NCBI RefSeq assembly: GCF_003660105.1
Contig: NZ_CP032823.1
Location: 248,001-312,000 of the forward strand
Origin: Aliarcobacter cryaerophilus ATCC 43158
GTDB taxonomy: Bacteria; Campylobacterota; Campylobacteria; Campylobacterales; Arcobacteraceae
Reading direction: 5' to 3'
Length of the DNA stretch: 64,000 nt
The stretch's first letter is position 1. Every line of letters starts with the position of its first letter. The notes under the pieces were generated by a model. That model did no database searches, was not told the origin of the DNA, and saw only the letters and a list, made by a program, of their open reading frames with translations. The position numbers and the translations under genes are program-made. Of this stretch, positions 1-64,000 are shown piece after piece.

Positions 1-122
1 TCCACAACATCTAGTGAATCTGCTCCTAAGTCTTCAATGAACTTTGAATCTTCTTTAACTTCAGCTGGATCGCAATCTAATTGATCAACAACAACAGCTT
101 TTACATCATCTAATAATGCCAT
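1..122 (-). CDS. acpP: Acyl carrier protein, N-terminal part (cut by window edge)
   Basis: Only the first 40 or so codons lie in the window; the gene runs off the left edge. The translation starts [16 protein letters not shown] and reaches the DSL motif, whose serine is the 4'-phosphopantetheine attachment site of acyl carrier proteins. ACP carries the growing acyl chain in fatty acid synthesis in the cytoplasm. It lies downstream of fabG on the same strand, a usual pairing, but a TATAAT box in the 91-bp gap suggests that it has its own promoter. An AAGGAAT ribosome site precedes the ATG. Confidence 0.93.
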
Positions 123-145
123 TTTAATTCCTTTAATAAAATTGT

Positions 146-160
146 CCCAAAATTATAGCA
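146..160 (-). promoter_or_regulatory. Probable acpP promoter, extended -10
   Basis: On the minus strand TGCTATAAT (TATAAT at 157-152) is an extended -10 element about 30 bp before the acpP ATG. A second TATAAT occurs at 198-193. Between them a palindrome of A5GT4 and A4CT5 (161-181), followed by T residues, could act as a weak fabG terminator. Start sites are inferred. Confidence 0.5.
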
Positions 161-213
161 AAAAAGTTTTAAAAACTTTTTAATTTGAAGAAATTATAGT
201 TTAAAGATAAACT

Positions 214-957
214 TTAAACGTATAATCCACCATTTACTTTTAGTATTTCACCTGTAATATAAGATGAGTGGTCACTTAATAAAAATGCTACTGCATCAGC
301 TATTTCACTTGGATTTCCAAATCTTGAAAGAGGAATATTTTTTTCGTAATCAGCTTTGACTTCAGCTTTTAATAAATCTGTCATATCAGTTTGAATAAAT
401 CCTGGAGTTATAGCATTGTATCTTATATTTCTACTTGCAGCTTCTTTTGCAAATGATTTTGTCATAGCATTTAATCCACCTTTACTAGCACTATAGTTTG
501 CTTGACCAGGATTTCCCATCTCACCAACAATTGAAGATATATTTACAACAGAACCAAAGCCTTTTTTTCCTCTTTGTTTAAAAAATTCTCTACAACCAAT
601 AAATGCTGAAGTAAGATTTGCATCAATTACAGATGTAAAATCTTCAACACTCATTTTAAGAGCTAGTTTATCTTTTGTAATTCCAGCATTGTTTACTAAA
701 TATGCTAACTCTCCATCACTTTCAATTATTGTTTTAATAGCTGCTATAAATTGTTCTTCTACTGATACATCAGCTTTTATAATTGCTGCTGTTCCTCCAG
801 ATTTCTCAATTTGTTCTTTTATAGCTTCTGCTTCTTCAATCTTACTTCTATAGTTTATCCAAACTTTTAAACCATAACTTGCTAGATTTTTTGCAATTTC
901 TGCTCCTATACCTTTACTAGCTCCTGTTATTAAAACATTTTTTCCACTAAATTTCAT
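214..957 (-). CDS. fabG: 3-oxoacyl-[ACP] reductase FabG
   Basis: This NADPH-dependent reductase converts 3-oxoacyl-ACP to 3-hydroxyacyl-ACP in fatty acid elongation. At 247 aa it has the normal length of a classical short-chain dehydrogenase. The Rossmann motif TGASKGIG is at residues 11-18, NNAG at 89-92, the catalytic Ser in NISS near 141-142, and Tyr155 and Lys159 in YSASK. The C-terminal stretch ITGEILKVNGG is typical of FabG rather than other SDR enzymes. It precedes acpP on the same strand. On the minus strand TGTTATAAT (TATAAT at 996-991) is a likely extended -10 promoter just upstream. Confidence 0.95.
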   Translation of the reverse strand: MKFSGKNVLITGASKGIGAEIAKNLASYGLKVWINYRSKIEEAEAIKEQIEKSGGTAAIIKADVSVEEQFIAAIKTIIESDGELAYLVNNAGITKDKLALKMSVEDFTSVIDANLTSAFIGCREFFKQRGKKGFGSVVNISSIVGEMGNPGQANYSASKGGLNAMTKSFAKEAASRNIRYNAITPGFIQTDMTDLLKAEVKADYEKNIPLSRFGNPSEIADAVAFLLSDHSSYITGEILKVNGGLYV

Positions 958-1013
958 ATTTTACCTTTTTATTTTTTTACATAATTGTTTATTATAACAA
1001 TATTTTAATTATA

Positions 1014-1778
1014 TTAAACTCCTCTTTTATTGTCCCATAATCTAATATGTAATCTGTCGGAGTATTTAAATCCATATTTAATTGCTAGATTTACAACCTC
1101 TTTTGAGTTATCATCAATAGTTTTTGAATTATCTCCAAGAGGCATTAAATAGACTTCACACTTTGGAATATCTTTTAATATATCTTCAATTTCATTTATG
1201 GCATTTTCTAAAAAATCATCACCAATTACAAATTTAAGATAAGACTCTTTTGAATTTTTTAAAATTTTTGTTAAACTAATTTTATTTACTCTTTTTTTTA
1301 GTGGTTCTAAAGAGTTGCTTAGTTTTACACTCATTGAAAATAGAATATTTTTTTGATACTCTTCTTGAAAATCTATATTTAAAGAGGCATTTGTTTCGAT
1401 TGTAAGTTTATGATTTTTATTAATATAATGTTTTATTAAATTTTGAAACTCTTTATTATTCCAATATAAAAGCGGTTCCCCACCTGTTATTACAATATCG
1501 ACTATATTTTTATAGCTATAATTTTCAAGAAGTTTATCAACTTCATTTACTATATCAAGATGATTATCATAACTTTTCCAACTATCTTTAAACTCTATAT
1601 CAACAGCATAATAAGAGTCACAAGCACACTTTTTTTTACCACTTGGAGTTTCATACTCTACATTAAATCCAACACATTTAAAGTTACATTTTCCAAACCT
1701 AATAAAAATTGAAGGAGATCCAATTAATTTGCCTTCTCCTTGAATTGTAGGTCCAAAAATTTCATTAATCTCTAGCAT
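1014..1778 (-). CDS. queE: 7-carboxy-7-deazaguanine synthase QueE (radical SAM)
   Basis: QueE rearranges 6-carboxytetrahydropterin to 7-carboxy-7-deazaguanine using S-adenosylmethionine and a 4Fe-4S cluster, on the way to preQ0 and queuosine in tRNA. The N-terminal FGPTIQGEGKLIGSPSIFIR is the typical QueE entry motif, and ITGGEPLL is the radical-SAM GGE element. The cysteines are at 31, 35, 51 and 53 rather than the plain CX3CX2C, consistent with QueE-type variation that inserts residues in the cluster loop. The start overlaps the 3' end of queD by 14 bp, and the genes run queC-queD-queE, so the products act in one pathway from one transcript. Confidence 0.92.
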   Translation of the reverse strand: MLEINEIFGPTIQGEGKLIGSPSIFIRFGKCNFKCVGFNVEYETPSGKKKCACDSYYAVDIEFKDSWKSYDNHLDIVNEVDKLLENYSYKNIVDIVITGGEPLLYWNNKEFQNLIKHYINKNHKLTIETNASLNIDFQEEYQKNILFSMSVKLSNSLEPLKKRVNKISLTKILKNSKESYLKFVIGDDFLENAINEIEDILKDIPKCEVYLMPLGDNSKTIDDNSKEVVNLAIKYGFKYSDRLHIRLWDNKRGV

Positions 1779-2292
1779 AAAAAGTACTTTTACTTTTTGG
1801 AGTTTCCAAAAACTCTATTTTTGATACTTTTATATTTAATTTATCCATTTTATTTTGAACAATTTTTAAAAGCCAAGCTGAAATATTCTCACTAGTTGGG
1901 ACAAAATCTACAATAATATAACTCTCATAAAGCTCTAGCAGTTCATTTCTAAAATTTTTGAGATCTACTGTTTTGTAATCTTCTTTAAAGCTAATCAAAT
2001 CTTTTTTATCTACATTTGGAATAAGTGTTGAAAAAAGTGGATCATTTATATCAATAATAAATTTGTGATCAATTACATCATCTAAAAACTTTTTAAACCA
2101 ATTTAAGTGTTTAAAATCTGTAACCATTCCACTTTTTAAGTTATCAGATTTTAAATATACAATTGTTTTTCCTTGATGACCGTGAAGATGCCTACACATA
2201 AGACAGCTATCAAGTGAAAATTCAACATTTAATGATTGTGACCAAACTCTATGTCCATAACAAAAATCAAACTCTTTTGAAATTTCCCACAT
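1765..2292 (-). CDS. queD: 6-carboxy-5,6,7,8-tetrahydropterin synthase QueD
   Basis: QueD turns dihydroneopterin triphosphate into 6-carboxytetrahydropterin, the step before QueE. Zinc ligands are visible as His14 and the HGH of RHLHGH (His37, His39), with Cys33 just before as the likely catalytic cysteine. A conserved TSEN near the C-terminal third matches the family. At 175 aa it is longer than the roughly 120-aa E. coli enzyme, with an insertion between the two halves. It lies 1 bp after queC and overlaps queE by 14 bp, so translation is probably coupled. Confidence 0.9.
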   Translation of the reverse strand: MWEISKEFDFCYGHRVWSQSLNVEFSLDSCLMCRHLHGHQGKTIVYLKSDNLKSGMVTDFKHLNWFKKFLDDVIDHKFIIDINDPLFSTLIPNVDKKDLISFKEDYKTVDLKNFRNELLELYESYIIVDFVPTSENISAWLLKIVQNKMDKLNIKVSKIEFLETPKSKSTFYARD

Positions 2293-2293
2293 T

Positions 2294-2980
2294 TCAACTC
2301 TCCTTGTAAGGTATTAAATCTTTTTGATTTGCTTCTTTAAATCCATTTAATCTAAGCCTACAAGAGTCACAAACTCCACAAGCTTCAATCTCCTCTTTAT
2401 AGCAAGACCAAGTAAGTTGTAATGGAACATTTAATTTTATTGCTTCTGTTACAATTTCAGCTTTACTTAAATGAACAAGAGGAGTTATAATCTCTATTTT
2501 TGTATCCTCTTTTGTACCTTCATTTATAGCTTTTTGCATATTTTGAATAAAACTATCGCTACAATCTGGATAACCTGAACTATCTTCTTGTACAACTCCA
2601 ATATACATAGCGTTTGCATCCTCTTTTTCAGCAATTGCACTTGCAATACTTAAAAAAATACCATTTCTAAAAGGAACATAAGTTATAGGTACACTACCTT
2701 TTTCAACACCATCTACTGGAACATCTATGTTTTTGTCAGTTAAAGCACTAGCTCCAATTTGGGTAAAAAATGGAATATCTATCTCATATTTATTTAAAAC
2801 ATTTAACTCTTTACAAATTTCTCTAAATGCCTTCAACTCTCTATCTTGAGTTCTTTGTCCATAGTTAAAGTGAACGGCTATTAGTTCATAACCACTGTTT
2901 TTCGCGATATAAGAGCTTAAAGTAGAATCCATTCCACCGCTTAATATTACCACTGCTTTTTTATTAAAATCTTTATTCAT
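2294..2980 (-). CDS. queC: 7-cyano-7-deazaguanine synthase QueC
   Basis: QueC makes preQ0 from 7-carboxy-7-deazaguanine, ATP and ammonia. The PP-loop ATP motif SGGMDS is at residues 14-19, and a C-terminal zinc site is seen as SCYKEE followed by CGVCDSC. The length of 228 aa is normal. It is the first gene of the queC-queD-queE group and is divergent from the membrane protein gene at 3092. A TATAAT-like box near 2996-3003 on the minus strand could serve as its promoter. Confidence 0.94.
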
Positions 2981-3052
2981 AAACTAAAAAATCCTTATAT
3001 TATATAAAAATGTATGAAAATATTGAAAAATATAAACTTATTATAAGTTGGA

Positions 3053-3058
3053 TATAAT
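3053..3058 (+). promoter_or_regulatory. -10 element of the 3092-4167 gene pair
   Basis: TATAAT in the context TATAAGTTGGATATAATAGC lies 34 bp before the ATG at 3092. The same TTGGATATAAT context occurs before serS (20212-20217), which supports its being a housekeeping promoter. Confidence 0.6.
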
Positions 3059-3091
3059 AGCAAAAATTTTTAAAAGTGAGATAAACTTAAT

Positions 3092-3496
3092 ATGGAACTA
3101 ATGCAAAGTGCGATAACAACACATATTTATGCGATATATGTTTTTTTAGGAATTATGTTATTTAATTTATACTCTGTTGCTACAAAAAAGGAATTTATAT
3201 CTTTGGCAAAAAGATTAAAATTTATGACACCAATATATCATTTGAGTAATGCTGTGGTAATTTATACAGGAACAATAGTTGCTTTTTATGCTCAACAATT
3301 TAGCTTTACAATTGCTTTGATGATCCCAGCTTCAATATTTTTACTTGTAATTGAAATAAAAAGATATAAAAAACAAAGAGTTATAAAAGTTTCTGATACA
3401 AAACTCCAAGATGATTTTTATATTTATGCAAAGAAGATTTATATTATTGAAATTACAGTTTTATTAGCTGTTTACATAATTAGTAAAGTATTTTAA
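3092..3496 (+). CDS. Small conserved integral membrane protein
   Basis: This 134-aa protein has four hydrophobic segments, roughly residues 12-29, 45-65, 70-88 and 115-132, separated by short basic loops such as KKEF and KRYKKQR. It has no recognisable catalytic motif or signal peptide. The stop codon overlaps the start of rsmE by one base (TAATG), so the two are probably co-translated. Proteins of this size and topology occur in other Campylobacterota as conserved hypothetical membrane proteins. The function is unknown to me. Confidence 0.8.
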   Translation: MELMQSAITTHIYAIYVFLGIMLFNLYSVATKKEFISLAKRLKFMTPIYHLSNAVVIYTGTIVAFYAQQFSFTIALMIPASIFLLVIEIKRYKKQRVIKVSDTKLQDDFYIYAKKIYIIEITVLLAVYIISKVF

Positions 3497-4167
3497 TGCA
3501 GTTTATATATGACAAAAATTCTAAAAATGAACAACTAAAAATTGAAGATGAAAATTATAACTATATAATAAAAGCAAGACGACATAAGCTTGATGATATT
3601 TTAGATTTTAGGAATTTAGAAGATAATTTTTTGTATTCATATAAAATATCTCAAATCGATAAAAAGAGTTTATTTTTAAATCTTATAAAAAAAGAGCAAA
3701 AAATTATTGAAAATAGTAAGAAAATTCATCTTGCTTGGTGTATTGTTGATTCAAAAACTATTTATGAAAATATCTCTAGTTTAAATGAACTAGGAGTTGA
3801 TAAAATCACTTTTGTTTATAGTGATTTTTCACAAAAGAATTTTAAAGTAAATTTTGAAAAATTAGAAAAGATATTGATAAACTCATCATCTCAATGTGGA
3901 AGAAGTAGTATTGTAAAATTTGATCTTTGTAAAAATATTGATACTTTTATAAAAGATAATCCAGATACATATTTTTTAGATTTCTCCCAAACTTCTATAG
4001 AGAGTAAAGTAATAGATATTAAGACTTTAATGATTGGAACAGAGGGTGGGTTTTCAAAAAGAGAGAGAGAACTTTTTAATAAAGATTTCATTGTTGGTTT
4101 CAGTTCAAACCTTATTTTAAAATCACAAACAGCTATAATATCTGCTACTTCTAAAATAATCTTATAA
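3496..4167 (+). CDS. rsmE: 16S rRNA m3U1498 methyltransferase RsmE
   Basis: RsmE methylates N3 of U1498 in 16S rRNA in the assembled 30S subunit. The 223-aa protein has the family's N-terminal PUA-like part with RRHK near residue 30. The C-terminal SPOUT knot has MIGTEGGFSKRE, matching the GPEGGF motif with Thr in place of Pro, and a late LKSQTAIISA in place of the usual LR.ETA. It overlaps the membrane protein gene by 1 bp. A bidirectional terminator follows. Confidence 0.88.
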   Translation: MQFIYDKNSKNEQLKIEDENYNYIIKARRHKLDDILDFRNLEDNFLYSYKISQIDKKSLFLNLIKKEQKIIENSKKIHLAWCIVDSKTIYENISSLNELGVDKITFVYSDFSQKNFKVNFEKLEKILINSSSQCGRSSIVKFDLCKNIDTFIKDNPDTYFLDFSQTSIESKVIDIKTLMIGTEGGFSKRERELFNKDFIVGFSSNLILKSQTAIISATSKIIL

Positions 4168-4180
4168 AAAATATAAATAA

Positions 4181-4212
4181 AAAAAGCTAGAAGCAAAAAC
4201 TCCTAGCTTTTT
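4181..4212. terminator. Bidirectional terminator between rsmE and petC
   Basis: AAAAAGCTAG (4181-4190) pairs with CTAGCTTTTT (4203-4212). The ends are A-rich and T-rich, so the hairpin can end both the rsmE transcript and the convergent petABC transcript. Confidence 0.75.
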
Positions 4213-4230
4213 AAGTTTGAAAAGATGTTC

Positions 4231-5262
4231 TTAGTGAACATCTCTCCATTTACTTGCTTTCCATAAGAATGCGAAGATTGCAAAAATTACTAGATAGATT
4301 AGGAATTTAGGACCTAACTCTTCTCTTTGTACTTTTTTAGAAGCTCCTATTTCTTCAAGATATTTTATAACTTGTTCTTGTGACTCTTGATTTAAACCAA
4401 CTCTAGGCATCGCAGTACCTTCAAGTAGTTTTTGTGGGTCATTTATAAATTTACCTAAATAATCAGGACCTCTACTAATAATATATTGAGATAAATCTGG
4501 AGGAAGTTTTCCCATATATTTTGTAATATCAGCATTAGGTGAGAATGAACCCATTGTTCCTTGTTGCATATCAGCATATTTTAAACCATGACATCTTTGA
4601 CAAGCATCGTGGAAAACTTCTTTATTAGTCATCTCTTTTGGAGCGATTGATTGTAAATATGCAACCATATCCGCAATTTCTTGTGGAGTATTCATTAACT
4701 CATAACTAGGCATTGGATGAGCTCTTCCATCTGTAAATTTATGAGAAACTTTTGAAGCTAAAGCTGGATTTTTAATAAAAGCAATTAAATAATCTTTAGA
4801 ATAAAGCTTACCTGCACTTCCTAAATCAGGAGTTGCAACACCATAAGCTCCAGCTGTAGTTGCATCATCCATTAATTTTGGAAAACCTTTCGATTCAATA
4901 CTATGACAAGCTGTACAGTTTGCAGTTACTAAAGCTTCACCATTTGCAACATTAGGAGTCGCAGCTATTGCAGCTTTATTTGCATCCCAAAACTCATTTA
5001 TAGTTTTTTCAAAAGTTTGAGCTGCTTCTAAATCAGCTTTTGCACCTTTAATAGCTTTTTCATCTGCTGTTTTCTCAGCTTCAGTTAAAGCTTTTTGTGC
5101 TTTTTCAACTCCTTCTTTTGAAGTAGTTCTATCAGATTCTTCAAAGTTGTAGTTTACAGGATCAACATGTGGATGCATTTGTGAGTGAGCAAAAGGCTCA
5201 ACTCCCCAGTAAGTAATAAGAGTTAATACTACTACTACTGCTAAAATTTTTAATTCTCTCAT
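4231..5262 (-). CDS. petC: Di-haem cytochrome c subunit of the bc1 complex
   Basis: This is the cytochrome c1-position subunit of the quinol-cytochrome c reductase. It has an N-terminal membrane anchor (about residues 5-21), an Ala/Glu/Lys-rich helical stretch (about 45-95) and two CXXCH haem sites (Cys116-His120 and Cys221-His225). A C-terminal membrane helix (about 320-337) follows. Two haems in tandem class I folds, rather than a single cytochrome c1 haem, is the known arrangement in Campylobacterota. At 343 aa, the helical insert makes it somewhat longer than a bare di-haem domain. It ends the petA-petB-petC operon, 3 bp after petB. Confidence 0.9.
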   Translation of the reverse strand: MRELKILAVVVVLTLITYWGVEPFAHSQMHPHVDPVNYNFEESDRTTSKEGVEKAQKALTEAEKTADEKAIKGAKADLEAAQTFEKTINEFWDANKAAIAATPNVANGEALVTANCTACHSIESKGFPKLMDDATTAGAYGVATPDLGSAGKLYSKDYLIAFIKNPALASKVSHKFTDGRAHPMPSYELMNTPQEIADMVAYLQSIAPKEMTNKEVFHDACQRCHGLKYADMQQGTMGSFSPNADITKYMGKLPPDLSQYIISRGPDYLGKFINDPQKLLEGTAMPRVGLNQESQEQVIKYLEEIGASKKVQREELGPKFLIYLVIFAIFAFLWKASKWRDVH

Positions 5263-5265
5263 CTT

Positions 5266-6510
5266 TTACCCTCTTCTTTTTTGATCAAGTTTTGTAATAA
5301 CTGGAAGTAGAACAAATAGTAGTATAAATGCTACTGCTGCAAAGAAACCTACCCAAGCATTTGTACCTGTTGGAGGAAGTTTTCCATAAACAGTTAGTAC
5401 TATTAAATCTACAACTAATAACCAGAACCAGATAAAAAATAGTGGTCTTTTATGAGCTGGTAAAATTTTATTATCTCTATCTAGCCATGGTAGAACAAAG
5501 AAGATACCATTTGCAAATGCAAATGCAATTAAACCAATATCAAATGCTTTAATTCCAGCAATATCAAAGAAGAATCCTCTTAAAACTTCATAAGACCATA
5601 AGAAATACCACTCTGGATATATGTGAGCTGGTGTTACCATTGGATCAGCTGGGTCAAAGTTAACTGGATCCATAGCAAAACTATAGTGGAAGAACACTAA
5701 ATAGAAATAGAATATTAAAAATACTCCAAGAACTGCTAAATCTTTTGAGATAAATACAGGCCAGAAAGGAATAACTTTTGACTCTTTTTTATTGCCACTT
5801 AAATATTTTTCAGCTTCAGCATCAAAATCAATATCTTCAGAAGATTGATTATTTACGTGAGGAATTCTTAATGTATAGAAGTGTAAACCAATTAAACCCA
5901 TAATAGCTATTGGTAATAAGAATACATGTAACATAAAGAATCTTGTAAGTGTTGCATCAGCAACGTTAAAGTCTCCTCTAATCCAAACAACTAGTGCATC
6001 TCCAATAACAGGAACTCCACCAAATAAGTTTGTAATAACCATTGCAGCCCAGTAAGACATTTGTCCCCAAGGAAGCATATATCCAGAGAAGCCAGCAGCA
6101 CTAAATGTAACAAATAGTAGCATTCCTGATATCCAAATCATCTCTCTACCTTGTTTGTATGAACCATAGTAGATACCTGTAAGCATATGAATATATATAA
6201 TTAGGAATATAACAGAAGCTGCAACACCATGAATATGTCTAAATAACCAACCAAATGCAACTTCTTGCATAATTGTATAGTTAACTGAATCAAATGCCAA
6301 ATTGATATCAGGTTTGTAATACATCATTAAGAATAATCCAGATATAACCAAAATAGTAAATGTAGTAGCTAATAGTACTCCCATTGCCCATAAGAAGTTA
6401 ATATCTTTTGGAATCCAATACTCAGTCATCATAACTTTGTTAAGTGCTTTTATATTAAGCCTTTGCTCTAACCACTCACCAACAGAGTTAGCTTTTTCAA
6501 ATTTTGCCAT
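5266..6510 (-). CDS. petB: Cytochrome b of the bc1 complex
   Basis: This subunit binds two b haems and forms the quinol-oxidising and quinone-reducing sites. The 414-aa protein has about eight or more hydrophobic helices. Haem histidines are visible in FRHIHGVAA and in the paired FFMLHVFLLP and GLHFYTLR segments. The Qo-site motif PEWY is present in IYPEWYFLWSYEVLR. Its length fits an undivided cytochrome b. It lies 11 bp after petA and 3 bp before petC on the same strand. Confidence 0.95.
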   Translation of the reverse strand: MAKFEKANSVGEWLEQRLNIKALNKVMMTEYWIPKDINFLWAMGVLLATTFTILVISGLFLMMYYKPDINLAFDSVNYTIMQEVAFGWLFRHIHGVAASVIFLIIYIHMLTGIYYGSYKQGREMIWISGMLLFVTFSAAGFSGYMLPWGQMSYWAAMVITNLFGGVPVIGDALVVWIRGDFNVADATLTRFFMLHVFLLPIAIMGLIGLHFYTLRIPHVNNQSSEDIDFDAEAEKYLSGNKKESKVIPFWPVFISKDLAVLGVFLIFYFYLVFFHYSFAMDPVNFDPADPMVTPAHIYPEWYFLWSYEVLRGFFFDIAGIKAFDIGLIAFAFANGIFFVLPWLDRDNKILPAHKRPLFFIWFWLLVVDLIVLTVYGKLPPTGTNAWVGFFAAVAFILLFVLLPVITKLDQKRRG

Positions 6511-6521
6511 CTATTGCCTCC

Positions 6522-7022
6522 TTATGCTCTCATCGCTTCTGCGATTTTTTGACACTCTGGTCCTTCGTTTCCAAGAACTATCGTATTACCTTTTACTTCA
6601 AATGGAGGTAAATCAAGTGGTCTAGGTGGTGGTCCAAAAGTTTGGTGACCACTCGCATTAAATTCTCCACCGTGACATGCACATTTCCATTTATCTTTTT
6701 TCCATGCTGGAATACATCCAAGATGAGTACAAAGTCCAATCGCAACAGTGTATCTGTCACTACCTATAGTTAAGTCTCTTGTACTATTTTCCATATCAGC
6801 AGTCTTTTTTAAAACAAAAATAGGCTTCCCTCTCCAAGTAAAAGTTCCTGGCTCACCTGCTTTTAAAGCAGTTAAATCAATCGTTGTAAATCCACCAGCT
6901 AAAACGCTAGGAAGTGGATCCCATACCTGTTTCATACCATACAAAGATGCGGCTCCTCCAACTGCAGCAACTGCAGCAAATGAGTAGCCAATAAAATCTC
7001 GTCTATTTGTATCTTTAGACAT
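6522..7022 (-). CDS. petA: Rieske iron-sulfur subunit of the bc1 complex
   Basis: The Rieske protein moves electrons from quinol to the cytochrome c subunit. The N-terminus NRRDFIGYSFAAVAAVGGAAS is a twin-arginine signal/anchor. The cluster boxes are CTHLGC (Cys98, His100, Cys103) and CACHGG (Cys114, Cys116, His117). By family precedent Cys98, His100, Cys114 and His117 hold the 2Fe-2S cluster, and Cys103-Cys116 form a disulfide. The length of 166 aa is normal. It is the first gene of the pet operon. The 158-bp upstream gap holds a TATATT box on the minus strand near 7060 that could be its promoter. Confidence 0.95.
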   Translation of the reverse strand: MSKDTNRRDFIGYSFAAVAAVGGAASLYGMKQVWDPLPSVLAGGFTTIDLTALKAGEPGTFTWRGKPIFVLKKTADMENSTRDLTIGSDRYTVAIGLCTHLGCIPAWKKDKWKCACHGGEFNASGHQTFGPPPRPLDLPPFEVKGNTIVLGNEGPECQKIAEAMRA

Positions 7023-7166
7023 ATTTGGCTTCCTTTTTTTAAAATTAGAATCGGCCTAGATTTTAATATAAAGATACTTAAGAAAGATTGATTTTGGTCA
7101 ATTTTATAAACGAATGATTAATGAAATGAGTAAAAATAGAATATTTAAAAATAGTTCAATTTATTG

Positions 7167-7198
7167 TTTATTAGAAAATCTTATGATTTTCTAATAAA
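7167..7198 (-). terminator. Hairpin at the end of thrC
   Basis: A perfect 14-bp inverted repeat (7167-7180 with 7185-7198, loop TTAT) spans the thrC stop codon. The T-run after it on the minus strand is poor, so it may stop transcription weakly or protect the 3' end. Confidence 0.5.
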
Positions 7199-8662
7199 TT
7201 TTATGATTTCAGCTTCAATATTTTCTTTCTCTATTACGGAAGAGTGATTGATTTTCGCATTAAAAAGATTTTTAATAGACTGAGGTAAGTTAGCACCAAA
7301 TTTTGTACTAATCTCTTCTAAAGCCTCTTTATCACTATATTTTTTAGAGTCTTGATTTAAAGCATTTAAAACAGTTGGCGAGAATTTTGTCCACTCTGCT
7401 GTTGAGTAGATTACAGTTTTTAGAGGCTTTTCCTTTAAGTCATTGTAAGCTTTTATACAAGTTGCAGTATGAGGATCCATAAGGTATCCTTTATCCAAAA
7501 ACTCTTTTATTGTAGTGTTACCAAATGAATCATTACTAAAAGTAGCACTAAAATATTTTTGTAACTCTTTTGTCTCTTTTTCAGTCATTTCAAAAATATT
7601 ATTTTTGTTTAAATCTTCCATTAACTCTTTTGTTCTACTACTTCCAAATAGATCAAAAATTACTCTTTCTATATTTGAAGATTTTAATATATCCATAGCT
7701 GGTGATTTTGTTAATTTTAGAGCTTTATCTCTGATATCATAAATTCCTGTGTTTATCCATTGTGTTAAAATATTATTTTCATTTGAAGCAACTAAAAGTT
7801 TTTCAATACAAAGACCCATTTTTTGAGCATAATAAGCTCCAAGAACATTTCCAAAGTTTCCACTAGGAACAACTAAATATATATTTTCATCATTTTTAAT
7901 TGCATTTTGACGAATAAGTTCTAAGTATGACCAGAAGTGATATATAATTTGGAAAATAATTCTTCCAAAATTAACACTATTTGCAGCACTTAATTTGATC
8001 TTGTCTTTTTCTAATTCAGCTTTGAAACTATTTGAAGCTAAAAGAGTTTTTAGAGCATTTTGTGCATCATCAAAGTTTCCTCTTATTCCTAAAACTTTTA
8101 GATTTTCTCCATCTTCACAAACCATTTGAAGTCTTTGCACATCGCTAGTTCCTCCATCTGGATATAGACAAACAACCTGAATGTTCTTTTTATTTCTAAA
8201 AGTATTTAGCGCAGCTGGTCCTGTATCTCCAGATGTTGCTGCTAAAATTAGGTAGTTTTCATCTTTTTTTTGTGCAATAGAGCTAAAAATTGATCCAAAA
8301 GGTTGAAGTGCCATATCTTTAAAAGCACGTGTAGGACCATGATATTGCTCATTTACATACAAATCATCTTTAACTTTTACAACTGGACTTGGGTTTGTTG
8401 GATTATCAAAATTATCGTATAAATCTAATGCTTTTTGTATTTCATTATCATCAATATCAATCTCAAAAGCTTTTAAAATATCAAATGCAAGCTCTTTATA
8501 GCTTTTGTTAATATGATTTTCAATAAAATTTTCACCTAAATTTGGTAATTTTTTTGGCACATAAAGTCCACCAAAAGAGCTACTTGGATTTAAAATAGCT
8601 TCGCTAAAACTTACTTCTTTTTCTCTTTTTCCATCATTTCCTCTTGTTTCAATAAATCCCAT
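7181..8662 (-). CDS. thrC: Threonine synthase
   Basis: ThrC converts O-phosphohomoserine to threonine with pyridoxal phosphate. The PLP lysine is Lys115 in GPTRAFKDMALQP. The phosphate-binding SGNFG loop and the ATSGDTGPAAL motif are present, and the length of 493 aa fits the longer bacterial class. It lies 12 bp after argB on the same strand, so the two may be co-transcribed although they belong to different amino acid pathways. A hairpin overlaps its stop codon. Confidence 0.95.
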   Translation of the reverse strand: MGFIETRGNDGKREKEVSFSEAILNPSSSFGGLYVPKKLPNLGENFIENHINKSYKELAFDILKAFEIDIDDNEIQKALDLYDNFDNPTNPSPVVKVKDDLYVNEQYHGPTRAFKDMALQPFGSIFSSIAQKKDENYLILAATSGDTGPAALNTFRNKKNIQVVCLYPDGGTSDVQRLQMVCEDGENLKVLGIRGNFDDAQNALKTLLASNSFKAELEKDKIKLSAANSVNFGRIIFQIIYHFWSYLELIRQNAIKNDENIYLVVPSGNFGNVLGAYYAQKMGLCIEKLLVASNENNILTQWINTGIYDIRDKALKLTKSPAMDILKSSNIERVIFDLFGSSRTKELMEDLNKNNIFEMTEKETKELQKYFSATFSNDSFGNTTIKEFLDKGYLMDPHTATCIKAYNDLKEKPLKTVIYSTAEWTKFSPTVLNALNQDSKKYSDKEALEEISTKFGANLPQSIKNLFNAKINHSSVIEKENIEAEIIKFIRKS

Positions 8663-8674
8663 ACCATCTTCCTT

Positions 8675-9574
8675 TTAACTATTTAATAATTTTTCTATAT
8701 CAATACCATTATTTGGATTATCAACTCTTATAAACTGAGTTCCTATTCCATCACTTGTAAACAGCTCAAGTAAGATTGAATGCTCAACTCTGCCATCTAT
8801 AATATGAGCTTTATTTACACCATTATGAATAGATTCTATGCATGAATCAACTTTTGGAATCATTCCACCAGCAATTGTTCCATCTTTTTTGAACATTTCA
8901 ACATTTGCCTTATCTAAAGTTTGGATTAATTCTCCACTTTTATTTAAAACACCAACTGTATCAGTCAAAAATATAACTTTTTGAGCTTTTACAGCCATCG
9001 CAATTTCACAAGCTGCTACATCTGCATTTATGTTATAACCTGGATGATTTGGTTCATCCCCATTTGCAATAGGAGCAATCACTGGAATAAATCCATCCTT
9101 TATAAGGTTATTTATTATCTCTCCATTTACAAAAGTTATATCTCCAGTGTAACCAAATTTCCCACCATCTTTTGGAACGGCTTTAATTATGCCACTATCT
9201 TTTCCAGATATTCCAATAGCTTTTGCACCGTGATGATTTAAAAGTGAAGCAAGATTTTTATTTATTTCTCCACTTAAAACCATCTCAACAACTCTCATAC
9301 TCTCTTTACAAGTAACTCTATAACCATCTACAAAATGTGAAGGAATTTCAAGTTTTGTTAAAAGTTCTGTGATTCTTGCTCCTCCACCATGAACAACTAT
9401 AGGTTTTATTCCCAAAAGAGTTAGCAAAACTATATCTTGAGCAAATTTCTCTTTTAAATCATCACTTGTTTGTGCGCTTCCACCATATTTTATAACTATT
9501 GTTTTTCCATAAAATTTTTTGAAATATGGAATAGCATCTATTAGAGTTTGAACTTTTGGATTTGTTTTTGTCAT
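8675..9574 (-). CDS. argB: Acetylglutamate kinase
   Basis: ArgB phosphorylates N-acetylglutamate in arginine synthesis. The 299-aa sequence has the amino-acid-kinase KYGGSA motif near residue 30, the GGGARI substrate loop and GGMIPKVDSCI near the C-terminus. The N-terminal extension of about 20 residues before the kinase core (PYFKKFYGKTIVIKYGG) resembles the arginine-inhibited enzymes, so feedback control is plausible but not shown. It is divergent from the AddA-type gene and precedes thrC by 12 bp. Confidence 0.94.
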   Translation of the reverse strand: MTKTNPKVQTLIDAIPYFKKFYGKTIVIKYGGSAQTSDDLKEKFAQDIVLLTLLGIKPIVVHGGGARITELLTKLEIPSHFVDGYRVTCKESMRVVEMVLSGEINKNLASLLNHHGAKAIGISGKDSGIIKAVPKDGGKFGYTGDITFVNGEIINNLIKDGFIPVIAPIANGDEPNHPGYNINADVAACEIAMAVKAQKVIFLTDTVGVLNKSGELIQTLDKANVEMFKKDGTIAGGMIPKVDSCIESIHNGVNKAHIIDGRVEHSILLELFTSDGIGTQFIRVDNPNNGIDIEKLLNS

Positions 9575-9653
9575 AAAAAATATCCTTGTAAATTTTAAAG
9601 TCTTGATTGTATCTAAAAATCTCTTTTAAAATGAAATATAGTAAAATGAAAAT

Positions 9654-12386
9654 ATGGAAAAATATTTAGCATTAAAAGCCAGTGCAGGCAGTGGAAAAAC
9701 TTTTGCATTAACCGTAAGATACATTAGTTTACTTCTTTTAGGAGCAAAACCTAGTGAAATTTTAACTCTAACTTTTACAAATAAAGCAGCAGCTGAGATG
9801 AGTCAAAGAGTTTTTAATACACTTCAAACATTAGGTGATGATGAAGCATATTTAAATGAGATTATAAGAGTATCAAATTTTACAAAAGAGGAAGTTTTAG
9901 GTAAAAAGTCACTACTTATAAAACTATTTATAAATGATAGTTCAAGTATTTTTACTATTGATAAGTTTGTAAATAAAATTTTACGAGAGTTTTGTGGATA
10001 TATTGGAATAGGGGATGATTTTAAAATTTCAAATGATGATATGGAAATTTTGAGTTATAAATTTTTACAAAGTTTAGATGAGAATAGCTTCAAAGAGTTA
10101 GTTGAGTTCTCTTTATATGAGAAGAAAAAATTTTCCTCTATTTTTGAACTATTTAAAATCTTAATTGAAAAAAATGAAAAGATAAATTCTATAGAAATAG
10201 ATGCAAAATTAATTAATCTCATAAAAAATGATATTTTAGAAAAAGCTTTTAAGATAAAAGAGCATATTTTAAATTGTAAAGCTGCAAGTGCAAGTGCAAT
10301 AAAAGCTGTATCTTTTACAAATTTTGATGAGCTTTTTTCAAATACTTGGATAGAAAAAGATACTATTTATGACTATTCATATTTTAAAAAATGTGCAAAT
10401 GAAGAGATAAATAGTCTATTTTTAGAACTTAAAGATAGTTTTTTAAATTACTATAAATTAAGAACTTCATATAGTTTAAATAAAATTTTTAAGCTTTATA
10501 TAAATTTCAAAGAGTTTAAAAAAAGTTTTAATATAGAAAAAAACTATTTTGAGTTTAATGATATTTCAAATTTGGTATTTGAGCTTTTAAATAATAAAAT
10601 CAATAAAGATTTTTTATATTTTAGACTAGATAGTAACTATAACCATATTTTAATTGATGAGTTTCAAGATACTTCTATTTTACAGTATAAAATTTTAAAG
10701 CCTTTGATTGATGAGGTAATTGCTGGAGATAGTGAGAAATTCAAAACATTTTTTTATGTTGGTGATCCAAAGCAGAGTATTTATAGATTTCGTGGAGGTA
10801 AAAGAGAGTTATTTGATTTTGTTTTGAGTGAAAATAGTAATATCAAACTTGAAAATCTAAATACAAACTATAGGTCTAGTAAAAATATTATTGATTTTGT
10901 AAATAATACTTTTTTAAGTCTTCCAAATTATGATTATTTAGCTCAAAAAAGTATTAGAAAAGATGGATTTGTAGAAGTTATAGAAGATTCAAGTTTACAA
11001 AGTGAGGATAAATTTTCAGCTATTTTAAATAAAATAAATGAGCTATTAGATAATGGAATAAACGCAAATGATATTGCAATTTTGTGTTATACAAATAGTG
11101 ATGTTTTAGGACTTTTTTACTATATAAAAGAAAAATTACCAAATCTTAAAATTAGAACTGATATGAGTTCTAAATTAATTAATCAACAAAATGTAAAAGC
11201 ACTTATAAATGCTATAAAATATATATATTTTAAAGAAAATATTTATAAAGAAAATTTTAATGCTCTTGTAGGAAAGAATATAAATAGTGAGTTTTTGATT
11301 GATATTAATTTAAATGAATTAAGTGTAGAAAAAGTTTTATATTTTGTTGCAAGTTATTTTGATATTATTGATGAAAATATTATAAAACTAATAGAGCAAT
11401 CAGGTATTTATTTCAATATTGTTGATTTTATTTATGAAATTGATAAATTAGATATTAGTATTGAAAATAGTGAAAATTCTGGGTTACAAATACTTACTAT
11501 TTTTAAATCAAAAGGTTTAGAGTTTCACACAACAATCTTAATCGATAGAATAAAAAGAAAAAATCATGATAAAAGTTCTCTTTTGTTTGATTATGAGAAT
11601 ATTAACTTAAATAATATATATTATAAGGTTTCTGGTTATGAAAATTTTGATTTAGAGTATAAAAAAGCTTTAGAAAAAGAGAAAAATCTAAATCTTGATG
11701 ATGAAAAAAATGTTCTTTATGTTGCACTAACTCGTGCTAAAAATAATCTAATTGTATTTAAAAAAGAGAAAAGTAGTGTATTTGATATTTTAGATATAAC
11801 ACCTTTTAAATTTGGAAATTTAATTTTAAGTGAAGTTGTACAGACAAAAAGTATTAATAAAAAGGTTACTTATGAACCATTAAATTTAGGAAAACAAGAT
11901 ATAAAATCTTCAAAAGATAATAATGGTGTCAATGTAGATATTTTAAAATCAAAATATTTTGGACTTGCTACGCACTATACTTTAGAAATGATGAGTAACT
12001 TTGATGAAAAAGCTTTAAATCATGGTTTAAATTTATCAAAAACAAAATATTTTAACTATTTAGATGAGTTTGATTTTGTATCTATAAAAAAGATTATTCA
12101 AAATTTAATTAAAAATGATAAATTTCAAAATTTAATTAAAGATGCACAAATAGTACAAGAACAAGCTTTGGTTTACAATGAAGAGATAAAGGTTATAGAT
12201 CTACTTTTATATAAAGATGATAGATTTATTATTGTTGATTATAAAACTACAACAGAGTTTTTATCTTCTCATAAAACACAAATAGAATACTATAAAAAAG
12301 CAGTTTGTGAGATTTTTAATACAAAAAGTGTAGAAGGGTATCTAGTTTACTTGAAAGAGCATAGCGTAGAATTTTTAGAGGCTTAA
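9654..12386 (+). CDS. addA: AddA-type helicase-nuclease (RecB-like)
   Basis: This is a UvrD/REP superfamily 1 helicase with a C-terminal RecB-family nuclease, the AddA subunit of double-strand break repair enzymes. Motifs in order are: Walker A ASAGSGKTFALT (9-20), DEFQDTS (II), GDPKQSIYRFRGG (III), NTNYRSS (IV), TIFKSKGLEF (V) and VALTRAKN (VI). A complete nuclease site follows: GLATHY, DRFIIVDYKTT and a QIEYYKKAV helix. At 910 aa it fits the shorter Campylobacterota AddA. No AddB partner lies in this window. Its last 4 bp overlap the convergent ThiE-like gene. Confidence 0.88.
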   Translation: MEKYLALKASAGSGKTFALTVRYISLLLLGAKPSEILTLTFTNKAAAEMSQRVFNTLQTLGDDEAYLNEIIRVSNFTKEEVLGKKSLLIKLFINDSSSIFTIDKFVNKILREFCGYIGIGDDFKISNDDMEILSYKFLQSLDENSFKELVEFSLYEKKKFSSIFELFKILIEKNEKINSIEIDAKLINLIKNDILEKAFKIKEHILNCKAASASAIKAVSFTNFDELFSNTWIEKDTIYDYSYFKKCANEEINSLFLELKDSFLNYYKLRTSYSLNKIFKLYINFKEFKKSFNIEKNYFEFNDISNLVFELLNNKINKDFLYFRLDSNYNHILIDEFQDTSILQYKILKPLIDEVIAGDSEKFKTFFYVGDPKQSIYRFRGGKRELFDFVLSENSNIKLENLNTNYRSSKNIIDFVNNTFLSLPNYDYLAQKSIRKDGFVEVIEDSSLQSEDKFSAILNKINELLDNGINANDIAILCYTNSDVLGLFYYIKEKLPNLKIRTDMSSKLINQQNVKALINAIKYIYFKENIYKENFNALVGKNINSEFLIDINLNELSVEKVLYFVASYFDIIDENIIKLIEQSGIYFNIVDFIYEIDKLDISIENSENSGLQILTIFKSKGLEFHTTILIDRIKRKNHDKSSLLFDYENINLNNIYYKVSGYENFDLEYKKALEKEKNLNLDDEKNVLYVALTRAKNNLIVFKKEKSSVFDILDITPFKFGNLILSEVVQTKSINKKVTYEPLNLGKQDIKSSKDNNGVNVDILKSKYFGLATHYTLEMMSNFDEKALNHGLNLSKTKYFNYLDEFDFVSIKKIIQNLIKNDKFQNLIKDAQIVQEQALVYNEEIKVIDLLLYKDDRFIIVDYKTTTEFLSSHKTQIEYYKKAVCEIFNTKSVEGYLVYLKEHSVEFLEA

Positions 12387-12958
12387 ATAAAATATCTAAT
12401 AGATGCAAAACCATAAGCTTTGGTTTTTTCTATATCTTTTATCTGTTCATCCTTTATTATTCCTCCAAGTGCAAATATCTTTAGATTTGGAAAGTTTTTT
12501 GTAGCTTCATTTAATTGTTCTACTCCTTTTGATTCTCCTTTGTTTGGTGTATCAAAAATAGGAGAGTATGTTGCAAAATCTATATTTTTCTTCATTGAAT
12601 TTTCTAACTCTTCTAAAGTGTGGCAAGATATAATTGTAATAAGATTTGATTTTTTTGCATTTTCGATTTTATCAAATTGTTGTGAATTTAGATGAACTCC
12701 ATCAAAGCCTAGCTTGGTTGCTAAAGTTATATTTGAGTTAATAAAAATATTTTCTATTTTAAACTCTTTACAAATTTGTAAAAATATTTTAGCTAACTCT
12801 TCAATATTTTGTGAACTTTTATCTCTAAAACAAGCGAAATCAATTTTATGGTTTTTTAAAACAGTTCTTAATTTTTCTTCAAATTTTTCTGGATTATTTG
12901 AAAAATAGTTTGGATCAGTTATTAGATAAGATTTTATATTTTTCATATTTTTTTCCAA
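12383..12958 (-). CDS. ThiE/TenI-like thiamine phosphate synthase family protein
   Basis: The 191-aa protein has the TIM-barrel pattern of thiamine phosphate synthase and TenI. It begins SYLITDPNYF, has FRDKS where ThiE has its K-containing loop, INSNITLATKLGFDGVHL (the ND..A....GvHL element), a CHTLEEL segment, and PIFDTPNKGESKG near the TxTK phosphate loop, then ALGGI. The sequence is short and diverged, so it may be a TenI-like or regulatory relative rather than a working ThiE. It overlaps addA tail to tail by 4 bp and lies upstream of nothing obviously related to thiamine. Confidence 0.7.
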   Translation of the reverse strand: MEKNMKNIKSYLITDPNYFSNNPEKFEEKLRTVLKNHKIDFACFRDKSSQNIEELAKIFLQICKEFKIENIFINSNITLATKLGFDGVHLNSQQFDKIENAKKSNLITIISCHTLEELENSMKKNIDFATYSPIFDTPNKGESKGVEQLNEATKNFPNLKIFALGGIIKDEQIKDIEKTKAYGFASIRYFI

Positions 12959-12960
12959 TA

Positions 12961-12993
12961 AAAAAGGGAATAAGTGAAACTTACTCCCTTTTG
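12961..12993 (-). terminator. Terminator after atpB
   Basis: AAAAAGGGAATAAGT (12961-12975) pairs with ACTTACTCCCTTTT (12979-12992), with one wobble pair. On the minus strand a run of T residues follows, fitting rho-independent termination of atpB. Confidence 0.75.
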
Positions 12994-13016
12994 TGATTTA
13001 TTATACTAAGAAGTTC

Positions 13017-13703
13017 TTAGTGATGCTCTTCTTCCATCATAATAGAACCTGCTATATAAACATATGTTAGGATACTAAAAATAAATGCTTGTAAAACACC
13101 AAATGCAGTTAATAGGAAAAACCCTGGTAGTGGTAAAATCCATGGAACTAACATTAAAAGTACCATTAAGAACATATCATCACCTCTAATAGAACCAAAT
13201 AACCTAAAAGATAGAGATATTATTCTTGATAAGTGTGAGATAATCTCAATTGGGAACATTAAAGGAGCTAATACTGGCATTGGTCCCATAAAATGTTTAA
13301 AATAGTTTACAAAACCATTTTTCTTAATTCCTAAATAGTTGTAATATACAAAAACTATGATAGCTAAAGATGCAGTAAAGTTTATATTACTTGTTGGTGC
13401 TTCAAAACCTGGAATTACTCCTATCATATTACTAACAAATATAACTAAAGCTAAAGATCCAATTAATGGCATATAAACTCTAGCATTTTTTTCACCCATA
13501 GTATCGCTACCCATAGCAATAATACCACCTACAAATGCCTCTAAAACATTTTGGCTTCCTGTTGGAACTAGTTGCATTTTTCTTGTAGCCATTCTAGAAA
13601 CTAGAAAAATAATTCCAATTACTAAAACAAAGTGAGATAAAATTATCCACTCTTGTCCGTGACCACCAATAGTTCCTAAGAATGTAAACAATCTTCCTTC
13701 CAT
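13017..13703 (-). CDS. atpB: F-type ATP synthase subunit a
   Basis: Subunit a forms the proton half-channels next to the c-ring. The 228-aa protein has five or six membrane helices. SLSFRLFGSIRGDDM carries the essential arginine helix, and the EAFVGGI and LQAFIFSILTYVYIAG segments are typical of the family. As in other Campylobacterota, atpB stands away from the other ATP synthase genes. TATAAT on the minus strand at 13752-13747 is a likely -10 element for it. Confidence 0.95.
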   Translation of the reverse strand: MEGRLFTFLGTIGGHGQEWIILSHFVLVIGIIFLVSRMATRKMQLVPTGSQNVLEAFVGGIIAMGSDTMGEKNARVYMPLIGSLALVIFVSNMIGVIPGFEAPTSNINFTASLAIIVFVYYNYLGIKKNGFVNYFKHFMGPMPVLAPLMFPIEIISHLSRIISLSFRLFGSIRGDDMFLMVLLMLVPWILPLPGFFLLTAFGVLQAFIFSILTYVYIAGSIMMEEEHH

Positions 13704-13793
13704 TTTCTTCCTTTTTTCTTTTCTACGATTACTAAATTATGCGCAGATTATAATATTTGTTTTCTAAAATCTTTATAAATATAAAAAATTAAT

Positions 13794-14999
13794 CTAAATT
13801 TGTTTAAATCTATATCCATTTTGTTTCAAATTTTCTCTTATTTGCTCTTGATGCTCTTCACCCTTTGTTGCTAAAGCAATAGTTACATAAGCTTCTCCAA
13901 ATTCTAATTTAACAGAATTTCTATCAAAATCAATTTCTACAATATTTGCTGAACATTGAGTGAAAACATCTGTTAAATGCATTAAAGCTCCTGGTTTATC
14001 CATTAATGTTACTATTAAATTCATCTTTCTATGAGATTTTATTAGACCTTTTTCAATAATTATTGAAAGCATTGTAACATCTATATTTCCACCACTTACA
14101 ACTGCACATACTTTTTTATTTTCTATATTTACTTTATCGTGCATAATAGCTGCAACACTAACAGCCCCAGCTCCTTCAACCATAAGTTTATGTTTTTCTA
14201 GTAAAAAAAGAATTGCATTTGCTGTTTCATTATCACTTACTTCAACAATTTCATCAACATATTCCAAAATAATATCTAGTAACTTTGGATTAACATCACG
14301 AACTGCAATTCCATCTGCAATAGTTCTAACACTAGATGAGTCTATTGGCATTCTTGCTTCAAAACTCTCTTTCATACCTTTTGCACCACTTGCTACAACA
14401 CCAATTATTTTTATATTTGGATTTATACTTTTTGCTGCAATTGCAACTCCAGAAATTAATCCACCACCGCCAATTGGTACGATTATTTCGTCAATATTGT
14501 CAATTTTTTCTAAAATTTCTAAAGCAATAGTTCCTTGACCTGCTATTACTTCATCATCAGCAAATGGATGAACAAACTCTTTGTTGTTATCTTTTGCAAA
14601 TTTTATTGCACTTGCATATGCTTCATCGAAGTTTTCACCAGTTAAAACAACATTAGCACCATAAGATTTTACCCCTAAAACTTTTGTAAGGGGTGTAGCT
14701 TCTGGCATAAAAATAGTTGCTTCGCATTTGAAATAAGAAGCAGCAAAAGCTAAACCTTGAGCATGATTTCCAGCACTTGCTGCTACAACTCCAGCAGCTT
14801 TTTTTTCATCATCAAGCATTGCAACTTTATTAAAAGCTCCTCTTAATTTAAAACTTCCTGTTAGTTGTAGATTGTCTTCTTTGAAGAAAATTTCAGCATT
14901 CTTTTGTATACTTAAAAAAGGAGCTTTCATAAGTGGAGTTTTGTAAACTGTACCATCTAGCCTTTTTTTAGCATCTTTTATATCATTTAATGTAATCAT
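13794..14999 (-). CDS. ilvA: Threonine ammonia-lyase (dehydratase)
   Basis: The enzyme deaminates threonine to 2-oxobutanoate, the first step to isoleucine. The PLP lysine is Lys51 in TGSFKLRGA, the phosphate loop is the GGGGL stretch in VPIGGGGLISG, and SAGNHAQG is conserved. A C-terminal ACT domain (about residues 325-401, MNLIVTLMDKPGALMHL) indicates the single-ACT form. It could be biosynthetic or catabolic; the length of 401 aa fits the short form. It stands alone, with the fbaA terminator in front. Confidence 0.92.
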   Translation of the reverse strand: MITLNDIKDAKKRLDGTVYKTPLMKAPFLSIQKNAEIFFKEDNLQLTGSFKLRGAFNKVAMLDDEKKAAGVVAASAGNHAQGLAFAASYFKCEATIFMPEATPLTKVLGVKSYGANVVLTGENFDEAYASAIKFAKDNNKEFVHPFADDEVIAGQGTIALEILEKIDNIDEIIVPIGGGGLISGVAIAAKSINPNIKIIGVVASGAKGMKESFEARMPIDSSSVRTIADGIAVRDVNPKLLDIILEYVDEIVEVSDNETANAILFLLEKHKLMVEGAGAVSVAAIMHDKVNIENKKVCAVVSGGNIDVTMLSIIIEKGLIKSHRKMNLIVTLMDKPGALMHLTDVFTQCSANIVEIDFDRNSVKLEFGEAYVTIALATKGEEHQEQIRENLKQNGYRFKQI

Positions 15000-15037
15000 T
15001 TTGTATCTTTTTTTGAGAAATTTTTGAAGATTTTAGC

Positions 15038-15073
15038 AAAAATTGATTAAAAACTAGGTTTTAATCAATTTTT
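15038..15073 (-). terminator. Terminator after fbaA
   Basis: AAAAATTGATTAAAA (about 15038-15053) pairs with TTTTAATCAATTTTT (15059-15073), with loop CTAGG. T residues follow on the minus strand. It ends the PEB4-fbaA transcript before ilvA. Confidence 0.75.
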
Positions 15074-15082
15074 ATTTATGTT

Positions 15083-16150
15083 TTAGTTTTTGTTTAGAGC
15101 TAATAAATCAGTAAATGCAGTTTCAAGTCTAGCTATCATAGTTTCTTGTCCTGCTCTTAACCATTTTCGTGGGTCGTAGTAGTTTTTGTTTGGTTTATCT
15201 TCACCTTCAGGATTTCCAATTTGCCCTTGTAGATATCCGTGATATTTAGCTTCATAAGCTCTTACTCCATCCCAAGTTGCCCATTGAGTATCTGTATCAA
15301 TATTCATCTTAATAACACCGTATGAAATAGCTTCTCTAATTTCACTTAAAAGTGAACCACTTCCACCGTGGAATACAAAATCAACTGGATTTTTAGAAGT
15401 TTTATACTTATCTTCTATAAATTTTTGAGAGTTATCTAGTATTTTTGGACTAAGTACAACATTTCCTGGTTTATAAACACCATGAACATTACCAAAGCTA
15501 GCAGCTATTGTAAAATTTTCTCCAACTTTACTTAAGCTTTCATAAGCAAATGCTACTTCACTTGGTTGTGTATATAAAAGTGAATTATCAACATCAGAGT
15601 TATCTACTCCATCTTCTTCTCCACCTGTAATTCCAAGTTCAATTTCAATCATCATATCAATGTCTTTCATTCTTTTAAAATAATCAACACTAATTGCAAT
15701 ATTTTCTTCTAAACTCTCTTCGCTAAGATCAAGCATATGAGAAGTAAAAAGAGGTCTTCCATGTTTTTTGAAAAAATCAAAACCAGCTTCTAAAAGTCCA
15801 TCTATCCAAGGAAGAAGTTTTTTTGCAGCATGGTCTGTATGTAAGATTACTGGAATTCCATAAGCTTTTGCCATAGAGTGAACGTGGTTTGCTCCACTAA
15901 TTGCTCCTAAAATTGCTGCATCACTAGATTTTAAACCTTTTCCAGCATAAAAACTAGCTCCCCCATTTGAAAATTGAATAATCACAGGAGATTTTACTTT
16001 TGATGCTGCTTCTAAAACAGCATTTATAGAGTCAGTTCCTACAACATTAACAGCAGGAATTGCAAAACCTTCCTTTTTTGCATAAGCAAATAGTTTTTTA
16101 GCTTCACTTCCTGTTAGAACTCCAGCATCTACTACGTCTAAAACACCCAT
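15083..16150 (-). CDS. fbaA: Class II fructose-bisphosphate aldolase
   Basis: This zinc enzyme splits or forms fructose 1,6-bisphosphate in glycolysis and gluconeogenesis. The 355-aa sequence has the zinc ligand in VILHTDHAAKK, the IEIELGITGGEEDG motif, a further metal histidine in GNVHGVY, and FHGGSGS and NIDTDTQWA near the C-terminus, all typical of class II type A. It lies 9 bp after the PEB4-type isomerase gene, the same neighbour as in Campylobacter jejuni. Confidence 0.95.
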   Translation of the reverse strand: MGVLDVVDAGVLTGSEAKKLFAYAKKEGFAIPAVNVVGTDSINAVLEAASKVKSPVIIQFSNGGASFYAGKGLKSSDAAILGAISGANHVHSMAKAYGIPVILHTDHAAKKLLPWIDGLLEAGFDFFKKHGRPLFTSHMLDLSEESLEENIAISVDYFKRMKDIDMMIEIELGITGGEEDGVDNSDVDNSLLYTQPSEVAFAYESLSKVGENFTIAASFGNVHGVYKPGNVVLSPKILDNSQKFIEDKYKTSKNPVDFVFHGGSGSLLSEIREAISYGVIKMNIDTDTQWATWDGVRAYEAKYHGYLQGQIGNPEGEDKPNKNYYDPRKWLRAGQETMIARLETAFTDLLALNKN

Positions 16151-16159
16151 TTTATTTCC

Positions 16160-16972
16160 TTATTTAATTACTATTTTAGAATCTTTTCTTAACTCTTTTG
16201 TTAGCTCATCAATTTTTTTATTGAATTTTTCAGCTATCATTGCTTGATTTATATTATCTTTTACTTCATCGAAAGCTAATTGTTTTGCAGGGAAAATCTC
16301 TTTAACAAATATTACATGATAACCAAATTGAGTTTTTGTAGGATTTTTAGAATAACCACCTTTTGGAAGAGCTTTTACAGCCATTGCAAATTCTGGAACC
16401 ATTTGTTCAGCAGCAAATTTTCCTAAGTATCCACCATTTTTAGCAGTTGCATCTTTTGATTTTGAATTTGCTAATTCTTTAAATTTTGTCTCTTTAGAAT
16501 TTGCAGCAGCTTTTTCTAAATCTTTTATAACAGCATTTGCTTCAGCTTCTGTATTTACTAAAATATGGAATGCTTCAAACGTCTCTGGAATATTAAATTT
16601 TGATTTGTTTGCATCATAAAAAGCTCTTTTTTCTGTATCACTAAATTTGATTTTATCAATTTCATTTTTTTGCCAAACTTGAAGAGCTAAATCTTCTTTG
16701 ATTTTTGTGATAGCTTCTACATATTGAGCATCTTTTTCAATTCCATCTTTTATTGCTTTTTTAGCAATTAATTTTCTATTGATTGCGCCTTCAAGAATTT
16801 GAGACTTTGCTTCTTGTGGAAGTTTATCAAAATCAACTCTTGGATCTTGCAAAAGAACATTAATATCATCTTTTGTAATTTTATCCCCATCAACAGTAGC
16901 ATAAAAATCAGCTGCGTTTAATGTTGAAATTAAAGCAATTGAAGCAATAAAGCTCATAACTATTTTTTTCAT
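16160..16972 (-). CDS. peb4: Periplasmic parvulin-type peptidyl-prolyl isomerase (PEB4/SurA-like)
   Basis: This is a SurA-like folding factor for outer membrane proteins. The N-terminus MKKIVMSFIASIALISTLNA is a clear signal peptide. A SurA-like N-terminal helical part (about 25-125) is followed by a parvulin domain (about 130-230) with EAFHILV, GGYLGKF and FGYHVIFVKEI. The 270-aa length and position directly before fbaA match C. jejuni PEB4/CBF2. By family precedent it supports outer membrane assembly and adhesion; that role is inferred here. Confidence 0.9.
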   Translation of the reverse strand: MKKIVMSFIASIALISTLNAADFYATVDGDKITKDDINVLLQDPRVDFDKLPQEAKSQILEGAINRKLIAKKAIKDGIEKDAQYVEAITKIKEDLALQVWQKNEIDKIKFSDTEKRAFYDANKSKFNIPETFEAFHILVNTEAEANAVIKDLEKAAANSKETKFKELANSKSKDATAKNGGYLGKFAAEQMVPEFAMAVKALPKGGYSKNPTKTQFGYHVIFVKEIFPAKQLAFDEVKDNINQAMIAEKFNKKIDELTKELRKDSKIVIK

Positions 16973-17116
16973 TTTTTTCCTTAAAATTAAATTGCAATAT
17001 TTTATCCATTTCGAGTTAATAAATAGTTTATTTTTATATAATTTTATAATTTTTTTAAAAAAGATTTACGATTTTTAACATTTACCTTAATAAAGCTTTA
17101 AATTTTGAAAATTTTG

Positions 17117-17125
17117 TGATATACT
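17117..17125 (+). promoter_or_regulatory. Extended -10 of the response regulator gene
   Basis: TGATATACT (hexamer TATACT at 17120-17125) is an extended -10 element about 40 bp before the ATG at 17166, in the 193-bp divergent region with the PEB4 gene. Confidence 0.5.
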
Positions 17126-17165
17126 TGCAGGCAATTTTAAGATTAAATTTAACTTAAGGATTTTT

Positions 17166-17846
17166 ATGAGAATTTTAATTATTGAAGATGAAATTACATT
17201 AAACAGAACATTACAAGAGGGATTAATAGATTTTGGTTATCAAGTTGATACTGCTGAAAACTATAAAGATGCTGAGTATTTTATCGATATTAGAAACTAT
17301 GATTTAGTTTTAACAGACTGGATGTTACCAGATGGAGATGGAATTGAACTTTGCAAAATTGTAAAAAATAGAAGTTCAAGAACTGCTGTTGTTATTATCT
17401 CTGCAAGAGATGATAAAGAGAGCGAAATAGAGGCTCTAAAATCAGGAGCAGATGATTTTATTAAAAAACCATTTGATTTTGATATATTACTTGCAAGAAT
17501 TGAAGCAAGATTAAGATTTGGTGGAACAAACATTATAGAGATTGATGATTTAATTATCAATCCAGATGAAGAAAAAATTGAGTATGCTGGAGTAGAGATA
17601 GAATTAAAAGGTAAACCTTTTGAAGTTTTAACTCACCTTGCACGTCATAGAGACCAAATTGTTTCAAAAGAACAACTTCTTGATGCTATTTGGGAAGAGC
17701 CTGAGCTTGTAACTCCAAATGTTATTGAAGTTGCAATTAATCAAATTAGACAAAAAATGGATAAACCTTTAAATATCTCAACTATTGAGACTATTAGAAG
17801 AAGAGGTTATAGATTTTGTTACCCAAATCAAGTAGAAGTAAAGTAA
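17166..17846 (+). CDS. OmpR/PhoB-family response regulator
   Basis: A 226-aa two-component regulator. The receiver domain (1-115) has the acidic pair EDE at 7-9, the phosphoacceptor Asp51 in LVLTDWMLPDGDG, and the conserved Lys in FIKKPF near 102. A winged-helix DNA-binding domain (about 125-222) ends in TIRRRGYRF, typical of the OmpR family. The histidine kinase gene follows after 17 bp, so the two form one pair. The signal cannot be told from sequence. Confidence 0.92.
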   Translation: MRILIIEDEITLNRTLQEGLIDFGYQVDTAENYKDAEYFIDIRNYDLVLTDWMLPDGDGIELCKIVKNRSSRTAVVIISARDDKESEIEALKSGADDFIKKPFDFDILLARIEARLRFGGTNIIEIDDLIINPDEEKIEYAGVEIELKGKPFEVLTHLARHRDQIVSKEQLLDAIWEEPELVTPNVIEVAINQIRQKMDKPLNISTIETIRRRGYRFCYPNQVEVK

Positions 17847-17863
17847 TCTTTAGCTGATTTATT

Positions 17864-19123
17864 ATGGAGAGTAGAAGTATTTATAAGCAGTTTTATCTAA
17901 AGCTTATATTTGCAACTTCTCTTTTTGTTATCATTCTCTCTTTTATTTTTTTTGAATATACAAAAAACTCATTTTATGACAACATTCAAGATAATTTACT
18001 ATTTCAAGCAAAACAGATAGAAAAAGGCTATATAAGCTTTGATAAGTTTCAAAATGTAATATCTTCTTCTCAAATTATTGAATTAATAGAAAATAATAAA
18101 AATACAAAACAAATAGAGTTTTCAAAATTCTCAAAGGGTGATAAATCTTTTATTAGATTAGAGTTTTTAATGCATGATAATGCAATTTTGCAAATTACAA
18201 AAGATATAAGCTTGGAAAAAGATATTCTTTATTTAATAATATTTAAAAACTTTTTTGCTCTTGCAATTCCAGGTTTTATTTTTATGCTAATTTATGCATT
18301 AATAGTTGCAAAATCACTTTTAAAACCTATTGTACAAATAAATAAAAAACTATCAAACATGGATGAAAATTCACTATCTCAAATTGACAAAAAAGATTTA
18401 CCAGAAGAGTTTTTAACTCTAGCAAACTCTATAAACTCTCTTACAAATAGAATAGGAACTTATTTAAAGTTTAAAAAAGAGCTTTTTATAGGAATAGCTC
18501 ATGAGCTTAAAACTCCACTTGCTGTAATGAAGCTAAAAAATGAGTTAATGCTTAAAAAACCTAGAGAAATTTCTCAATATGAAGATGCTATTAAGCTTAC
18601 AATTAAAGAGATAGATGGTATGAATATTATGATTAGTTCTATTTTGGATATTGGAAGAACTGAGGGTGCACAATTTGAACAACCAAAAAATATTGATTTA
18701 GTTGAATTTATAAAATATAAAACAAATGATTACAATATGCTTGCATCTAAAAAGAGCATTACAATAAAATTTAGCTCAAATGTATCTAGTTTTAATATAA
18801 TTATTCAAGAGACACTTTTTAATCAGATTTTACAAAATTTTGTACAAAATGCTATAAAGTTTACTCCAAATGGTAAAACTATAAAAATTAAACTAAAAAA
18901 AATAGATGATAAAGTTATATTAAATGTAATTGATGAAGGTATTGGAATAGATGAAAATATAGATGTTTTTGCACCATTTAAAAAAGTTGGAAAAGAAAAT
19001 GGTGTAGGATTAGGATTGTATTTAGCAAAAATTGCAAGTGATGCGCTAAATGCAAAAATTTCTATAAAAAATAGAGAAGATGGAAAAAATGGTGCTATTG
19101 CAAAACTTGAATTAACTTTGTAG
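17864..19123 (+). CDS. Membrane sensor histidine kinase
   Basis: The 419-aa kinase partners the regulator at 17166. It has membrane helices at about 12-30 and 127-150 enclosing a short (about 95-aa) periplasmic sensor region with no recognisable fold. A linker follows, then the H-box FIGIAHELKTPL with His213, the N-box NFVQNAIKFTP, and G-boxes DEGIGID and GVGLGLYLAK. All catalytic elements look intact. The ligand is unknown. Alternative identities such as a CprS- or ArsS-type kinase cannot be settled from the sequence. Confidence 0.9.
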   Translation: MESRSIYKQFYLKLIFATSLFVIILSFIFFEYTKNSFYDNIQDNLLFQAKQIEKGYISFDKFQNVISSSQIIELIENNKNTKQIEFSKFSKGDKSFIRLEFLMHDNAILQITKDISLEKDILYLIIFKNFFALAIPGFIFMLIYALIVAKSLLKPIVQINKKLSNMDENSLSQIDKKDLPEEFLTLANSINSLTNRIGTYLKFKKELFIGIAHELKTPLAVMKLKNELMLKKPREISQYEDAIKLTIKEIDGMNIMISSILDIGRTEGAQFEQPKNIDLVEFIKYKTNDYNMLASKKSITIKFSSNVSSFNIIIQETLFNQILQNFVQNAIKFTPNGKTIKIKLKKIDDKVILNVIDEGIGIDENIDVFAPFKKVGKENGVGLGLYLAKIASDALNAKISIKNREDGKNGAIAKLELTL

Positions 19124-19184
19124 TATTTGATTTTAAAATATAAGCTATTTGATATTATAAAAGTATATAAAAATAGGAAAAATC

Positions 19185-20189
19185 ATGGCAAATTGTAAAT
19201 TTGGTTTAAATGACCATAAGCCCTTCATATCAGAAAAATCAAATCATCACCATAATGATAAGAAGCATAATCATAATTTCATTTCTAATATAAAAAAAGA
19301 GGAGCATATTGATTCTGCTCATCATAGAGATGATGGACATACTCATCAAGATCACAGAAAAATAGATAAAAAAGTTTTAAAATGGGCATTAGGAATTACT
19401 CTAATAACAATGTTTTTAGAGTTCTTTTATGGATTTTTATCAAACTCTTTAGCACTTATTTCAGATGCAATTCATATGTTTACTCACTCTTTTGCATTGA
19501 TTATTTCACTTTTAGCAATAATAGTAGCTAGTAAAACAGCACCAATTTCTAAGACGTTTGGATATTATAGGATTGAAGTAATAGCTGCTTTTATAAATGG
19601 AATTACGATTATTTTATCAATCATTTGGATAGTTTATGAAGCTTATCAAAGATTTGTAGAACCCCAAACTATAGATATAAAAACAGCTATTATAGTTGCA
19701 ATAATTGGACTTTTTGTAAATATAACTACAGGTATTATTTTGATGCAAGGAGATAAAAATAATATAAACTTAAAATCAGCATTCGTCCATATGTTAAGTG
19801 ATGCTTTATCTTCTGTTGCAATTATAATAGGTTATATAGTTATCTACTTTACTTCATGGTATTTTATAGACATTATTTTAGCTGTTATTGTAGCTCTTGT
19901 AATTTTAAAATGGGCAATTGATATTTTGAAAAATTCAACAAATACTTTACTTGAAAGTTCTCCTGTTGATGTAAAAGAAGTTAAAGAGTATATTGAAAGA
20001 AATGAAAAAGTTTTGGAATTACACGATATTCATATTTGGGAGATAACTGCTGATATGTATAATATGACGGCTCATGTAAAAATAGATAAAAAAGATTTAG
20101 AAAATTATGAAGATATTTTATATCAAATAAATCATAATTTAAAAGAAAAATTTAAAATAGTTCATACAACTTTTCAGTTTGAGTGGTAA
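19185..20189 (+). CDS. Cation diffusion facilitator with His-rich N-terminus
   Basis: A 334-aa CDF-family metal/proton antiporter, probably exporting zinc or a similar divalent ion. The first 60 residues are rich in His and Asp (for example HHHNDKKHNH and HHRDDGHTHQDH), a likely metal-binding tail. About six membrane helices follow (from about residue 66), then a cytoplasmic domain from about 260 (ELHDIHIWEIT). In TM2 the metal site reads HMFTH, HXXXH where zinc CDFs usually have HXXXD. TM5 has HMLSD, the normal form. It stands alone before serS. Confidence 0.88.
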   Translation: MANCKFGLNDHKPFISEKSNHHHNDKKHNHNFISNIKKEEHIDSAHHRDDGHTHQDHRKIDKKVLKWALGITLITMFLEFFYGFLSNSLALISDAIHMFTHSFALIISLLAIIVASKTAPISKTFGYYRIEVIAAFINGITIILSIIWIVYEAYQRFVEPQTIDIKTAIIVAIIGLFVNITTGIILMQGDKNNINLKSAFVHMLSDALSSVAIIIGYIVIYFTSWYFIDIILAVIVALVILKWAIDILKNSTNTLLESSPVDVKEVKEYIERNEKVLELHDIHIWEITADMYNMTAHVKIDKKDLENYEDILYQINHNLKEKFKIVHTTFQFEW

Positions 20190-20211
20190 GTTTTTTTAGG
20201 GTAAACTTGGA

Positions 20212-20217
20212 TATAAT
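20212..20217 (+). promoter_or_regulatory. serS -10 element
   Basis: TATAAT in CTTGGATATAATCAGC is 28 bp before the serS ATG and matches the promoter context at 3053-3058. Confidence 0.6.
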
Positions 20218-20244
20218 CAGCAAAAAATTAAAAAAAGAGTTAAT

Positions 20245-21486
20245 ATGATTGATATAAAACTATTACAAAATGACTTTGAAAAAACTAGTCTTTCTTTACA
20301 AAAAAAAGGTGTTTCAATTGAGGTTTTAGAAAACTTAAAAACTTTGGCACAAAATACAAAACAAAAAAGACAAATTATGGAAGAGGTAACAGCAGAACAA
20401 AATCTTCTTTCAAAAGAGTTTCCTAGATACAAAAAAGAGAATCTTGATGTTGCAGAACTTCAAGAAAAAATAAATAACTTAAAAAATAGAAAACAAGAGT
20501 TAGAAGATGAGGTTAGAGTTTTAGAAGAAGAGCTATCTTCTATTGCTTTAGGAATTCCAAATCTTCCAGATGAAAATGTACCATTTGGTGCAGATGAAGA
20601 TGAAAATGTAGTTCTAGAAGTTATTGGGACTAAACCAACTTTTGATTTTACACCAAAAGAGCATTGGGAATTAGAGTGTGATTGGTTAGATTTCCAAAGA
20701 GGTGTAAAGTTAGCAAAATCAAGATTTACAGCACTTAAAGGTGATGGGGCAAGACTAGAGAGAGCTTTGATAAACTATATGTTAGATTTTAATAGAGCAA
20801 GAGGATTTAACGAGTGGTATGTACCTTTTATGGCAAATTCAAACTCTCTTTTAGGAACAGGGCAACTTCCAAAATTTGAAGATGATTTGTTTAAAATAGA
20901 GGGAGAAGATTTATATCTTATTCCAACAGCAGAAGTTAGCCTTACAAATTTATATAATGATGAGATTTTAGATAAAAATGAACTTCCGCTTCTTCTTACA
21001 TCATATACTCCTTGCTTTAGAAAGGAAGCTGGAAGTGCTGGACGTGATACAAGAGGACTTATAAGACAACATCAATTTGATAAGGTTGAAATGGTAGCAA
21101 TAACTTCACAAGAGCAATCAGATGAAATATTTCTTAAGATGGTTAATTGCGCTAGTGATTTATTAACTTCACTAGGTCTTGCTCATCAAAAAGTACAACT
21201 TTGTACGGGAGATTTAGGATTTGGAGCAGCTGTTACAATCGATTTAGAAGTTTGGCTTCCTGGTCAAAATAGATTTAGAGAGATATCTTCAATCTCAAAT
21301 ACAAGAGATTTTCAAGCAAGAAGAGCAAAAATAAGATATAAAGATGATAAGAAAAATATATTTGCACACACTTTAAATGGTTCAAGTCTAGCAGTTGGAA
21401 GAACTCTTTTGGCAATTATGGAGAACTATCAAGAAGCTGATGGAAGTGTTAAAATTCCAGAAGTTTTAAAACCATATATGAAATAA
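20245..21486 (+). CDS. serS: Seryl-tRNA synthetase
   Basis: This class II synthetase charges tRNA-Ser. The 413-aa protein has the long antiparallel coiled-coil arm (about residues 25-100, rich in Lys, Glu and Gln). The class II core has [11 protein letters not shown], the motif 2 segment [20 protein letters not shown] and the motif 3 segment [16 protein letters not shown]. Length and motifs are normal. Its own promoter lies just upstream and hairpins follow at 21519-21592. Confidence 0.97.
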
Positions 21487-21518
21487 ACAAAATCATAAAA
21501 AATTATAAAATTTGACAT

Positions 21519-21549
21519 AAAAAAAGGTGGGGAAAACCCACCTTTTAAT
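21519..21549. terminator. Terminator hairpin after serS
   Basis: AAAAAGGTGGG (21521-21531) pairs with CCCACCTTTT (21537-21546), loop GAAAA. On the plus strand four T residues follow, enough to end serS. On the minus strand the T-run is longer (seven or eight), so it can also act in reverse. Confidence 0.75.
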
Positions 21550-21560
21550 TATTAAGGGAG

Positions 21561-21590
21561 AAAAAAAGGGGTTGAGAGAAACCCCTTTTA
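21561..21590 (-). terminator. Second terminator hairpin, best read on the minus strand
   Basis: AAAAAAGGGGTT (about 21562-21572) pairs with AACCCCTTTT (about 21579-21588). On the minus strand the stem is followed by seven T residues, a classic rho-independent signal for a transcript coming from 21806 or from the candidate RNA at 21725. Confidence 0.7.
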
Positions 21591-21725
21591 TATTAAGCTT
21601 TAAATAATAAAATAAATTCTTTTCATAAACTTAATATTTTACAGAACGACCTTTGAAAGAGGTTTTATCCAAAATTGCTACATTTTAACTAAGGAGAGAT
21701 AAGTCGTAGATAAAACCTCTTGATC
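21562..21725 (-). ncRNA. Candidate structured small RNA (or structured 3' UTR)
   Basis: No gene was found in 21487-21806. Within it, a perfect 13-bp inverted repeat, AAGAGGTTTTATC (21657-21669) with GATAAAACCTCTT (21709-21721), encloses a 39-nt loop. Inside that loop GTCGT (21703-21707) is complementary to ACGAC (21646-21650) outside it, giving the A-B-A'-B' order of a pseudoknot. On the minus strand a TAAAAT box (21737-21732) could start a transcript near 21725, and the hairpin at 21561-21590 would end it, giving about 160 nt. It could instead be the 3' UTR of the gene at 21807. It does not show landmarks I know of tmRNA, RNase P or SRP RNA. Confidence 0.35.
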
Positions 21726-21806
21726 AATGAAATTTTACAATTTATAAACTTAAAGTTTGCTATTTTAATGCTATGCTTCTAGATAAATTTCTAATTTTGG
21801 TAAAAT

Positions 21807-22181
21807 TTATTTTACAAAAACCTTTGTATCATATAATTTTCCATCTATAAAAACTTCAAAATAACCTTTTTCAACATCTAAATGCCTAAATGTTAGTTCA
21901 TATCCATATATTTTTTTTGTTAAACTATTGTAAAGAGCTTCTTTATTTATTAATTTTCCATTTGATTTATTTATTTTTGTTATCACATTTACATCTTTAT
22001 TGTAATTTCCTATTATGGCAACTTTGAAAAAAACTTCACCTTTATATTGAAAATCTGTTTTAATTTTATGTTGTACATTTTCAACTCTATTTTCATCATA
22101 AATAGCTACTAAAAATGCCTTTTGTATATCATTTGCGTTTAAAAATATAAAACTAAAAAAAATGAATAATAATTTTTTCAT
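21807..22181 (-). CDS. Small exported protein of unknown function
   Basis: A 124-aa protein starting MKKLLFIFFSFIFLNA, a clear signal peptide, so it is probably periplasmic. The mature part has alternating beta-type patterns (VFFKVAIIGNY, YELTFRHLDV, YFEVFIDGKLY) and no cysteine. I chose the ATG at 22181 because it follows the ATGA overlap with the upstream GGDEF-EAL gene and begins the signal peptide; a start 14 codons earlier lies inside that gene. The coupling suggests a shared role, possibly sensing, but no family is recognised. Confidence 0.75.
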   Translation of the reverse strand: MKKLLFIFFSFIFLNANDIQKAFLVAIYDENRVENVQHKIKTDFQYKGEVFFKVAIIGNYNKDVNVITKINKSNGKLINKEALYNSLTKKIYGYELTFRHLDVEKGYFEVFIDGKLYDTKVFVK

Positions 22182-23803
22182 ACTAAAGTTTCTGGTTTTC
22201 CTATGTGATAACCTTGAGCACAACTAATCCCTATCTCTTTTATAGTTTGTAATATTTTTTCATCACTTACAAACTCAGCAACTGTTTTAATTCCAATTCT
22301 TTTTGCAAAACTAACTATTGTTTCAACAATTAATCTATGCTTATCATCGGTAACTATATTTTTTATTAAAGAACCATCAATTTTAATATAATCAACATCT
22401 AATCTTAAAAGGTGCTCAAAATTTGAATAACCTGTTCCAAAATCATCTATTGCAATTCTTGCACCCAAAGATTTTATTTGATTTATAAAAGAGATAACTT
22501 CTTGATAGTTTTCTATACCTTCTGACTCTAAAATCTCAAAAGTTACTCTAGAAGATGTGTTTGTCTCTTTTATAGTTTTTAATATAAAATCAACAGTTTC
22601 TAAATCTTTTATATCATCAACACTTAGATTTATAGAGAAGTTTTCATCTCTATTTTGGAATGTTTTACAAGCTTGGGCTACAACTATTTTTGTGATACTT
22701 GAGTATAATTTTATTTTTTTAGAAAAATCTAAAAATTTATATGGAGCAAGAGAGTTTCCTTTATTATCTATTAGTCTTACTAAACTTTCATAAGAGTAAA
22801 TTTCACTATTTTCTATATTTAAAAGAGGTTGATAATGACAAATAATTCTATTTTCTAAAATTGCCTCTTTTATTTGAGTTGCAAGTTCTATATTTTCTTT
22901 ATATCTCTCTTCTATATTTTTACTCTCTTCATAAATACAAATATGATTATTTGAAGTTTTTGCATTATTTACAGCAATATCTACTTTTGTCAAAAGTTTT
23001 TCATTGCTTTTTGCAATACCAACAGAAAAGGTAATTAAAATTGTTTTATCGTCTATATAAAAAGGTTCACTATCTAGTAAATTTATAATCTTAATTGCTT
23101 CATTTTGTAACTCTTCTTCTGTTTTTTCATCAAAAAATAAAATAGCAAATTCATCACCATCTATTCTATATGCAGTGTATTCATATTTTATAAATCTTAA
23201 AGCTATATCTTTTAAGATTTTATCAGCATTATTTGTACCAAAAAAATCATTTACCTCTTTGAAATCGTCAATGTTAAAAACAATAGAAGATTTAGGCTTT
23301 TTATTTTCAATATCTAAAATGATTTTTTGTCTATTTGGAAGTGATGTTAGATGATCAAAATACATAAGATATTCATTTCTCTCTTTTAAGAGTATCTGTT
23401 CTGTAATATCTCTTGCTGTTCCTATAACTCCAATTAAATTTTTGTTTTCATCAAAAAATGGAGCTTTATCAACTTCAAGATATCTCATTTTTCCTTGAAT
23501 ATTTCCATTTTCTAAAAACCTTAATGGCTTCATAGATTTTATAGTTTCTAAATCAGTATTTGTGCATAATTCTCCAAATGTATGCCAATTTTTATTATCT
23601 TTATATTTTTCTCTTTCTCTCAAAGCAAAAAAGATATCAGTTTTTCCAATAACTTCATCAGGAGTTGCAATTAGTAAACCACTACAAATAGCATTATTTG
23701 CATATAAGTAACGACCATTTAAATCTTTTATCCATAACATATCAGGAGAGTGTTTAGAAATTAAGTTAAGAAGAGTATCCGAGTTTATATTATTTTTTTT
23801 CAT
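22178..23803 (-). CDS. PAS-GGDEF-EAL cyclic-di-GMP protein
   Basis: A 541-aa soluble protein: PAS/PAC sensor (about 10-135), GGDEF (about 145-292) and EAL (about 305-541). The GGDEF signature reads DGDEF at 215-219, so diguanylate cyclase activity is uncertain. The EAL domain keeps Glu339 (in YESLVRL), DDFGTG (453-458), the IKIDGSL lysine and the late QGYHIGKP, so phosphodiesterase activity is likely. No membrane helix is present. It is coupled by ATGA to the exported protein gene downstream. A TATAAT box on the minus strand at 23835-23830 is a likely promoter. Confidence 0.9.
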   Translation of the reverse strand: MKKNNINSDTLLNLISKHSPDMLWIKDLNGRYLYANNAICSGLLIATPDEVIGKTDIFFALREREKYKDNKNWHTFGELCTNTDLETIKSMKPLRFLENGNIQGKMRYLEVDKAPFFDENKNLIGVIGTARDITEQILLKERNEYLMYFDHLTSLPNRQKIILDIENKKPKSSIVFNIDDFKEVNDFFGTNNADKILKDIALRFIKYEYTAYRIDGDEFAILFFDEKTEEELQNEAIKIINLLDSEPFYIDDKTILITFSVGIAKSNEKLLTKVDIAVNNAKTSNNHICIYEESKNIEERYKENIELATQIKEAILENRIICHYQPLLNIENSEIYSYESLVRLIDNKGNSLAPYKFLDFSKKIKLYSSITKIVVAQACKTFQNRDENFSINLSVDDIKDLETVDFILKTIKETNTSSRVTFEILESEGIENYQEVISFINQIKSLGARIAIDDFGTGYSNFEHLLRLDVDYIKIDGSLIKNIVTDDKHRLIVETIVSFAKRIGIKTVAEFVSDEKILQTIKEIGISCAQGYHIGKPETLV

Positions 23804-23829
23804 AATCCCTCAAGTTTCATAGTTGAAGG

Positions 23830-23862
23830 ATTATATCTTAAGTTATTAAAAATAACTTTAAG
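23830..23862 (-). promoter_or_regulatory. -10 element and small hairpin between napD and the GGDEF-EAL gene
   Basis: TATAAT (23835-23830) lies 27 bp before the GGDEF-EAL ATG. Just upstream, AAGTTATT (23840-23847) pairs with AATAACTT (23851-23858), a weak hairpin that may end the nap transcript. Confidence 0.4.
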
Positions 23863-23892
23863 GAATATTTAATAATTATTTTCTTTTAAGTA

Positions 23893-24279
23893 TTATTTTT
23901 GAGTATTGTCAAACTCTTTTGCAAAACCTATTAAATCTTTTCGTTTTAAATCACCTCTATAAATCATATCTTCAACTTTTATATCTTTGTCATTTAAAAC
24001 TTTTGGAACCAAATCAGCATTTTCTAAAACTTCCATATGATTTGCTAGCTCTTCTTCACTGTAGCTCATCTGCATATCAGCACTACTTACATAAGGAATT
24101 GCTTCAATTACTTTTAGTTTTTTTAGCTCCTCTTCTACATTTTTACCTTCAATTGTAATAATAATTCTTCCTTTTTCATCGTGCATATGATAATCACAAA
24201 CACCAGATTTCTTAAGATTTTCTATTACACTATCAAGATATTTTGGTAGAGTTTGTACAACAATACTTGAAATATTCAT
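23893..24279 (-). CDS. napD: NapD, maturation chaperone of the nitrate reductase
   Basis: NapD binds the twin-arginine signal of NapA and controls its export after cofactor insertion. The protein starts NISSIVVQTLPKYLDSV, the usual beta-strand and helix start of the family, and shows the ferredoxin-like alternation of the fold through residue 80 (GRIIITIEG). The remaining 45 residues form an acidic C-terminal extension not seen in the roughly 90-aa enterobacterial NapD. It is the last gene of the nap operon, 2 bp after napL, as in other Campylobacterota. Confidence 0.88.
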   Translation of the reverse strand: MNISSIVVQTLPKYLDSVIENLKKSGVCDYHMHDEKGRIIITIEGKNVEEELKKLKVIEAIPYVSSADMQMSYSEEELANHMEVLENADLVPKVLNDKDIKVEDMIYRGDLKRKDLIGFAKEFDNTQK

Positions 24280-24281
24280 TT

Positions 24282-25244
24282 TTAATCCTTTTTTAAATTA
24301 TATATATTTACTTTTTTATCATCACTTGCCACAACTAAACTATTTTCATCTAAAAATAAAATAGATGTAATAAGTGCTTTATTTCCTTTTAGGATAAAAA
24401 GCTCCTCTTTTGTATCTACATCAAAAACTAAAACATCATTATCTTCATTTAGTGAAATTGCTGCTTTTTTTGCTTTTTCATCTAAAGCTCCTGCATATAC
24501 CAAAAAATCTATTGATTTATAGTATGGTTTTTTTTGATTTTTGTAATAAATAGATGCTCTTCTATCTTGTCCACAAGCTAGAAGAGTATTTTCTTTGAAA
24601 TCAACTTGAAAAACTCTATCTACATTTTGACCTTTAAATTGTCCAATTTTTTCTAAGTTTGAAGTGTTGAGTTCTGAAACAATTCCACTTTCATCGGCTA
24701 TAAAAATAGATTTTTTATCACTACTTAAAACAAAATGAGAAAAAGATGATTGAGAAACTTGAGTTGATTTTAAGATTTTTTTATTTTTGAAATCATATAT
24801 AAAAATCTGATTTGATAAAAGAGCATAGACTATTTTATTATCATCTAAGAATTTTGCATAAGCTATGAAAAGTCTATCATCTGAGCTAATTATATTTTCT
24901 AAAATACCATCTTTTGATATAAAAATATCTCTTCCACCGCTTTGTCCTTGAGATAAAATTAAAATCTTATCATCAATTATATCGGTACTGAAAATTTTTG
25001 CACTTATCTCTTTATTTGTAAAATCTTTTATATTTTTAATCTTTATTGAAGAGATAATCTCTCTTTTTTCAAGGTTAAAAACATCAACAAAGCCATCATT
25101 TGTTGCTAAATATAGGTTCTGTTTATCTTTTGCAATATTTGTAACTCCACTTGATGCAAAAAAAGAGAAATTCGCTTCTAACTCTTTTGCATATAAAAAA
25201 GATGAGCTAAAAATAAATATAAGTGTAAAAATTAAATTTTTCAA
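24282..25244 (-). CDS. napL: NapL, exported WD40-like beta-propeller protein of the nap operon
   Basis: The 320-aa product has a signal peptide (MKNLIFTLIFIFSSSFLYA) followed by repeated beta-strand blocks such as NLYLATNDGFVDVFNLEK and VVASDDKKVNIYNLKK, consistent with a seven-bladed propeller. I chose the TTG at 25244 because AGGA lies 8 nt upstream, it is 8 nt after the napF stop, and it begins the signal peptide. ATG starts at 25283 or 25313 lie inside napF. NapL is a Campylobacterota-specific nap protein whose exact role is unclear; it affects nitrate reductase activity in related organisms. Confidence 0.82.
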   Translation of the reverse strand: MKNLIFTLIFIFSSSFLYAKELEANFSFFASSGVTNIAKDKQNLYLATNDGFVDVFNLEKREIISSIKIKNIKDFTNKEISAKIFSTDIIDDKILILSQGQSGGRDIFISKDGILENIISSDDRLFIAYAKFLDDNKIVYALLSNQIFIYDFKNKKILKSTQVSQSSFSHFVLSSDKKSIFIADESGIVSELNTSNLEKIGQFKGQNVDRVFQVDFKENTLLACGQDRRASIYYKNQKKPYYKSIDFLVYAGALDEKAKKAAISLNEDNDVLVFDVDTKEELFILKGNKALITSILFLDENSLVVASDDKKVNIYNLKKD

Positions 25245-25252
25245 AACAAATC

Positions 25253-25732
25253 CTAAACTATTTTTATTGCATTTGTTGGGCATACTTTTATACAAAAGCC
25301 ACAAGAAGTACAATTTTTATTTATATTTGGTCTAAACATTCCTAAAAAATCTATTGCATTTTCTAAGCAAGGATCTTTGCAAGAAAAACACATAGTATTT
25401 TGCCAAGATAGGCAAGTTAGAATATCAATTTCTATTTTAGCTTCTATTTGCTTTTTATCTTCAATATTTAAAACACCATTTTGACAAGAAATTGCACATA
25501 AATCACAATAAGTACAACCAGAATTTGAAAAATTTATCTTTGGAGTACCATCTTCTAAAATCTCTATAATATTTTCTTTACAAGCAGTTAAGCAAGGTTT
25601 TTCTAAACATTCCACACATTTTGTAAAAAAAAGATTTATATCATTAAAGTAGGGTGGTCTTATAGCTTTTTCTTGCAAACTTCTATTTTTGAAAGGTTTT
25701 GCAAGAGAGCCAAAAAGCTCTCTTCTTTGCAT
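25253..25732 (-). CDS. napF: NapF-type four-cluster ferredoxin
   Basis: A 159-aa protein with four cysteine groups: CVECLEKPCLTAC, CTYCDLCAISC, the set around CMCFSCKDPC and CTSCGFCIKVCP. This matches four iron-sulfur sites. It has no signal peptide; the N-terminus RRELFGSLAKPF is typical of NapF. By family precedent it acts in the cytoplasm in NapA maturation or redox handling. It lies 2 bp after napB. Confidence 0.88.
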   Translation of the reverse strand: MQRRELFGSLAKPFKNRSLQEKAIRPPYFNDINLFFTKCVECLEKPCLTACKENIIEILEDGTPKINFSNSGCTYCDLCAISCQNGVLNIEDKKQIEAKIEIDILTCLSWQNTMCFSCKDPCLENAIDFLGMFRPNINKNCTSCGFCIKVCPTNAIKIV

Positions 25733-25734
25733 AC

Positions 25735-26337
25735 TTATTTTACACCCTCATTTATATTGTCTATAAGATTTGATTTATCATTTAAATCGCTACTTCTAAA
25801 CTCTGTTTGGAAGTTATTTTTAGGGACAATTTTACTATCAGATTGTGGTGCATGACAAGCAGAACAGTTAAATCTAGCATTTGATAAGTGATCAAGAGGT
25901 TTTATAATAGTTTTTAAATCACTACTATTTGCTACAATTTTTCCATCTCTTTCAAGTTCACCTTTTTTATCTATTTTTACATCTTCTCTAAAACTTGTAA
26001 AGTGAGATTTTGGAATAGGAGTTGCACCCATAGATTCTGCTACCATTGGATCATGACATGAAGCACATTGGTTATTATCTATTGTAATAGGTAACATTCC
26101 TTCTGTATCATGTGGAATCATAGGTGGAGCATTTTCAAATGCTCTTTTGATTTTTGTACTAGTTCCAGCAGGTTCTGTAGCATATTTTGTCTCATCACTT
26201 ACAACTTTATCTTCTGAAAATAGATTATCTTGTCTAATTCCAAGAGATTCTTCTTTGATACTTTTATTTGCAGCATAAGCAAAAGTAAAAAGAGTTGCAA
26301 TGGCAACTAGACTTAAAGCTAATTTTGTTAATTTCAT
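25735..26337 (-). CDS. napB: NapB, di-haem cytochrome c subunit of nitrate reductase
   Basis: NapB passes electrons to NapA in the periplasm. It has a signal peptide (about residues 1-22), two haem sites CASCH (91-95) and CSACH (158-162), and the PPMIPHD motif that supplies a haem ligand in NapB. The length of 200 aa is slightly longer than usual. Its start overlaps the end of napH by 4 bp and napF follows after 2 bp. Confidence 0.95.
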   Translation of the reverse strand: MKLTKLALSLVAIATLFTFAYAANKSIKEESLGIRQDNLFSEDKVVSDETKYATEPAGTSTKIKRAFENAPPMIPHDTEGMLPITIDNNQCASCHDPMVAESMGATPIPKSHFTSFREDVKIDKKGELERDGKIVANSSDLKTIIKPLDHLSNARFNCSACHAPQSDSKIVPKNNFQTEFRSSDLNDKSNLIDNINEGVK

Positions 26338-27137
26338 TTTTTCTCCTTCATATAATTTCTTAATTCGAAATTTAGTGCATCATCTTCACAAACTTCAATA
26401 CATCTAGCACATAAAGTACACTCTTGTAAAACAGGTTCGCTACTTTTATCTATCATATGTAAAACTTGAATTTCAGGGCAAACAACTTTGCATTTCATAC
26501 AAGCAGTACATTTTTCACTATTATGATGAACTCTTAATAGACTAAATCTTCCAATTAGTGAATAAAATCCACCAAGAGGACAAATATGTCCACACCAACC
26601 ATTTTTTAAAACAAACAGATCAAACAAAAATATTACAATCATTGTTGCAAGTCCAAATCCAAGCCCAAAGATTAAACCTCGGTGAACCATTGATACAGGA
26701 GATATTAACTCAAAAGCTGCAACCCCCATAAAATATGAGATTATAAAACTAATTAAAATTAGCCAATATCTTAAATTTCTAGTTACTGGTTGTTTTTTTT
26801 GTACTTCATCAAATTTAAAAACTCTTCTTAGGTAATTTGCACAGTCTGTAATTATATTTACAGGGCAAACCCAAGAGCAAAAAGCTCTTCCACCAAGAAT
26901 AAGATAAAAAATTGAAATAATTAAAGCACCTAAAGCTATATCAAAAGAGATTATAGCTCCTGCAAAAATCATTTGTAAAACTGCAAAAGGGTCGCTTAGT
27001 GTAACAGTTTGTAAAACCAAAGAGCTACTTAAATTACCCATTAAAATATTTATTCCATAAATATTTGCTAAAATATATAAAGCTATAATAGAGACTTGTG
27101 TAAATCTTCTAGCAATTAAAAATCTATATTTTTTCAT
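26334..27137 (-). CDS. napH: NapH, membrane quinol dehydrogenase subunit
   Basis: NapH is a 267-aa membrane protein that with NapG oxidises quinol and feeds NapB. It has about four or five membrane helices, the cytoplasmic CX3CP motifs FCSWVCPVN and CGHICPLGG, and two C-terminal 4Fe-4S motifs, CTACMKCKVVCP and CTLCARCIEVCE. It overlaps napG and napB by 4 bp on each side, so translation is coupled. Confidence 0.94.
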   Translation of the reverse strand: MKKYRFLIARRFTQVSIIALYILANIYGINILMGNLSSSLVLQTVTLSDPFAVLQMIFAGAIISFDIALGALIISIFYLILGGRAFCSWVCPVNIITDCANYLRRVFKFDEVQKKQPVTRNLRYWLILISFIISYFMGVAAFELISPVSMVHRGLIFGLGFGLATMIVIFLFDLFVLKNGWCGHICPLGGFYSLIGRFSLLRVHHNSEKCTACMKCKVVCPEIQVLHMIDKSSEPVLQECTLCARCIEVCEDDALNFELRNYMKEKK

Positions 27138-27937
27138 TCTAGTAAATCCTTCATATCGCTATTTAGTGACTCTATTGCACCTTTTTTATTTATTTTAGTT
27201 TTACCTAATTCAATGTTTGAATCTTTAACTCTTTGTTCATCTGCTTCATCCCAACCTTTTATGTAGTGATCACCAACTTTTCCAAGTGCAATTTCTCGTG
27301 GAAGCACAAAAATTGCTGGTTTTTCAGTAATACAGGCTTTTTCACAAAGTCCACAACCTGTACAAATATCACTATTTACAACAGGTTTTAAAAATGCATG
27401 TTTACCTGTTCTTTCATTTTTTTCATATACTATATCAATAGCTTCTCCTAAAAGAGGACAAGCTCTATAGCAAGCATCGCATTGAATTCCCCAAAAAGCT
27501 ACACAAGATTTTATGTCTACAACTGCAACTCCCATCTCCATTTGTCTTATCTCAAAAGCATTTTCACTATTTTTGACCTTTTTTTCATCTAATGCTTTTG
27601 TTGGACAAATTGGAACACATGGAATATCAACACACATATAACAAGGAATATCTCTTGGTACAAAATATGGAGTTCCCAAAGGTAAATTATCACCTGGTTT
27701 TGCCAATTTTAGTGTATCAAAAGGGCATGCCTCTACACAAAGTCCACATTTTATACAAGTAGCCAAAAAGTCATCTTCTTTTAAGGCTGCTGGTGGTCGA
27801 AGTATCAAGTTACTAGCTTTTACTTCGCTTAAATATGCACTCCATGTTAAACTACCAAGTACTACTAAACCAATAGTTCTAGCACTTTTTAGAAGAAATT
27901 TTCTTCTATTTTCTTGATAGTTTTCTACTATATTCAT
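27134..27937 (-). CDS. napG: NapG, periplasmic ferredoxin of the nitrate reductase system
   Basis: A 267-aa protein with a twin-arginine-like N-terminus (NRRKFLLKSARTIG) and four 4Fe-4S motifs: CIKCGLCVEACP, CYMCVDIPCVPICP, CDACYRACP and CTGCGLCEKACI. It works with NapH as the quinol dehydrogenase. It lies 11 bp after napA. No napC is present, in line with the NapGH route known in Campylobacterota. Confidence 0.94.
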   Translation of the reverse strand: MNIVENYQENRRKFLLKSARTIGLVVLGSLTWSAYLSEVKASNLILRPPAALKEDDFLATCIKCGLCVEACPFDTLKLAKPGDNLPLGTPYFVPRDIPCYMCVDIPCVPICPTKALDEKKVKNSENAFEIRQMEMGVAVVDIKSCVAFWGIQCDACYRACPLLGEAIDIVYEKNERTGKHAFLKPVVNSDICTGCGLCEKACITEKPAIFVLPREIALGKVGDHYIKGWDEADEQRVKDSNIELGKTKINKKGAIESLNSDMKDLLE

Positions 27938-27948
27938 CTATTTTTACC

Positions 27949-30759
27949 TTATGCTTTATAAACTTTTACAGCACATTTTTTGAAGTCTGTTTGTCCTGAT
28001 TGTGGACAAGTTGCATCTAAACAAACTTTGTTTATAAATACCTTTTCATCAAACCAAGGAACATATACTAAACCACGACTTGGTCTATTTCTTCCTCTTG
28101 TTTCAACTCTTGCTTTTACTTTTCCACGTCTAGACTCTATCCAAGCTAACTCACCTTGTTTTACACCATATTTATTTGCATCTTCAGGGTGAATATAACA
28201 AAGTGCTTCAGGAACTGCTCGATAAAGTTCAGGAACTCTCATAGTCATAGTTCCACTATGCCAGTGTTCTAAAACTCTTCCTGTGCTTAACCAAACTGGA
28301 TATTGTTCATCTGGCATTTCAGGTGGATCCATATAAGGTCGTGCAAAGATTTTAGCTTTATTTTTTAGAGATTTTTTAGTTTGATCTTTAACCCCTAATA
28401 AATCACCTTGAGCTAACTCTTTTGCTAATGTTCCATAGAAAGCAAAATCACTATTTGGATTTGCCATTTTTGCATAAGGGTCATATTTTGTATTAAATCT
28501 CCAAGAAGTCTCTTTCCCATCAACAACTGGCCATTTAAGACCTCTAACTCTATGATAAGTGTCAAAATCTGCTAAATCGTGAGCATGTCCTCTTCCAAAA
28601 TCTGCATACTCTTCAAATAGATATTTTTGTATAAAGAATCCATAACCTTTCCATGGTTTTCCATCACTTCCTAAAACATTTCTATTATCACCAAATGCTT
28701 CACTATTATCATATCCAGCTTGAATCTCATCTTTTAGGTCTACTTTATATGATTTTGCTCTATCATTTGCAAATAGGATTTCATACATAGTCGTATTTTC
28801 ATTATATCCCATAGCTTTTGCAGCTTCTATCATACTAGGAAGTTTTACTTCATTGTTTGTGCTAAGAAGAGCCTGCTCTCCCCAAACATCTTTTACCGTA
28901 AATCTTTTTGAAAGCTCAACCCATTGCCATGTATCACTCATAGCATCTCCAACTGGAATAACTTGTTGTCTCCAAAGTTGCGTTCTTCTTTCAGCATTTC
29001 CATATCCACCCCATTTTTCATAAATCATAGCAGATGGTAGAATTAAATCAGAAACTTTTGCTGAAATTCCAGGATATCCATCACTTGTAACAATGAAGTT
29101 ATCCATCTCTCTTGCTGCTTTTATCCAGTGAGTTGCATTTGCTGTATCTTGATATGGATTACAAACATTTACCCAAGCAAATTTTATATTTCCATCTTCA
29201 ATATCTCTATGGATTTTCATAATATGTTGGTGACCTTTTGGATTAATTGTTCCAAGTGGTACATTCCATGCTTTTTCAGTAATTTCTCTATGTTTTGGAT
29301 TTTCATTCATCATATCAGCTGGAAGTCTGTGTGTAAATGTTCCAACTTCTCTTGCTGTTCCACAAGCGCTTGGTTGTCCTGTAAGTGAAAATGCTCCACT
29401 TCCTGGTTTTGCTTGTTTATTTAGTAAAAAGTGAACGTTGTATGAAAGTGTATTTACCCAAGTTCCACGTGTATGTTGATTCATCCCCATAGTCCAGAAA
29501 CTTACAACTTTTCTATCTTTTTCAATATACCAAGCTGCTAATTCTTGAAGTTTTTTCTTAAACTCTTCAATATCCTCATCAGGATTTCCTTTTGAGATTT
29601 TTGCAACATAATCTAAAGTATAAGGTTCTAAAGATTTTTTATACTCTTCAAAACTAATCTCCCAGTGAGCAAGACCACTGTTTTTGTTAGTCATTTTATC
29701 TCCAGCTTTATATCCATAAGGAGCAAGAGCAGGAGCCTCAGTTTCAGAAACAACTTTCTCCATCTCTTTAGAGATTATTTCCATTTCAGCTTTAGAGTAT
29801 TTTCCATCTTTGATTGATTTTTCATCAGATTTTCTCATCCCATAACCAATATTAACAGGACTTGCTGCAAATACGATATGTTCTTTTACAAAATCCCAAT
29901 CAATAGCTTCTGGTTTATTATAAACAATCTCTCTTGCAATATAGTTCCATAAAGCTAAATCTGTATTTGGAGTAAAGATAATTTCTAAATCAGCAATATC
30001 TGACGTTCTATGTCTATAAGTTGAAAGATTTATTATTTTTACTTTCTCTGGATTGCTAAGTTTTCTATCCGTTACTCTTGACCATAAAATTGGGTGCATC
30101 TCTGCCATATTTGAACCCCAACAAACAACAGTATCAGTAAGTTCAATATCATCATAACAACCACTTGGTTCATCAATCCCAAATGTTTGATAAAATCCAA
30201 CAACCGCACTTGCCATACAGTGTCTTGCATTTGGATCAATTGCATTTGATCTAAATCCAGCTTTCATCATTTTTAAAGCAGCATAACCTTCCATAATAGT
30301 ATATTGACCACTTGCAAATACACCAATCCCTTCAGGACCTTTCTCTTTTAGAGCTTTTTTGATATGAACTTCCATCTCATCGAAGGCTCTTTTCCAAGAA
30401 ATAGGAGCGAAATCACCTTTTTTATCAAATTCACCTTTTTTATTTACTCTTAAAAGTGGAGTTTTAAGTCTATCTGCTCCATACATAATTTTTGCATTAA
30501 AATATCCTTTTATGCAATTAAGTCCTCTGTTAACTGGAGCTGCTGGATCTCCCTTAACTGCAACAATTTTTCCCTCTTTTGTTGCAAGCATAATTCCACA
30601 ACCTGTTCCACAAAACCTACAGGCTGCTTTATCCCAACGCCAACCACTTTCAGCAGTGTTTGCTTGTGCTTTTAAGTCTGTTGGTACACTCATACCAATA
30701 GCTGCTGCTGCACTTGCTGCTGCTGAACTTTTTAGAAAATCTCTTCGTGAAAGTGACAT
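27949..30759 (-). CDS. napA: NapA, catalytic subunit of periplasmic nitrate reductase
   Basis: NapA reduces nitrate to nitrite at a molybdenum bis-MGD centre. The twin-arginine signal SRRDFLK is at residues 4-10. The 4Fe-4S cysteines are 47, 50, 54 and 82 (CRFCGTGCG and NCIKG), and the molybdenum cysteine is in [12 protein letters not shown] near residue 182. At 936 aa it is about 100 aa longer than the E. coli protein, as is usual in this group. It is the first gene of napAGHBFLD and follows a promoter with an Fnr-like site. Confidence 0.97.
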
Positions 30760-30788
30760 TTCTACTCCTTTTGAAATAAATTTATAAA

Positions 30789-30839
30789 CAATAAGATAGT
30801 ACTAGGATGTAGATATAAAAAGTTTGACCGATGTCAAAC
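30789..30839 (-). promoter_or_regulatory. nap promoter with Fnr-like palindrome
   Basis: GTTTGAC-CGAT-GTCAAAC (30822-30839) is an 18-bp perfect palindrome close to the Fnr consensus TTGAT-N4-ATCAA, with C/G in place of T/A in the inner position. On the minus strand TACTAT (30801-30796) is a likely -10 element. The implied start near 30789 would put the palindrome centre about 41.5 bp upstream, the standard position for an Fnr-type activator. The Crp/Fnr gene at 31875 is the obvious candidate regulator. Confidence 0.65.
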
Positions 30840-30882
30840 CTTTTTAGTATTTAAGTCAAGATTAAAACTTTTTAATTAAATT

Positions 30883-31878
30883 TTAACTCTTTTTTTCTGC
30901 AAAAAGGATAATTTTTTCAAGTTCATTTTTAAGTTCATTTAATCTTTTACTAGAGTGTAGAAGTTGTTCTTGTGTTTGTATTGCAATATCTTCACTTTTG
31001 TTTAGCTGTTTTGATATTTCACTTTTATTTTGAAGTTCATTAATGATTTCATCAAACTCATTTGTAATCTCTTCTAGTTTATATGAAGCATTTTTTGATT
31101 GTTCTAACGCACTATTTGAGTCAATTATTGCACTATTTATTTTGTTTAAAAATCTATTAAATATATTTGAAGCCTCTATTAGTTCACCTTCAGCTTCGAT
31201 TTTTATAGGCTTTAGAGGCTCTTCGAAATTTTGTTCCATAACTTTTTTTGACTCTTCTATAAATTTTAGAGCATTTTTTTCCATAATTTTTAATTCAAGA
31301 AAACTATAAATAATTAAAAATAGAATTAAAATTGCAAAAAAGTATTGGCTATTTTTTAGGAATCTTATCTTTTGTTCACTGTTTATAGTGTGAAGACTAA
31401 CTAGTGCATCTACTTCATAAAGAAGTTCTGGATTGGTTTCATATATTACATTTACAATATTTTGTAGCTCTTGTTGGTTACTATTATTTTGGATTAACTC
31501 TTTAAATTTAACTATATTTTGATAAAAAATTGACCATAAATATTCTATTTGCAACATTTGTCTATCTATTTGCATATTTGGAGCTTCTTTTAATTTTGAT
31601 AAACTATTTCCACCTTTTAAACTTTCAAGATTGTATATAAACTCTTCAACACTAGAATCTAACTCATTTTGTGAAGATTTTGGATTTGAATATAAGTAGA
31701 AGATATTTTTTGAAATATTTTGTGTAAGCATTCTTTGTTTACCAGCAATATTTACAATCATTGCATCTTTTTCATTTTTATTATTTAAATAAATAGTTGT
31801 TGCAATAATGCTTGTCATTAGAAGAGCAAAAAGTATTCCAATTACTTTTATTTTTGTACTAATATTACTTTTTTTCAT
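30883..31878 (-). CDS. PilJ/NarX-type membrane sensor without output domain
   Basis: A 331-aa protein with membrane helices at about 11-30 and 178-195 enclosing a helical periplasmic domain. GKQRMLTQ at 46-53 matches the P-box-like motif of the PilJ/NarX nitrate-sensing family (type IV pili methyl-accepting N-terminal domain). After TM2 comes a HAMP-like and coiled-coil tail (about 196-331). There is no histidine kinase, GGDEF or chemotaxis signalling domain. Its start overlaps the Crp/Fnr gene by 4 bp and the nap operon follows, so nitrate or nitrite sensing for nap is a reasonable inference. Confidence 0.78.
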   Translation of the reverse strand: MKKSNISTKIKVIGILFALLMTSIIATTIYLNNKNEKDAMIVNIAGKQRMLTQNISKNIFYLYSNPKSSQNELDSSVEEFIYNLESLKGGNSLSKLKEAPNMQIDRQMLQIEYLWSIFYQNIVKFKELIQNNSNQQELQNIVNVIYETNPELLYEVDALVSLHTINSEQKIRFLKNSQYFFAILILFLIIYSFLELKIMEKNALKFIEESKKVMEQNFEEPLKPIKIEAEGELIEASNIFNRFLNKINSAIIDSNSALEQSKNASYKLEEITNEFDEIINELQNKSEISKQLNKSEDIAIQTQEQLLHSSKRLNELKNELEKIILFAEKKS

Positions 31879-32540
31879 ACTGCTACCCCTTTAAAAATAG
31901 AATTTAATGCGATCTCATCTTTTATTATAACTTGTTGATTTTCAACTTCAATGATATTATCCCTTGATAATTTTTTTAAAACTCTTGATAGAGTTTCAGG
32001 TTGAATATGTAGTATAAAACTAACATCTTGTCTTTTTAATTTATTAAACATTTTTAAATCACTAACTAGCATGTAGGCAACTTTTGCAGTTGCATCAAAA
32101 ACCAACTCCCTATTAACTAAAGATTGAAGTTGATTGGTTTTTTTTAACAAAGAGTTCATGAGCTCTTTTACTAGAAGATTGTTGTTTAAAAAATACTCTT
32201 GAAGTTTTAAAAAATCTATTGATAATACAATAGAATTTTCTATAAAAGATGCATTTGAGAAACAGTATATTTCATTTGTATTGATATTACTTAATTCACT
32301 TATCAAAGAGTTTGAATAAATGTGATATAGAAATATTTCATTATCAAATTTATCATATTTATAAATTTTTATTAAACCACTTACTAAAAAAAGAAGACTT
32401 GTTTGTAAATCTGTTTCATAAAATAAAATAGAATCTTTTTCATATTTTGAGATAAAAGAGAAGTTACTTAAAACATCAATTTGTTCATCACTTAAATTTT
32501 CAAAAAAATCCAAACTTCTAATACTTTGGGTTAGTGTCAT
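31875..32540 (-). CDS. Crp/Fnr-family transcription regulator
   Basis: A 221-aa regulator with an N-terminal cyclic-nucleotide-type beta-barrel (about 10-120), a dimer helix (about 120-150) and a C-terminal winged helix. The recognition helix reads PETLSRVLKKL and keeps the E-SR residues by which Fnr-type proteins read TTGA half-sites. Only one cysteine is seen, so it is not an oxygen-sensing Fnr with a 4Fe-4S cluster. It may sense NO, haem or the partner sensor. It is coupled by 4 bp to the PilJ-type gene. DNR or NssR-like are possible names but not proven. Confidence 0.88.
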   Translation of the reverse strand: MTLTQSIRSLDFFENLSDEQIDVLSNFSFISKYEKDSILFYETDLQTSLLFLVSGLIKIYKYDKFDNEIFLYHIYSNSLISELSNINTNEIYCFSNASFIENSIVLSIDFLKLQEYFLNNNLLVKELMNSLLKKTNQLQSLVNRELVFDATAKVAYMLVSDLKMFNKLKRQDVSFILHIQPETLSRVLKKLSRDNIIEVENQQVIIKDEIALNSIFKGVAV

Positions 32541-32626
32541 AAAATATCCTACAAATGTTTTATTTAAGCAAGTATATATTAAGCTTGTAAAAAAAAGAAT
32601 TAAAACGATATAAAATAGGATATATA

Positions 32627-33544
32627 ATGAATTTCAAAACATTTATAAAAGCAGTTGGAACAGGACCAAAAGGAAATAGAGATTTAAGCTTTGATGAGAG
32701 TTTTGAAGCCGTTTGCCAAATTTTAAAACAAGAAGCAACTCAGGCACAAATTGGTGCTTTTTTAATAGCTTGGAGAGTAAAACTTGAAACAAATGAAGAG
32801 TTTAAAGGAGCAATAAAAGCTCTAAATAGTTTTATAAAATATAAAGAAGTTCCAGACTCTTTGAAGCTCGGATATAATTTTGATGGAAGAGATACAAATC
32901 CATACTTATTTCCTTTATATGAAAATATTTTGGATAATTTTTTCAAAAAAAACAGTGATGTTAGAAAATTAAATCTTGTAATTAGTGGAGATTTTGTACA
33001 GCCTACAAAAAATGGAATTTCAACAAAAGATATATTTACAAAATTTGACAAGGGTCAATATTTACACTATTTTGATAGAGTAGAATACCTACAAGAGTTG
33101 AGTAATATTACAAATTTACGAAATGAGTTTGGATTAAGAACAGCTTTTAATACAGTTGAAAAACTTTTAAACCCATCTTTGAGTGAGTATGGAGTTTGTG
33201 GAGCTTTTCATAAACCATATGTTTCAAAATATCTAGAAATGTTTAAAGATGATTTTAAAAATATTACGGTGGTTAGAGGAAATGAGGGCGATATTGAAGT
33301 GTTTAAAGATTCAAAATTTTGGCAAAAAAAAGACGGTGAGATAAAAGAGTATGATTTTTGTCTAAAAGATTATGGAGTTAGCTATTCAAAAGTTTTTGAA
33401 AATATAACTTTGGAAGAGAATTTAAATATTTTAAGAAATTATGATGATGAGATATTAAACTTGGCAAGGTTTAATGTAGCTTTGTATCTTCTTTTTGCTA
33501 AAAGAGTTGACTCATTAGACGAAGCTTGGCAAAGGTTAAATTAA
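32627..33544 (+). CDS. TrpD2/YbiB-type phosphoribosyltransferase-like protein
   Basis: A 305-aa member of the anthranilate phosphoribosyltransferase fold family. The N-terminus has VGTGPKGNRDLSFDES and QIGAFLIAWRVKLET, the pattern of the TrpD2 (YbiB) group rather than biosynthetic TrpD. The glycine-rich phosphoribosyl loop of true TrpD is not evident. YbiB proteins bind nucleic acid and are linked to the SOS response, so anthranilate use is doubtful. It starts at ATG 32627 with TAGGA upstream, and moaA follows after 12 bp. Confidence 0.75.
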   Translation: MNFKTFIKAVGTGPKGNRDLSFDESFEAVCQILKQEATQAQIGAFLIAWRVKLETNEEFKGAIKALNSFIKYKEVPDSLKLGYNFDGRDTNPYLFPLYENILDNFFKKNSDVRKLNLVISGDFVQPTKNGISTKDIFTKFDKGQYLHYFDRVEYLQELSNITNLRNEFGLRTAFNTVEKLLNPSLSEYGVCGAFHKPYVSKYLEMFKDDFKNITVVRGNEGDIEVFKDSKFWQKKDGEIKEYDFCLKDYGVSYSKVFENITLEENLNILRNYDDEILNLARFNVALYLLFAKRVDSLDEAWQRLN

Positions 33545-33556
33545 AAAAGGAATAAG

Positions 33557-34528
33557 ATGTTAATTGATGGATTTGGAAGAAAACATGACTATTTAAGAGT
33601 TTCTGTAACTGAAAGATGTAACTTTAGATGTCACTATTGTATGCCTGAAAAACCTTTTTCTTGGGTTCCTAAAGAGAATTTATTATCTTATGAAGATTTG
33701 TTTAAGTTTATAAAAATAGGTATTGATGAGGGTATAAAAAAAGTTAGAATTACTGGAGGAGAACCACTTTTAAGAGATAATTTGGACTATTTTATAAAAC
33801 TAATAAGTGATTATAAAAATGACATAGATTTGGCTCTTACTACAAATGGTTTTTTACTTCCTCAAATGGCACAAAAATTAAAAAATGCTGGACTCAAAAG
33901 AATAAACATCTCTCTTGATACATTAAATCAAGAAAGAGCTATGAAAATAGCTCAAAAAGATGTTTTATCTACTGTTTTAGAAGGAATTTATAAAGCAAAA
34001 GATGTTGGACTTAAAATTAAAATAAATTGTGTTCCACTGAAAAATATAAATGATATTGATATTTTAGATGTTTTGGAATTTTGTAAAAAAGAGGATTTTT
34101 CTGTAAGGTATATTGAATTTATGGAAAATAGTTTTGCAAAAAATGGTGCAAAAGGTTTAAACTCCGATGAGATTTTAGAGGTTATTTCAAAAAAATATAA
34201 AAATATAACAAAAGTTCCAAGAGATAATAGCTCACCAGCTCAATATTATAGATTAGAAGATGGATATGAGTTTGGAATTATTGAACCGCATAAAGATGAT
34301 TTTTGCTCCTCTTGTAATCGTATAAGATTAACAGCTGAAGGGTTTTTAATCCCTTGTTTATATTTTGAAGATGCTCTTAGTATAAAAGATGCAATAAAAA
34401 ATAATAAAATTGATGAAGCAACTCTTATACTTAAAAAAGTTCTTGAAAATAAACCAGAAAAGAATAAATGGTCAAATAAAGATGATAATAAAGTATCAAG
34501 TAGAGCTTTTTATGAAACTGGTGGATAA
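33557..34528 (+). CDS. moaA: GTP 3',8-cyclase MoaA (radical SAM)
   Basis: MoaA starts molybdenum cofactor synthesis from GTP. The N-terminal radical-SAM motif [11 protein letters not shown] and [10 protein letters not shown] are present, as is the second cluster [10 protein letters not shown] followed by a cysteine in IPCLY. The length of 323 aa is normal. The product serves NapA, whose operon lies 3 kb away. It is co-directional with the TrpD2-like gene (12-bp gap). The usual C-terminal GG is seen in the last residues ETGG. Confidence 0.95.
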
Positions 34529-34549
34529 TAAAATATAACTTTAAAGTAA

Positions 34550-34569
34550 ATATAAAGCAAACTTTATAT
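34550..34569. repeat. Short hairpin between moaA and rpsO
   Basis: ATATAAAG (34550-34557) and CTTTATAT (34562-34569) form an 8-bp stem with loop CAAA. It could be a weak moaA terminator or lie in the rpsO promoter region, where TATAGAAT follows at about 34567-34574. Confidence 0.35.
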
Positions 34570-34628
34570 AGAATTCGCGCCTATTTTAAATAGAACAAAA
34601 AAATAAATATACCTATTAGGAGGTCAAA

Positions 34629-34901
34629 ATGGCTTTAGATCAGGAAGTAAAAGCAAGTATTATAGCAAAATATGGAAGAAAAGACGGAGATACAGGTTCA
34701 GCTGAGGTTCAAATCGCAATATTAAGTGAGCAAATTAAAATTTTAACAGAACACTTAAAAGTATTTAAAAAAGATCACTCTTCAAGATTAGGTCTTTTAA
34801 AAATGGTAGGAAAAAGAAAAAAACTTTTATCATACTTAAAAAAATCAGACTATGCAAGATTTACATCTGTAGTTGCAAGTTTAGGAATTAGAGCTAAATA
34901 A
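34629..34901 (+). CDS. rpsO: 30S ribosomal protein S15
   Basis: S15 binds the central domain of 16S rRNA early in 30S assembly. The 90-aa sequence has the normal length and conserved blocks: [29 protein letters not shown]-like [19 protein letters not shown] and [14 protein letters not shown] strong AGGAGG ribosome site (34618-34623) precedes the ATG. The gene has its own terminator. Confidence 0.98.
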
Positions 34902-34920
34902 TTTTAGACTTTAAACTTTA

Positions 34921-34957
34921 AAAAGGGATTATGGTTTTTCCATAATCCCTTTTTTTA
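34921..34957 (+). terminator. rpsO terminator
   Basis: A perfect 14-bp stem, AAAAGGGATTATGG (34921-34934) with CCATAATCCCTTTT (34940-34953), loop TTTTT, followed by T residues. It is a textbook rho-independent terminator. Confidence 0.9.
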
Positions 34958-35021
34958 TGGGCAACTTAAAATTAATCAGAACTTTTGTACAATATAAATA
35001 AAATATTATATTGGATAAAAA

Positions 35022-35426
35022 ATGTTATTAACAAAAAAGAGTGAATATGCATTGCTATCTTTGATATCTATATCAAAGCAGAAAGAACCTATAAATGTGG
35101 ATATTCTATCAAAAGAGTTACAAATTTCAAAATCATTTTTAGCAAAAATTATGCAAAACTTAGCAAAAGCAAATTTAGTAATATCACACAGGGGCGTAAA
35201 TGGTGGTTTTGTTTTAAATAAACAAATAGACGAGCTTACAATTTTAGAAATTGTTGTTGCTGCTGAAGAGAAAAATCCTATGGTTTTTGAATGTTCAGAT
35301 GCAATAAGTTCTTGCCCAAATAATAAAGCAAAGATTTGTACTATTTGGCCGCTTTTAAATAATCTACAATTCAAAGTAAATGACCTTTTAGCAAAATTAA
35401 CATTGAAAGATATAGAACATGAATAA
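35022..35426 (+). CDS. Rrf2-family transcription regulator
   Basis: A 134-aa winged-helix regulator starting LLTKKSEYALLSLISIS, the standard Rrf2 N-terminus, with a helix-turn-helix around residues 28-58 and the wing HRGVNGGFVL. Three cysteines at 91, 98 and 106 are placed as in cluster-binding members such as IscR and NsrR, so it may hold an iron-sulfur cluster and sense NO, oxidants or iron. It overlaps the DHH phosphoesterase gene by 8 bp. Confidence 0.88.
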   Translation: MLLTKKSEYALLSLISISKQKEPINVDILSKELQISKSFLAKIMQNLAKANLVISHRGVNGGFVLNKQIDELTILEIVVAAEEKNPMVFECSDAISSCPNNKAKICTIWPLLNNLQFKVNDLLAKLTLKDIEHE

Positions 35427-36462
35427 TATAAGACTTTTTCATATTTCTCACACAGATTTAGATGGATATGCTTGTCAATTTTTAACAAATGAGGTATTTT
35501 CTAAAAAACATTTTTACAATGCAAACTACGGTTTAGAGGTAAAACAAGCTTTAAAACAGGTTATTGCAGAAATTAAAAATTACCAAGAGGAAAAGTTACT
35601 ACTTCTAATAAGTGATTTAAACTTAAATCAACAAGAAAGCGATGAACTTGATAAAGAGATAAAATCTTTAAAAGATAGTGGTTATGATATAACTTTACAA
35701 CTTTTGGATCATCACATAACTGGAAAGGTAAGTGCTACAAAATATGATTGGTATTTTCTAGATGATAAAAGATGTGCTACAAAAATAGTTTTTGATTATC
35801 TTTTAAGAGAGTTTAAAGCACCTTTAAATGATTATAAAGAGTGGGTTGATACTGTAAATGCTGTAGATATTTGGCTTGAAAAAGAAAAAGAAAATTTTGA
35901 ATTTGGAAAAGTTTTAATGTCAATGGTTACAAAAGCAAGAGAGATAAACTCTATACTTTTTAACTCTCTTGATAGAGATTTTAAATTTTATTTACTAAAA
36001 AATTCTATAGGATTTTTATCTCTTGCCAATGCTCCTATTGTTTTGGATAATAGTGTACACTTTTTGAAAAAAGAGTTTCTAAAAGATGGATTTGATGATA
36101 CTTTGGATAACTTAAGTGCAAAATATTTAGTTAAATCATTAGATAAGATAAAAGATGATTTAACAGTATATTATAATGGTCAAAAAGGTCTTATGACATA
36201 TTGTCTTGGAGCTATTTCAATTCCTGCAAATAGCTTTTTAAGAGCAAATAGTGATTATGATTTTTTTATAGATGTAAGTAGAAAAGGAAATGCCTCTTTT
36301 AGAGCAGATGGTAAACTTGATGTTTCTCAACTAGCTTCAAAATTAGGAAATGGTGGTGGGCATGTAAATGCAAGTGGTTGTAAATTTGATGATTTTATAG
36401 ATACCATAAACTTGCAAGAAGTAAGAGCTTATATTCAAAATAAGCTAAATAATCTAAAATAA
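35419..36462 (+). CDS. DHH-family phosphoesterase
   Basis: A 347-aa protein of the DHH/DHHA1 superfamily. Metal-binding motifs are HTDLDGYACQ (Asp13, Asp15), ISDLN (Asp66) and LDHH (97-99). The C-terminal DHHA1 domain ends in NGGGHVNASG, the substrate-binding loop. Relatives act on short oligoribonucleotides, cyclic dinucleotide products or pAp. An oligoribonuclease-like role is inferred, because Campylobacterota lack the classical orn gene. It is coupled to the Rrf2 gene before it and followed after 9 bp by a CoA-binding protein gene. Confidence 0.85.
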   Translation: MNNIRLFHISHTDLDGYACQFLTNEVFSKKHFYNANYGLEVKQALKQVIAEIKNYQEEKLLLLISDLNLNQQESDELDKEIKSLKDSGYDITLQLLDHHITGKVSATKYDWYFLDDKRCATKIVFDYLLREFKAPLNDYKEWVDTVNAVDIWLEKEKENFEFGKVLMSMVTKAREINSILFNSLDRDFKFYLLKNSIGFLSLANAPIVLDNSVHFLKKEFLKDGFDDTLDNLSAKYLVKSLDKIKDDLTVYYNGQKGLMTYCLGAISIPANSFLRANSDYDFFIDVSRKGNASFRADGKLDVSQLASKLGNGGGHVNASGCKFDDFIDTINLQEVRAYIQNKLNNLK

Positions 36463-36471
36463 GGAGAAAAA

Positions 36472-36912
36472 ATGGAGTGTGAATTTCCAACAGTAAATTC
36501 AAATAAAGATGAGATAAAAGCAATTTTTGAAGAGACAAAAACTATTGCAATAGTAGGACTCTCTCCTGATAATGAAAAAGCTTCTTATAGAGTTGCTCAG
36601 TATTTGAAAAATGCTGGTTTTAAAATAGTTCCAATTTATCCAAAAGAAGATGAGATTTTGGGTGAAAAAGTTTACAGAAGTTTGGCTGAAATACCTTTTG
36701 ATATTGATATTGTCGATATTTTTAGAAAGCCTGATGCTATAGCAAAAGTTGTAGATGAAGTTTTGGTTTTAAAAAATGATAAAAATATAAAAACTGTGTG
36801 GTTTCAATTAGGACTTTCAAATAATGAAGCTGCGCAAAAAGCTCTTGATAATGGATTAAAAGTTGTTCAAAATAAGTGTACTAAAATAGAGCATAAGTCA
36901 ATTTATGAGTAG
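36472..36912 (+). CDS. CoA-binding protein (YccU-like)
   Basis: A 146-aa single-domain Rossmann protein of the CoA-binding family. It has TKTIAIVGLSPDNEKASYRVAQYL at the nucleotide loop, VPIYPKEDEILG, DIVDIFRKPD and a WFQLG segment, as in YccU. These proteins bind CoA but have no assigned reaction. It lies 9 bp after the DHH gene with an AAGGAG ribosome site, so the three genes form one unit that ends at the hairpin at 36915. Confidence 0.85.
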   Translation: MECEFPTVNSNKDEIKAIFEETKTIAIVGLSPDNEKASYRVAQYLKNAGFKIVPIYPKEDEILGEKVYRSLAEIPFDIDIVDIFRKPDAIAKVVDEVLVLKNDKNIKTVWFQLGLSNNEAAQKALDNGLKVVQNKCTKIEHKSIYE

Positions 36913-36914
36913 GC

Positions 36915-36943
36915 TAATTAGAAGTTCTAAAAACTTCTAATTA
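36915..36943. terminator. Bidirectional terminator
   Basis: TAATTAGAAGTT (36915-36926) pairs perfectly with AACTTCTAATTA (36932-36943), loop CTAAA, between the convergent CoA-binding protein and PAS genes. Confidence 0.7.
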
Positions 36944-36955
36944 TTACTTTATAGT

Positions 36956-37351
36956 TTATCTTTCACTTCTTCGCATCTCTTCATATAATTTTTCAGCTTT
37001 TTCTATCTCTTTACTAGAAGGTTTTCTTCTACAAGATAGATAACCTTTTGAACCATCACAACTTTCAAATGGATAAACAGTTGCAAAAACCCAATAATAT
37101 CCACCATTTTTTGTTGCATTTTTTACATATCCTGTCCAAATCTCACCTTTTTGAACAGTATCCCATAAAGATTTAAATGCAGCCTTTGGCATATCATTAT
37201 GTCTAACCATATTATGTGGTTTTCCAAGCATTTCAGCAAGAGAGTATCCAGCTACATTGCAAAAATCGTCATTTGCAAATCTTATTATTCCTTTTTCATC
37301 TGTTTCACTTACTAAAAATGCATTTTTATCTAGTACTGTTTCTTTTGACAT
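36956..37351 (-). CDS. Aer/CetB-type single PAS protein
   Basis: A 131-aa protein made of one PAS domain. The blocks GIIRFANDDFCNVAGYS, NMVRHNDMPKAAF and WTGYVKNATKNGGYYWVFATVYP are those of the FAD-binding PAS of the energy-taxis receptor Aer and of C. jejuni CetB. It is followed by a short charged helix (about 112-131). The upstream gene, 12 bp away, encodes a soluble chemoreceptor, so the pair probably acts as a split redox-taxis receptor. Confidence 0.88.
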   Translation of the reverse strand: MSKETVLDKNAFLVSETDEKGIIRFANDDFCNVAGYSLAEMLGKPHNMVRHNDMPKAAFKSLWDTVQKGEIWTGYVKNATKNGGYYWVFATVYPFESCDGSKGYLSCRRKPSSKEIEKAEKLYEEMRRSER

Positions 37352-37363
37352 TTTATTTTCCTC

Positions 37364-38599
37364 TTAGTTAAACTTTTTACTTTTTGCATCTGTTAATAAT
37401 TCTTGTGCTAATTTAGAAACACTTTGAGATATCTCTTTTATCTGATTTGACTCAAATGCGTTTTCTTGAGTAACTCTATCTAGCATATTTACAGTTTGGT
37501 TTATTTGTTCAATTCCAAGCATCTGCTCTTTTGATGCTCCTGATACATCTTCAATTATATTTATAGTTTCAGATATATTTTTATTTAGTTCTTTATATCC
37601 TTCTATCATATCAGATGAGATTAATTTTCCATCATTTGCTTTTATTGTTGCTTCTTCTACTAAATTTTTTATCTCTTTTGCAGCTTCAGCACTTCTATTT
37701 GCTAGATTTCTTACTTCTTGTGCAACAACAGCAAACCCTTTTCCTGCTTCTCCTGCAGTTGCAGCTTCAACAGCTGCATTTAATGAAAGAATATTTGTTT
37801 GAAATGCAATTTGGTCAATTACTGTAATTGCACTATTTATAGCTTTTACTTTTTCATTTATTTCATCCATAGATAGAGTTGTTTTAGAGGCTAACTCTTC
37901 ACCTGTTAGAACAGATTTTTTTACAATTTGTCCCAAACTAGCCATTTTAGTAGCATTTTGAGTGTTATTTCTAGTAATACTAGTTATCTCTTCAAGGGCA
38001 GCAGCTGTTTGTTCAAGAGATGCTGCTTGTTCATTTGCTTTTTCTGCAAGATTGTTCATAGAATTTGTCATAGTTGAAGAACTCTCTTCTAAAGTCTCTC
38101 CATTTTCAAAATTATTTTTTGCACTATTTCCTAAAGCTTTTCCAAGTAGATTAATACTATCCATAAGTAGTCTCATATCATCTTTATAATTATCAACAAC
38201 TTTTATATAGTCAGTAAAATCATCATTCTTATAACTATCTACAACTCTTAAAATTCTTGAAGTAGCATCATCAATACTAGTTAGCATTTTGTTTAAAGTA
38301 TTTCTTAAAGTTGAAATTGTTGGGTTTTCACTATTTCCTTTAATTCTGCATTTATAAATACCTTGTTCAACTTTGTCAGCAGTTAATACAATCTCTCCAA
38401 GAACTCTCATATCATCTTTTGTTCTCTTATCAAAACTTTTTATTTTTTGATTCCAACTTTTAAACATCATATCAACTTTTTTGTTGCCTGTTGATTCTAT
38501 ATATTCAAATTCACTTTTTTCATAAGATAAAAATTCAATTAATTGTTGAAAATATTTATCAATATTCTCTAAATCTTTATTTGATACTGATCCAAACAT
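37364..38599 (-). CDS. Soluble methyl-accepting chemotaxis protein
   Basis: A 411-aa chemoreceptor with no membrane helix, so it is cytoplasmic. The N-terminal 170 residues are helical with no recognised ligand domain. The C-terminal signalling domain has the conserved tip around [20 protein letters not shown] and [16 protein letters not shown] (about 265-310), which binds CheA and CheW. With the PAS protein downstream it resembles the CetA/CetB energy-taxis pair of C. jejuni, but CetA is membrane-bound and this one is not. Confidence 0.9.
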
Positions 38600-38760
38600 A
38601 TAAACACCTTTTTGATTAATATTGTAATTTTAGTTTAATAGAAAATATTTTTGTAGCTTAAAAATGTTATTTCATAATATAAGTTTAATAAAATAGAATA
38701 ACAAAGTTTAGTAACAAAATGGTTTCAATTAATAAAAAGCAATAAAAAATATATTTACTC

Positions 38761-38811
38761 TTGACTAAAATCATTATCCTAAAATTTTAAATAGGATAAA
38801 CTTTATCCTAT
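38761..38811 (+). promoter_or_regulatory. Promoter with 21-bp palindromic operator before the hemerythrin-PAS gene
   Basis: ATAGGATAAA-C-TTTATCCTAT (38791-38811) is a perfect palindrome, and a third half-site TTATCCTA lies at 38774-38781. TTGACT (38761-38766) fits a -35 box; with 17-20 bp spacing an AT-rich -10 falls at 38784-38792, so the palindrome would sit at the transcription start, a repressor-type position. Confidence 0.5.
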
Positions 38812-38831
38812 ATTTATAAAAGGAATTTAAG

Positions 38832-39833
38832 ATGTTAAGTGATTTATCAAATAATATTGAAATATTTAAAAAAGGTCATCCAGTAAGAGTATATTTAGAA
38901 GAGAATATATTAATAAAAAAGCTATTTTCCGAACTTTTTAATACAGATATAAAAAAAGATTATCAAAAATTTTATAATATTTTTAACCAAATTTGTGAAG
39001 TAGAAAAGCACTTTGCAAGAAAAGAGAACCAGCTTTTTCCTTATCTTGAAAAATATGGTTGGACTGGTCCTTCTCAAGGAATGTGGTCTTTTCATGATGA
39101 TATTAGAGCAATAATAAAAGATGCAAGAGCTAGTATTGAAGCAAAAGATTTTGACTCAATACTAGAAAAATGCACAAATGTATATAATAATTTGATTCAT
39201 TTAATAAATGTAGAAGAGAATAGGCTTCTTCCAAATGCTTTACAACTATTAAAAGAGGAAGATTGGGAAGAGTTTTATGAAGGAGATAGCGAAATTGGTT
39301 GGATGTTTACAACTCCTCCTCCTAGATATCCAGAGATTCTAAATAAAGAGACAAGCAATGCAGAACAAGAGTATATTCATCCAAGTATGGATAAGAAAAG
39401 AAGAGAATTACCATTCACTCTTGAGGGAAGAACTCATTATGATGAAGGTTATTTAACACCTGAACAAGTAAATTTTATATTTAAGTTCTTACCTGTAGAT
39501 ATTACTTATGTAGATGAAAATGATAGAGTTGTTTTTTATAATCGTGGAGATGAGAGAATTTTCCCAAGAAGTGCTGGAATAATCGGAAGAGAGGTTAAAT
39601 TTTGTCACCCTCCAAAAAGTGTTGATCAGGTTCTAAAAATTCTTGAAGAGTTTAAAGCAGGGAGTCAAGATATTGCTGATTTCTGGATTACATTTAAAGG
39701 AAAGTTTGTGCATATAAGATATTTTGCTGTAAGAGATGAGCAAAAAAACTATAAAGGTGTAATTGAAATGTCGCAAGATGTTACAGATATAAGAGCATTA
39801 CAAGGAGAGAAAAGACTTTTAGCTTGGGAGTAG
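38832..39833 (+). CDS. Hemerythrin (HHE)-PAS sensor protein
   Basis: A 333-aa soluble protein with a hemerythrin-type domain (about 10-140) and a C-terminal PAS domain (about 215-325). Candidate di-iron ligands are His16, His60, Glu65, His88, His123 and Glu128, a full set. The PAS part has LPVDITYVDENDRVVFYNRGDE and GVIEMSQDVTDIR. The layout matches the DUF438/HHE/PAS group. It may sense oxygen or NO, but no output domain is present. It stands alone, with a palindrome in front and a hairpin over its stop codon. Confidence 0.86.
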   Translation: MLSDLSNNIEIFKKGHPVRVYLEENILIKKLFSELFNTDIKKDYQKFYNIFNQICEVEKHFARKENQLFPYLEKYGWTGPSQGMWSFHDDIRAIIKDARASIEAKDFDSILEKCTNVYNNLIHLINVEENRLLPNALQLLKEEDWEEFYEGDSEIGWMFTTPPPRYPEILNKETSNAEQEYIHPSMDKKRRELPFTLEGRTHYDEGYLTPEQVNFIFKFLPVDITYVDENDRVVFYNRGDERIFPRSAGIIGREVKFCHPPKSVDQVLKILEEFKAGSQDIADFWITFKGKFVHIRYFAVRDEQKNYKGVIEMSQDVTDIRALQGEKRLLAWE

Positions 39834-39853
39834 CAGATTTTAAAAATCTGCTA
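39831..39853 (+). terminator. Hairpin at the end of the hemerythrin-PAS gene
   Basis: TAGCAGATTT (39831-39840) pairs with AAATCTGCTA (39844-39853). T-rich sequence follows on the plus strand. The stem includes the stop codon. Confidence 0.65.
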
Positions 39854-39873
39854 TTTATTATTTTGAATAAAAT

Positions 39874-40710
39874 CTATTTTACAATTTGGTGTAGCTTTGA
39901 ACATTGTCCTAAATATATATCCATTCCACACATATCATTCATAATATCTTGAAAACTATGAGCATGGGCATTGTAAACATATACAAAAATCTCATCACCT
40001 TTTTTTAAGAAGTTTTTCTTTCCAAAATCTGTATATGCTGTTGCACCTGCCGCTATTAAAATACCTTTTGAATTGTGCGCATATTTTAAAAACTGTCCTA
40101 ACTCTTCAAGTGGTCCACAATCTTCTTGGCAATTTAAAATATCAATCATCCAATCTTTTAACTTTTCAAAAAAATAGCTATATGATTTTACAGCACTAGT
40201 TGTTCCATAATCGCAAACAATTCCATCTCTTTTTATAAATGAAGAGATATGATATTTTCCTAAAATTCCTTTTTCACTAAAATCATCTATAGGAATAATA
40301 TCTTGAGAAATACCTTTTGTTTTAGAACCCCAGTTTTTTTTAGTACTTAGTTTATTCCCATCTTGAATACGAATAGAGCAGTCATTAAATGCTGTAAAAT
40401 ATTTTGGAACAATATCTATTACTTTTTCATTTTCATAGACAAAATCACAAATTAAAGCAACTTCTGCTTCAACTTGAAGTTTGTCTTCTTCTCTTCCATG
40501 AGTTAATATAACTTCATCACAAATAGGATAAGTTCCTAAAAAACTGTCATGACCTTTTATGTAAAAAGGAAACATCCCTTTTGGTGCATCTTTTTCTTTT
40601 GTTTCAATTACAGAAAACTCATCAGCTTCTCCAGCTTCTCCTAAGTGATTTGCAAAGTTTCCAGCAACTGCAAAACCTAAATAATCTTTTAAATCTTCTA
40701 TTAAATTCAT
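39874..40710 (-). CDS. DUF5718-like protein of unknown function
   Basis: A 278-aa soluble protein that I recognise only as a conserved Campylobacterota family (DUF5718-like). It has no signal peptide or membrane helix. The segment QVEAEVALICDF followed by YFTAFNDCSIR resembles the ExE and NDVSxR pattern of fumarylacetoacetate hydrolase-fold enzymes, and GATAYTDFGKKNFLKKGDE fits the end of that fold, so a hydrolase or decarboxylase is possible. It lies alone between the hemerythrin-PAS gene and the fumarase gene. Confidence 0.7.
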   Translation of the reverse strand: MNLIEDLKDYLGFAVAGNFANHLGEAGEADEFSVIETKEKDAPKGMFPFYIKGHDSFLGTYPICDEVILTHGREEDKLQVEAEVALICDFVYENEKVIDIVPKYFTAFNDCSIRIQDGNKLSTKKNWGSKTKGISQDIIPIDDFSEKGILGKYHISSFIKRDGIVCDYGTTSAVKSYSYFFEKLKDWMIDILNCQEDCGPLEELGQFLKYAHNSKGILIAAGATAYTDFGKKNFLKKGDEIFVYVYNAHAHSFQDIMNDMCGMDIYLGQCSKLHQIVK

Positions 40711-40821
40711 AATTATAAAATCCTAAAATATTTTGAATTGCAATTGTATCCAAAAAAATTGTTTTAAAAGTCAAAAACGAAATATAATTTGTTAATTTAA
40801 GAGTAATTTAAGATAGATATT

Positions 40822-40855
40822 TACAAAGAGCCTAGAGTATTTGTGGCTCTTTGTA
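40822..40855 (-). terminator. Hairpin after the fumarase gene
   Basis: TACAAAGAGCC (40822-40832) pairs with GGCTCTTTGTA (40845-40855), an 11-bp perfect stem. The T-run on the minus strand is weak. Confidence 0.55.
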
Positions 40856-40864
40856 TAATAAGGA

Positions 40865-42364
40865 TTACTTATTAATAGTTCTCCATTTAGCAGGTCCTGT
40901 TGTATGAATAGAGTTTCCAAGAGTATCAACAGCAACAGTTACAGGCATATCTTTTACTTCAAATTCGTAAATAGCTTCCATCCCAAGCTCTTCAAATGCT
41001 AAAGTTTTTGCTCCTTTTATTGATTGAGCAATTAAATATGCTGCACCTCCTGTTGCAATTAGATAGATAGATTTGTACTCTTTTATTAAATCGATTGTTG
41101 GTTGTTTTCTCTCACCTTTTCCAATCATTCCCATAATTCCAATTTCCATCATATCTTTTGTAAATTTATCCATTCTTGTAGATGTTGTTGGTCCTGCAGG
41201 TCCTACAACTTCACCTTTTACAGGATCAACTGGTCCAACATAGTATATAAATTTATCTTTTAAATCAACACCATTTGGAAGAGGAATTCCTGCATTTTTG
41301 TACTCAACTATTTTTTTGTGAGCAGCATCACGTGCAGTTAAAATTTTTCCAGATAATAAAAGTGTATCACCAGATTTAAATTGAGATAAATTCTCTTTTG
41401 TTAAATCTTCAATATTTACTCTTTTAATAGTATCCATTGGAAGTTCAATATCTGGCCAAAGATCTAAATCAGGTTTTTTAAATTTAGCAGGTCCATTTCC
41501 ATCTAATTCAAAGTGAATATGTCTAGTTGCTGCACAGTTTGGAATCATAGCAACAGGAAGTGAAGCAGCATGACATGGGTAATCTAAGATTTTAACATCT
41601 AAAACAGTTGTTAGACCTCCTAAGCCTTGAGCCCCAATTCCTAACTTATTTATATCTTCATATAATTTTAATCTTAATTCTTCAAGTGGAGTTTGAGCCC
41701 CTCTAGCTTTTAGTTCATGAATATCAACATGTCCCATTAAAGACTCTTTTGCAAGCAACATTGATTTTTCAGGATTTCCACCAATTCCAATTCCTAAAAT
41801 CCCAGGAGGACACCATCCAGCACCCATCTCTTTTACATTTGACATAACCCAATCATATATACTATCGCTTGGATTTAAAACAGCAAATTTAGATTTATTT
41901 TCACTTCCTCCACCTTTTGCTGCAACTGTAATATCAAGTTTATCAGAGTTATCAACACTTACATGAATAACAGCAGGAGTATTATTTTTTGTATTTGTTC
42001 TTTTTCCAGCAGGATCAGCTACAACTGAATATCTTAGAGTATTATCAGGGTCTGTATAACCTTTTGCTACACCTTCATTTAATAAATCTTCTAAATTTTT
42101 TGTAATATCTAGGTTTGCTTTTAACCCAACTTTTACAAAAATATTAACACTTCCTGTATCTTGACAAAGAGGTCTATGCCCTAAAGCACACATTTTTGAG
42201 TTTATTAGGATTTGTCCAATTGCATTTTTTGCTGCATCACTTTTTTCATTTTCATAAGCTTCAACCATACCTTTTACAAAGTCTTCTGGATGATAAAAAG
42301 ATATAAATTGACACGCAGAGGCAACTGAATCAATAATATCTTGTTCTGTGATTTTTTTACTCAT
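40865..42364 (-). CDS. fumA: Class I fumarate hydratase (iron-sulfur)
   Basis: This 4Fe-4S enzyme interconverts fumarate and malate. At 499 aa both halves are fused, as in E. coli FumA. Cluster-type cysteines are seen in CALGHRPLCQDTGS, AGWCPPGILGIGIGG and IPNCAATRH. The C-terminal beta domain has GPAGPTTSTRMDKF, GMIGKG and TGGAAYLIA. Some class I fumarases also hydrate mesaconate. That is of interest because the next genes upstream concern CoA derivatives that could derive from it. A terminator lies between them. Confidence 0.94.
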   Translation of the reverse strand: MSKKITEQDIIDSVASACQFISFYHPEDFVKGMVEAYENEKSDAAKNAIGQILINSKMCALGHRPLCQDTGSVNIFVKVGLKANLDITKNLEDLLNEGVAKGYTDPDNTLRYSVVADPAGKRTNTKNNTPAVIHVSVDNSDKLDITVAAKGGGSENKSKFAVLNPSDSIYDWVMSNVKEMGAGWCPPGILGIGIGGNPEKSMLLAKESLMGHVDIHELKARGAQTPLEELRLKLYEDINKLGIGAQGLGGLTTVLDVKILDYPCHAASLPVAMIPNCAATRHIHFELDGNGPAKFKKPDLDLWPDIELPMDTIKRVNIEDLTKENLSQFKSGDTLLLSGKILTARDAAHKKIVEYKNAGIPLPNGVDLKDKFIYYVGPVDPVKGEVVGPAGPTTSTRMDKFTKDMMEIGIMGMIGKGERKQPTIDLIKEYKSIYLIATGGAAYLIAQSIKGAKTLAFEELGMEAIYEFEVKDMPVTVAVDTLGNSIHTTGPAKWRTINK

Positions 42365-42484
42365 TAATTTTTCCTTTTTTGGTTTTAGAAATCTTTTAAT
42401 TATATCAATGCACCATATAAAATTGGCTTTTACAAAACATATTTTATATGAAAATTTTTAAATATATTAAAAATTTATGAATTA

Positions 42485-42518
42485 AAAAAAAGCTACCCTT
42501 AAAAAAGGGTAGCTTTTT
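42485..42518 (-). terminator. Terminator of the acyl-CoA cluster
   Basis: AAAAAGCTACCCTT (42487-42500) pairs with AAGGGTAGCTTTTT (42505-42518), loop AAAA. On the minus strand it ends in seven or more T residues, a strong rho-independent terminator after the lyase gene at 42533. Confidence 0.88.
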
Positions 42519-42532
42519 AAATCATTTAAAAA

Positions 42533-43516
42533 TTAGGCAAAAAATCTTTTTTCTGCTTCATCTTGTAATTTAACACCAGAATATTTAGCTCTTTGAACTA
42601 ATTCCCAGAAGTATCTGTAAGTTGCTCTATCATGTAATTCACCATCATACTGAATTGGTCCCCACTCAGCATCTTGCGCTTTGATTAAAATATTTTGTGC
42701 AGCTTCAAGCTCTGTAAAATCAGGTTTCATAGCATCAACGATTGCTTGAACTTGTGTTGGGTAAATTGACCACATTCTCATAAATCCAAACTCATTTCTT
42801 GCTCTTTCCGCATCTTTAAATGTTTGATATGGATTTTTTAAATCTAAAGTTACATTATGGCAAGGAATTACACAATTTTGAATAGCAGCTTGTGCAACTC
42901 TTGCTTTTGCAGCACCAATAAGTCTATGTTCAAATTGACCTGGACTTCTCATATTTATTGCTGGAATTGCTCCTTGGTATCCAGAAACAAAGTCCATTAA
43001 ACCAAAATCAAGTACTTGTAACCAAGGTAAAGTTGCAAGTTTTTCAACATCTTGTAAAGCACCATGAGTTTCAATTAAAATGTGAATTGGAATCTCTTTT
43101 TTAATTCCAGCTTTTTTTGCAACAGCTTGAATATACTCAATTTGAGTTTTTGCATCTTCATAACAAGTTGATTTAGGAAGTGTTATATATGCTAAATTTT
43201 CTCCAGCACCAGTTACAAGAATATCAACATCTTGTCTCCAATCAGGGTGAGAATGGTCATGAATTCTTGTTCCTGCCATTTTATATGGGTTTTCAGCAGA
43301 GTTTACAACTCTAACAATCATTTGAGCATGCTCAACTTCTTTACCAGTTTCAGCACCATCTTCACAGTCACAAGTAATATCAAATACAGGACCTAGTTTT
43401 TTTTGCATTTCAAAACCTTTTAGGATTAGCTTTTCGCTTCCTGCAAAGTGTTCACAAGTTGGAATAATTGGTAAAGATTTACCAGATTCAAATAAAGCTT
43501 CTTTTGGGTGTGTCAT
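42533..43516 (-). CDS. HpcH/HpaI (CitE)-family CoA lyase
   Basis: A 327-aa TIM-barrel lyase of the citrate lyase beta/malyl-CoA lyase family. It keeps the motif CDCEDGAE (the usual DLEDxV), the metal-binding Glu in HILIETHGA and the Asp in LDFGLMDFVSG. Members cleave or join acyl-CoA esters of 3-hydroxy acids, such as malyl-CoA, methylmalyl-CoA or citramalyl-CoA. It is the last gene of a four-gene cluster (47167 to 42533), 29 bp after the MaoC-type hydratase gene. A methylmalyl-CoA or malyl-CoA lyase role is inferred from the neighbours. Confidence 0.82.
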   Translation of the reverse strand: MTHPKEALFESGKSLPIIPTCEHFAGSEKLILKGFEMQKKLGPVFDITCDCEDGAETGKEVEHAQMIVRVVNSAENPYKMAGTRIHDHSHPDWRQDVDILVTGAGENLAYITLPKSTCYEDAKTQIEYIQAVAKKAGIKKEIPIHILIETHGALQDVEKLATLPWLQVLDFGLMDFVSGYQGAIPAINMRSPGQFEHRLIGAAKARVAQAAIQNCVIPCHNVTLDLKNPYQTFKDAERARNEFGFMRMWSIYPTQVQAIVDAMKPDFTELEAAQNILIKAQDAEWGPIQYDGELHDRATYRYFWELVQRAKYSGVKLQDEAEKRFFA

Positions 43517-43545
43517 GTTTTTTCCTTTTTATTAAATTTAATTTT

Positions 43546-44616
43546 TTATTTTTTTGTTGATTTTTTTGGGATTATAATTGTGTAATCCAAATCAAGTACA
43601 ACATTTGGAAGATATTTTCCATCTTCTGCTTTTGCATTTTCAATATCTTTTGGATTTTGGTTTTTAAGTGCAACGGTTCTAACTCTTAAAAGTCCAATAT
43701 CCTCTCTTTTATGTTCAATTTTTTCCAAAATTTCACTATAAGCATAAATTGTATCTCCAGCATAAGTTGGATTACAGTGATTTCCACTATTTATTGCATA
43801 TACCCATTGAGCATTTTGTAGCCCATTAAATGATATTGCTCTTGCCATTGATATTATAATTCCACCATACATAAGTCTTTGACCCATTGGTGTAGTTTTC
43901 ATCATATGGTCGTTGAAATGTACTTTTGCATTATTTTGATATAACTTTGTTGCAAGTGTATGGTCACTATTATCAATAGTTATTCCTTCTGGATGGTTTA
44001 GTCTTTCACCAACTTCATAATCTTCGAAGAAGTAAACTCCTCCACTCGCATTTGTATCAACACATTTTATAGTTGGGATATTAATCTTATCTAAAATTGG
44101 AGTTGCTTTTTCAAAAGTTGGAACTTCATTTATACCACTTAAGTTTGAGTGGTCTTTTTTATGAACCATTACCCATCTTTTAAAATTTAAAACTTCATTC
44201 CCATTTTGATTTATCCCAATTGAGTGAACGTATACAACCCCACTTTTTCCATTTGAGTTCTCTTTTAATCCAATAACTTTTGAAGTCATTGATACAGTAT
44301 CACCTATAAAAACTGGATTTGGGAAAGATATTTCAGCATACCCTAAATTTGCAATAGCATTTAAAGATATATCTTGAACAGATTTTCCAAATGTTAAATG
44401 AAACATTAAAATATCATCAATTGGTCTTTTGTCATATCCAATTTCCTTTGCTACAACATCACTTGAGTGCAAAGAAAATCTAGAACCTGTAAAAGCAATA
44501 TATAAAGATACATCACCTTCACTTATAGTTCTAGGAAGTGGATGAACTATTTTTTGACCAATACTAAAATCTTCAAAATAGTTACCAAAGTTTATTTTGT
44601 TGCTAATTTTTGACAA
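43546..44616 (-). CDS. MaoC-family hydratase, mesaconyl-CoA hydratase-like
   Basis: A 356-aa double hotdog protein. The first half begins FGNYFEDFSIGQKIVHP and has PRTISEGDVSLYIAFTGSRF. The second half has the hydratase pattern IDNSDHTLATKLYQNNAKVHFNDH and YGGIIISMARAI. This matches mesaconyl-CoA (2-methylfumaryl-CoA) hydratases, which make beta-methylmalyl-CoA. Such an enzyme next to CitE-type lyases is the known arrangement in C5 dicarboxylyl-CoA pathways. It lies 9 bp after the synthetase-lyase fusion gene. An R-specific enoyl-CoA hydratase is an alternative. Confidence 0.8.
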   Translation of the reverse strand: MSKISNKINFGNYFEDFSIGQKIVHPLPRTISEGDVSLYIAFTGSRFSLHSSDVVAKEIGYDKRPIDDILMFHLTFGKSVQDISLNAIANLGYAEISFPNPVFIGDTVSMTSKVIGLKENSNGKSGVVYVHSIGINQNGNEVLNFKRWVMVHKKDHSNLSGINEVPTFEKATPILDKINIPTIKCVDTNASGGVYFFEDYEVGERLNHPEGITIDNSDHTLATKLYQNNAKVHFNDHMMKTTPMGQRLMYGGIIISMARAISFNGLQNAQWVYAINSGNHCNPTYAGDTIYAYSEILEKIEHKREDIGLLRVRTVALKNQNPKDIENAKAEDGKYLPNVVLDLDYTIIIPKKSTKK

Positions 44617-44625
44617 TTTTTCTCC

Positions 44626-47148
44626 TTATTTTCCAAATAGATTTTGACCTAAAGCTTTATAAGTTTCGTACAACTTAATCATTTTTCTAGCCCATGCAAT
44701 TCTTGAAGAATCAACTAGTCTATTGTTATGTAAAATAACCTCTTTACCTTGCTTGTTAGCCTCTTCATATTTGCTAATCATCTCTTCATAATCTTCAACT
44801 TCACTTTGTTTTGGAGTGAATATATCATTTATATACTCAATTTGTATTGGATGTACAAGAGATTTTCCATCAAATCCTAGATTAAATGCATCTTTTGTAG
44901 AATCTTCACAAGCAAACTCATCTTTTACATCAAAGTGTGGACCATCTATTACCGTTTTTCCATAAGCTTTTGCTGCAAGTGCAATGTGTGCTAAGTATGT
45001 AACAATAGCTTTCGAGCCTCTTTTTATATCAATTTGAAGTCTATTTGCAAGTTTATTTGAACCAACAACAACCACTTCAACTTTTGAACTAGCTGCACAA
45101 ATTTCTTGAATATTTAAAACAGATATAGGTGTTTCAATCATAATCATAAGTGTAAGATTTTGATTTATCCCTTCTATTAATTTAACAGCTTCTAAAACAT
45201 CCTCTTTAGTATCAATTTTAGAGAATAATAATGAATCAAGCTCAATCTCACGAACTAGTTCTAAATCTTTTTTTAGATCTTCACTTCCTAGATTATTTAC
45301 TCTTAAAACTCTTTCACTCTCACCAAATTTAGCTCCACCTTTTTTATAAACCTCTTTTAAAGTCTCTCTTGCTAGCTCTCTTTGGTCTTCTAATATAGCT
45401 TCTAAATCGAAAATAACAGTATCAGCTAAAACAGTTCTAGCTTTTTCAACATTATGTTCATTGTAAGCAGGAACTAATAACATTGATCTTCTAGCTTTAT
45501 ACTCAACTATCTCTTCACCTTTTGTTATTGCAAAATATTTTTCATGTAAATCTTTTACTAGTTGTTTTCTAAGAACTTTTCCATTTTTTGTTCTTGGATA
45601 ATCAGACATTATAAAAATCTCTTTAGGAGCTTTATATTTTGCAAGATTATTTTGAGCAAATTTTAAAATCTCAGCTTCTTTTTCTTTACTCAAAGTTGAA
45701 TGTCCAACAACAGCAATAGCAACAATAGTTTTCTCTTTTTCAATATCAAGACCAAAAGCAACACAATCAGCTACATCAGCGTGAGTTTTTACAACTCTTT
45801 CAATCTCATGTGGACTTACTCTAAATCCAAAAGTATTGATAATATCATCTTTTCTACCAATAAACCAGATATATCCATCTTTATCTTTTCTTGCATAATC
45901 TCCTGTAAAGAAGTAACCATCATGTCTTGATTTTAAAGTCTCTTCTTCTAGTTGCCAATACTCTAAAAATAATCCTGGATCATCCTCTCCAATACAAATC
46001 ATTCCCTCTTCTTCAACTCCAACTTCTTCTAAAGTTTCAGGATCTAAAAGTTTTACAATATGTCCTGGTTGTGGGAAACCTGCACTTCCTGGTCTTATAG
46101 GATTATTTTTTGAGTGTGAAATATAGTATGAGCACTCACTCATTCCAATAGCTTCATAGATATCTTGTTCAAATCTATCTCTCCAAAGTCCTAACATCTC
46201 ATCACTTAAATGCTCTCCCGCACTCATACAATATCTTAAACTTGGACAATCATCAAGTTTAAAATCTGTTTTTTGAATAATTTGTCTATAGATTGTTGGA
46301 ACCCCAATAAATATTGTACATTCGTGTTTTTTGATTAAATTAATCCAAGTTGACGCATCATTTGCACCTTCATAAGCAATAACTGTGTGACCATTAAATA
46401 GTGGATCCATAAGTGCTGAACCTAAAACATAAGTCCAGTTAAATTTCCCCGAGTGCATAATTCTATCATTTTCTTTAAAATCAAACCAAAAATCTGTTGC
46501 TGGTTTTCTTCCTATTAGCGAACGGTGAGAGTGTAAAACACCTTTTGGATAACCAGTTGTTCCAGATGTATATACTAAATATGCAGGTTCACCTGATTTT
46601 GAATTATAATGATTTGGTGTTTTGCTTGTACTATTAAATATTTGATTTAGAGCAAATATTTCAATACCTTCTGGTTTTTTAAGACCTTCAGTGCTATCAA
46701 CTCCAGCAATTATTATAGTTCTTAAGTTATCAAGATTTAATAAATATGGAACCAAATTTTCATACATAGAAGCTGATAATACTATAGCTTTTGCTTGAGA
46801 ATCTTCAGCTAAATATTTAACTTCACTACCACTTAATAAAGTTGAAGTAGGAACGGCAATCATTCCACCTTTCATTACTCCAAAAAAAGATATTGGATAT
46901 GCAAGTGAATTTTTAAGACAAACCAATACTCTATCTCGTGGTTTTAAACCTATTTCTTGAGTAAGAAAGTTTGAAACTTGATCTGATTTTATAGCTAACT
47001 CTTTGTATGTAACTTGATCAGTTCCTAGTTTATCATCTTCAATAATCATAGCAACATTGTTCTCTTTTGCTGTACCAACCCAAGCTGATGTACAAGCAAT
47101 ACCTATATTTAAAAACTCAGGTATATCTAATTTTACTGTTTGACTCAT
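44626..47148 (-). CDS. Acyl-CoA synthetase fused to a CitE-like lyase domain
   Basis: An 840-aa fusion. Residues 1-545 are an AMP-forming acyl-CoA synthetase: YTSGTTGYPKG (193-203), YEAIGMSE (331-338), FFTGDY (413-418), GRKDDIINTFGFRVSP (431-446) and the catalytic Lys524 in RTKNGK. Residues 552-840 are an HpcH/HpaI-type domain that starts RRSMLLVPAYNEHNVEKA and ends GFDGKSLVHPIQIEYIN. In that domain the usual DLED reads DLEA (581-584), and the metal Asp of the G-x-x-D-L motif is Lys699 (GSNKLANRL), though Glu672 is kept. Lyase activity is therefore doubtful. It lies 18 bp after the lyase at 47167. Confidence 0.88.
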   Translation of the reverse strand: MSQTVKLDIPEFLNIGIACTSAWVGTAKENNVAMIIEDDKLGTDQVTYKELAIKSDQVSNFLTQEIGLKPRDRVLVCLKNSLAYPISFFGVMKGGMIAVPTSTLLSGSEVKYLAEDSQAKAIVLSASMYENLVPYLLNLDNLRTIIIAGVDSTEGLKKPEGIEIFALNQIFNSTSKTPNHYNSKSGEPAYLVYTSGTTGYPKGVLHSHRSLIGRKPATDFWFDFKENDRIMHSGKFNWTYVLGSALMDPLFNGHTVIAYEGANDASTWINLIKKHECTIFIGVPTIYRQIIQKTDFKLDDCPSLRYCMSAGEHLSDEMLGLWRDRFEQDIYEAIGMSECSYYISHSKNNPIRPGSAGFPQPGHIVKLLDPETLEEVGVEEEGMICIGEDDPGLFLEYWQLEEETLKSRHDGYFFTGDYARKDKDGYIWFIGRKDDIINTFGFRVSPHEIERVVKTHADVADCVAFGLDIEKEKTIVAIAVVGHSTLSKEKEAEILKFAQNNLAKYKAPKEIFIMSDYPRTKNGKVLRKQLVKDLHEKYFAITKGEEIVEYKARRSMLLVPAYNEHNVEKARTVLADTVIFDLEAILEDQRELARETLKEVYKKGGAKFGESERVLRVNNLGSEDLKKDLELVREIELDSLLFSKIDTKEDVLEAVKLIEGINQNLTLMIMIETPISVLNIQEICAASSKVEVVVVGSNKLANRLQIDIKRGSKAIVTYLAHIALAAKAYGKTVIDGPHFDVKDEFACEDSTKDAFNLGFDGKSLVHPIQIEYINDIFTPKQSEVEDYEEMISKYEEANKQGKEVILHNNRLVDSSRIAWARKMIKLYETYKALGQNLFGK

Positions 47149-47166
47149 TTTAATCTCCTATAATTA

Positions 47167-48300
47167 TTACAATTGACCATATGGCCAGTTTTCTTTAAAT
47201 GTATGCAGAGGCATTTTATTTAATACTGAAAGTGCAAATAACTCATCTTCTTTTGTTAAGCTTTTTAGAGCATAAGCTCTTAAAATATTTTGTAAAGATT
47301 TACCAAACATTGGAGGATCAAGCATTTCACCTTCATATCTAATTGCACCACTTAAAAGAGCATCTGCTTCAAGAGCTGCTTTTAAGATAGAAACATCTTT
47401 TGCAATCTCATTTGGTGATGGTGTAAATGCAACTTTACAGATATTTATATGGTTTGGAGTAATTACTTGTTTTCCAGTAAGTCCCATAGAACTCTCTCTT
47501 AAAGCATGAGAGTAAACATATTTACTAGCTTCATCTCCATGTAAATCTAACCATCTTCTAATATCTTTTTTTTCAACACAATTACTTGGTAATGAGTGTG
47601 GTGTAAGCATAACTTCAACTCCACCAATTACACCTTTTCCTTTAATTCTAGCTTCTAAAGTTAGCATATCAAAGTAAGTTTCAAGCTCGTCAATCCAACC
47701 TTTTGGAGTGATTTTATATGCCATAGCTTTTGAAAAATCGTGAATTCCAAATACTATATGTTTTACAGTTGAATACTCCATTAATCTATCAGCTATTTGA
47801 AGTGATTTTGGATGCTCAACGATTGGTTGAATTGTAAGATTACTTCCAATAGAGATTAACCAAGAAGATAAATCTCTAATTTCAGCACTTCCATAAACTT
47901 CTCCAGCTTTTGCTAAAACTATTACATCAATATATTGATGAATTTGTTTAAGCATTTTTAAATCCTCTTCATACTCTTCAGTTCTAAATGGATTTATTCT
48001 AATAGCTATTTGAAAATCTTTTTCAGGAAATTTTGGTAACTCTTGAATTAAAAGCTCTCTACTCATAGCTTTTTGTCTACATCCATCTTCTAAGTCAAAT
48101 AAAACTGTATGTGCTCTTGTATTATAAGCGTGTTTTTGAAGTCTTAATTTCGCTTGTTCTATACTCTCATAAGAACCATCTAGCGGGTTAAACTTTATAG
48201 GGGGATAATAAATTTGAATCCCTGGCCAATAACCACCAAGAACTGGAGTTAAATCATCTTTTGCTGTAAGTTTTGATAAATCTATCGCAGAAGTCATCAT
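47167..48300 (-). CDS. HpcH/HpaI (CitE)-family lyase, longer form
   Basis: A 377-aa lyase of the CitE superfamily, distinct from the one at 42533. It begins with an extension of about 60 residues (LGGYWPGIQIYYPPIKF) and then has VLFDLEDGCRQKA (the DLED motif intact), the PIVEHP segment and HIVFGIHDFSKAM with the metal Asp. Longer members include malate synthase-like or malyl-CoA-type enzymes, so it may condense or cleave a 2-oxoacid and an acyl-CoA. It is the first gene of the cluster. The ATG shown follows AAAGGTTG. Confidence 0.82.
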   Translation of the reverse strand: MMTSAIDLSKLTAKDDLTPVLGGYWPGIQIYYPPIKFNPLDGSYESIEQAKLRLQKHAYNTRAHTVLFDLEDGCRQKAMSRELLIQELPKFPEKDFQIAIRINPFRTEEYEEDLKMLKQIHQYIDVIVLAKAGEVYGSAEIRDLSSWLISIGSNLTIQPIVEHPKSLQIADRLMEYSTVKHIVFGIHDFSKAMAYKITPKGWIDELETYFDMLTLEARIKGKGVIGGVEVMLTPHSLPSNCVEKKDIRRWLDLHGDEASKYVYSHALRESSMGLTGKQVITPNHINICKVAFTPSPNEIAKDVSILKAALEADALLSGAIRYEGEMLDPPMFGKSLQNILRAYALKSLTKEDELFALSVLNKMPLHTFKENWPYGQL

Positions 48301-48475
48301 ATTTTCAACCTTTCTTTAAATTTCTTTTTATTTTTTAAGAAATCGTATTATTCCATAAAAAACTAATAGTGAAGTTATACACAATTTAAAATGAAATCAA
48401 TTTATATCTTTTAATATAGAAAATATTTTTAAGCTTATTATAATAATTGAGGTTTTATTAAAATAATAAACTATT

Positions 48476-48484
48476 TGCTAGAAT
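48476..48484 (+). promoter_or_regulatory. Extended -10 before mcrB
   Basis: TGCTAGAAT (hexamer 48479-48484) is an extended -10 element 40 bp before the ATG at 48524, which also has an AGGGA ribosome site. Expression signals therefore remain although the reading frame is broken. The 223-bp gap 48301-48523 shows nothing else. Confidence 0.5.
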
Positions 48485-48523
48485 GTTTGGAAAAATTTTG
48501 GAAATATTAAAATAGGGATTAAA

Positions 48524-48853
48524 ATGGAAGAGTTATTTAAACAGTGGTTAAAAAATAATAAAAATTTAAAAGATAATACGATTACAAACTATACAAATAG
48601 ATTGAAAAATATAATACCATTAAAATTGGTTGAAGTAAATTTTAAAGAAGAAAATATAAGTTTATATGATTTAAGAATTTAAGAATTAAAAAATATTAAT
48701 GAACTATTTGAAAAAAATATTTATGAGTTGCAAGAATGGAATAGAACTCGAACCATTGGTGGTGAAGCTTGGAGTGCACTCAAATATTTAATAGAATTTT
48801 TACACATACAAAGTAATGATTTAATACAAACAGATTTTTTTATAGGAAAAAAT
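48524..48853 (+). pseudogene. mcrB: Interrupted 5' part of mcrB (in-frame stop at 48680)
   Basis: From ATG 48524 the frame encodes MEELFKQWLKNNKNLKDNTI and continues as a helical domain like the SAM-like N-terminal domains of integrases. It stops at TAA 48680-48682 after 52 codons. The same frame then runs open into the McrB AAA+ domain through ELKNINELFEKNIYELQEWN and GGEAWSALKYLIEFL, which look like a continuation of one domain. The stop lies in a tandem repeat TTAAGAAT-TTAAGAAT (48671-48686). A change in repeat number does not restore the frame, so a point nonsense mutation is more likely. It could also be a sequencing error. Confidence 0.6.
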
Positions 48854-50215
48854 ATGCGAAAATCTAAACAAAAACAAGCACTAAACCAAATATTATATGG
48901 AAGTCCAGGGACTGGAAAAACTTATAATACTATAAACAAAGCTATTGAAATTATTGAAAATAGATTTATAGAAGATAATGAAAAAAGAGAAGATTTAAAA
49001 ACAAAGTTTGAAGAGTATAAAAAATCTGGACAGATAGAGTTTATAACATTTCATCAAAGTTTTTCTTATGAAGAGTTTGTAGAGGGAATAAAAGCAATTC
49101 CAGCTGGAAAAGATGGAAATGAAAATGGCGAAGATATGATTTATGATGTTGTCGATGGAATTTTTAAAAAGTTATCAAATAAAGCGAAAATAGATTTCTT
49201 TGAAAACAATTCAATAAAAAAAAATATAACTAAAAGAAAATTTATTTTAAATGCAAAAGCTTTAAATATTCAAGCTGAAATGATTGAAGATGATGAAAAT
49301 AATTTTAGAGTTTTGAAAGGTTCAAAAGTAAGAAAAGGAGAAGCAGAATCATTTAAAAATTATAATTATAGTTCTTTAAAAAATAAAGTATTAGAAACTG
49401 CAAAATATATTGAACAAGATGAGTTTTATATTTTAGAAGAAGATTTTGCATTTCAAAGCATGAGTGCTGCCTCTTCTGTAATTTTAGGAAGACAATCTAA
49501 TGGTTATAATGATTGGAAAGAAGTCTTAGATGATAACTTACCAATAAAAGACAAAAAAAATATAAAAAACTACATTCTAATAATAGATGAAATAAACAGA
49601 GGAAATATCTCAAAAATATTTGGAGAGCTTATAACTTTAATTGAGCCATCAAAAAGAGTAGGAGCAGATGAAGAGATTAAATTAAAACTTCCATATAGTG
49701 CAGATGATTTTGGAGTACCTTTAAATTTATACATAATTGGCACTATGAACACAGCTGATAGAAGTATCGCTTTAATGGATACGGCACTTAGAAGAAGATT
49801 TCATTTTGAGGAGATGATGCCAAATTCTAGTTTGCTTGAAAATTTAGTAGTTGATGGAATAAAAATAGATAAACTTCTTGAAAAAATAAATGAAAGAGTA
49901 GAGTATTTATACGACAGAGACCACACTATAGGTCATGCTTATTTTATGAGTTTACAAAATTTAGAAACAGCAAAAGATAAAAAAGCTGAACTAGAAAATA
50001 TCTTTAGAAATAAAATAATTCCACTTTTACAAGAGTATTTTTATGATGATTGGGAAAAAGTAAGATTAGTTTTAGGAGATGGGTTTGTGGAGAAAATAGA
50101 AGTAAAATCAGATATTTTTGATGAAGAATTAAGAAATGATAGTGAATATTTAGAAGAAGAGAAATTTATTTATAACATAAAAAAAGAGTTTGATTTTACA
50201 AAATTTAAAGACTAA
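48854..50215 (+). CDS. mcrB: McrB-type GTPase of a type IV restriction system
   Basis: McrB is the GTP-driven motor that moves along DNA and joins with McrC to cut modified DNA. Walker A is LYGSPGTGKTYNT, Walker B is IIDEINRGNISK, and TMNTADRSIALMDTALRRRF is the NTAD-type GTP motif and arginine finger region. I chose ATG 48854, which follows AGGA by 6 nt; a TTG at 48728 is also open. Without the upstream part the DNA-recognition domain would be incomplete. The mcrC gene starts 3 bp after the stop. Confidence 0.85.
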   Translation: MRKSKQKQALNQILYGSPGTGKTYNTINKAIEIIENRFIEDNEKREDLKTKFEEYKKSGQIEFITFHQSFSYEEFVEGIKAIPAGKDGNENGEDMIYDVVDGIFKKLSNKAKIDFFENNSIKKNITKRKFILNAKALNIQAEMIEDDENNFRVLKGSKVRKGEAESFKNYNYSSLKNKVLETAKYIEQDEFYILEEDFAFQSMSAASSVILGRQSNGYNDWKEVLDDNLPIKDKKNIKNYILIIDEINRGNISKIFGELITLIEPSKRVGADEEIKLKLPYSADDFGVPLNLYIIGTMNTADRSIALMDTALRRRFHFEEMMPNSSLLENLVVDGIKIDKLLEKINERVEYLYDRDHTIGHAYFMSLQNLETAKDKKAELENIFRNKIIPLLQEYFYDDWEKVRLVLGDGFVEKIEVKSDIFDEELRNDSEYLEEEKFIYNIKKEFDFTKFKD

Positions 50216-50217
50216 AA

Positions 50218-51450
50218 ATGAAAAAAGAGTTGATTTTAAAAGAGTTTGAATATCTTCAATATAAAAATGATACAAAAGATAATTTTATAAAAAAAGATAC
50301 TTTTGACTCTTTAGAAAAATTTATATTAGAAAATGAACAAACAGCACAATATTTAAAAATAACTACAAAAAAAGGTTTTGGTAAAGTTTTACAAACTCAA
50401 AATTATGTAGGACTAATACAAACAAAAGATGGAACTATAATAGAGATTTTGCCAAAAATTAAAAATGTAACAAAAGAAAAATCAAAAGATATTTTAATAA
50501 AAATGTTAAAAACTCTAAAAAATTCTCCATTTAAAAATCTTAGTGTTGCAAATTTAAAATCTTCAAAAATGCCACTTCTTGAGATTTTTATCTCAATGTT
50601 TTTAGAAGAGTTGGCCGCATTAGTTAGAAATGGAATAAAAAGTGATTACATAAGCAAAGAAGAGAATCTAAAATTTTTAAAAGGTAAACTAAAAATTTCT
50701 GAACAAATAAAATATAACACAATTCACAAAGAGAGATTTTTTGTTCAATACGAAGAGTTTATGAGCAATAGAGTTGAAAATAGGCTTATTAAAACTACTC
50801 TTCAATATTTGTATAAAAAATCAAAATTAAATAAAAATCAACAAAGAATTAGAGAATTTTTATTTGTTTTTGATGATATAAAAGTTTCACAAAATATAAA
50901 ATCAGATTTTTCAAATTTAAAATTAAATAGACAAATGAAAGATTATGAGCAAGTTTTATTGTGGTGTAAAACTTTTTTATTTGAAAACTCATTTTCTCCA
51001 TATAAGGGGAATGATGTAGCTTTTGCACTTTTATTTGATATGAATTTACTTTTTGAAAGTTTTGTTTATAGTTATTTAAAGAAGAGTTCAAATTTTCAAT
51101 ATATTAAATCACAAGATAGAACTCATCACTTAGCTTATGAAAATGGAAGTGGAAGATTTAGACTAAAACCTGATATTGTAATAAATGGTGGAGAGATTAT
51201 AGCAGATACAAAATGGAAAATCTTAAATGAAGAAAAATCTTACAATGGAGTTTCACAAGATGATATGTATCAACTTTATGCTTATGGTACAAAATATGAA
51301 AATTGTCAAAAAATGTATCTAATTTATCCTTTTGATGAATTATTTATAAAAAATTCATACAACTATTTCAAAGATAAAGAGCTAAAACTAGATATTTTAT
51401 TTTTTGATGTAGATAAAAAAATGTTTGTAGGAAAAAATATAGAGGCTTAA
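50218..51450 (+). CDS. mcrC: McrC endonuclease subunit
   Basis: A 410-aa McrC, the nuclease partner of McrB. The N-terminal half has the QNYVGLIQTKDGTIIEILPKI segment typical of the family. The PD-(D/E)XK site is seen as FRLKPDIVI followed by EIIADTKWK (Asp, Asp-x-Lys). It appears full length and intact, in contrast to mcrB. It is 3 bp after mcrB on the same strand. A hairpin covers its stop codon. Confidence 0.9.
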   Translation: MKKELILKEFEYLQYKNDTKDNFIKKDTFDSLEKFILENEQTAQYLKITTKKGFGKVLQTQNYVGLIQTKDGTIIEILPKIKNVTKEKSKDILIKMLKTLKNSPFKNLSVANLKSSKMPLLEIFISMFLEELAALVRNGIKSDYISKEENLKFLKGKLKISEQIKYNTIHKERFFVQYEEFMSNRVENRLIKTTLQYLYKKSKLNKNQQRIREFLFVFDDIKVSQNIKSDFSNLKLNRQMKDYEQVLLWCKTFLFENSFSPYKGNDVAFALLFDMNLLFESFVYSYLKKSSNFQYIKSQDRTHHLAYENGSGRFRLKPDIVINGGEIIADTKWKILNEEKSYNGVSQDDMYQLYAYGTKYENCQKMYLIYPFDELFIKNSYNYFKDKELKLDILFFDVDKKMFVGKNIEA

Positions 51451-51460
51451 ACTCTATATT
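51436..51460. terminator. Terminator between mcrC and bioD
   Basis: AATATAGAG (51436-51444) pairs with CTCTATATT (51452-51460) over the mcrC stop. On the minus strand six T residues follow, so it ends the convergent bioD transcript. Confidence 0.6.
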
Positions 51461-52098
51461 ATATAATCTTGTAAAAACTTCAATTCACCAAAATAATCTT
51501 TTAAAAATGGCTTTGAAATCTCTTCAAAACTATCTTTATCTTCATACAAATTTATAAAAAAGTCAAAATCTATTTGTCTATTTTTTAAGGCTTCATGTGA
51601 GAGTAAAGTATCATTTATACTTCCTAATTTTGAAGAAGTTATTAAAAAAGTTTTAACTCTTAGCTCTTTTATAAAATCAATCATAAATAAATCTTTTTTA
51701 ATAGGTACAAATAATCCACCAGCTCCTTCAATTATCAAAACATCACAAAAAGTTTGTAAATACTCTTTTTTCTCTATTAAAAAATCAATATCTAAAAAAG
51801 TGTTTCCTTTTGCAACATAAGGAGAAGCAGGAAGAGTAAATTGATAAGGCACAATATCATTTATAGTTAGTTTCAAAAAATTAGGATTTAGTTCTTTTAC
51901 AAGTTCAAACATTTTCATACCATCAAGCGGATAGTTATTTATAACCCCTGTTTCAATTGGTTTAAAATATCCAACTTTTAACCCTTGTTTTGCAAAATAT
52001 TTTAAAAAAACTTCACTAGCAAATGTTTTACCTACATTTGTATTTGTTGCAGTTATAAATATTGTTTTTCCTATATAATCTTTTGGGTTAATCTTCAT
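51454..52098 (-). CDS. bioD: ATP-dependent dethiobiotin synthetase
   Basis: BioD closes the ureido ring of dethiobiotin in biotin synthesis. The 214-aa protein has the P-loop-like TATNTNVGKTFASEVFLKYF, KPIETGV with the substrate lysine, and EGAGGLFVPI, all as in the family. Length is normal. It is a single gene, convergent with mcrC (3 bp between stops) and divergent from clpS. No other bio gene lies in the window. Confidence 0.92.
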   Translation of the reverse strand: MKINPKDYIGKTIFITATNTNVGKTFASEVFLKYFAKQGLKVGYFKPIETGVINNYPLDGMKMFELVKELNPNFLKLTINDIVPYQFTLPASPYVAKGNTFLDIDFLIEKKEYLQTFCDVLIIEGAGGLFVPIKKDLFMIDFIKELRVKTFLITSSKLGSINDTLLSHEALKNRQIDFDFFINLYEDKDSFEEISKPFLKDYFGELKFLQDYII

Positions 52099-52183
52099 AA
52101 TAATCTCTTTTTTGTTATAATTTTAAGCTTTTTAAAAAGCGATATTAACATATTAAAATATGGTTTACAATTAAGGGTTTTAA

Positions 52184-52483
52184 GTGAGTAATGAGATAGA
52201 AATTGAATTAAACGAAGATTTAGAAGTAGAAGAGCCAAAGAAGTACAATGTTTTTTTATTAAATGATGACTATTCTACTATGGATTTTGTAATAGATATT
52301 TTGGTAAAAGTATTTAGAAAAAATCAAAATGAAGCAGAAGCAATAATGCTAGAAGTTCACAATAATCAAAAAGGTCTTTGTGGAGTTTATAGTTTTGAGA
52401 TTGCTTCTACAAAAGTTGCACAAGTAAAAAGCCTAGCAAGAGAAAAAGGGTTTCCCTTAAAAGCCATAATGGAAGAAGAGTAA
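52184..52483 (+). CDS. clpS: ClpS adaptor protein
   Basis: ClpS delivers N-end rule substrates to ClpA and ClpP. The 99-aa protein has an acidic N-terminal tail and the core KYNVFLLNDDYSTMDFVIDIL, with the LNDD and TM motif that binds the N-terminal residue. The start is GTG at 52184, following AAGGG; no earlier in-frame ATG fits. clpA follows after 2 bp, so the pair is co-transcribed. Confidence 0.95.
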   Translation: MSNEIEIELNEDLEVEEPKKYNVFLLNDDYSTMDFVIDILVKVFRKNQNEAEAIMLEVHNNQKGLCGVYSFEIASTKVAQVKSLAREKGFPLKAIMEEE

Positions 52484-52485
52484 AA

Positions 52486-54702
52486 ATGATAAGTAAAGAT
52501 TTAAGGCATATTTTTGCACAAGCAATAAACTATGCAAAAGCAAATAAGCATGAATATTTAACACTAGAGCATATTTTTTTAATGCTAATAAACAATTCAA
52601 CAATAGAAGATATGTTTTTTGATTTAGGTGTTGATACAAAGATTTTATTTGATGATTTAAAAACATATATAGAAGCAAATACCCCAAAATTTAAGGATGA
52701 TATAAAAGACGATCCAATAGAAACAATAGCTTTATCGTCAACTATTGAGTATATGGTAGCACATACTCAAAGTAGCGGAAAAACAAAAGCCAATGTTGAA
52801 GATATGTTTGTAGCAATTTTAAAAGATGAAAAAGCATACTCTACATATTTATTAAAAAAATTGGGAATTCAAAGAGTAGATATTTTAGAGGAGATTTCTC
52901 ACAAAATGGATGATGAAAATTTTGAGCAAAAAGATGAACAAAGTGATAAAAATGAAAAAGTTTTAGAGCAAAATTCAAGTGAGCTTGTAAGTATCGCAAA
53001 AAAATCTAAAATAGACCCAGTTATTGGAAGAGATAAAGAGTTAGAGAGAGTTATTGAGATTTTAGGAAGAAGAAAGAAAAATAATCCACTTTTAGTTGGA
53101 GAACCAGGAGTTGGAAAAACTGCAATTGCAGAAGGTTTAGCTTTAAAAATAGCAAATAATGAAATACCAGATTTTTTAAAAGACTCTAAAATATTCTCAC
53201 TAGACATGGGATCTATGCTAGCTGGAACAAAATATAGAGGAGATTTTGAAAAAAAACTAAAATCACTTTTAAAAGAGATATCAAAAATTCCAAAAGCAAT
53301 ACTATTTATAGATGAAATTCATACAATTGTAGGAGCTGGAAGCGTTGGTGGAAGTGCTATGGATGCTTCAAATATATTAAAACCACTTTTGGCAAATGGT
53401 AGTATAAAATGTATTGGAGCTACTACTTTTTCAGAGTTTAGAAATGATTTTGCAAAAGATAAAGCTCTTAGTAGAAGATTTGCAAAAGTTGATATAGATG
53501 AACCAAGTATTGAAGACTCTATTTTGATTTTAGAAGGGTTAAAAACAAAATATGAAGAGTTTCATGGTGTTAAATATTCAAAAAGTTCAATTATAAGTGC
53601 AGTAGAACTTAGTAAAAAATATATTCAAGATAGGTTTTTACCAGACTGCGCAATTGATGTAATAGATGAGGTAGGTGCTTCAAAAAAAATTGAGTTATCA
53701 AAAACTTTAAAAACAAAAAATGAAGCAAATATCACAATAGTTTCAAAAGATGTAGAAGATGTTGTTTCAAAAATGGCACATATTCCAGCAAGAAGTGCTA
53801 CAAAATCAGATTTATCACTACTTAAAAACTTAGAAAAAAATATGCAAAAAAGAGTTTTTGGACAAGATAAGGCTATAAATTCAATAGTTCAAGCAATAAA
53901 AATAAACAAAGCTGGATTGGGAATTGATAAAAAACCAATAGGAAGTTTTCTTTTTACAGGACCAACAGGAGTTGGGAAAACAGAAGTAGCTAAGGAATTG
54001 GCACTTCAAATGGGAATTCATTTTGAAAGATTTGATATGAGTGAATATATGGAAGCTCATGCAGTTTCAAGACTAATTGGAGCACCAGCTGGGTATGTTG
54101 GTTTTGAGCAAGGTGGACTTTTGACTGAAGCTATTAGAAAACATCCTCACACAGTTTTGCTTTTAGATGAGATTGAAAAGGCACATCCAGATTTGATGTC
54201 AATTTTACTTCAAGTTATGGACAATGCAGAATTAACAGACAATAGTGGAAATAAAGCAGATTTTCAAAATGTTGTTTTGATAATGACTTCAAATTTGGGA
54301 GTATCTGAAGCAAATGTTATGGGATTTGCTAAAAATGATAAATTAAATGAAAATAGGGCAATAAATAAGTTTTTTGCACCAGAATTTAGAAATAGACTTG
54401 ATTGTGTTGTTAGTTTTGATAGTTTAAGTTTGGATATTGTTTCAAAAGTTGCAGGAAAGTTTATAGATGATTTAGAAAAACAGCTTGAAAACAAGAAAAT
54501 ACAAATAGAAATTAGTAAAAAAGCAAAAGATGAATTAGCAAAACTTGGTTACGACAAAACAATGGGAGCAAGACCTCTAAATAGGGTAATTTCTGAAAAA
54601 ATAAAAAAACCTTTAACAGATGAGATTTTGTTTGGAAAACTTAAAAAAGGTGGAGTAGTTAAAATTGATTTCAAAGATGATTTTGTTTTTATTTATGAAT
54701 AA
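52486..54702 (+). CDS. clpA: ClpA, ATP-dependent Clp protease ATPase subunit
   Basis: ClpA unfolds substrates for ClpP. The 738-aa protein has the N-terminal repeat domain (1-140), and two AAA+ modules with Walker A GEPGVGKTA (about 205) and GPTGVGKTE (about 490). Walker B motifs ILFIDEIHTI and LLLDEIEKAH are clear. The lack of a ClpB-type middle coiled coil identifies ClpA. The sequence looks intact. Confidence 0.96.
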   Translation: MISKDLRHIFAQAINYAKANKHEYLTLEHIFLMLINNSTIEDMFFDLGVDTKILFDDLKTYIEANTPKFKDDIKDDPIETIALSSTIEYMVAHTQSSGKTKANVEDMFVAILKDEKAYSTYLLKKLGIQRVDILEEISHKMDDENFEQKDEQSDKNEKVLEQNSSELVSIAKKSKIDPVIGRDKELERVIEILGRRKKNNPLLVGEPGVGKTAIAEGLALKIANNEIPDFLKDSKIFSLDMGSMLAGTKYRGDFEKKLKSLLKEISKIPKAILFIDEIHTIVGAGSVGGSAMDASNILKPLLANGSIKCIGATTFSEFRNDFAKDKALSRRFAKVDIDEPSIEDSILILEGLKTKYEEFHGVKYSKSSIISAVELSKKYIQDRFLPDCAIDVIDEVGASKKIELSKTLKTKNEANITIVSKDVEDVVSKMAHIPARSATKSDLSLLKNLEKNMQKRVFGQDKAINSIVQAIKINKAGLGIDKKPIGSFLFTGPTGVGKTEVAKELALQMGIHFERFDMSEYMEAHAVSRLIGAPAGYVGFEQGGLLTEAIRKHPHTVLLLDEIEKAHPDLMSILLQVMDNAELTDNSGNKADFQNVVLIMTSNLGVSEANVMGFAKNDKLNENRAINKFFAPEFRNRLDCVVSFDSLSLDIVSKVAGKFIDDLEKQLENKKIQIEISKKAKDELAKLGYDKTMGARPLNRVISEKIKKPLTDEILFGKLKKGGVVKIDFKDDFVFIYE

Positions 54703-54763
54703 CACAATTATTTTACAATCAATTTGATACAATTCCAAAAAAATATTTATAAAAAGGGATAAA

Positions 54764-55213
54764 ATGAAAAAAGGCATTGCAATTGTAGCAACTTCACTAT
54801 TACTATTTGTTGGTTGTACAGAAGACAAAAAAGAGACACAAGAACAAACAGCACCAAAGCAAGAAGTTACTCAAAATGTTGAAGAAAAAGCTAAAGAAGT
54901 TAAAACAGAAGTAAAAGTTGAAGAAAAAAAAGCTGAAGAGCCAAAAGTAGCAAATGAAACTGCTTCAAATGAGTTAAATGCTGAGGCTTTATTTAAAACA
55001 TGTGCATCATGTCATGGCTTAAAAGGTGAAAAAGAAGCTTTAGGAAAATCTCAAGTAATTACAGGTTGGGATAAGAATAGAGTTATAAAAGCTTTAAATG
55101 GTTATAAAGATGGAAGTTACGGTGGAGTTATGAAAAATCTTATGAAAACTCACGTTGAAACAAAAACTCCAGAACAAATTGAAGTTTTAGCAGATTATAT
55201 TTCAAAACTTTAA
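54764..55213 (+). CDS. Cytochrome c lipoprotein
   Basis: A 149-aa class I cytochrome c with a lipoprotein signal: LFVGC puts the lipid-bearing cysteine at 18. A Lys/Glu-rich linker (about residues 20-65) separates the anchor from the haem domain. The haem motif is CASCH (80-84), and MKNLMKTHV probably gives the methionine ligand. It could be an electron carrier between the bc1 complex and an oxidase or peroxidase. It stands alone before the rRNA operon. Confidence 0.88.
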   Translation: MKKGIAIVATSLLLFVGCTEDKKETQEQTAPKQEVTQNVEEKAKEVKTEVKVEEKKAEEPKVANETASNELNAEALFKTCASCHGLKGEKEALGKSQVITGWDKNRVIKALNGYKDGSYGGVMKNLMKTHVETKTPEQIEVLADYISKL

Positions 55214-55243
55214 ATAAATTTGGACAAAAAGTCCAAATTTATT
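55213..55243 (+). terminator. Terminator after the cytochrome c gene
   Basis: AATAAATTTGGAC (55213-55225) pairs perfectly with GTCCAAATTTATT (55231-55243), loop AAAAA. Confidence 0.75.
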
Positions 55244-55366
55244 ACAAATATTAATTAAACCAAGCATATACTTTTTTTACAAATCCCTAAAATACGACTT
55301 TTATAGAACATAAACTCAAAAAAAGTGACAAATTTCAAAATTTAACCAAACTTTAAGAGTAATCTC

Positions 55367-55395
55367 TTGACAAAAGGAAAAAAAGGCACTATAAT
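55367..55395 (+). promoter_or_regulatory. rRNA operon promoter, consensus
   Basis: TTGACA (55367-55372) and TATAAT (55390-55395) with a 17-bp spacer form a perfect sigma-70-type promoter. Transcription would start near 55402. Between 55402 and 55641 there is no gene; this is the 16S leader. Confidence 0.88.
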
Positions 55396-55462
55396 TCCCG
55401 TCCAATTTGACCGAAGGGTTTAAAATTAGAGTTCTTTAAAATAGATATGAAGTTTAAGAAGT

Positions 55463-55499
55463 AATCTTTGTAAACTAAATATAATGATTGTTAAAAGTA
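55463..55499 (+). other. 5' arm of the 16S processing stem
   Basis: Positions 55463-55483 pair with 57226-57246 in a 21-bp stem with two G-U pairs, and 55488-55499 pair with 57212-57223. This encloses the 16S sequence, as expected for RNase III processing. Confidence 0.7.
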
Positions 55500-55640
55500 A
55501 AAAAAATGAAACAAGATATAAATAGTAAAATATTTATTACTTGTCTATAAATTTGAGTGATAATTTTGTAATTAAGTAATTAAAAACAAAAATGTCAGTT
55601 TCAACACTACATAAAGATTAGAGTAAGATTTAATCAAAAA

Positions 55641-57159
<1,519 letters not shown>

Positions 57160-57282
57160 AAAGAAAAAGTATTAAGATTTGTTTCTTAATATAAATAAAA
57201 AAGAAAAAAACTACTTTTAACAACATATATTTAGTTTGTAAAGATTATTTGGAAGAACAACAGATAATTTATAGGTAAATAT

Positions 57283-57359
57283 GGGCCTATAGCTCAGCTG
57301 GCTAGAGCGCTCGACTGATAATCGTGAGGTCTCAGGTTCAAGTCCTGATAGGCCCACCA
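57283..57359 (+). tRNA. tRNA-Ile (GAT)
   Basis: A 77-nt cloverleaf with acceptor stem GGGCCTA/TAGGCCC, anticodon loop CTGATAA giving GAT, T-loop GGTTCAAGTCC and an encoded CCA end. It lies in the 16S-23S spacer as in many bacteria. Confidence 0.96.
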
Positions 57360-57363
57360 TTAT

Positions 57364-57439
57364 GGGGAATTAGCTCAGCTGGGAGAGCGCCTGCTTTGCA
57401 CGCAGGAGGTCAGCGGTTCGATCCCGCTATTCTCCACCA
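57364..57439 (+). tRNA. tRNA-Ala (TGC)
   Basis: A 76-nt cloverleaf with acceptor stem GGGGAAT/ATTCTCC (one G-U pair), anticodon loop TTTGCAC giving TGC, T-loop GGTTCGATCCC and an encoded CCA end. It lies 4 bp after tRNA-Ile. Confidence 0.96.
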
Positions 57440-57796
57440 TATGTATATAAAGAATAAGAGATTAGATATAAGCTTTTAAATAAATAAGAGTTTATATCTG
57501 GTTTTAATCAGAAACGTTACGTTGAATAACTTTAGTTATTTAAAGTAGTATGATATTTAAAAATATAATGTTAAAGTCTTTAAAATTTTTTCGTAAAGTT
57601 AAATAGAAATATTTAATTTTAAATAAAAAATTTCATATCTAAAATTTAATAGAGATATTAAAAACTATAGATAACACAACTATATTGTTAAACTATATGT
57701 TTAATAAGATAGTAGCCAAAGAATATTATCAAATTTAGAGTAATTTTAATTAATTACTCTAGGCAAAAAAAGTAGATCTAAATTTATTTAGATTTA
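57440..57796 (+). other. tRNA-Ala to 23S spacer with processing stem
   Basis: No gene is seen. Positions 57697-57721 are nearly complementary to 60720-60745, on the far side of 23S, with one wobble pair and a one-base bulge, so they likely form the 23S processing stem. Confidence 0.65.
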
Positions 57797-57799
57797 ATA

Positions 57800-60707
<2,908 letters not shown>

Positions 60708-60890
60708 TTTAACAATTTTCTTTGGTTTACTATCTTATTAAGCATATTTACTTATGTTTAATTTGTGTTGATTATATATAGTTATACAAATATGAAATTA
60801 GCTTTTTTAGCTATAAAGACTTTAGCATTAAATTTCTCAAATCACAATTTGAGTGTTAAGAGTTTATTACAAGCTTTTATCACTCAAATT

Positions 60891-61008
60891 TGCTGGTGGT
60901 CAAAGAGAAGTGGAAATACCCAGCCCCATTCCGAACCTGGTAGTCAAGCACTTCATCGCCGATAATACTGCAGGGTCCCCTTGTGGAAACGTAGGTCGCT
61001 GCCAGCTC
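60891..61008 (+). rRNA. rrf: 5S ribosomal RNA
   Basis: A region of about 118 nt with CCCATTCCGAACCTGG, the conserved loop of 5S, and terminal helix GCTGG/CCAGC closing the two ends. An inverted repeat (60846-60855 with 60881-60890) lies just before it in the 183-bp 23S-5S spacer, which otherwise shows nothing. Confidence 0.92.
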
Positions 61009-61039
61009 ATTGAGTTTTTTAAACACCCAACCCACCAAG

Positions 61040-61087
61040 AGCTTATCTTGTCTTACTCTATTTAAGTAGGTCAAGGTAAGCTTTTTT
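61040..61087 (+). terminator. rRNA operon terminator
   Basis: AGCTTATCTTG (61040-61050) pairs with CAAGGTAAGCT (61072-61082) with one wobble pair, followed by six T residues. Confidence 0.8.
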
Positions 61088-61249
61088 ATTGCTTTTTAAA
61101 TACTTATTATTTTTTATCCTATCTAATCAAGTAAGCTTTTCCTTATTCTTTTTCTTACAACTTATTGTTTGTCTTATTTTAAATAACTTACTTATACTTT
61201 TTTATCAATTATTTTTATATATAAAAGCTAAAGCCAAATTTTTTTTAGA

Positions 61250-61255
61250 TATAAT
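61250..61255 (+). promoter_or_regulatory. eno -10 element
   Basis: TATAAT in TTAGATATAATC lies 32 bp before the GTG start of eno. The rest of 61088-61249 is AT-rich and shows no gene. Confidence 0.6.
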
Positions 61256-61287
61256 CTTTCTAAAATATTCAAAACTAGGAGACCCAA

Positions 61288-62565
61288 GTGGTATTTATTG
61301 ATAATGTTTATGCTGATGAAGTTATGGATTCAAGAGGAAATCCTACAGTAAGAGCAACAGTTATTTTGAGTGATGGTACAAAGTCTAGTGCAATAGTTCC
61401 TAGTGGAGCAAGTACTGGTAAAAGAGAAGCACTTGAGTTAAGAGATGCTGATAACAGGTTTTTAGGAAAAGGTGTTTTAAAAGCAGTAGAAAATGTAAAT
61501 ACACAAATTGCAGATGAGCTAATAGGTCAAAGTCCTTTTAATCAAGCTGAGATAGATGCAATTATGAAAGAATTAGATGGTACAAGTAACTATTCAAATC
61601 TTGGTGCAAATGCAGTTCTAGGTGTATCAATGGCAACAGCAAGAGCAGCAGCAGCTTCACTTAATATTCCATTATATAGATATTTAGGAGGAGCAAATGC
61701 TATGACTATGCCTGTTCCTATGTTTAATATCATAAATGGTGGAGAGCATGCGAATAACTCTGTAGATTTTCAAGAGTATATGATTATGCCAACAGGAATT
61801 GAAAACTTTAATGAAGGCTTAAGAGCAGTTGCAGAAATTTACCAGCATCTTAAAAAAATAATTGATGGTATGGGTGAAAGTACAGCAGTTGGTGATGAAG
61901 GTGGATTTGCACCAAATTTAAAATCAAATGAAGAGCCAATATCTGTTATCATGGAAGCTATAGAAAAAGCTGGTTATAAGGCTGGAAAGCAGATATCTAT
62001 TGCTCTTGATGTTGCTGCTAGTGAGTTAATAAATAGTTCAGGAAAATATGTATTAAAAGGGGAGAATAGAGAGTTAACTTCAGTTCAACTTGTAGATTAT
62101 TATGCTGATTTATGCTCAAAATATCCTATTGTTTCTATTGAAGATGGTTTAAGTGAAGACGATTGGGATGGATGGAAAATTTTAACTGAAAAGTTAGGAA
62201 ATAAAGTTCAGCTTGTTGGTGATGATTTATTTGTAACAAATGCAAGTATAGTTGCTGAGGGTATAAAAAAAGGCATTGCAAATGCAGTTTTAATCAAACC
62301 AAATCAAATTGGAACTATAAGTGAAACTATGCAAACTATAAGATTGGCTCAAAGAAACAATTATAACTGTATAATGAGTCATAGAAGTGGAGAGAGTGAA
62401 GATGCATTTATTGCTGATTTTGCTGTTGCTTTAAATTGTGGACAGATAAAAACAGGAAGTACAGCAAGAAGTGATAGAATTGCAAAATATAACAGACTTC
62501 TTGAAATTGGAACAGAGATTGGTTATAGCGAATATTTAGGAAAAGAGCCTTTTTCTAAAAAATAA
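61288..62565 (+). CDS. eno: Enolase
   Basis: Enolase converts 2-phosphoglycerate to phosphoenolpyruvate. The 425-aa protein has [18 protein letters not shown] at the start, the metal-binding region [12 protein letters not shown] and GDDLFVTN, the KPNQIGT lysine motif and SHRSGESED. The start codon is GTG at 61288, with TAGGAG 5 bp upstream. Its stop overlaps the next ATG by one base (TAATG), so it is coupled to the ftsB-like gene, as in C. jejuni. Confidence 0.97.
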
Positions 62566-62807
62566 TGTCTAATAAAGCAAGTAATATTTTTGGATTTATG
62601 TTAATAGTGATTTTTTCACTATTGGCTACTATTTATTTTGCTTATCATTGGGTAAATCTTCTTTTTGGAGATAATTCAATACAAGTTTATAGCTCTTTAA
62701 AGCATAAAAAAGAGTATTTAGAAGATGAAATTTCGAGATTGCAAAAAGAGAATGCTTATTTACAAAAAGAGTATTTTGAATTAAAAAATTTGGAGCCAGA
62801 AGAATGA
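62565..62807 (+). CDS. FtsB/DivIC-like septum formation protein
   Basis: An 80-aa single-pass membrane protein. The membrane helix is at about residues 9-32, followed by a coiled coil (about 42-75) with KEYLEDEISRLQKENAYLQKE. Size and layout match FtsB/DivIC, which help to assemble the division complex. It overlaps eno by 1 bp and the next gene by 4 bp. The family call rests on topology and position more than on motif. Confidence 0.78.
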   Translation: MSNKASNIFGFMLIVIFSLLATIYFAYHWVNLLFGDNSIQVYSSLKHKKEYLEDEISRLQKENAYLQKEYFELKNLEPEE

Positions 62808-63544
62808 AAAAAGTAATTTTAGGAATAGCTATAATATTTTGTGTAACACTTAGTGGTAGAGATAACCCATTTGCAAAATACGAAGAAGAGACAGGAAGAA
62901 TGTATGAGTTAAATGAAACTCCAAAAACTCTTGAAGAGATTCAAGAAGCACAGTATATTCAAAAAGTACAAAATCAAATGAATACTCAAAATGAACCAGT
63001 TTCATCTGCACCAAAAACTAATACACAAAAAGCACCAGAAAAAACATATACTAAAAAAGAGCTAGAAGCTATTGTACAAAAAGCAAATAAACAAAATGAA
63101 CAAAAAACTAAAGAGATTGTTAAAAAAGAGCTTGCAAATGTAAAAAAAGATCCAGAACAAGTAATTTATGTAAAACCTAGAGCTGATGTAGATAGTGATA
63201 AAATAAGTACTACAGTAAATCCTAATTCAAATTCATTAAAACAAAAAAATATTTTGCCATTTTTAAAGATTGAAAGTAGTGATAATGAGTTGATTATTCG
63301 AAGCGAACATAAAATGTTTAAAAAGTTTTCTATAGACAAAGAAAATAAATTAGCTTTTGATTATAAAGCAAAAGTAAGTTTTAATACAAAAAAAGAGCTT
63401 TTGTCAGGAAATAATTTTAAAAATATAACAGTTGGGAATCATCAAAAAGGTGGTTATTATAGAGTTGCTGTTGAACTTGGTTCTAAAGTAGCAAAGTATA
63501 GTGTTGATGTTAAAGACCAAGAGATTGTAATTAAATTAAAATAG
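62804..63544 (+). CDS. AMIN-domain exported protein
   Basis: A 246-aa protein with a signal peptide (about residues 1-18), then a long Lys/Gln/Glu-rich region (about 45-145) that is probably unstructured, and a C-terminal beta-rich AMIN-type domain (about 150-246, ending YSVDVKDQEIVIKLK). AMIN domains bind the cell wall or direct division and outer-membrane proteins. It matches the position of C. jejuni Cj1670c (CgpA) after eno and the FtsB-like gene. The 4-bp overlap with that gene supports a shared cell-envelope role. Confidence 0.78.
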   Translation: MKKVILGIAIIFCVTLSGRDNPFAKYEEETGRMYELNETPKTLEEIQEAQYIQKVQNQMNTQNEPVSSAPKTNTQKAPEKTYTKKELEAIVQKANKQNEQKTKEIVKKELANVKKDPEQVIYVKPRADVDSDKISTTVNPNSNSLKQKNILPFLKIESSDNELIIRSEHKMFKKFSIDKENKLAFDYKAKVSFNTKKELLSGNNFKNITVGNHQKGGYYRVAVELGSKVAKYSVDVKDQEIVIKLK

Positions 63545-63564
63545 TTTTTAGATTTATATTTATG

Positions 63565-63591
63565 AAAAGAGAAGACTATATCTTCTCTTTT
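63565..63591. terminator. Bidirectional terminator
   Basis: AAAAGAGAAGA (63565-63575) pairs with TCTTCTCTTTT (63581-63591), loop CTATA. It lies between convergent genes and overlaps the stop codon of the MFS gene. Confidence 0.75.
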
Positions 63592-64000
63592 GAATATTTT
63601 GTATAATAAAGTATACATAGTAAAAGTCCCAAAAATGCCATAAAAGCACCAACTAGTGCAGGATATTCAAAACCTAATCCATACAAAAGTGGTATTCCAC
63701 CAAACAGGGCTCCTAAAGAGTTTGCTACATTAAAAGCAGCTTGCATAAATGCAGCTCCTAGCATTTCAGAGCTTTTTGCACTTTTAACCATTACCATATT
63801 TATTGGAGTTCCAACACTCATGGCAAAAACACCACAAACAAAAGTTAAAACAATAGATAAAATCTTATTTTCAGATAATAAAAATACCAATATTAAAAAA
63901 ATCACCATAAAGCTTAAGAGATATATAGCTACTTTTATTGGGTCTTTTTTATCTGCTAAATATCCACCTAAAATATTTCCAACAACCATTCCAACTCCAG
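63576..64000 (-). CDS. MFS transporter, C-terminal part (cut by window edge)
   Basis: The frame is open to the right edge, so only the last 141 or so codons are seen. GNILGGYLADKKDP is the cytoplasmic loop motif (GxxxDrxG type) of major facilitator transporters. Four hydrophobic helices follow. The in-window ATG at 63989 lies within the gene (GVGMVVGN) and is not the start. An AraJ-type drug or sugar efflux protein is possible; the substrate cannot be told. Confidence 0.85.
   Translation of the reverse strand, partial: GVGMVVGNILGGYLADKKDPIKVAIYLLSFMVIFLILVFLLSENKILSIVLTFVCGVFAMSVGTPINMVMVKSAKSSEMLGAAFMQAAFNVANSLGALFGGIPLLYGLGFEYPALVGAFMAFLGLLLCILYYTKYSKEKI

What the first reader, a model, noticed from the sequence alone, without database searches (positions are those of the whole stretch)
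42533..48300. Four-gene acyl-CoA cluster with three CitE-type domains and a synthetase fusion
Seen: two stand-alone HpcH/HpaI lyases (42533, 47167), a MaoC-type hydratase resembling mesaconyl-CoA hydratase (43546), and an AMP-forming acyl-CoA synthetase fused to a third CitE-like domain (44626). All are on one strand with gaps of 9-29 bp and a strong terminator at the end. Known: such parts make up C5 dicarboxylyl-CoA routes (mesaconyl-CoA to methylmalyl-CoA to glyoxylate plus propionyl-CoA) and CoA-linked malate synthesis. Inference: a compact acid-activation and cleavage pathway, using a dicarboxylate or short acid, that I cannot match to a described one. The fusion would channel the CoA ester to a lyase domain.
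Basis: partly seen in the sequence, partly recalled or inferred. Interest (0 to 1): 0.78.

Follow-up and report, generated by a model that had tools for sequence, protein, structure and literature searches.

The report
Arcobacter C5-acid CoA pathway gene cluster
Four neighbouring genes in an Aliarcobacter bacterium, kept in the same order in distant bacteria, most likely link pyruvate and acetyl-CoA to glyoxylate and propionyl-CoA; such a pathway was sketched on paper in 2007, I found no test of it, and one of the three supposed lyases appears to have lost its metal site.

Summary
In detail: genes A (47167), B (44626), C (43546) and D (42533) of an Aliarcobacter run on one strand with gaps of 18, 9 and 29 bp and a terminator-like hairpin after D. 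The cluster is not undescribed: the A. butzleri genome paper (PMC2147049) reported it, fusion included, and proposed that it interconverts glyoxylate + propionyl-CoA with pyruvate + acetyl-CoA. My searches of the held library found no experimental test. Added here: (1) A-B-C-D order is kept in 37 of 39 fusion loci (Campylobacterota, Gammaproteobacteria, one Thermodesulfovibrionales MAG); the other two are cut by contig ends. (2) The fusion's CitE domain lacks a metal-ligand Asp and a second invariant Asp in 60 of 60 rows, while A and D keep all seven superfamily residues, so channelling into a third lyase is unlikely. (3) Carriers have the methylcitrate gene prpB (23 of 24) and no isocitrate lyase (0 of 24); one MAG has the cluster in one run with prpB-prpC and prpD. 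Preferred reading: a citramalate-type route releasing glyoxylate and propionyl-CoA, closed by the methylcitrate cycle. Direction and substrates are inferred; A. butzleri did not grow on acetate or propionate, which speaks against it.

The parts
47167..48300 (-). Gene A: stand-alone CitE-like enzyme, 377 aa; proposed acetyl-CoA + 2-oxoacid lyase/synthase (citramalyl-CoA and/or malyl-CoA)
   Evidence: PF03328 over cut-off; all seven superfamily residues in 59 of 59 rows; first gene in 37 of 37 loci that reach D; Foldseek best matches are malyl-CoA and citramalyl-CoA lyases, from a weak model
44626..47148 (-). Gene B: AMP-forming acyl-CoA synthetase (about residues 1-540) fused to a CitE-like domain (about 550-838) that has lost residues for metal binding
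   Evidence: Pfam; ligase motif stretches A4 and A5 identical in 60 of 60 rows; MCL-R Asp168 replaced by K/N/T/Q and Asp45 by A/G/Y/M/E in 60 of 60 rows
43546..44616 (-). Gene C: MaoC-type, proposed mesaconyl-C1-CoA hydratase / beta-methylmalyl-CoA dehydratase, 356 aa
   Evidence: PF19315 over cut-off; PDB 4e3e (383 bits) and 8hgn, deposited as beta-methylmalyl-CoA dehydratase (345 bits)
42533..43516 (-). Gene D: stand-alone CitE-like enzyme, 327 aa; proposed beta-methylmalyl-CoA lyase
   Evidence: PDB 3qqw (464 bits) and 3r4i (332 bits), no assigned function; all seven superfamily residues in 37 of 37 rows; relatives of D sit next to relatives of C in a Sphingobium plasmid and the C. metallidurans megaplasmid
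42487..42518 (-). Terminator-like hairpin after D (14 pairs, T-run)
   Evidence: 5 such sites found in 39700-48800, 2.4 expected
40865..42364 (-). Class I fumarase, 499 aa; candidate mesaconase (citramalate to mesaconate)
   Evidence: PF05681 and PF05683; a class I fumarase gene lies within 3 kb downstream of D in 15 of 31 loci with at least 3 kb there

Best explanation
The cluster encodes a C5-dicarboxylyl-CoA route that connects pyruvate + acetyl-CoA with glyoxylate + propionyl-CoA and hands propionyl-CoA to the methylcitrate cycle. Proposed steps: A condenses acetyl-CoA with pyruvate to (S)-citramalyl-CoA/citramalate, and perhaps also acetyl-CoA with glyoxylate to malyl-CoA/malate; a class I fumarase acts as mesaconase and makes mesaconate; the ligase part of B makes mesaconyl-CoA at the cost of ATP to AMP; C hydrates it to beta-methylmalyl-CoA; D cleaves that to glyoxylate and propionyl-CoA; PrpC/AcnD/PrpF/PrpB turn propionyl-CoA + oxaloacetate into pyruvate + succinate. 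In this direction the net is 2 acetyl-CoA + oxaloacetate to succinate + malate, the stoichiometry of a glyoxylate cycle without isocitrate lyase. B's CitE domain would not cleave; it would bind CoA esters, hold the oligomer together or regulate. Several single steps (B as mesaconyl-CoA synthetase, fumarase on citramalate/mesaconate, a CitE enzyme making citramalate) were already named in PMC2147049, which however favoured the opposite net direction. Shown here: gene families, order, residue loss in B, co-occurrence. Inferred: every substrate, and the direction.
For: C is of the family of a deposited beta-methylmalyl-CoA dehydratase. C and D relatives pair in a Sphingobium plasmid after a CoA-transferase-type gene (annotated alpha-methylacyl-CoA racemase) where B would be. 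The A-B-C-D order is kept across phyla. prpB is over its cut-off in 23 of 24 distinct carrier genomes against 1 of 4 non-carriers; the 24th (G337) has methylmalonyl-CoA mutase. No carrier shows a full isocitrate lyase: every PF00463 match lies inside the prpB place. Malate synthase is in 3 of 24, so in most carriers glyoxylate needs another enzyme. In L064 one run holds A-B-C-D, a propionate/acetate-CoA ligase, a fumarase alpha subunit, a prpB-prpC fusion and prpD. The window genome has prpB-prpC-acnD-prpF (the names acnD and prpF are from reading the sequences and from PMC2147049). An IclR-type regulator, closest to BhcR in the one scanned, lies upstream in 4 of the 13 loci listed. A class I fumarase is in 23 of 24 carriers. 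A related CitE-like enzyme, Rv2498c, is an (S)-citramalyl-CoA lyase with weak malate and methylmalate synthase activity (PMC6689899 passages), so a double role for A is conceivable. A marine Arcobacter phylotype increased strongly with added acetate (PMC6175234 passages); whether it carries the cluster is unknown.
Against: A. butzleri RM4018 did not grow on acetate, propionate or both (PMC2147049). No thioesterase is in the cluster, so release of free citramalate by A is assumed. No fumarase gene lies within 3 kb of D in 16 of 31 loci and none was found in carrier G327. Specificity of B for mesaconate rather than citramalate or malate is untested. Three carriers also have a malate synthase. 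The propionate/acetate-CoA ligase beside the cluster in L064 fits the opposite, propionate-consuming direction as well. PrpD (PF03972) is in 3 of 60 relatives, all three without the cluster, so the methylcitrate link in Arcobacteraceae rests on prpB and, in the window genome, on the acnD/prpF type. Co-occurrence counts are not corrected for shared ancestry, there are only 4 non-carriers in that set, and completeness of the genomes behind loci is not told.
Confidence: 0.42

Rival explanations
1. Same intermediates, opposite net direction (the one favoured in the 2007 paper): D joins glyoxylate and propionyl-CoA, C dehydrates to mesaconyl-CoA, a thioesterase frees mesaconate, fumarase makes citramalate, B activates citramalate (my assignment; the paper gives B mesaconyl-CoA synthesis), and A cleaves citramalyl-CoA to pyruvate + acetyl-CoA. 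It would dispose of glyoxylate and propionate.
For: Net direction proposed for ab1917-ab1921. The 3-hydroxypropionate bi-cycle runs this way (recalled; the passages of PMC6593406 say only that these reactions connect the pools). In L064 a propionate/acetate-CoA ligase is in the same run. A's fold matches include (S)-citramalyl-CoA lyases.
Against: It makes the methylcitrate cycle a second, parallel sink for propionyl-CoA although prpB is in 23 of 24 carriers. It needs a mesaconyl-CoA thioesterase that is not in the cluster, then pays ATP to make a new CoA ester. No isocitrate lyase to supply glyoxylate.
Confidence: 0.3
2. Breakdown of a C5 acid from outside or from glutamate: mesaconate (or citramalate or a related acid) is activated by B, hydrated by C and split by D to glyoxylate and propionyl-CoA; A uses glyoxylate to make malyl-CoA/malate.
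For: Uses all four genes and needs no thioesterase before D. A glutamate mutase E subunit is in 9 of 24 carriers; in the six loci read it lies between a MutS-like and a GlmL-like gene (by length and sequence start; families checked in L157 only).
Against: No glutamate mutase in the window genome. No methylaspartase recognised beside the mutase in the six loci; the next gene is a ligase (methylaspartase was not searched genome-wide). No evident transporter among the ORFs around the cluster (read by eye). The cluster is in 31 of 31 genomes sampled from the genus, which fits central metabolism better than a nutrient niche.
Confidence: 0.15
3. B's fused domain is an active lyase with an unusual metal site, and B is a one-protein ATP-dependent citramalate or malate lyase.
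For: Adenylation motifs are intact and the lid Asp is kept in 60 of 60 rows. The domain scores best of the three against PF03328.
Against: Asp168 and Asp45 equivalents are gone in 60 of 60 rows, and Glu141, Arg76 and Glu44 in some; the paper calls the metal ligands Glu141 and Asp168 and also Glu44 and Asp45 absolutely conserved in the superfamily (PMC3832036 passages). The domain is also less conserved (mean 56% identity to 11 distant loci) than the ligase part (72%), A (79%) or D (77%, 10 loci).
Confidence: 0.07

Closest known systems
ab1917-ab1921 of Arcobacter butzleri RM4018 (Miller et al. 2007, PMC2147049)
   Same: By its description the same cluster: two CitE-like proteins, ligase-CitE fusion, hydratase and class I fumarase, with methylcitrate genes elsewhere; the same intermediates proposed, and the TCA, methylcitrate and citramalate cycles drawn in one figure
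   Different: That paper lets any of the three CitE proteins be a lyase and favours conversion of glyoxylate + propionyl-CoA to acetyl-CoA + pyruvate; the section read does not report the cluster in other phyla. The lost metal site, the cross-phylum order and the linkage in L064 are added here
Citramalate cycle proposed for Rhodospirillum rubrum (PMC8307300 passages)
   Same: Pyruvate + acetyl-CoA to citramalate, mesaconate, mesaconyl-CoA, methylmalyl-CoA, then glyoxylate + propionyl-CoA. The review also lists the methylcitrate cycle among routes from propionyl-CoA that yield pyruvate
   Different: In the cycle as drawn there propionyl-CoA is carboxylated to succinyl-CoA and mesaconate is activated by a CoA transferase; here a methylmalonyl-CoA-mutase-type gene is absent in 22 of 24 carriers, prpB is present, and a ligase fusion would activate
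Glyoxylate half of the 3-hydroxypropionate bi-cycle (Chloroflexus)
   Same: Hydratase family of C and CitE-like lyases
   Different: No class III CoA transferase in the window genome; D matches Chloroflexus malyl-CoA lyase 4l7z only weakly (33.8 bits) and A does not list it at E <= 0.001
Methylaspartate cycle of haloarchaea
   Same: Mesaconate, mesaconyl-CoA, beta-methylmalyl-CoA, glyoxylate + propionyl-CoA (PMC8307300 passages)
   Different: No glutamate mutase in the window genome; propionyl-CoA would go to the methylcitrate cycle

Membership tests
CitE-like superfamily, catalytically competent (MCL-R residues D42, E44, D45, R76, E141, D168, D299) | A keeps all seven | tested here: met
   59 of 59 rows; residue list from PMC3832036 passages, which notes Asn for D42 in the Chloroflexus group and Glu for D299 in the thioesterase group
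CitE-like superfamily, catalytically competent (MCL-R residues D42, E44, D45, R76, E141, D168, D299) | D keeps all seven | tested here: met
   37 of 37 rows
CitE-like superfamily, catalytically competent (MCL-R residues D42, E44, D45, R76, E141, D168, D299) | C-terminal domain of B keeps all seven | tested here: not met
   D45 and D168 absent in 60 of 60 rows; E141 kept in 55, R76 in 57, E44 in 59, D42 and D299 in 60; position checked against 4l9y and CLYBL and against A and D
Malyl-CoA thioesterase group (R. sphaeroides type) | Glu in place of the lid Asp | tested here: not met
   Asp in 59 of 59 rows of A and 37 of 37 of D
Itaconate degradation (RipB/RipC) | RipB and RipC models over their cut-offs | tested here: not met
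   RipB for C 123.6 of 340 bits; RipC for A 50.3 and for D 37.1 of 375 bits
3-hydroxypropionate bi-cycle, glyoxylate half | Hydratase of the beta-methylmalyl-CoA dehydratase family known from Chloroflexus | tested here: met
   C matches 4e3e and 8hgn over nearly its full length; the organisms behind these entries are recalled, not shown by the call
3-hydroxypropionate bi-cycle, glyoxylate half | Intramolecular mesaconyl-CoA transferase (class III CoA transferase family) | tested here: not met
   PF02515 absent from the window genome; in 2 of 24 distinct carriers
3-hydroxypropionate bi-cycle, glyoxylate half | Mesaconyl-C4-CoA hydratase (Meh) | not tested
   no search made
Methylaspartate cycle | Glutamate mutase | tested here: not met
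   PF06368 absent from the window genome; present in 9 of 24 distinct carriers
Methylaspartate cycle | Methylaspartate ammonia-lyase | not tested
   no genome search made
Glyoxylate cycle | Isocitrate lyase and malate synthase | tested here: not met
   Only the prpB match for PF00463; PF01274 absent from the window genome
Citramalate cycle (as proposed for R. rubrum) | Propionyl-CoA to succinyl-CoA by methylmalonyl-CoA mutase | tested here: not met
   PF01642 absent from the window genome; methylcitrate genes instead
Citramalate cycle (as proposed for R. rubrum) | Enzyme activities: citramalate formation, mesaconase, mesaconate activation | not testable with these tools
   needs recombinant enzymes
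AMP-forming acyl-CoA synthetase | Adenylation-domain motifs intact in B | tested here: met
   stretches A4 and A5 identical in 60 of 60 rows; A3, A7, A8 and A10 with minor changes; motif names recalled

The most novel reading that the evidence does not exclude
A complete anaplerotic cycle that I have not seen assigned to genes: citramalate route plus methylcitrate cycle. Pyruvate is the carrier, regenerated by methylisocitrate lyase; two acetyl-CoA give one net C4 acid without isocitrate lyase, without carboxylation and without B12. It is spread as a four-gene cassette across three phyla, with a CoA ligase that carries a dead lyase as a product-binding or regulatory domain. The pieces are in print (PMC2147049 draws both cycles with the opposite net direction; PMC8307300 lists the methylcitrate cycle as a way from propionyl-CoA to pyruvate), so the novelty would lie in the closed cycle, its genes and the ligase.
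Probability: 0.28. Interest if true: 0.7.

Novelty: new variant of a known kind. Interest (0 to 1): 0.5.

Why it matters
If the pathway runs as proposed it gives Arcobacteraceae and some Gammaproteobacteria a way to turn acetate or propionate into C4 acids without isocitrate lyase, and it would give genes to the disputed citramalate cycle. It also corrects the annotation of the fusion: one of the three domains annotated as lyases is probably not a lyase. The proteins are small enough to test in vitro.

Tried and rejected
Rejected: a third active lyase in B (metal site lost). Rejected: A or D as a thioesterase of the R. sphaeroides type (lid residue is Asp). Rejected: itaconate degradation, as far as NCBIfam models go. 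Rejected for the window genome: methylaspartate cycle (no glutamate mutase), glyoxylate cycle, methylmalonyl-CoA route. Not decided: the direction.

Led nowhere: the model of A is poor (mean pLDDT 58.6), so its fold matches say little beyond CitE-like. The model of B (70.8) matched only ligases among the 50 rows shown, so it gives no independent structural view of the CitE domain; the loss of the metal site rests on sequence alignments. Relatives of D on Azoarcus, Burkholderia, Variovorax and Cupriavidus plasmids did not settle its substrate; two of those stretches carry no annotation, and my ORF lists for them are unreliable (overlapping frames). Gene A has one weak plasmid match (27% identity, Halorientalis), not followed. 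Paper searches on acetate use gave one useful paper. Searches for print on this cluster or route; among the listings only PMC2147049 was seen to describe it; most listed papers were not opened, and the library lacks most subscription journals. Papers opened: PMC2147049 (passages and the whole of section 9), PMC6593406, PMC8307300, PMC3832036, PMC6689899, PMC6175234 (passages only).
Full report
Observation. On the - strand, in order of transcription: A 47167-48300, B 44626-47148, C 43546-44616, D 42533-43516, with gaps of 18, 9 and 29 bp. A terminator-like hairpin follows D at 42518-42487. Then come a class I fumarase (40865-42364) and a DUF5718 protein (39874-40710) on the same strand. The genome is an Aliarcobacter: the nearest named locus, L034, is Arcobacter (Aliarcobacter) cryaerophilus, 98% identical over B. 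PF03328 has no other match at E <= 0.001 in it.

Already described. The A. butzleri RM4018 genome paper (PMC2147049; [quoted passage not shown] It proposes that they interconvert glyoxylate + propionyl-CoA with pyruvate + acetyl-CoA through citramalate, mesaconate, mesaconyl-CoA and beta-methylmalyl-CoA, names single steps in either direction, and favours the net formation of acetyl-CoA + pyruvate. That section reports growth tests but no assay of these enzymes. Among the listings of my searches I saw no later test; the library lacks most subscription journals.

Conservation. In a sample of 60 relatives the full fusion is in 34: 31 of 31 of the same genus (own genome included; in G016 it is split over two contigs), 3 of 6 others of the family, 0 of 23 more distant. 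Gene A is in 18 of 298 genomes drawn from the phylum at E <= 1e-30. In genome contigs 79 loci were returned (the best 80 of 116 relatives were kept); in 39 of them the fusion is over 55% identical. Of these 39, 37 have A-B-C-D on one strand and two are cut by contig ends. They include Sulfurospirillum arcachonense, six MAGs titled Gammaproteobacteria or Chromatiales and one titled Thermodesulfovibrionales. Pairwise identities of the four proteins among 18 representatives rise and fall together (Spearman 0.67-0.87; pairs are not independent), as expected of a unit inherited or transferred together. A is the most conserved (0.73-0.82 between Campylobacterota and Gammaproteobacteria).

What the proteins are. 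C matches 4e3e (383 bits, 'MaoC domain protein dehydratase') and 8hgn (345 bits, deposited as beta-methylmalyl-CoA dehydratase) over nearly its whole length. D matches 3qqw (464 bits) and 3r4i (332 bits), structures without assigned function (listed as CitE-like in PMC3832036). Relatives of D lie next to a relative of C in a Sphingobium plasmid (59% and 45% identity), there after a gene annotated alpha-methylacyl-CoA racemase that matches class III CoA-transferase models below their cut-offs, and in the C. metallidurans megaplasmid (59% and 49%). Of six plasmid stretches read around D relatives, only these two show the C relative beside it. This makes D the natural candidate for the beta-methylmalyl-CoA lyase step, by association only. 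A has weak sequence matches, best to the human citrate lyase beta-like protein CLYBL and malyl-CoA lyases; its model is poor but falls on CitE-like structures.

The fused domain. PMC3832036 (passages) names conserved residues of CitE-like enzymes. In MCL-R numbering E44, D45, E141 and D168 are called absolutely conserved; R76 and D299 are conserved except for Glu at D299 in the thioesterase group; D42 is conserved except in the Chloroflexus group. I mapped these onto three alignments. A has all seven in 59 of 59 rows and D in 37 of 37. In B, D168 is K (47), N (9), T (3) or Q (1) and D45 is A (52), G (3), Y (3), M (1) or E (1), so both are lost in 60 of 60 rows; E141 is kept in 55, R76 in 57, E44 in 59, D42 and the lid Asp in 60. 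Rows include the window genome more than once (two extra in B, one each in A and D). The placing was checked on alignments with 4l9y and CLYBL and with A and D. The domain is also less conserved than its neighbours (mean 56% against 72% for the ligase part, 79% for A, 77% for D, 68% for C; 11 distant loci, 10 for D). Ligase motifs are intact. The likely picture is an active CoA ligase with a degenerate lyase attached.

Partners. The window genome has prpB, prpC, acnD and prpF together (L116; prpB by TIGR02317, the other names by reading the sequences). Seven families were sought in 30 handles, which are 28 distinct genomes (G333 equals G206 and G343 equals G033 by coordinates): 24 carry the cluster or at least gene A, and 4 do not (G031, G034, G036, G257). 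Carriers against non-carriers: prpB over cut-off 23 of 24 against 1 of 4; isocitrate lyase 0 of 24 against 0 of 4, since every PF00463 match lies within the prpB place; malate synthase 3 against 0; methylmalonyl-CoA mutase family 2 against 0 (G337, and G339 where the match is in a 1149-codon frame and may be another mutase); class I fumarase 23 against 4; glutamate mutase E 9 against 0; class III CoA transferase 2 against 0. The one carrier below the prpB cut-off is G337. In the 60 relatives, short PF00463 matches of the prpB kind are in 33 of 34 carriers (the miss, G025, is 54% complete) and in 4 of 26 non-carriers, one of which (G043) also has a true isocitrate lyase; PrpD is in 3 of 60, all non-carriers. 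Kinship is not corrected for.

The most telling locus is L064 (Thermodesulfovibrionales MAG): two PYC/OADA-type carboxylase subunits, then A-B-C-D, a propionate/acetate-CoA ligase, a fumarase alpha subunit, a prpB-prpC fusion and prpD, all on one strand. It is one locus of 39. Upstream of the cluster in 4 of the 13 loci whose neighbours were listed (L051, L059, L060, L069) is a divergent IclR-type regulator; the one scanned (L069) is closest to the BhcR model (107 bits, cut-off 350) and also matches the glyoxylate-bypass IclR model.

Mechanism. I commit to the C5 route described under Best explanation (about 0.42 in the stated direction, 0.30 reversed). For the stated direction: AMP-forming ligases run towards the CoA ester in the cell (recalled), the methylcitrate cycle then follows in sequence and regenerates the pyruvate spent, and no carrier has isocitrate lyase. 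Against it: A. butzleri did not grow on acetate or propionate, and release of free citramalate must be assumed. A marine Arcobacter phylotype did respond to acetate (PMC6175234 passages), but whether it carries the cluster is not known. The combination is not wholly new in print: PMC2147049 draws a citramalate and a methylcitrate cycle together, and PMC8307300 (passages) lists the methylcitrate cycle among the routes by which propionyl-CoA can yield pyruvate.

Verdict. A real, strictly ordered cassette whose paper pathway is known since 2007; new here are the degenerate third domain, the spread over three phyla (phylum names recalled) and the tie to methylcitrate genes.

Noticed in passing
L152-L157 (for example L157 7507-12034): Nine of 24 distinct carrier genomes, not the window's, have a glutamate mutase E subunit. 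In the six loci read it lies between a MutS-like and a GlmL-like gene and is followed by an AMP-forming ligase; in L157 that ligase is nearest the exosortase-associated acyl-CoA ligase model (below cut-off). No methylaspartase was recognised beside it.
   Followed up: partly
window 48728-51450: Just upstream of the cluster, on the other strand, an AAA protein and an McrC-like protein (PF10117, 340 bits) look like a McrBC-type restriction system.
   Followed up: no
window 39874-40710: A DUF5718 protein (a sub-threshold match to fumarylacetoacetate hydrolase) follows the fumarase, and comes next after gene D among the genes searched in several loci without the fumarase.
   Followed up: no
L118 and L122: Relatives of D on Cupriavidus pinatubonensis and Variovorax plasmids lie near CoA transferases, a second CitE-like lyase and tripartite tricarboxylate transporter proteins, and in Cupriavidus next to a pyruvate carboxylase.
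   Followed up: partly
L064 97-3198: Two tandem PYC/OADA-type carboxylase subunits with near-identical starts precede the cluster in the Thermodesulfovibrionales MAG; only the first has a biotin domain.
   Followed up: no
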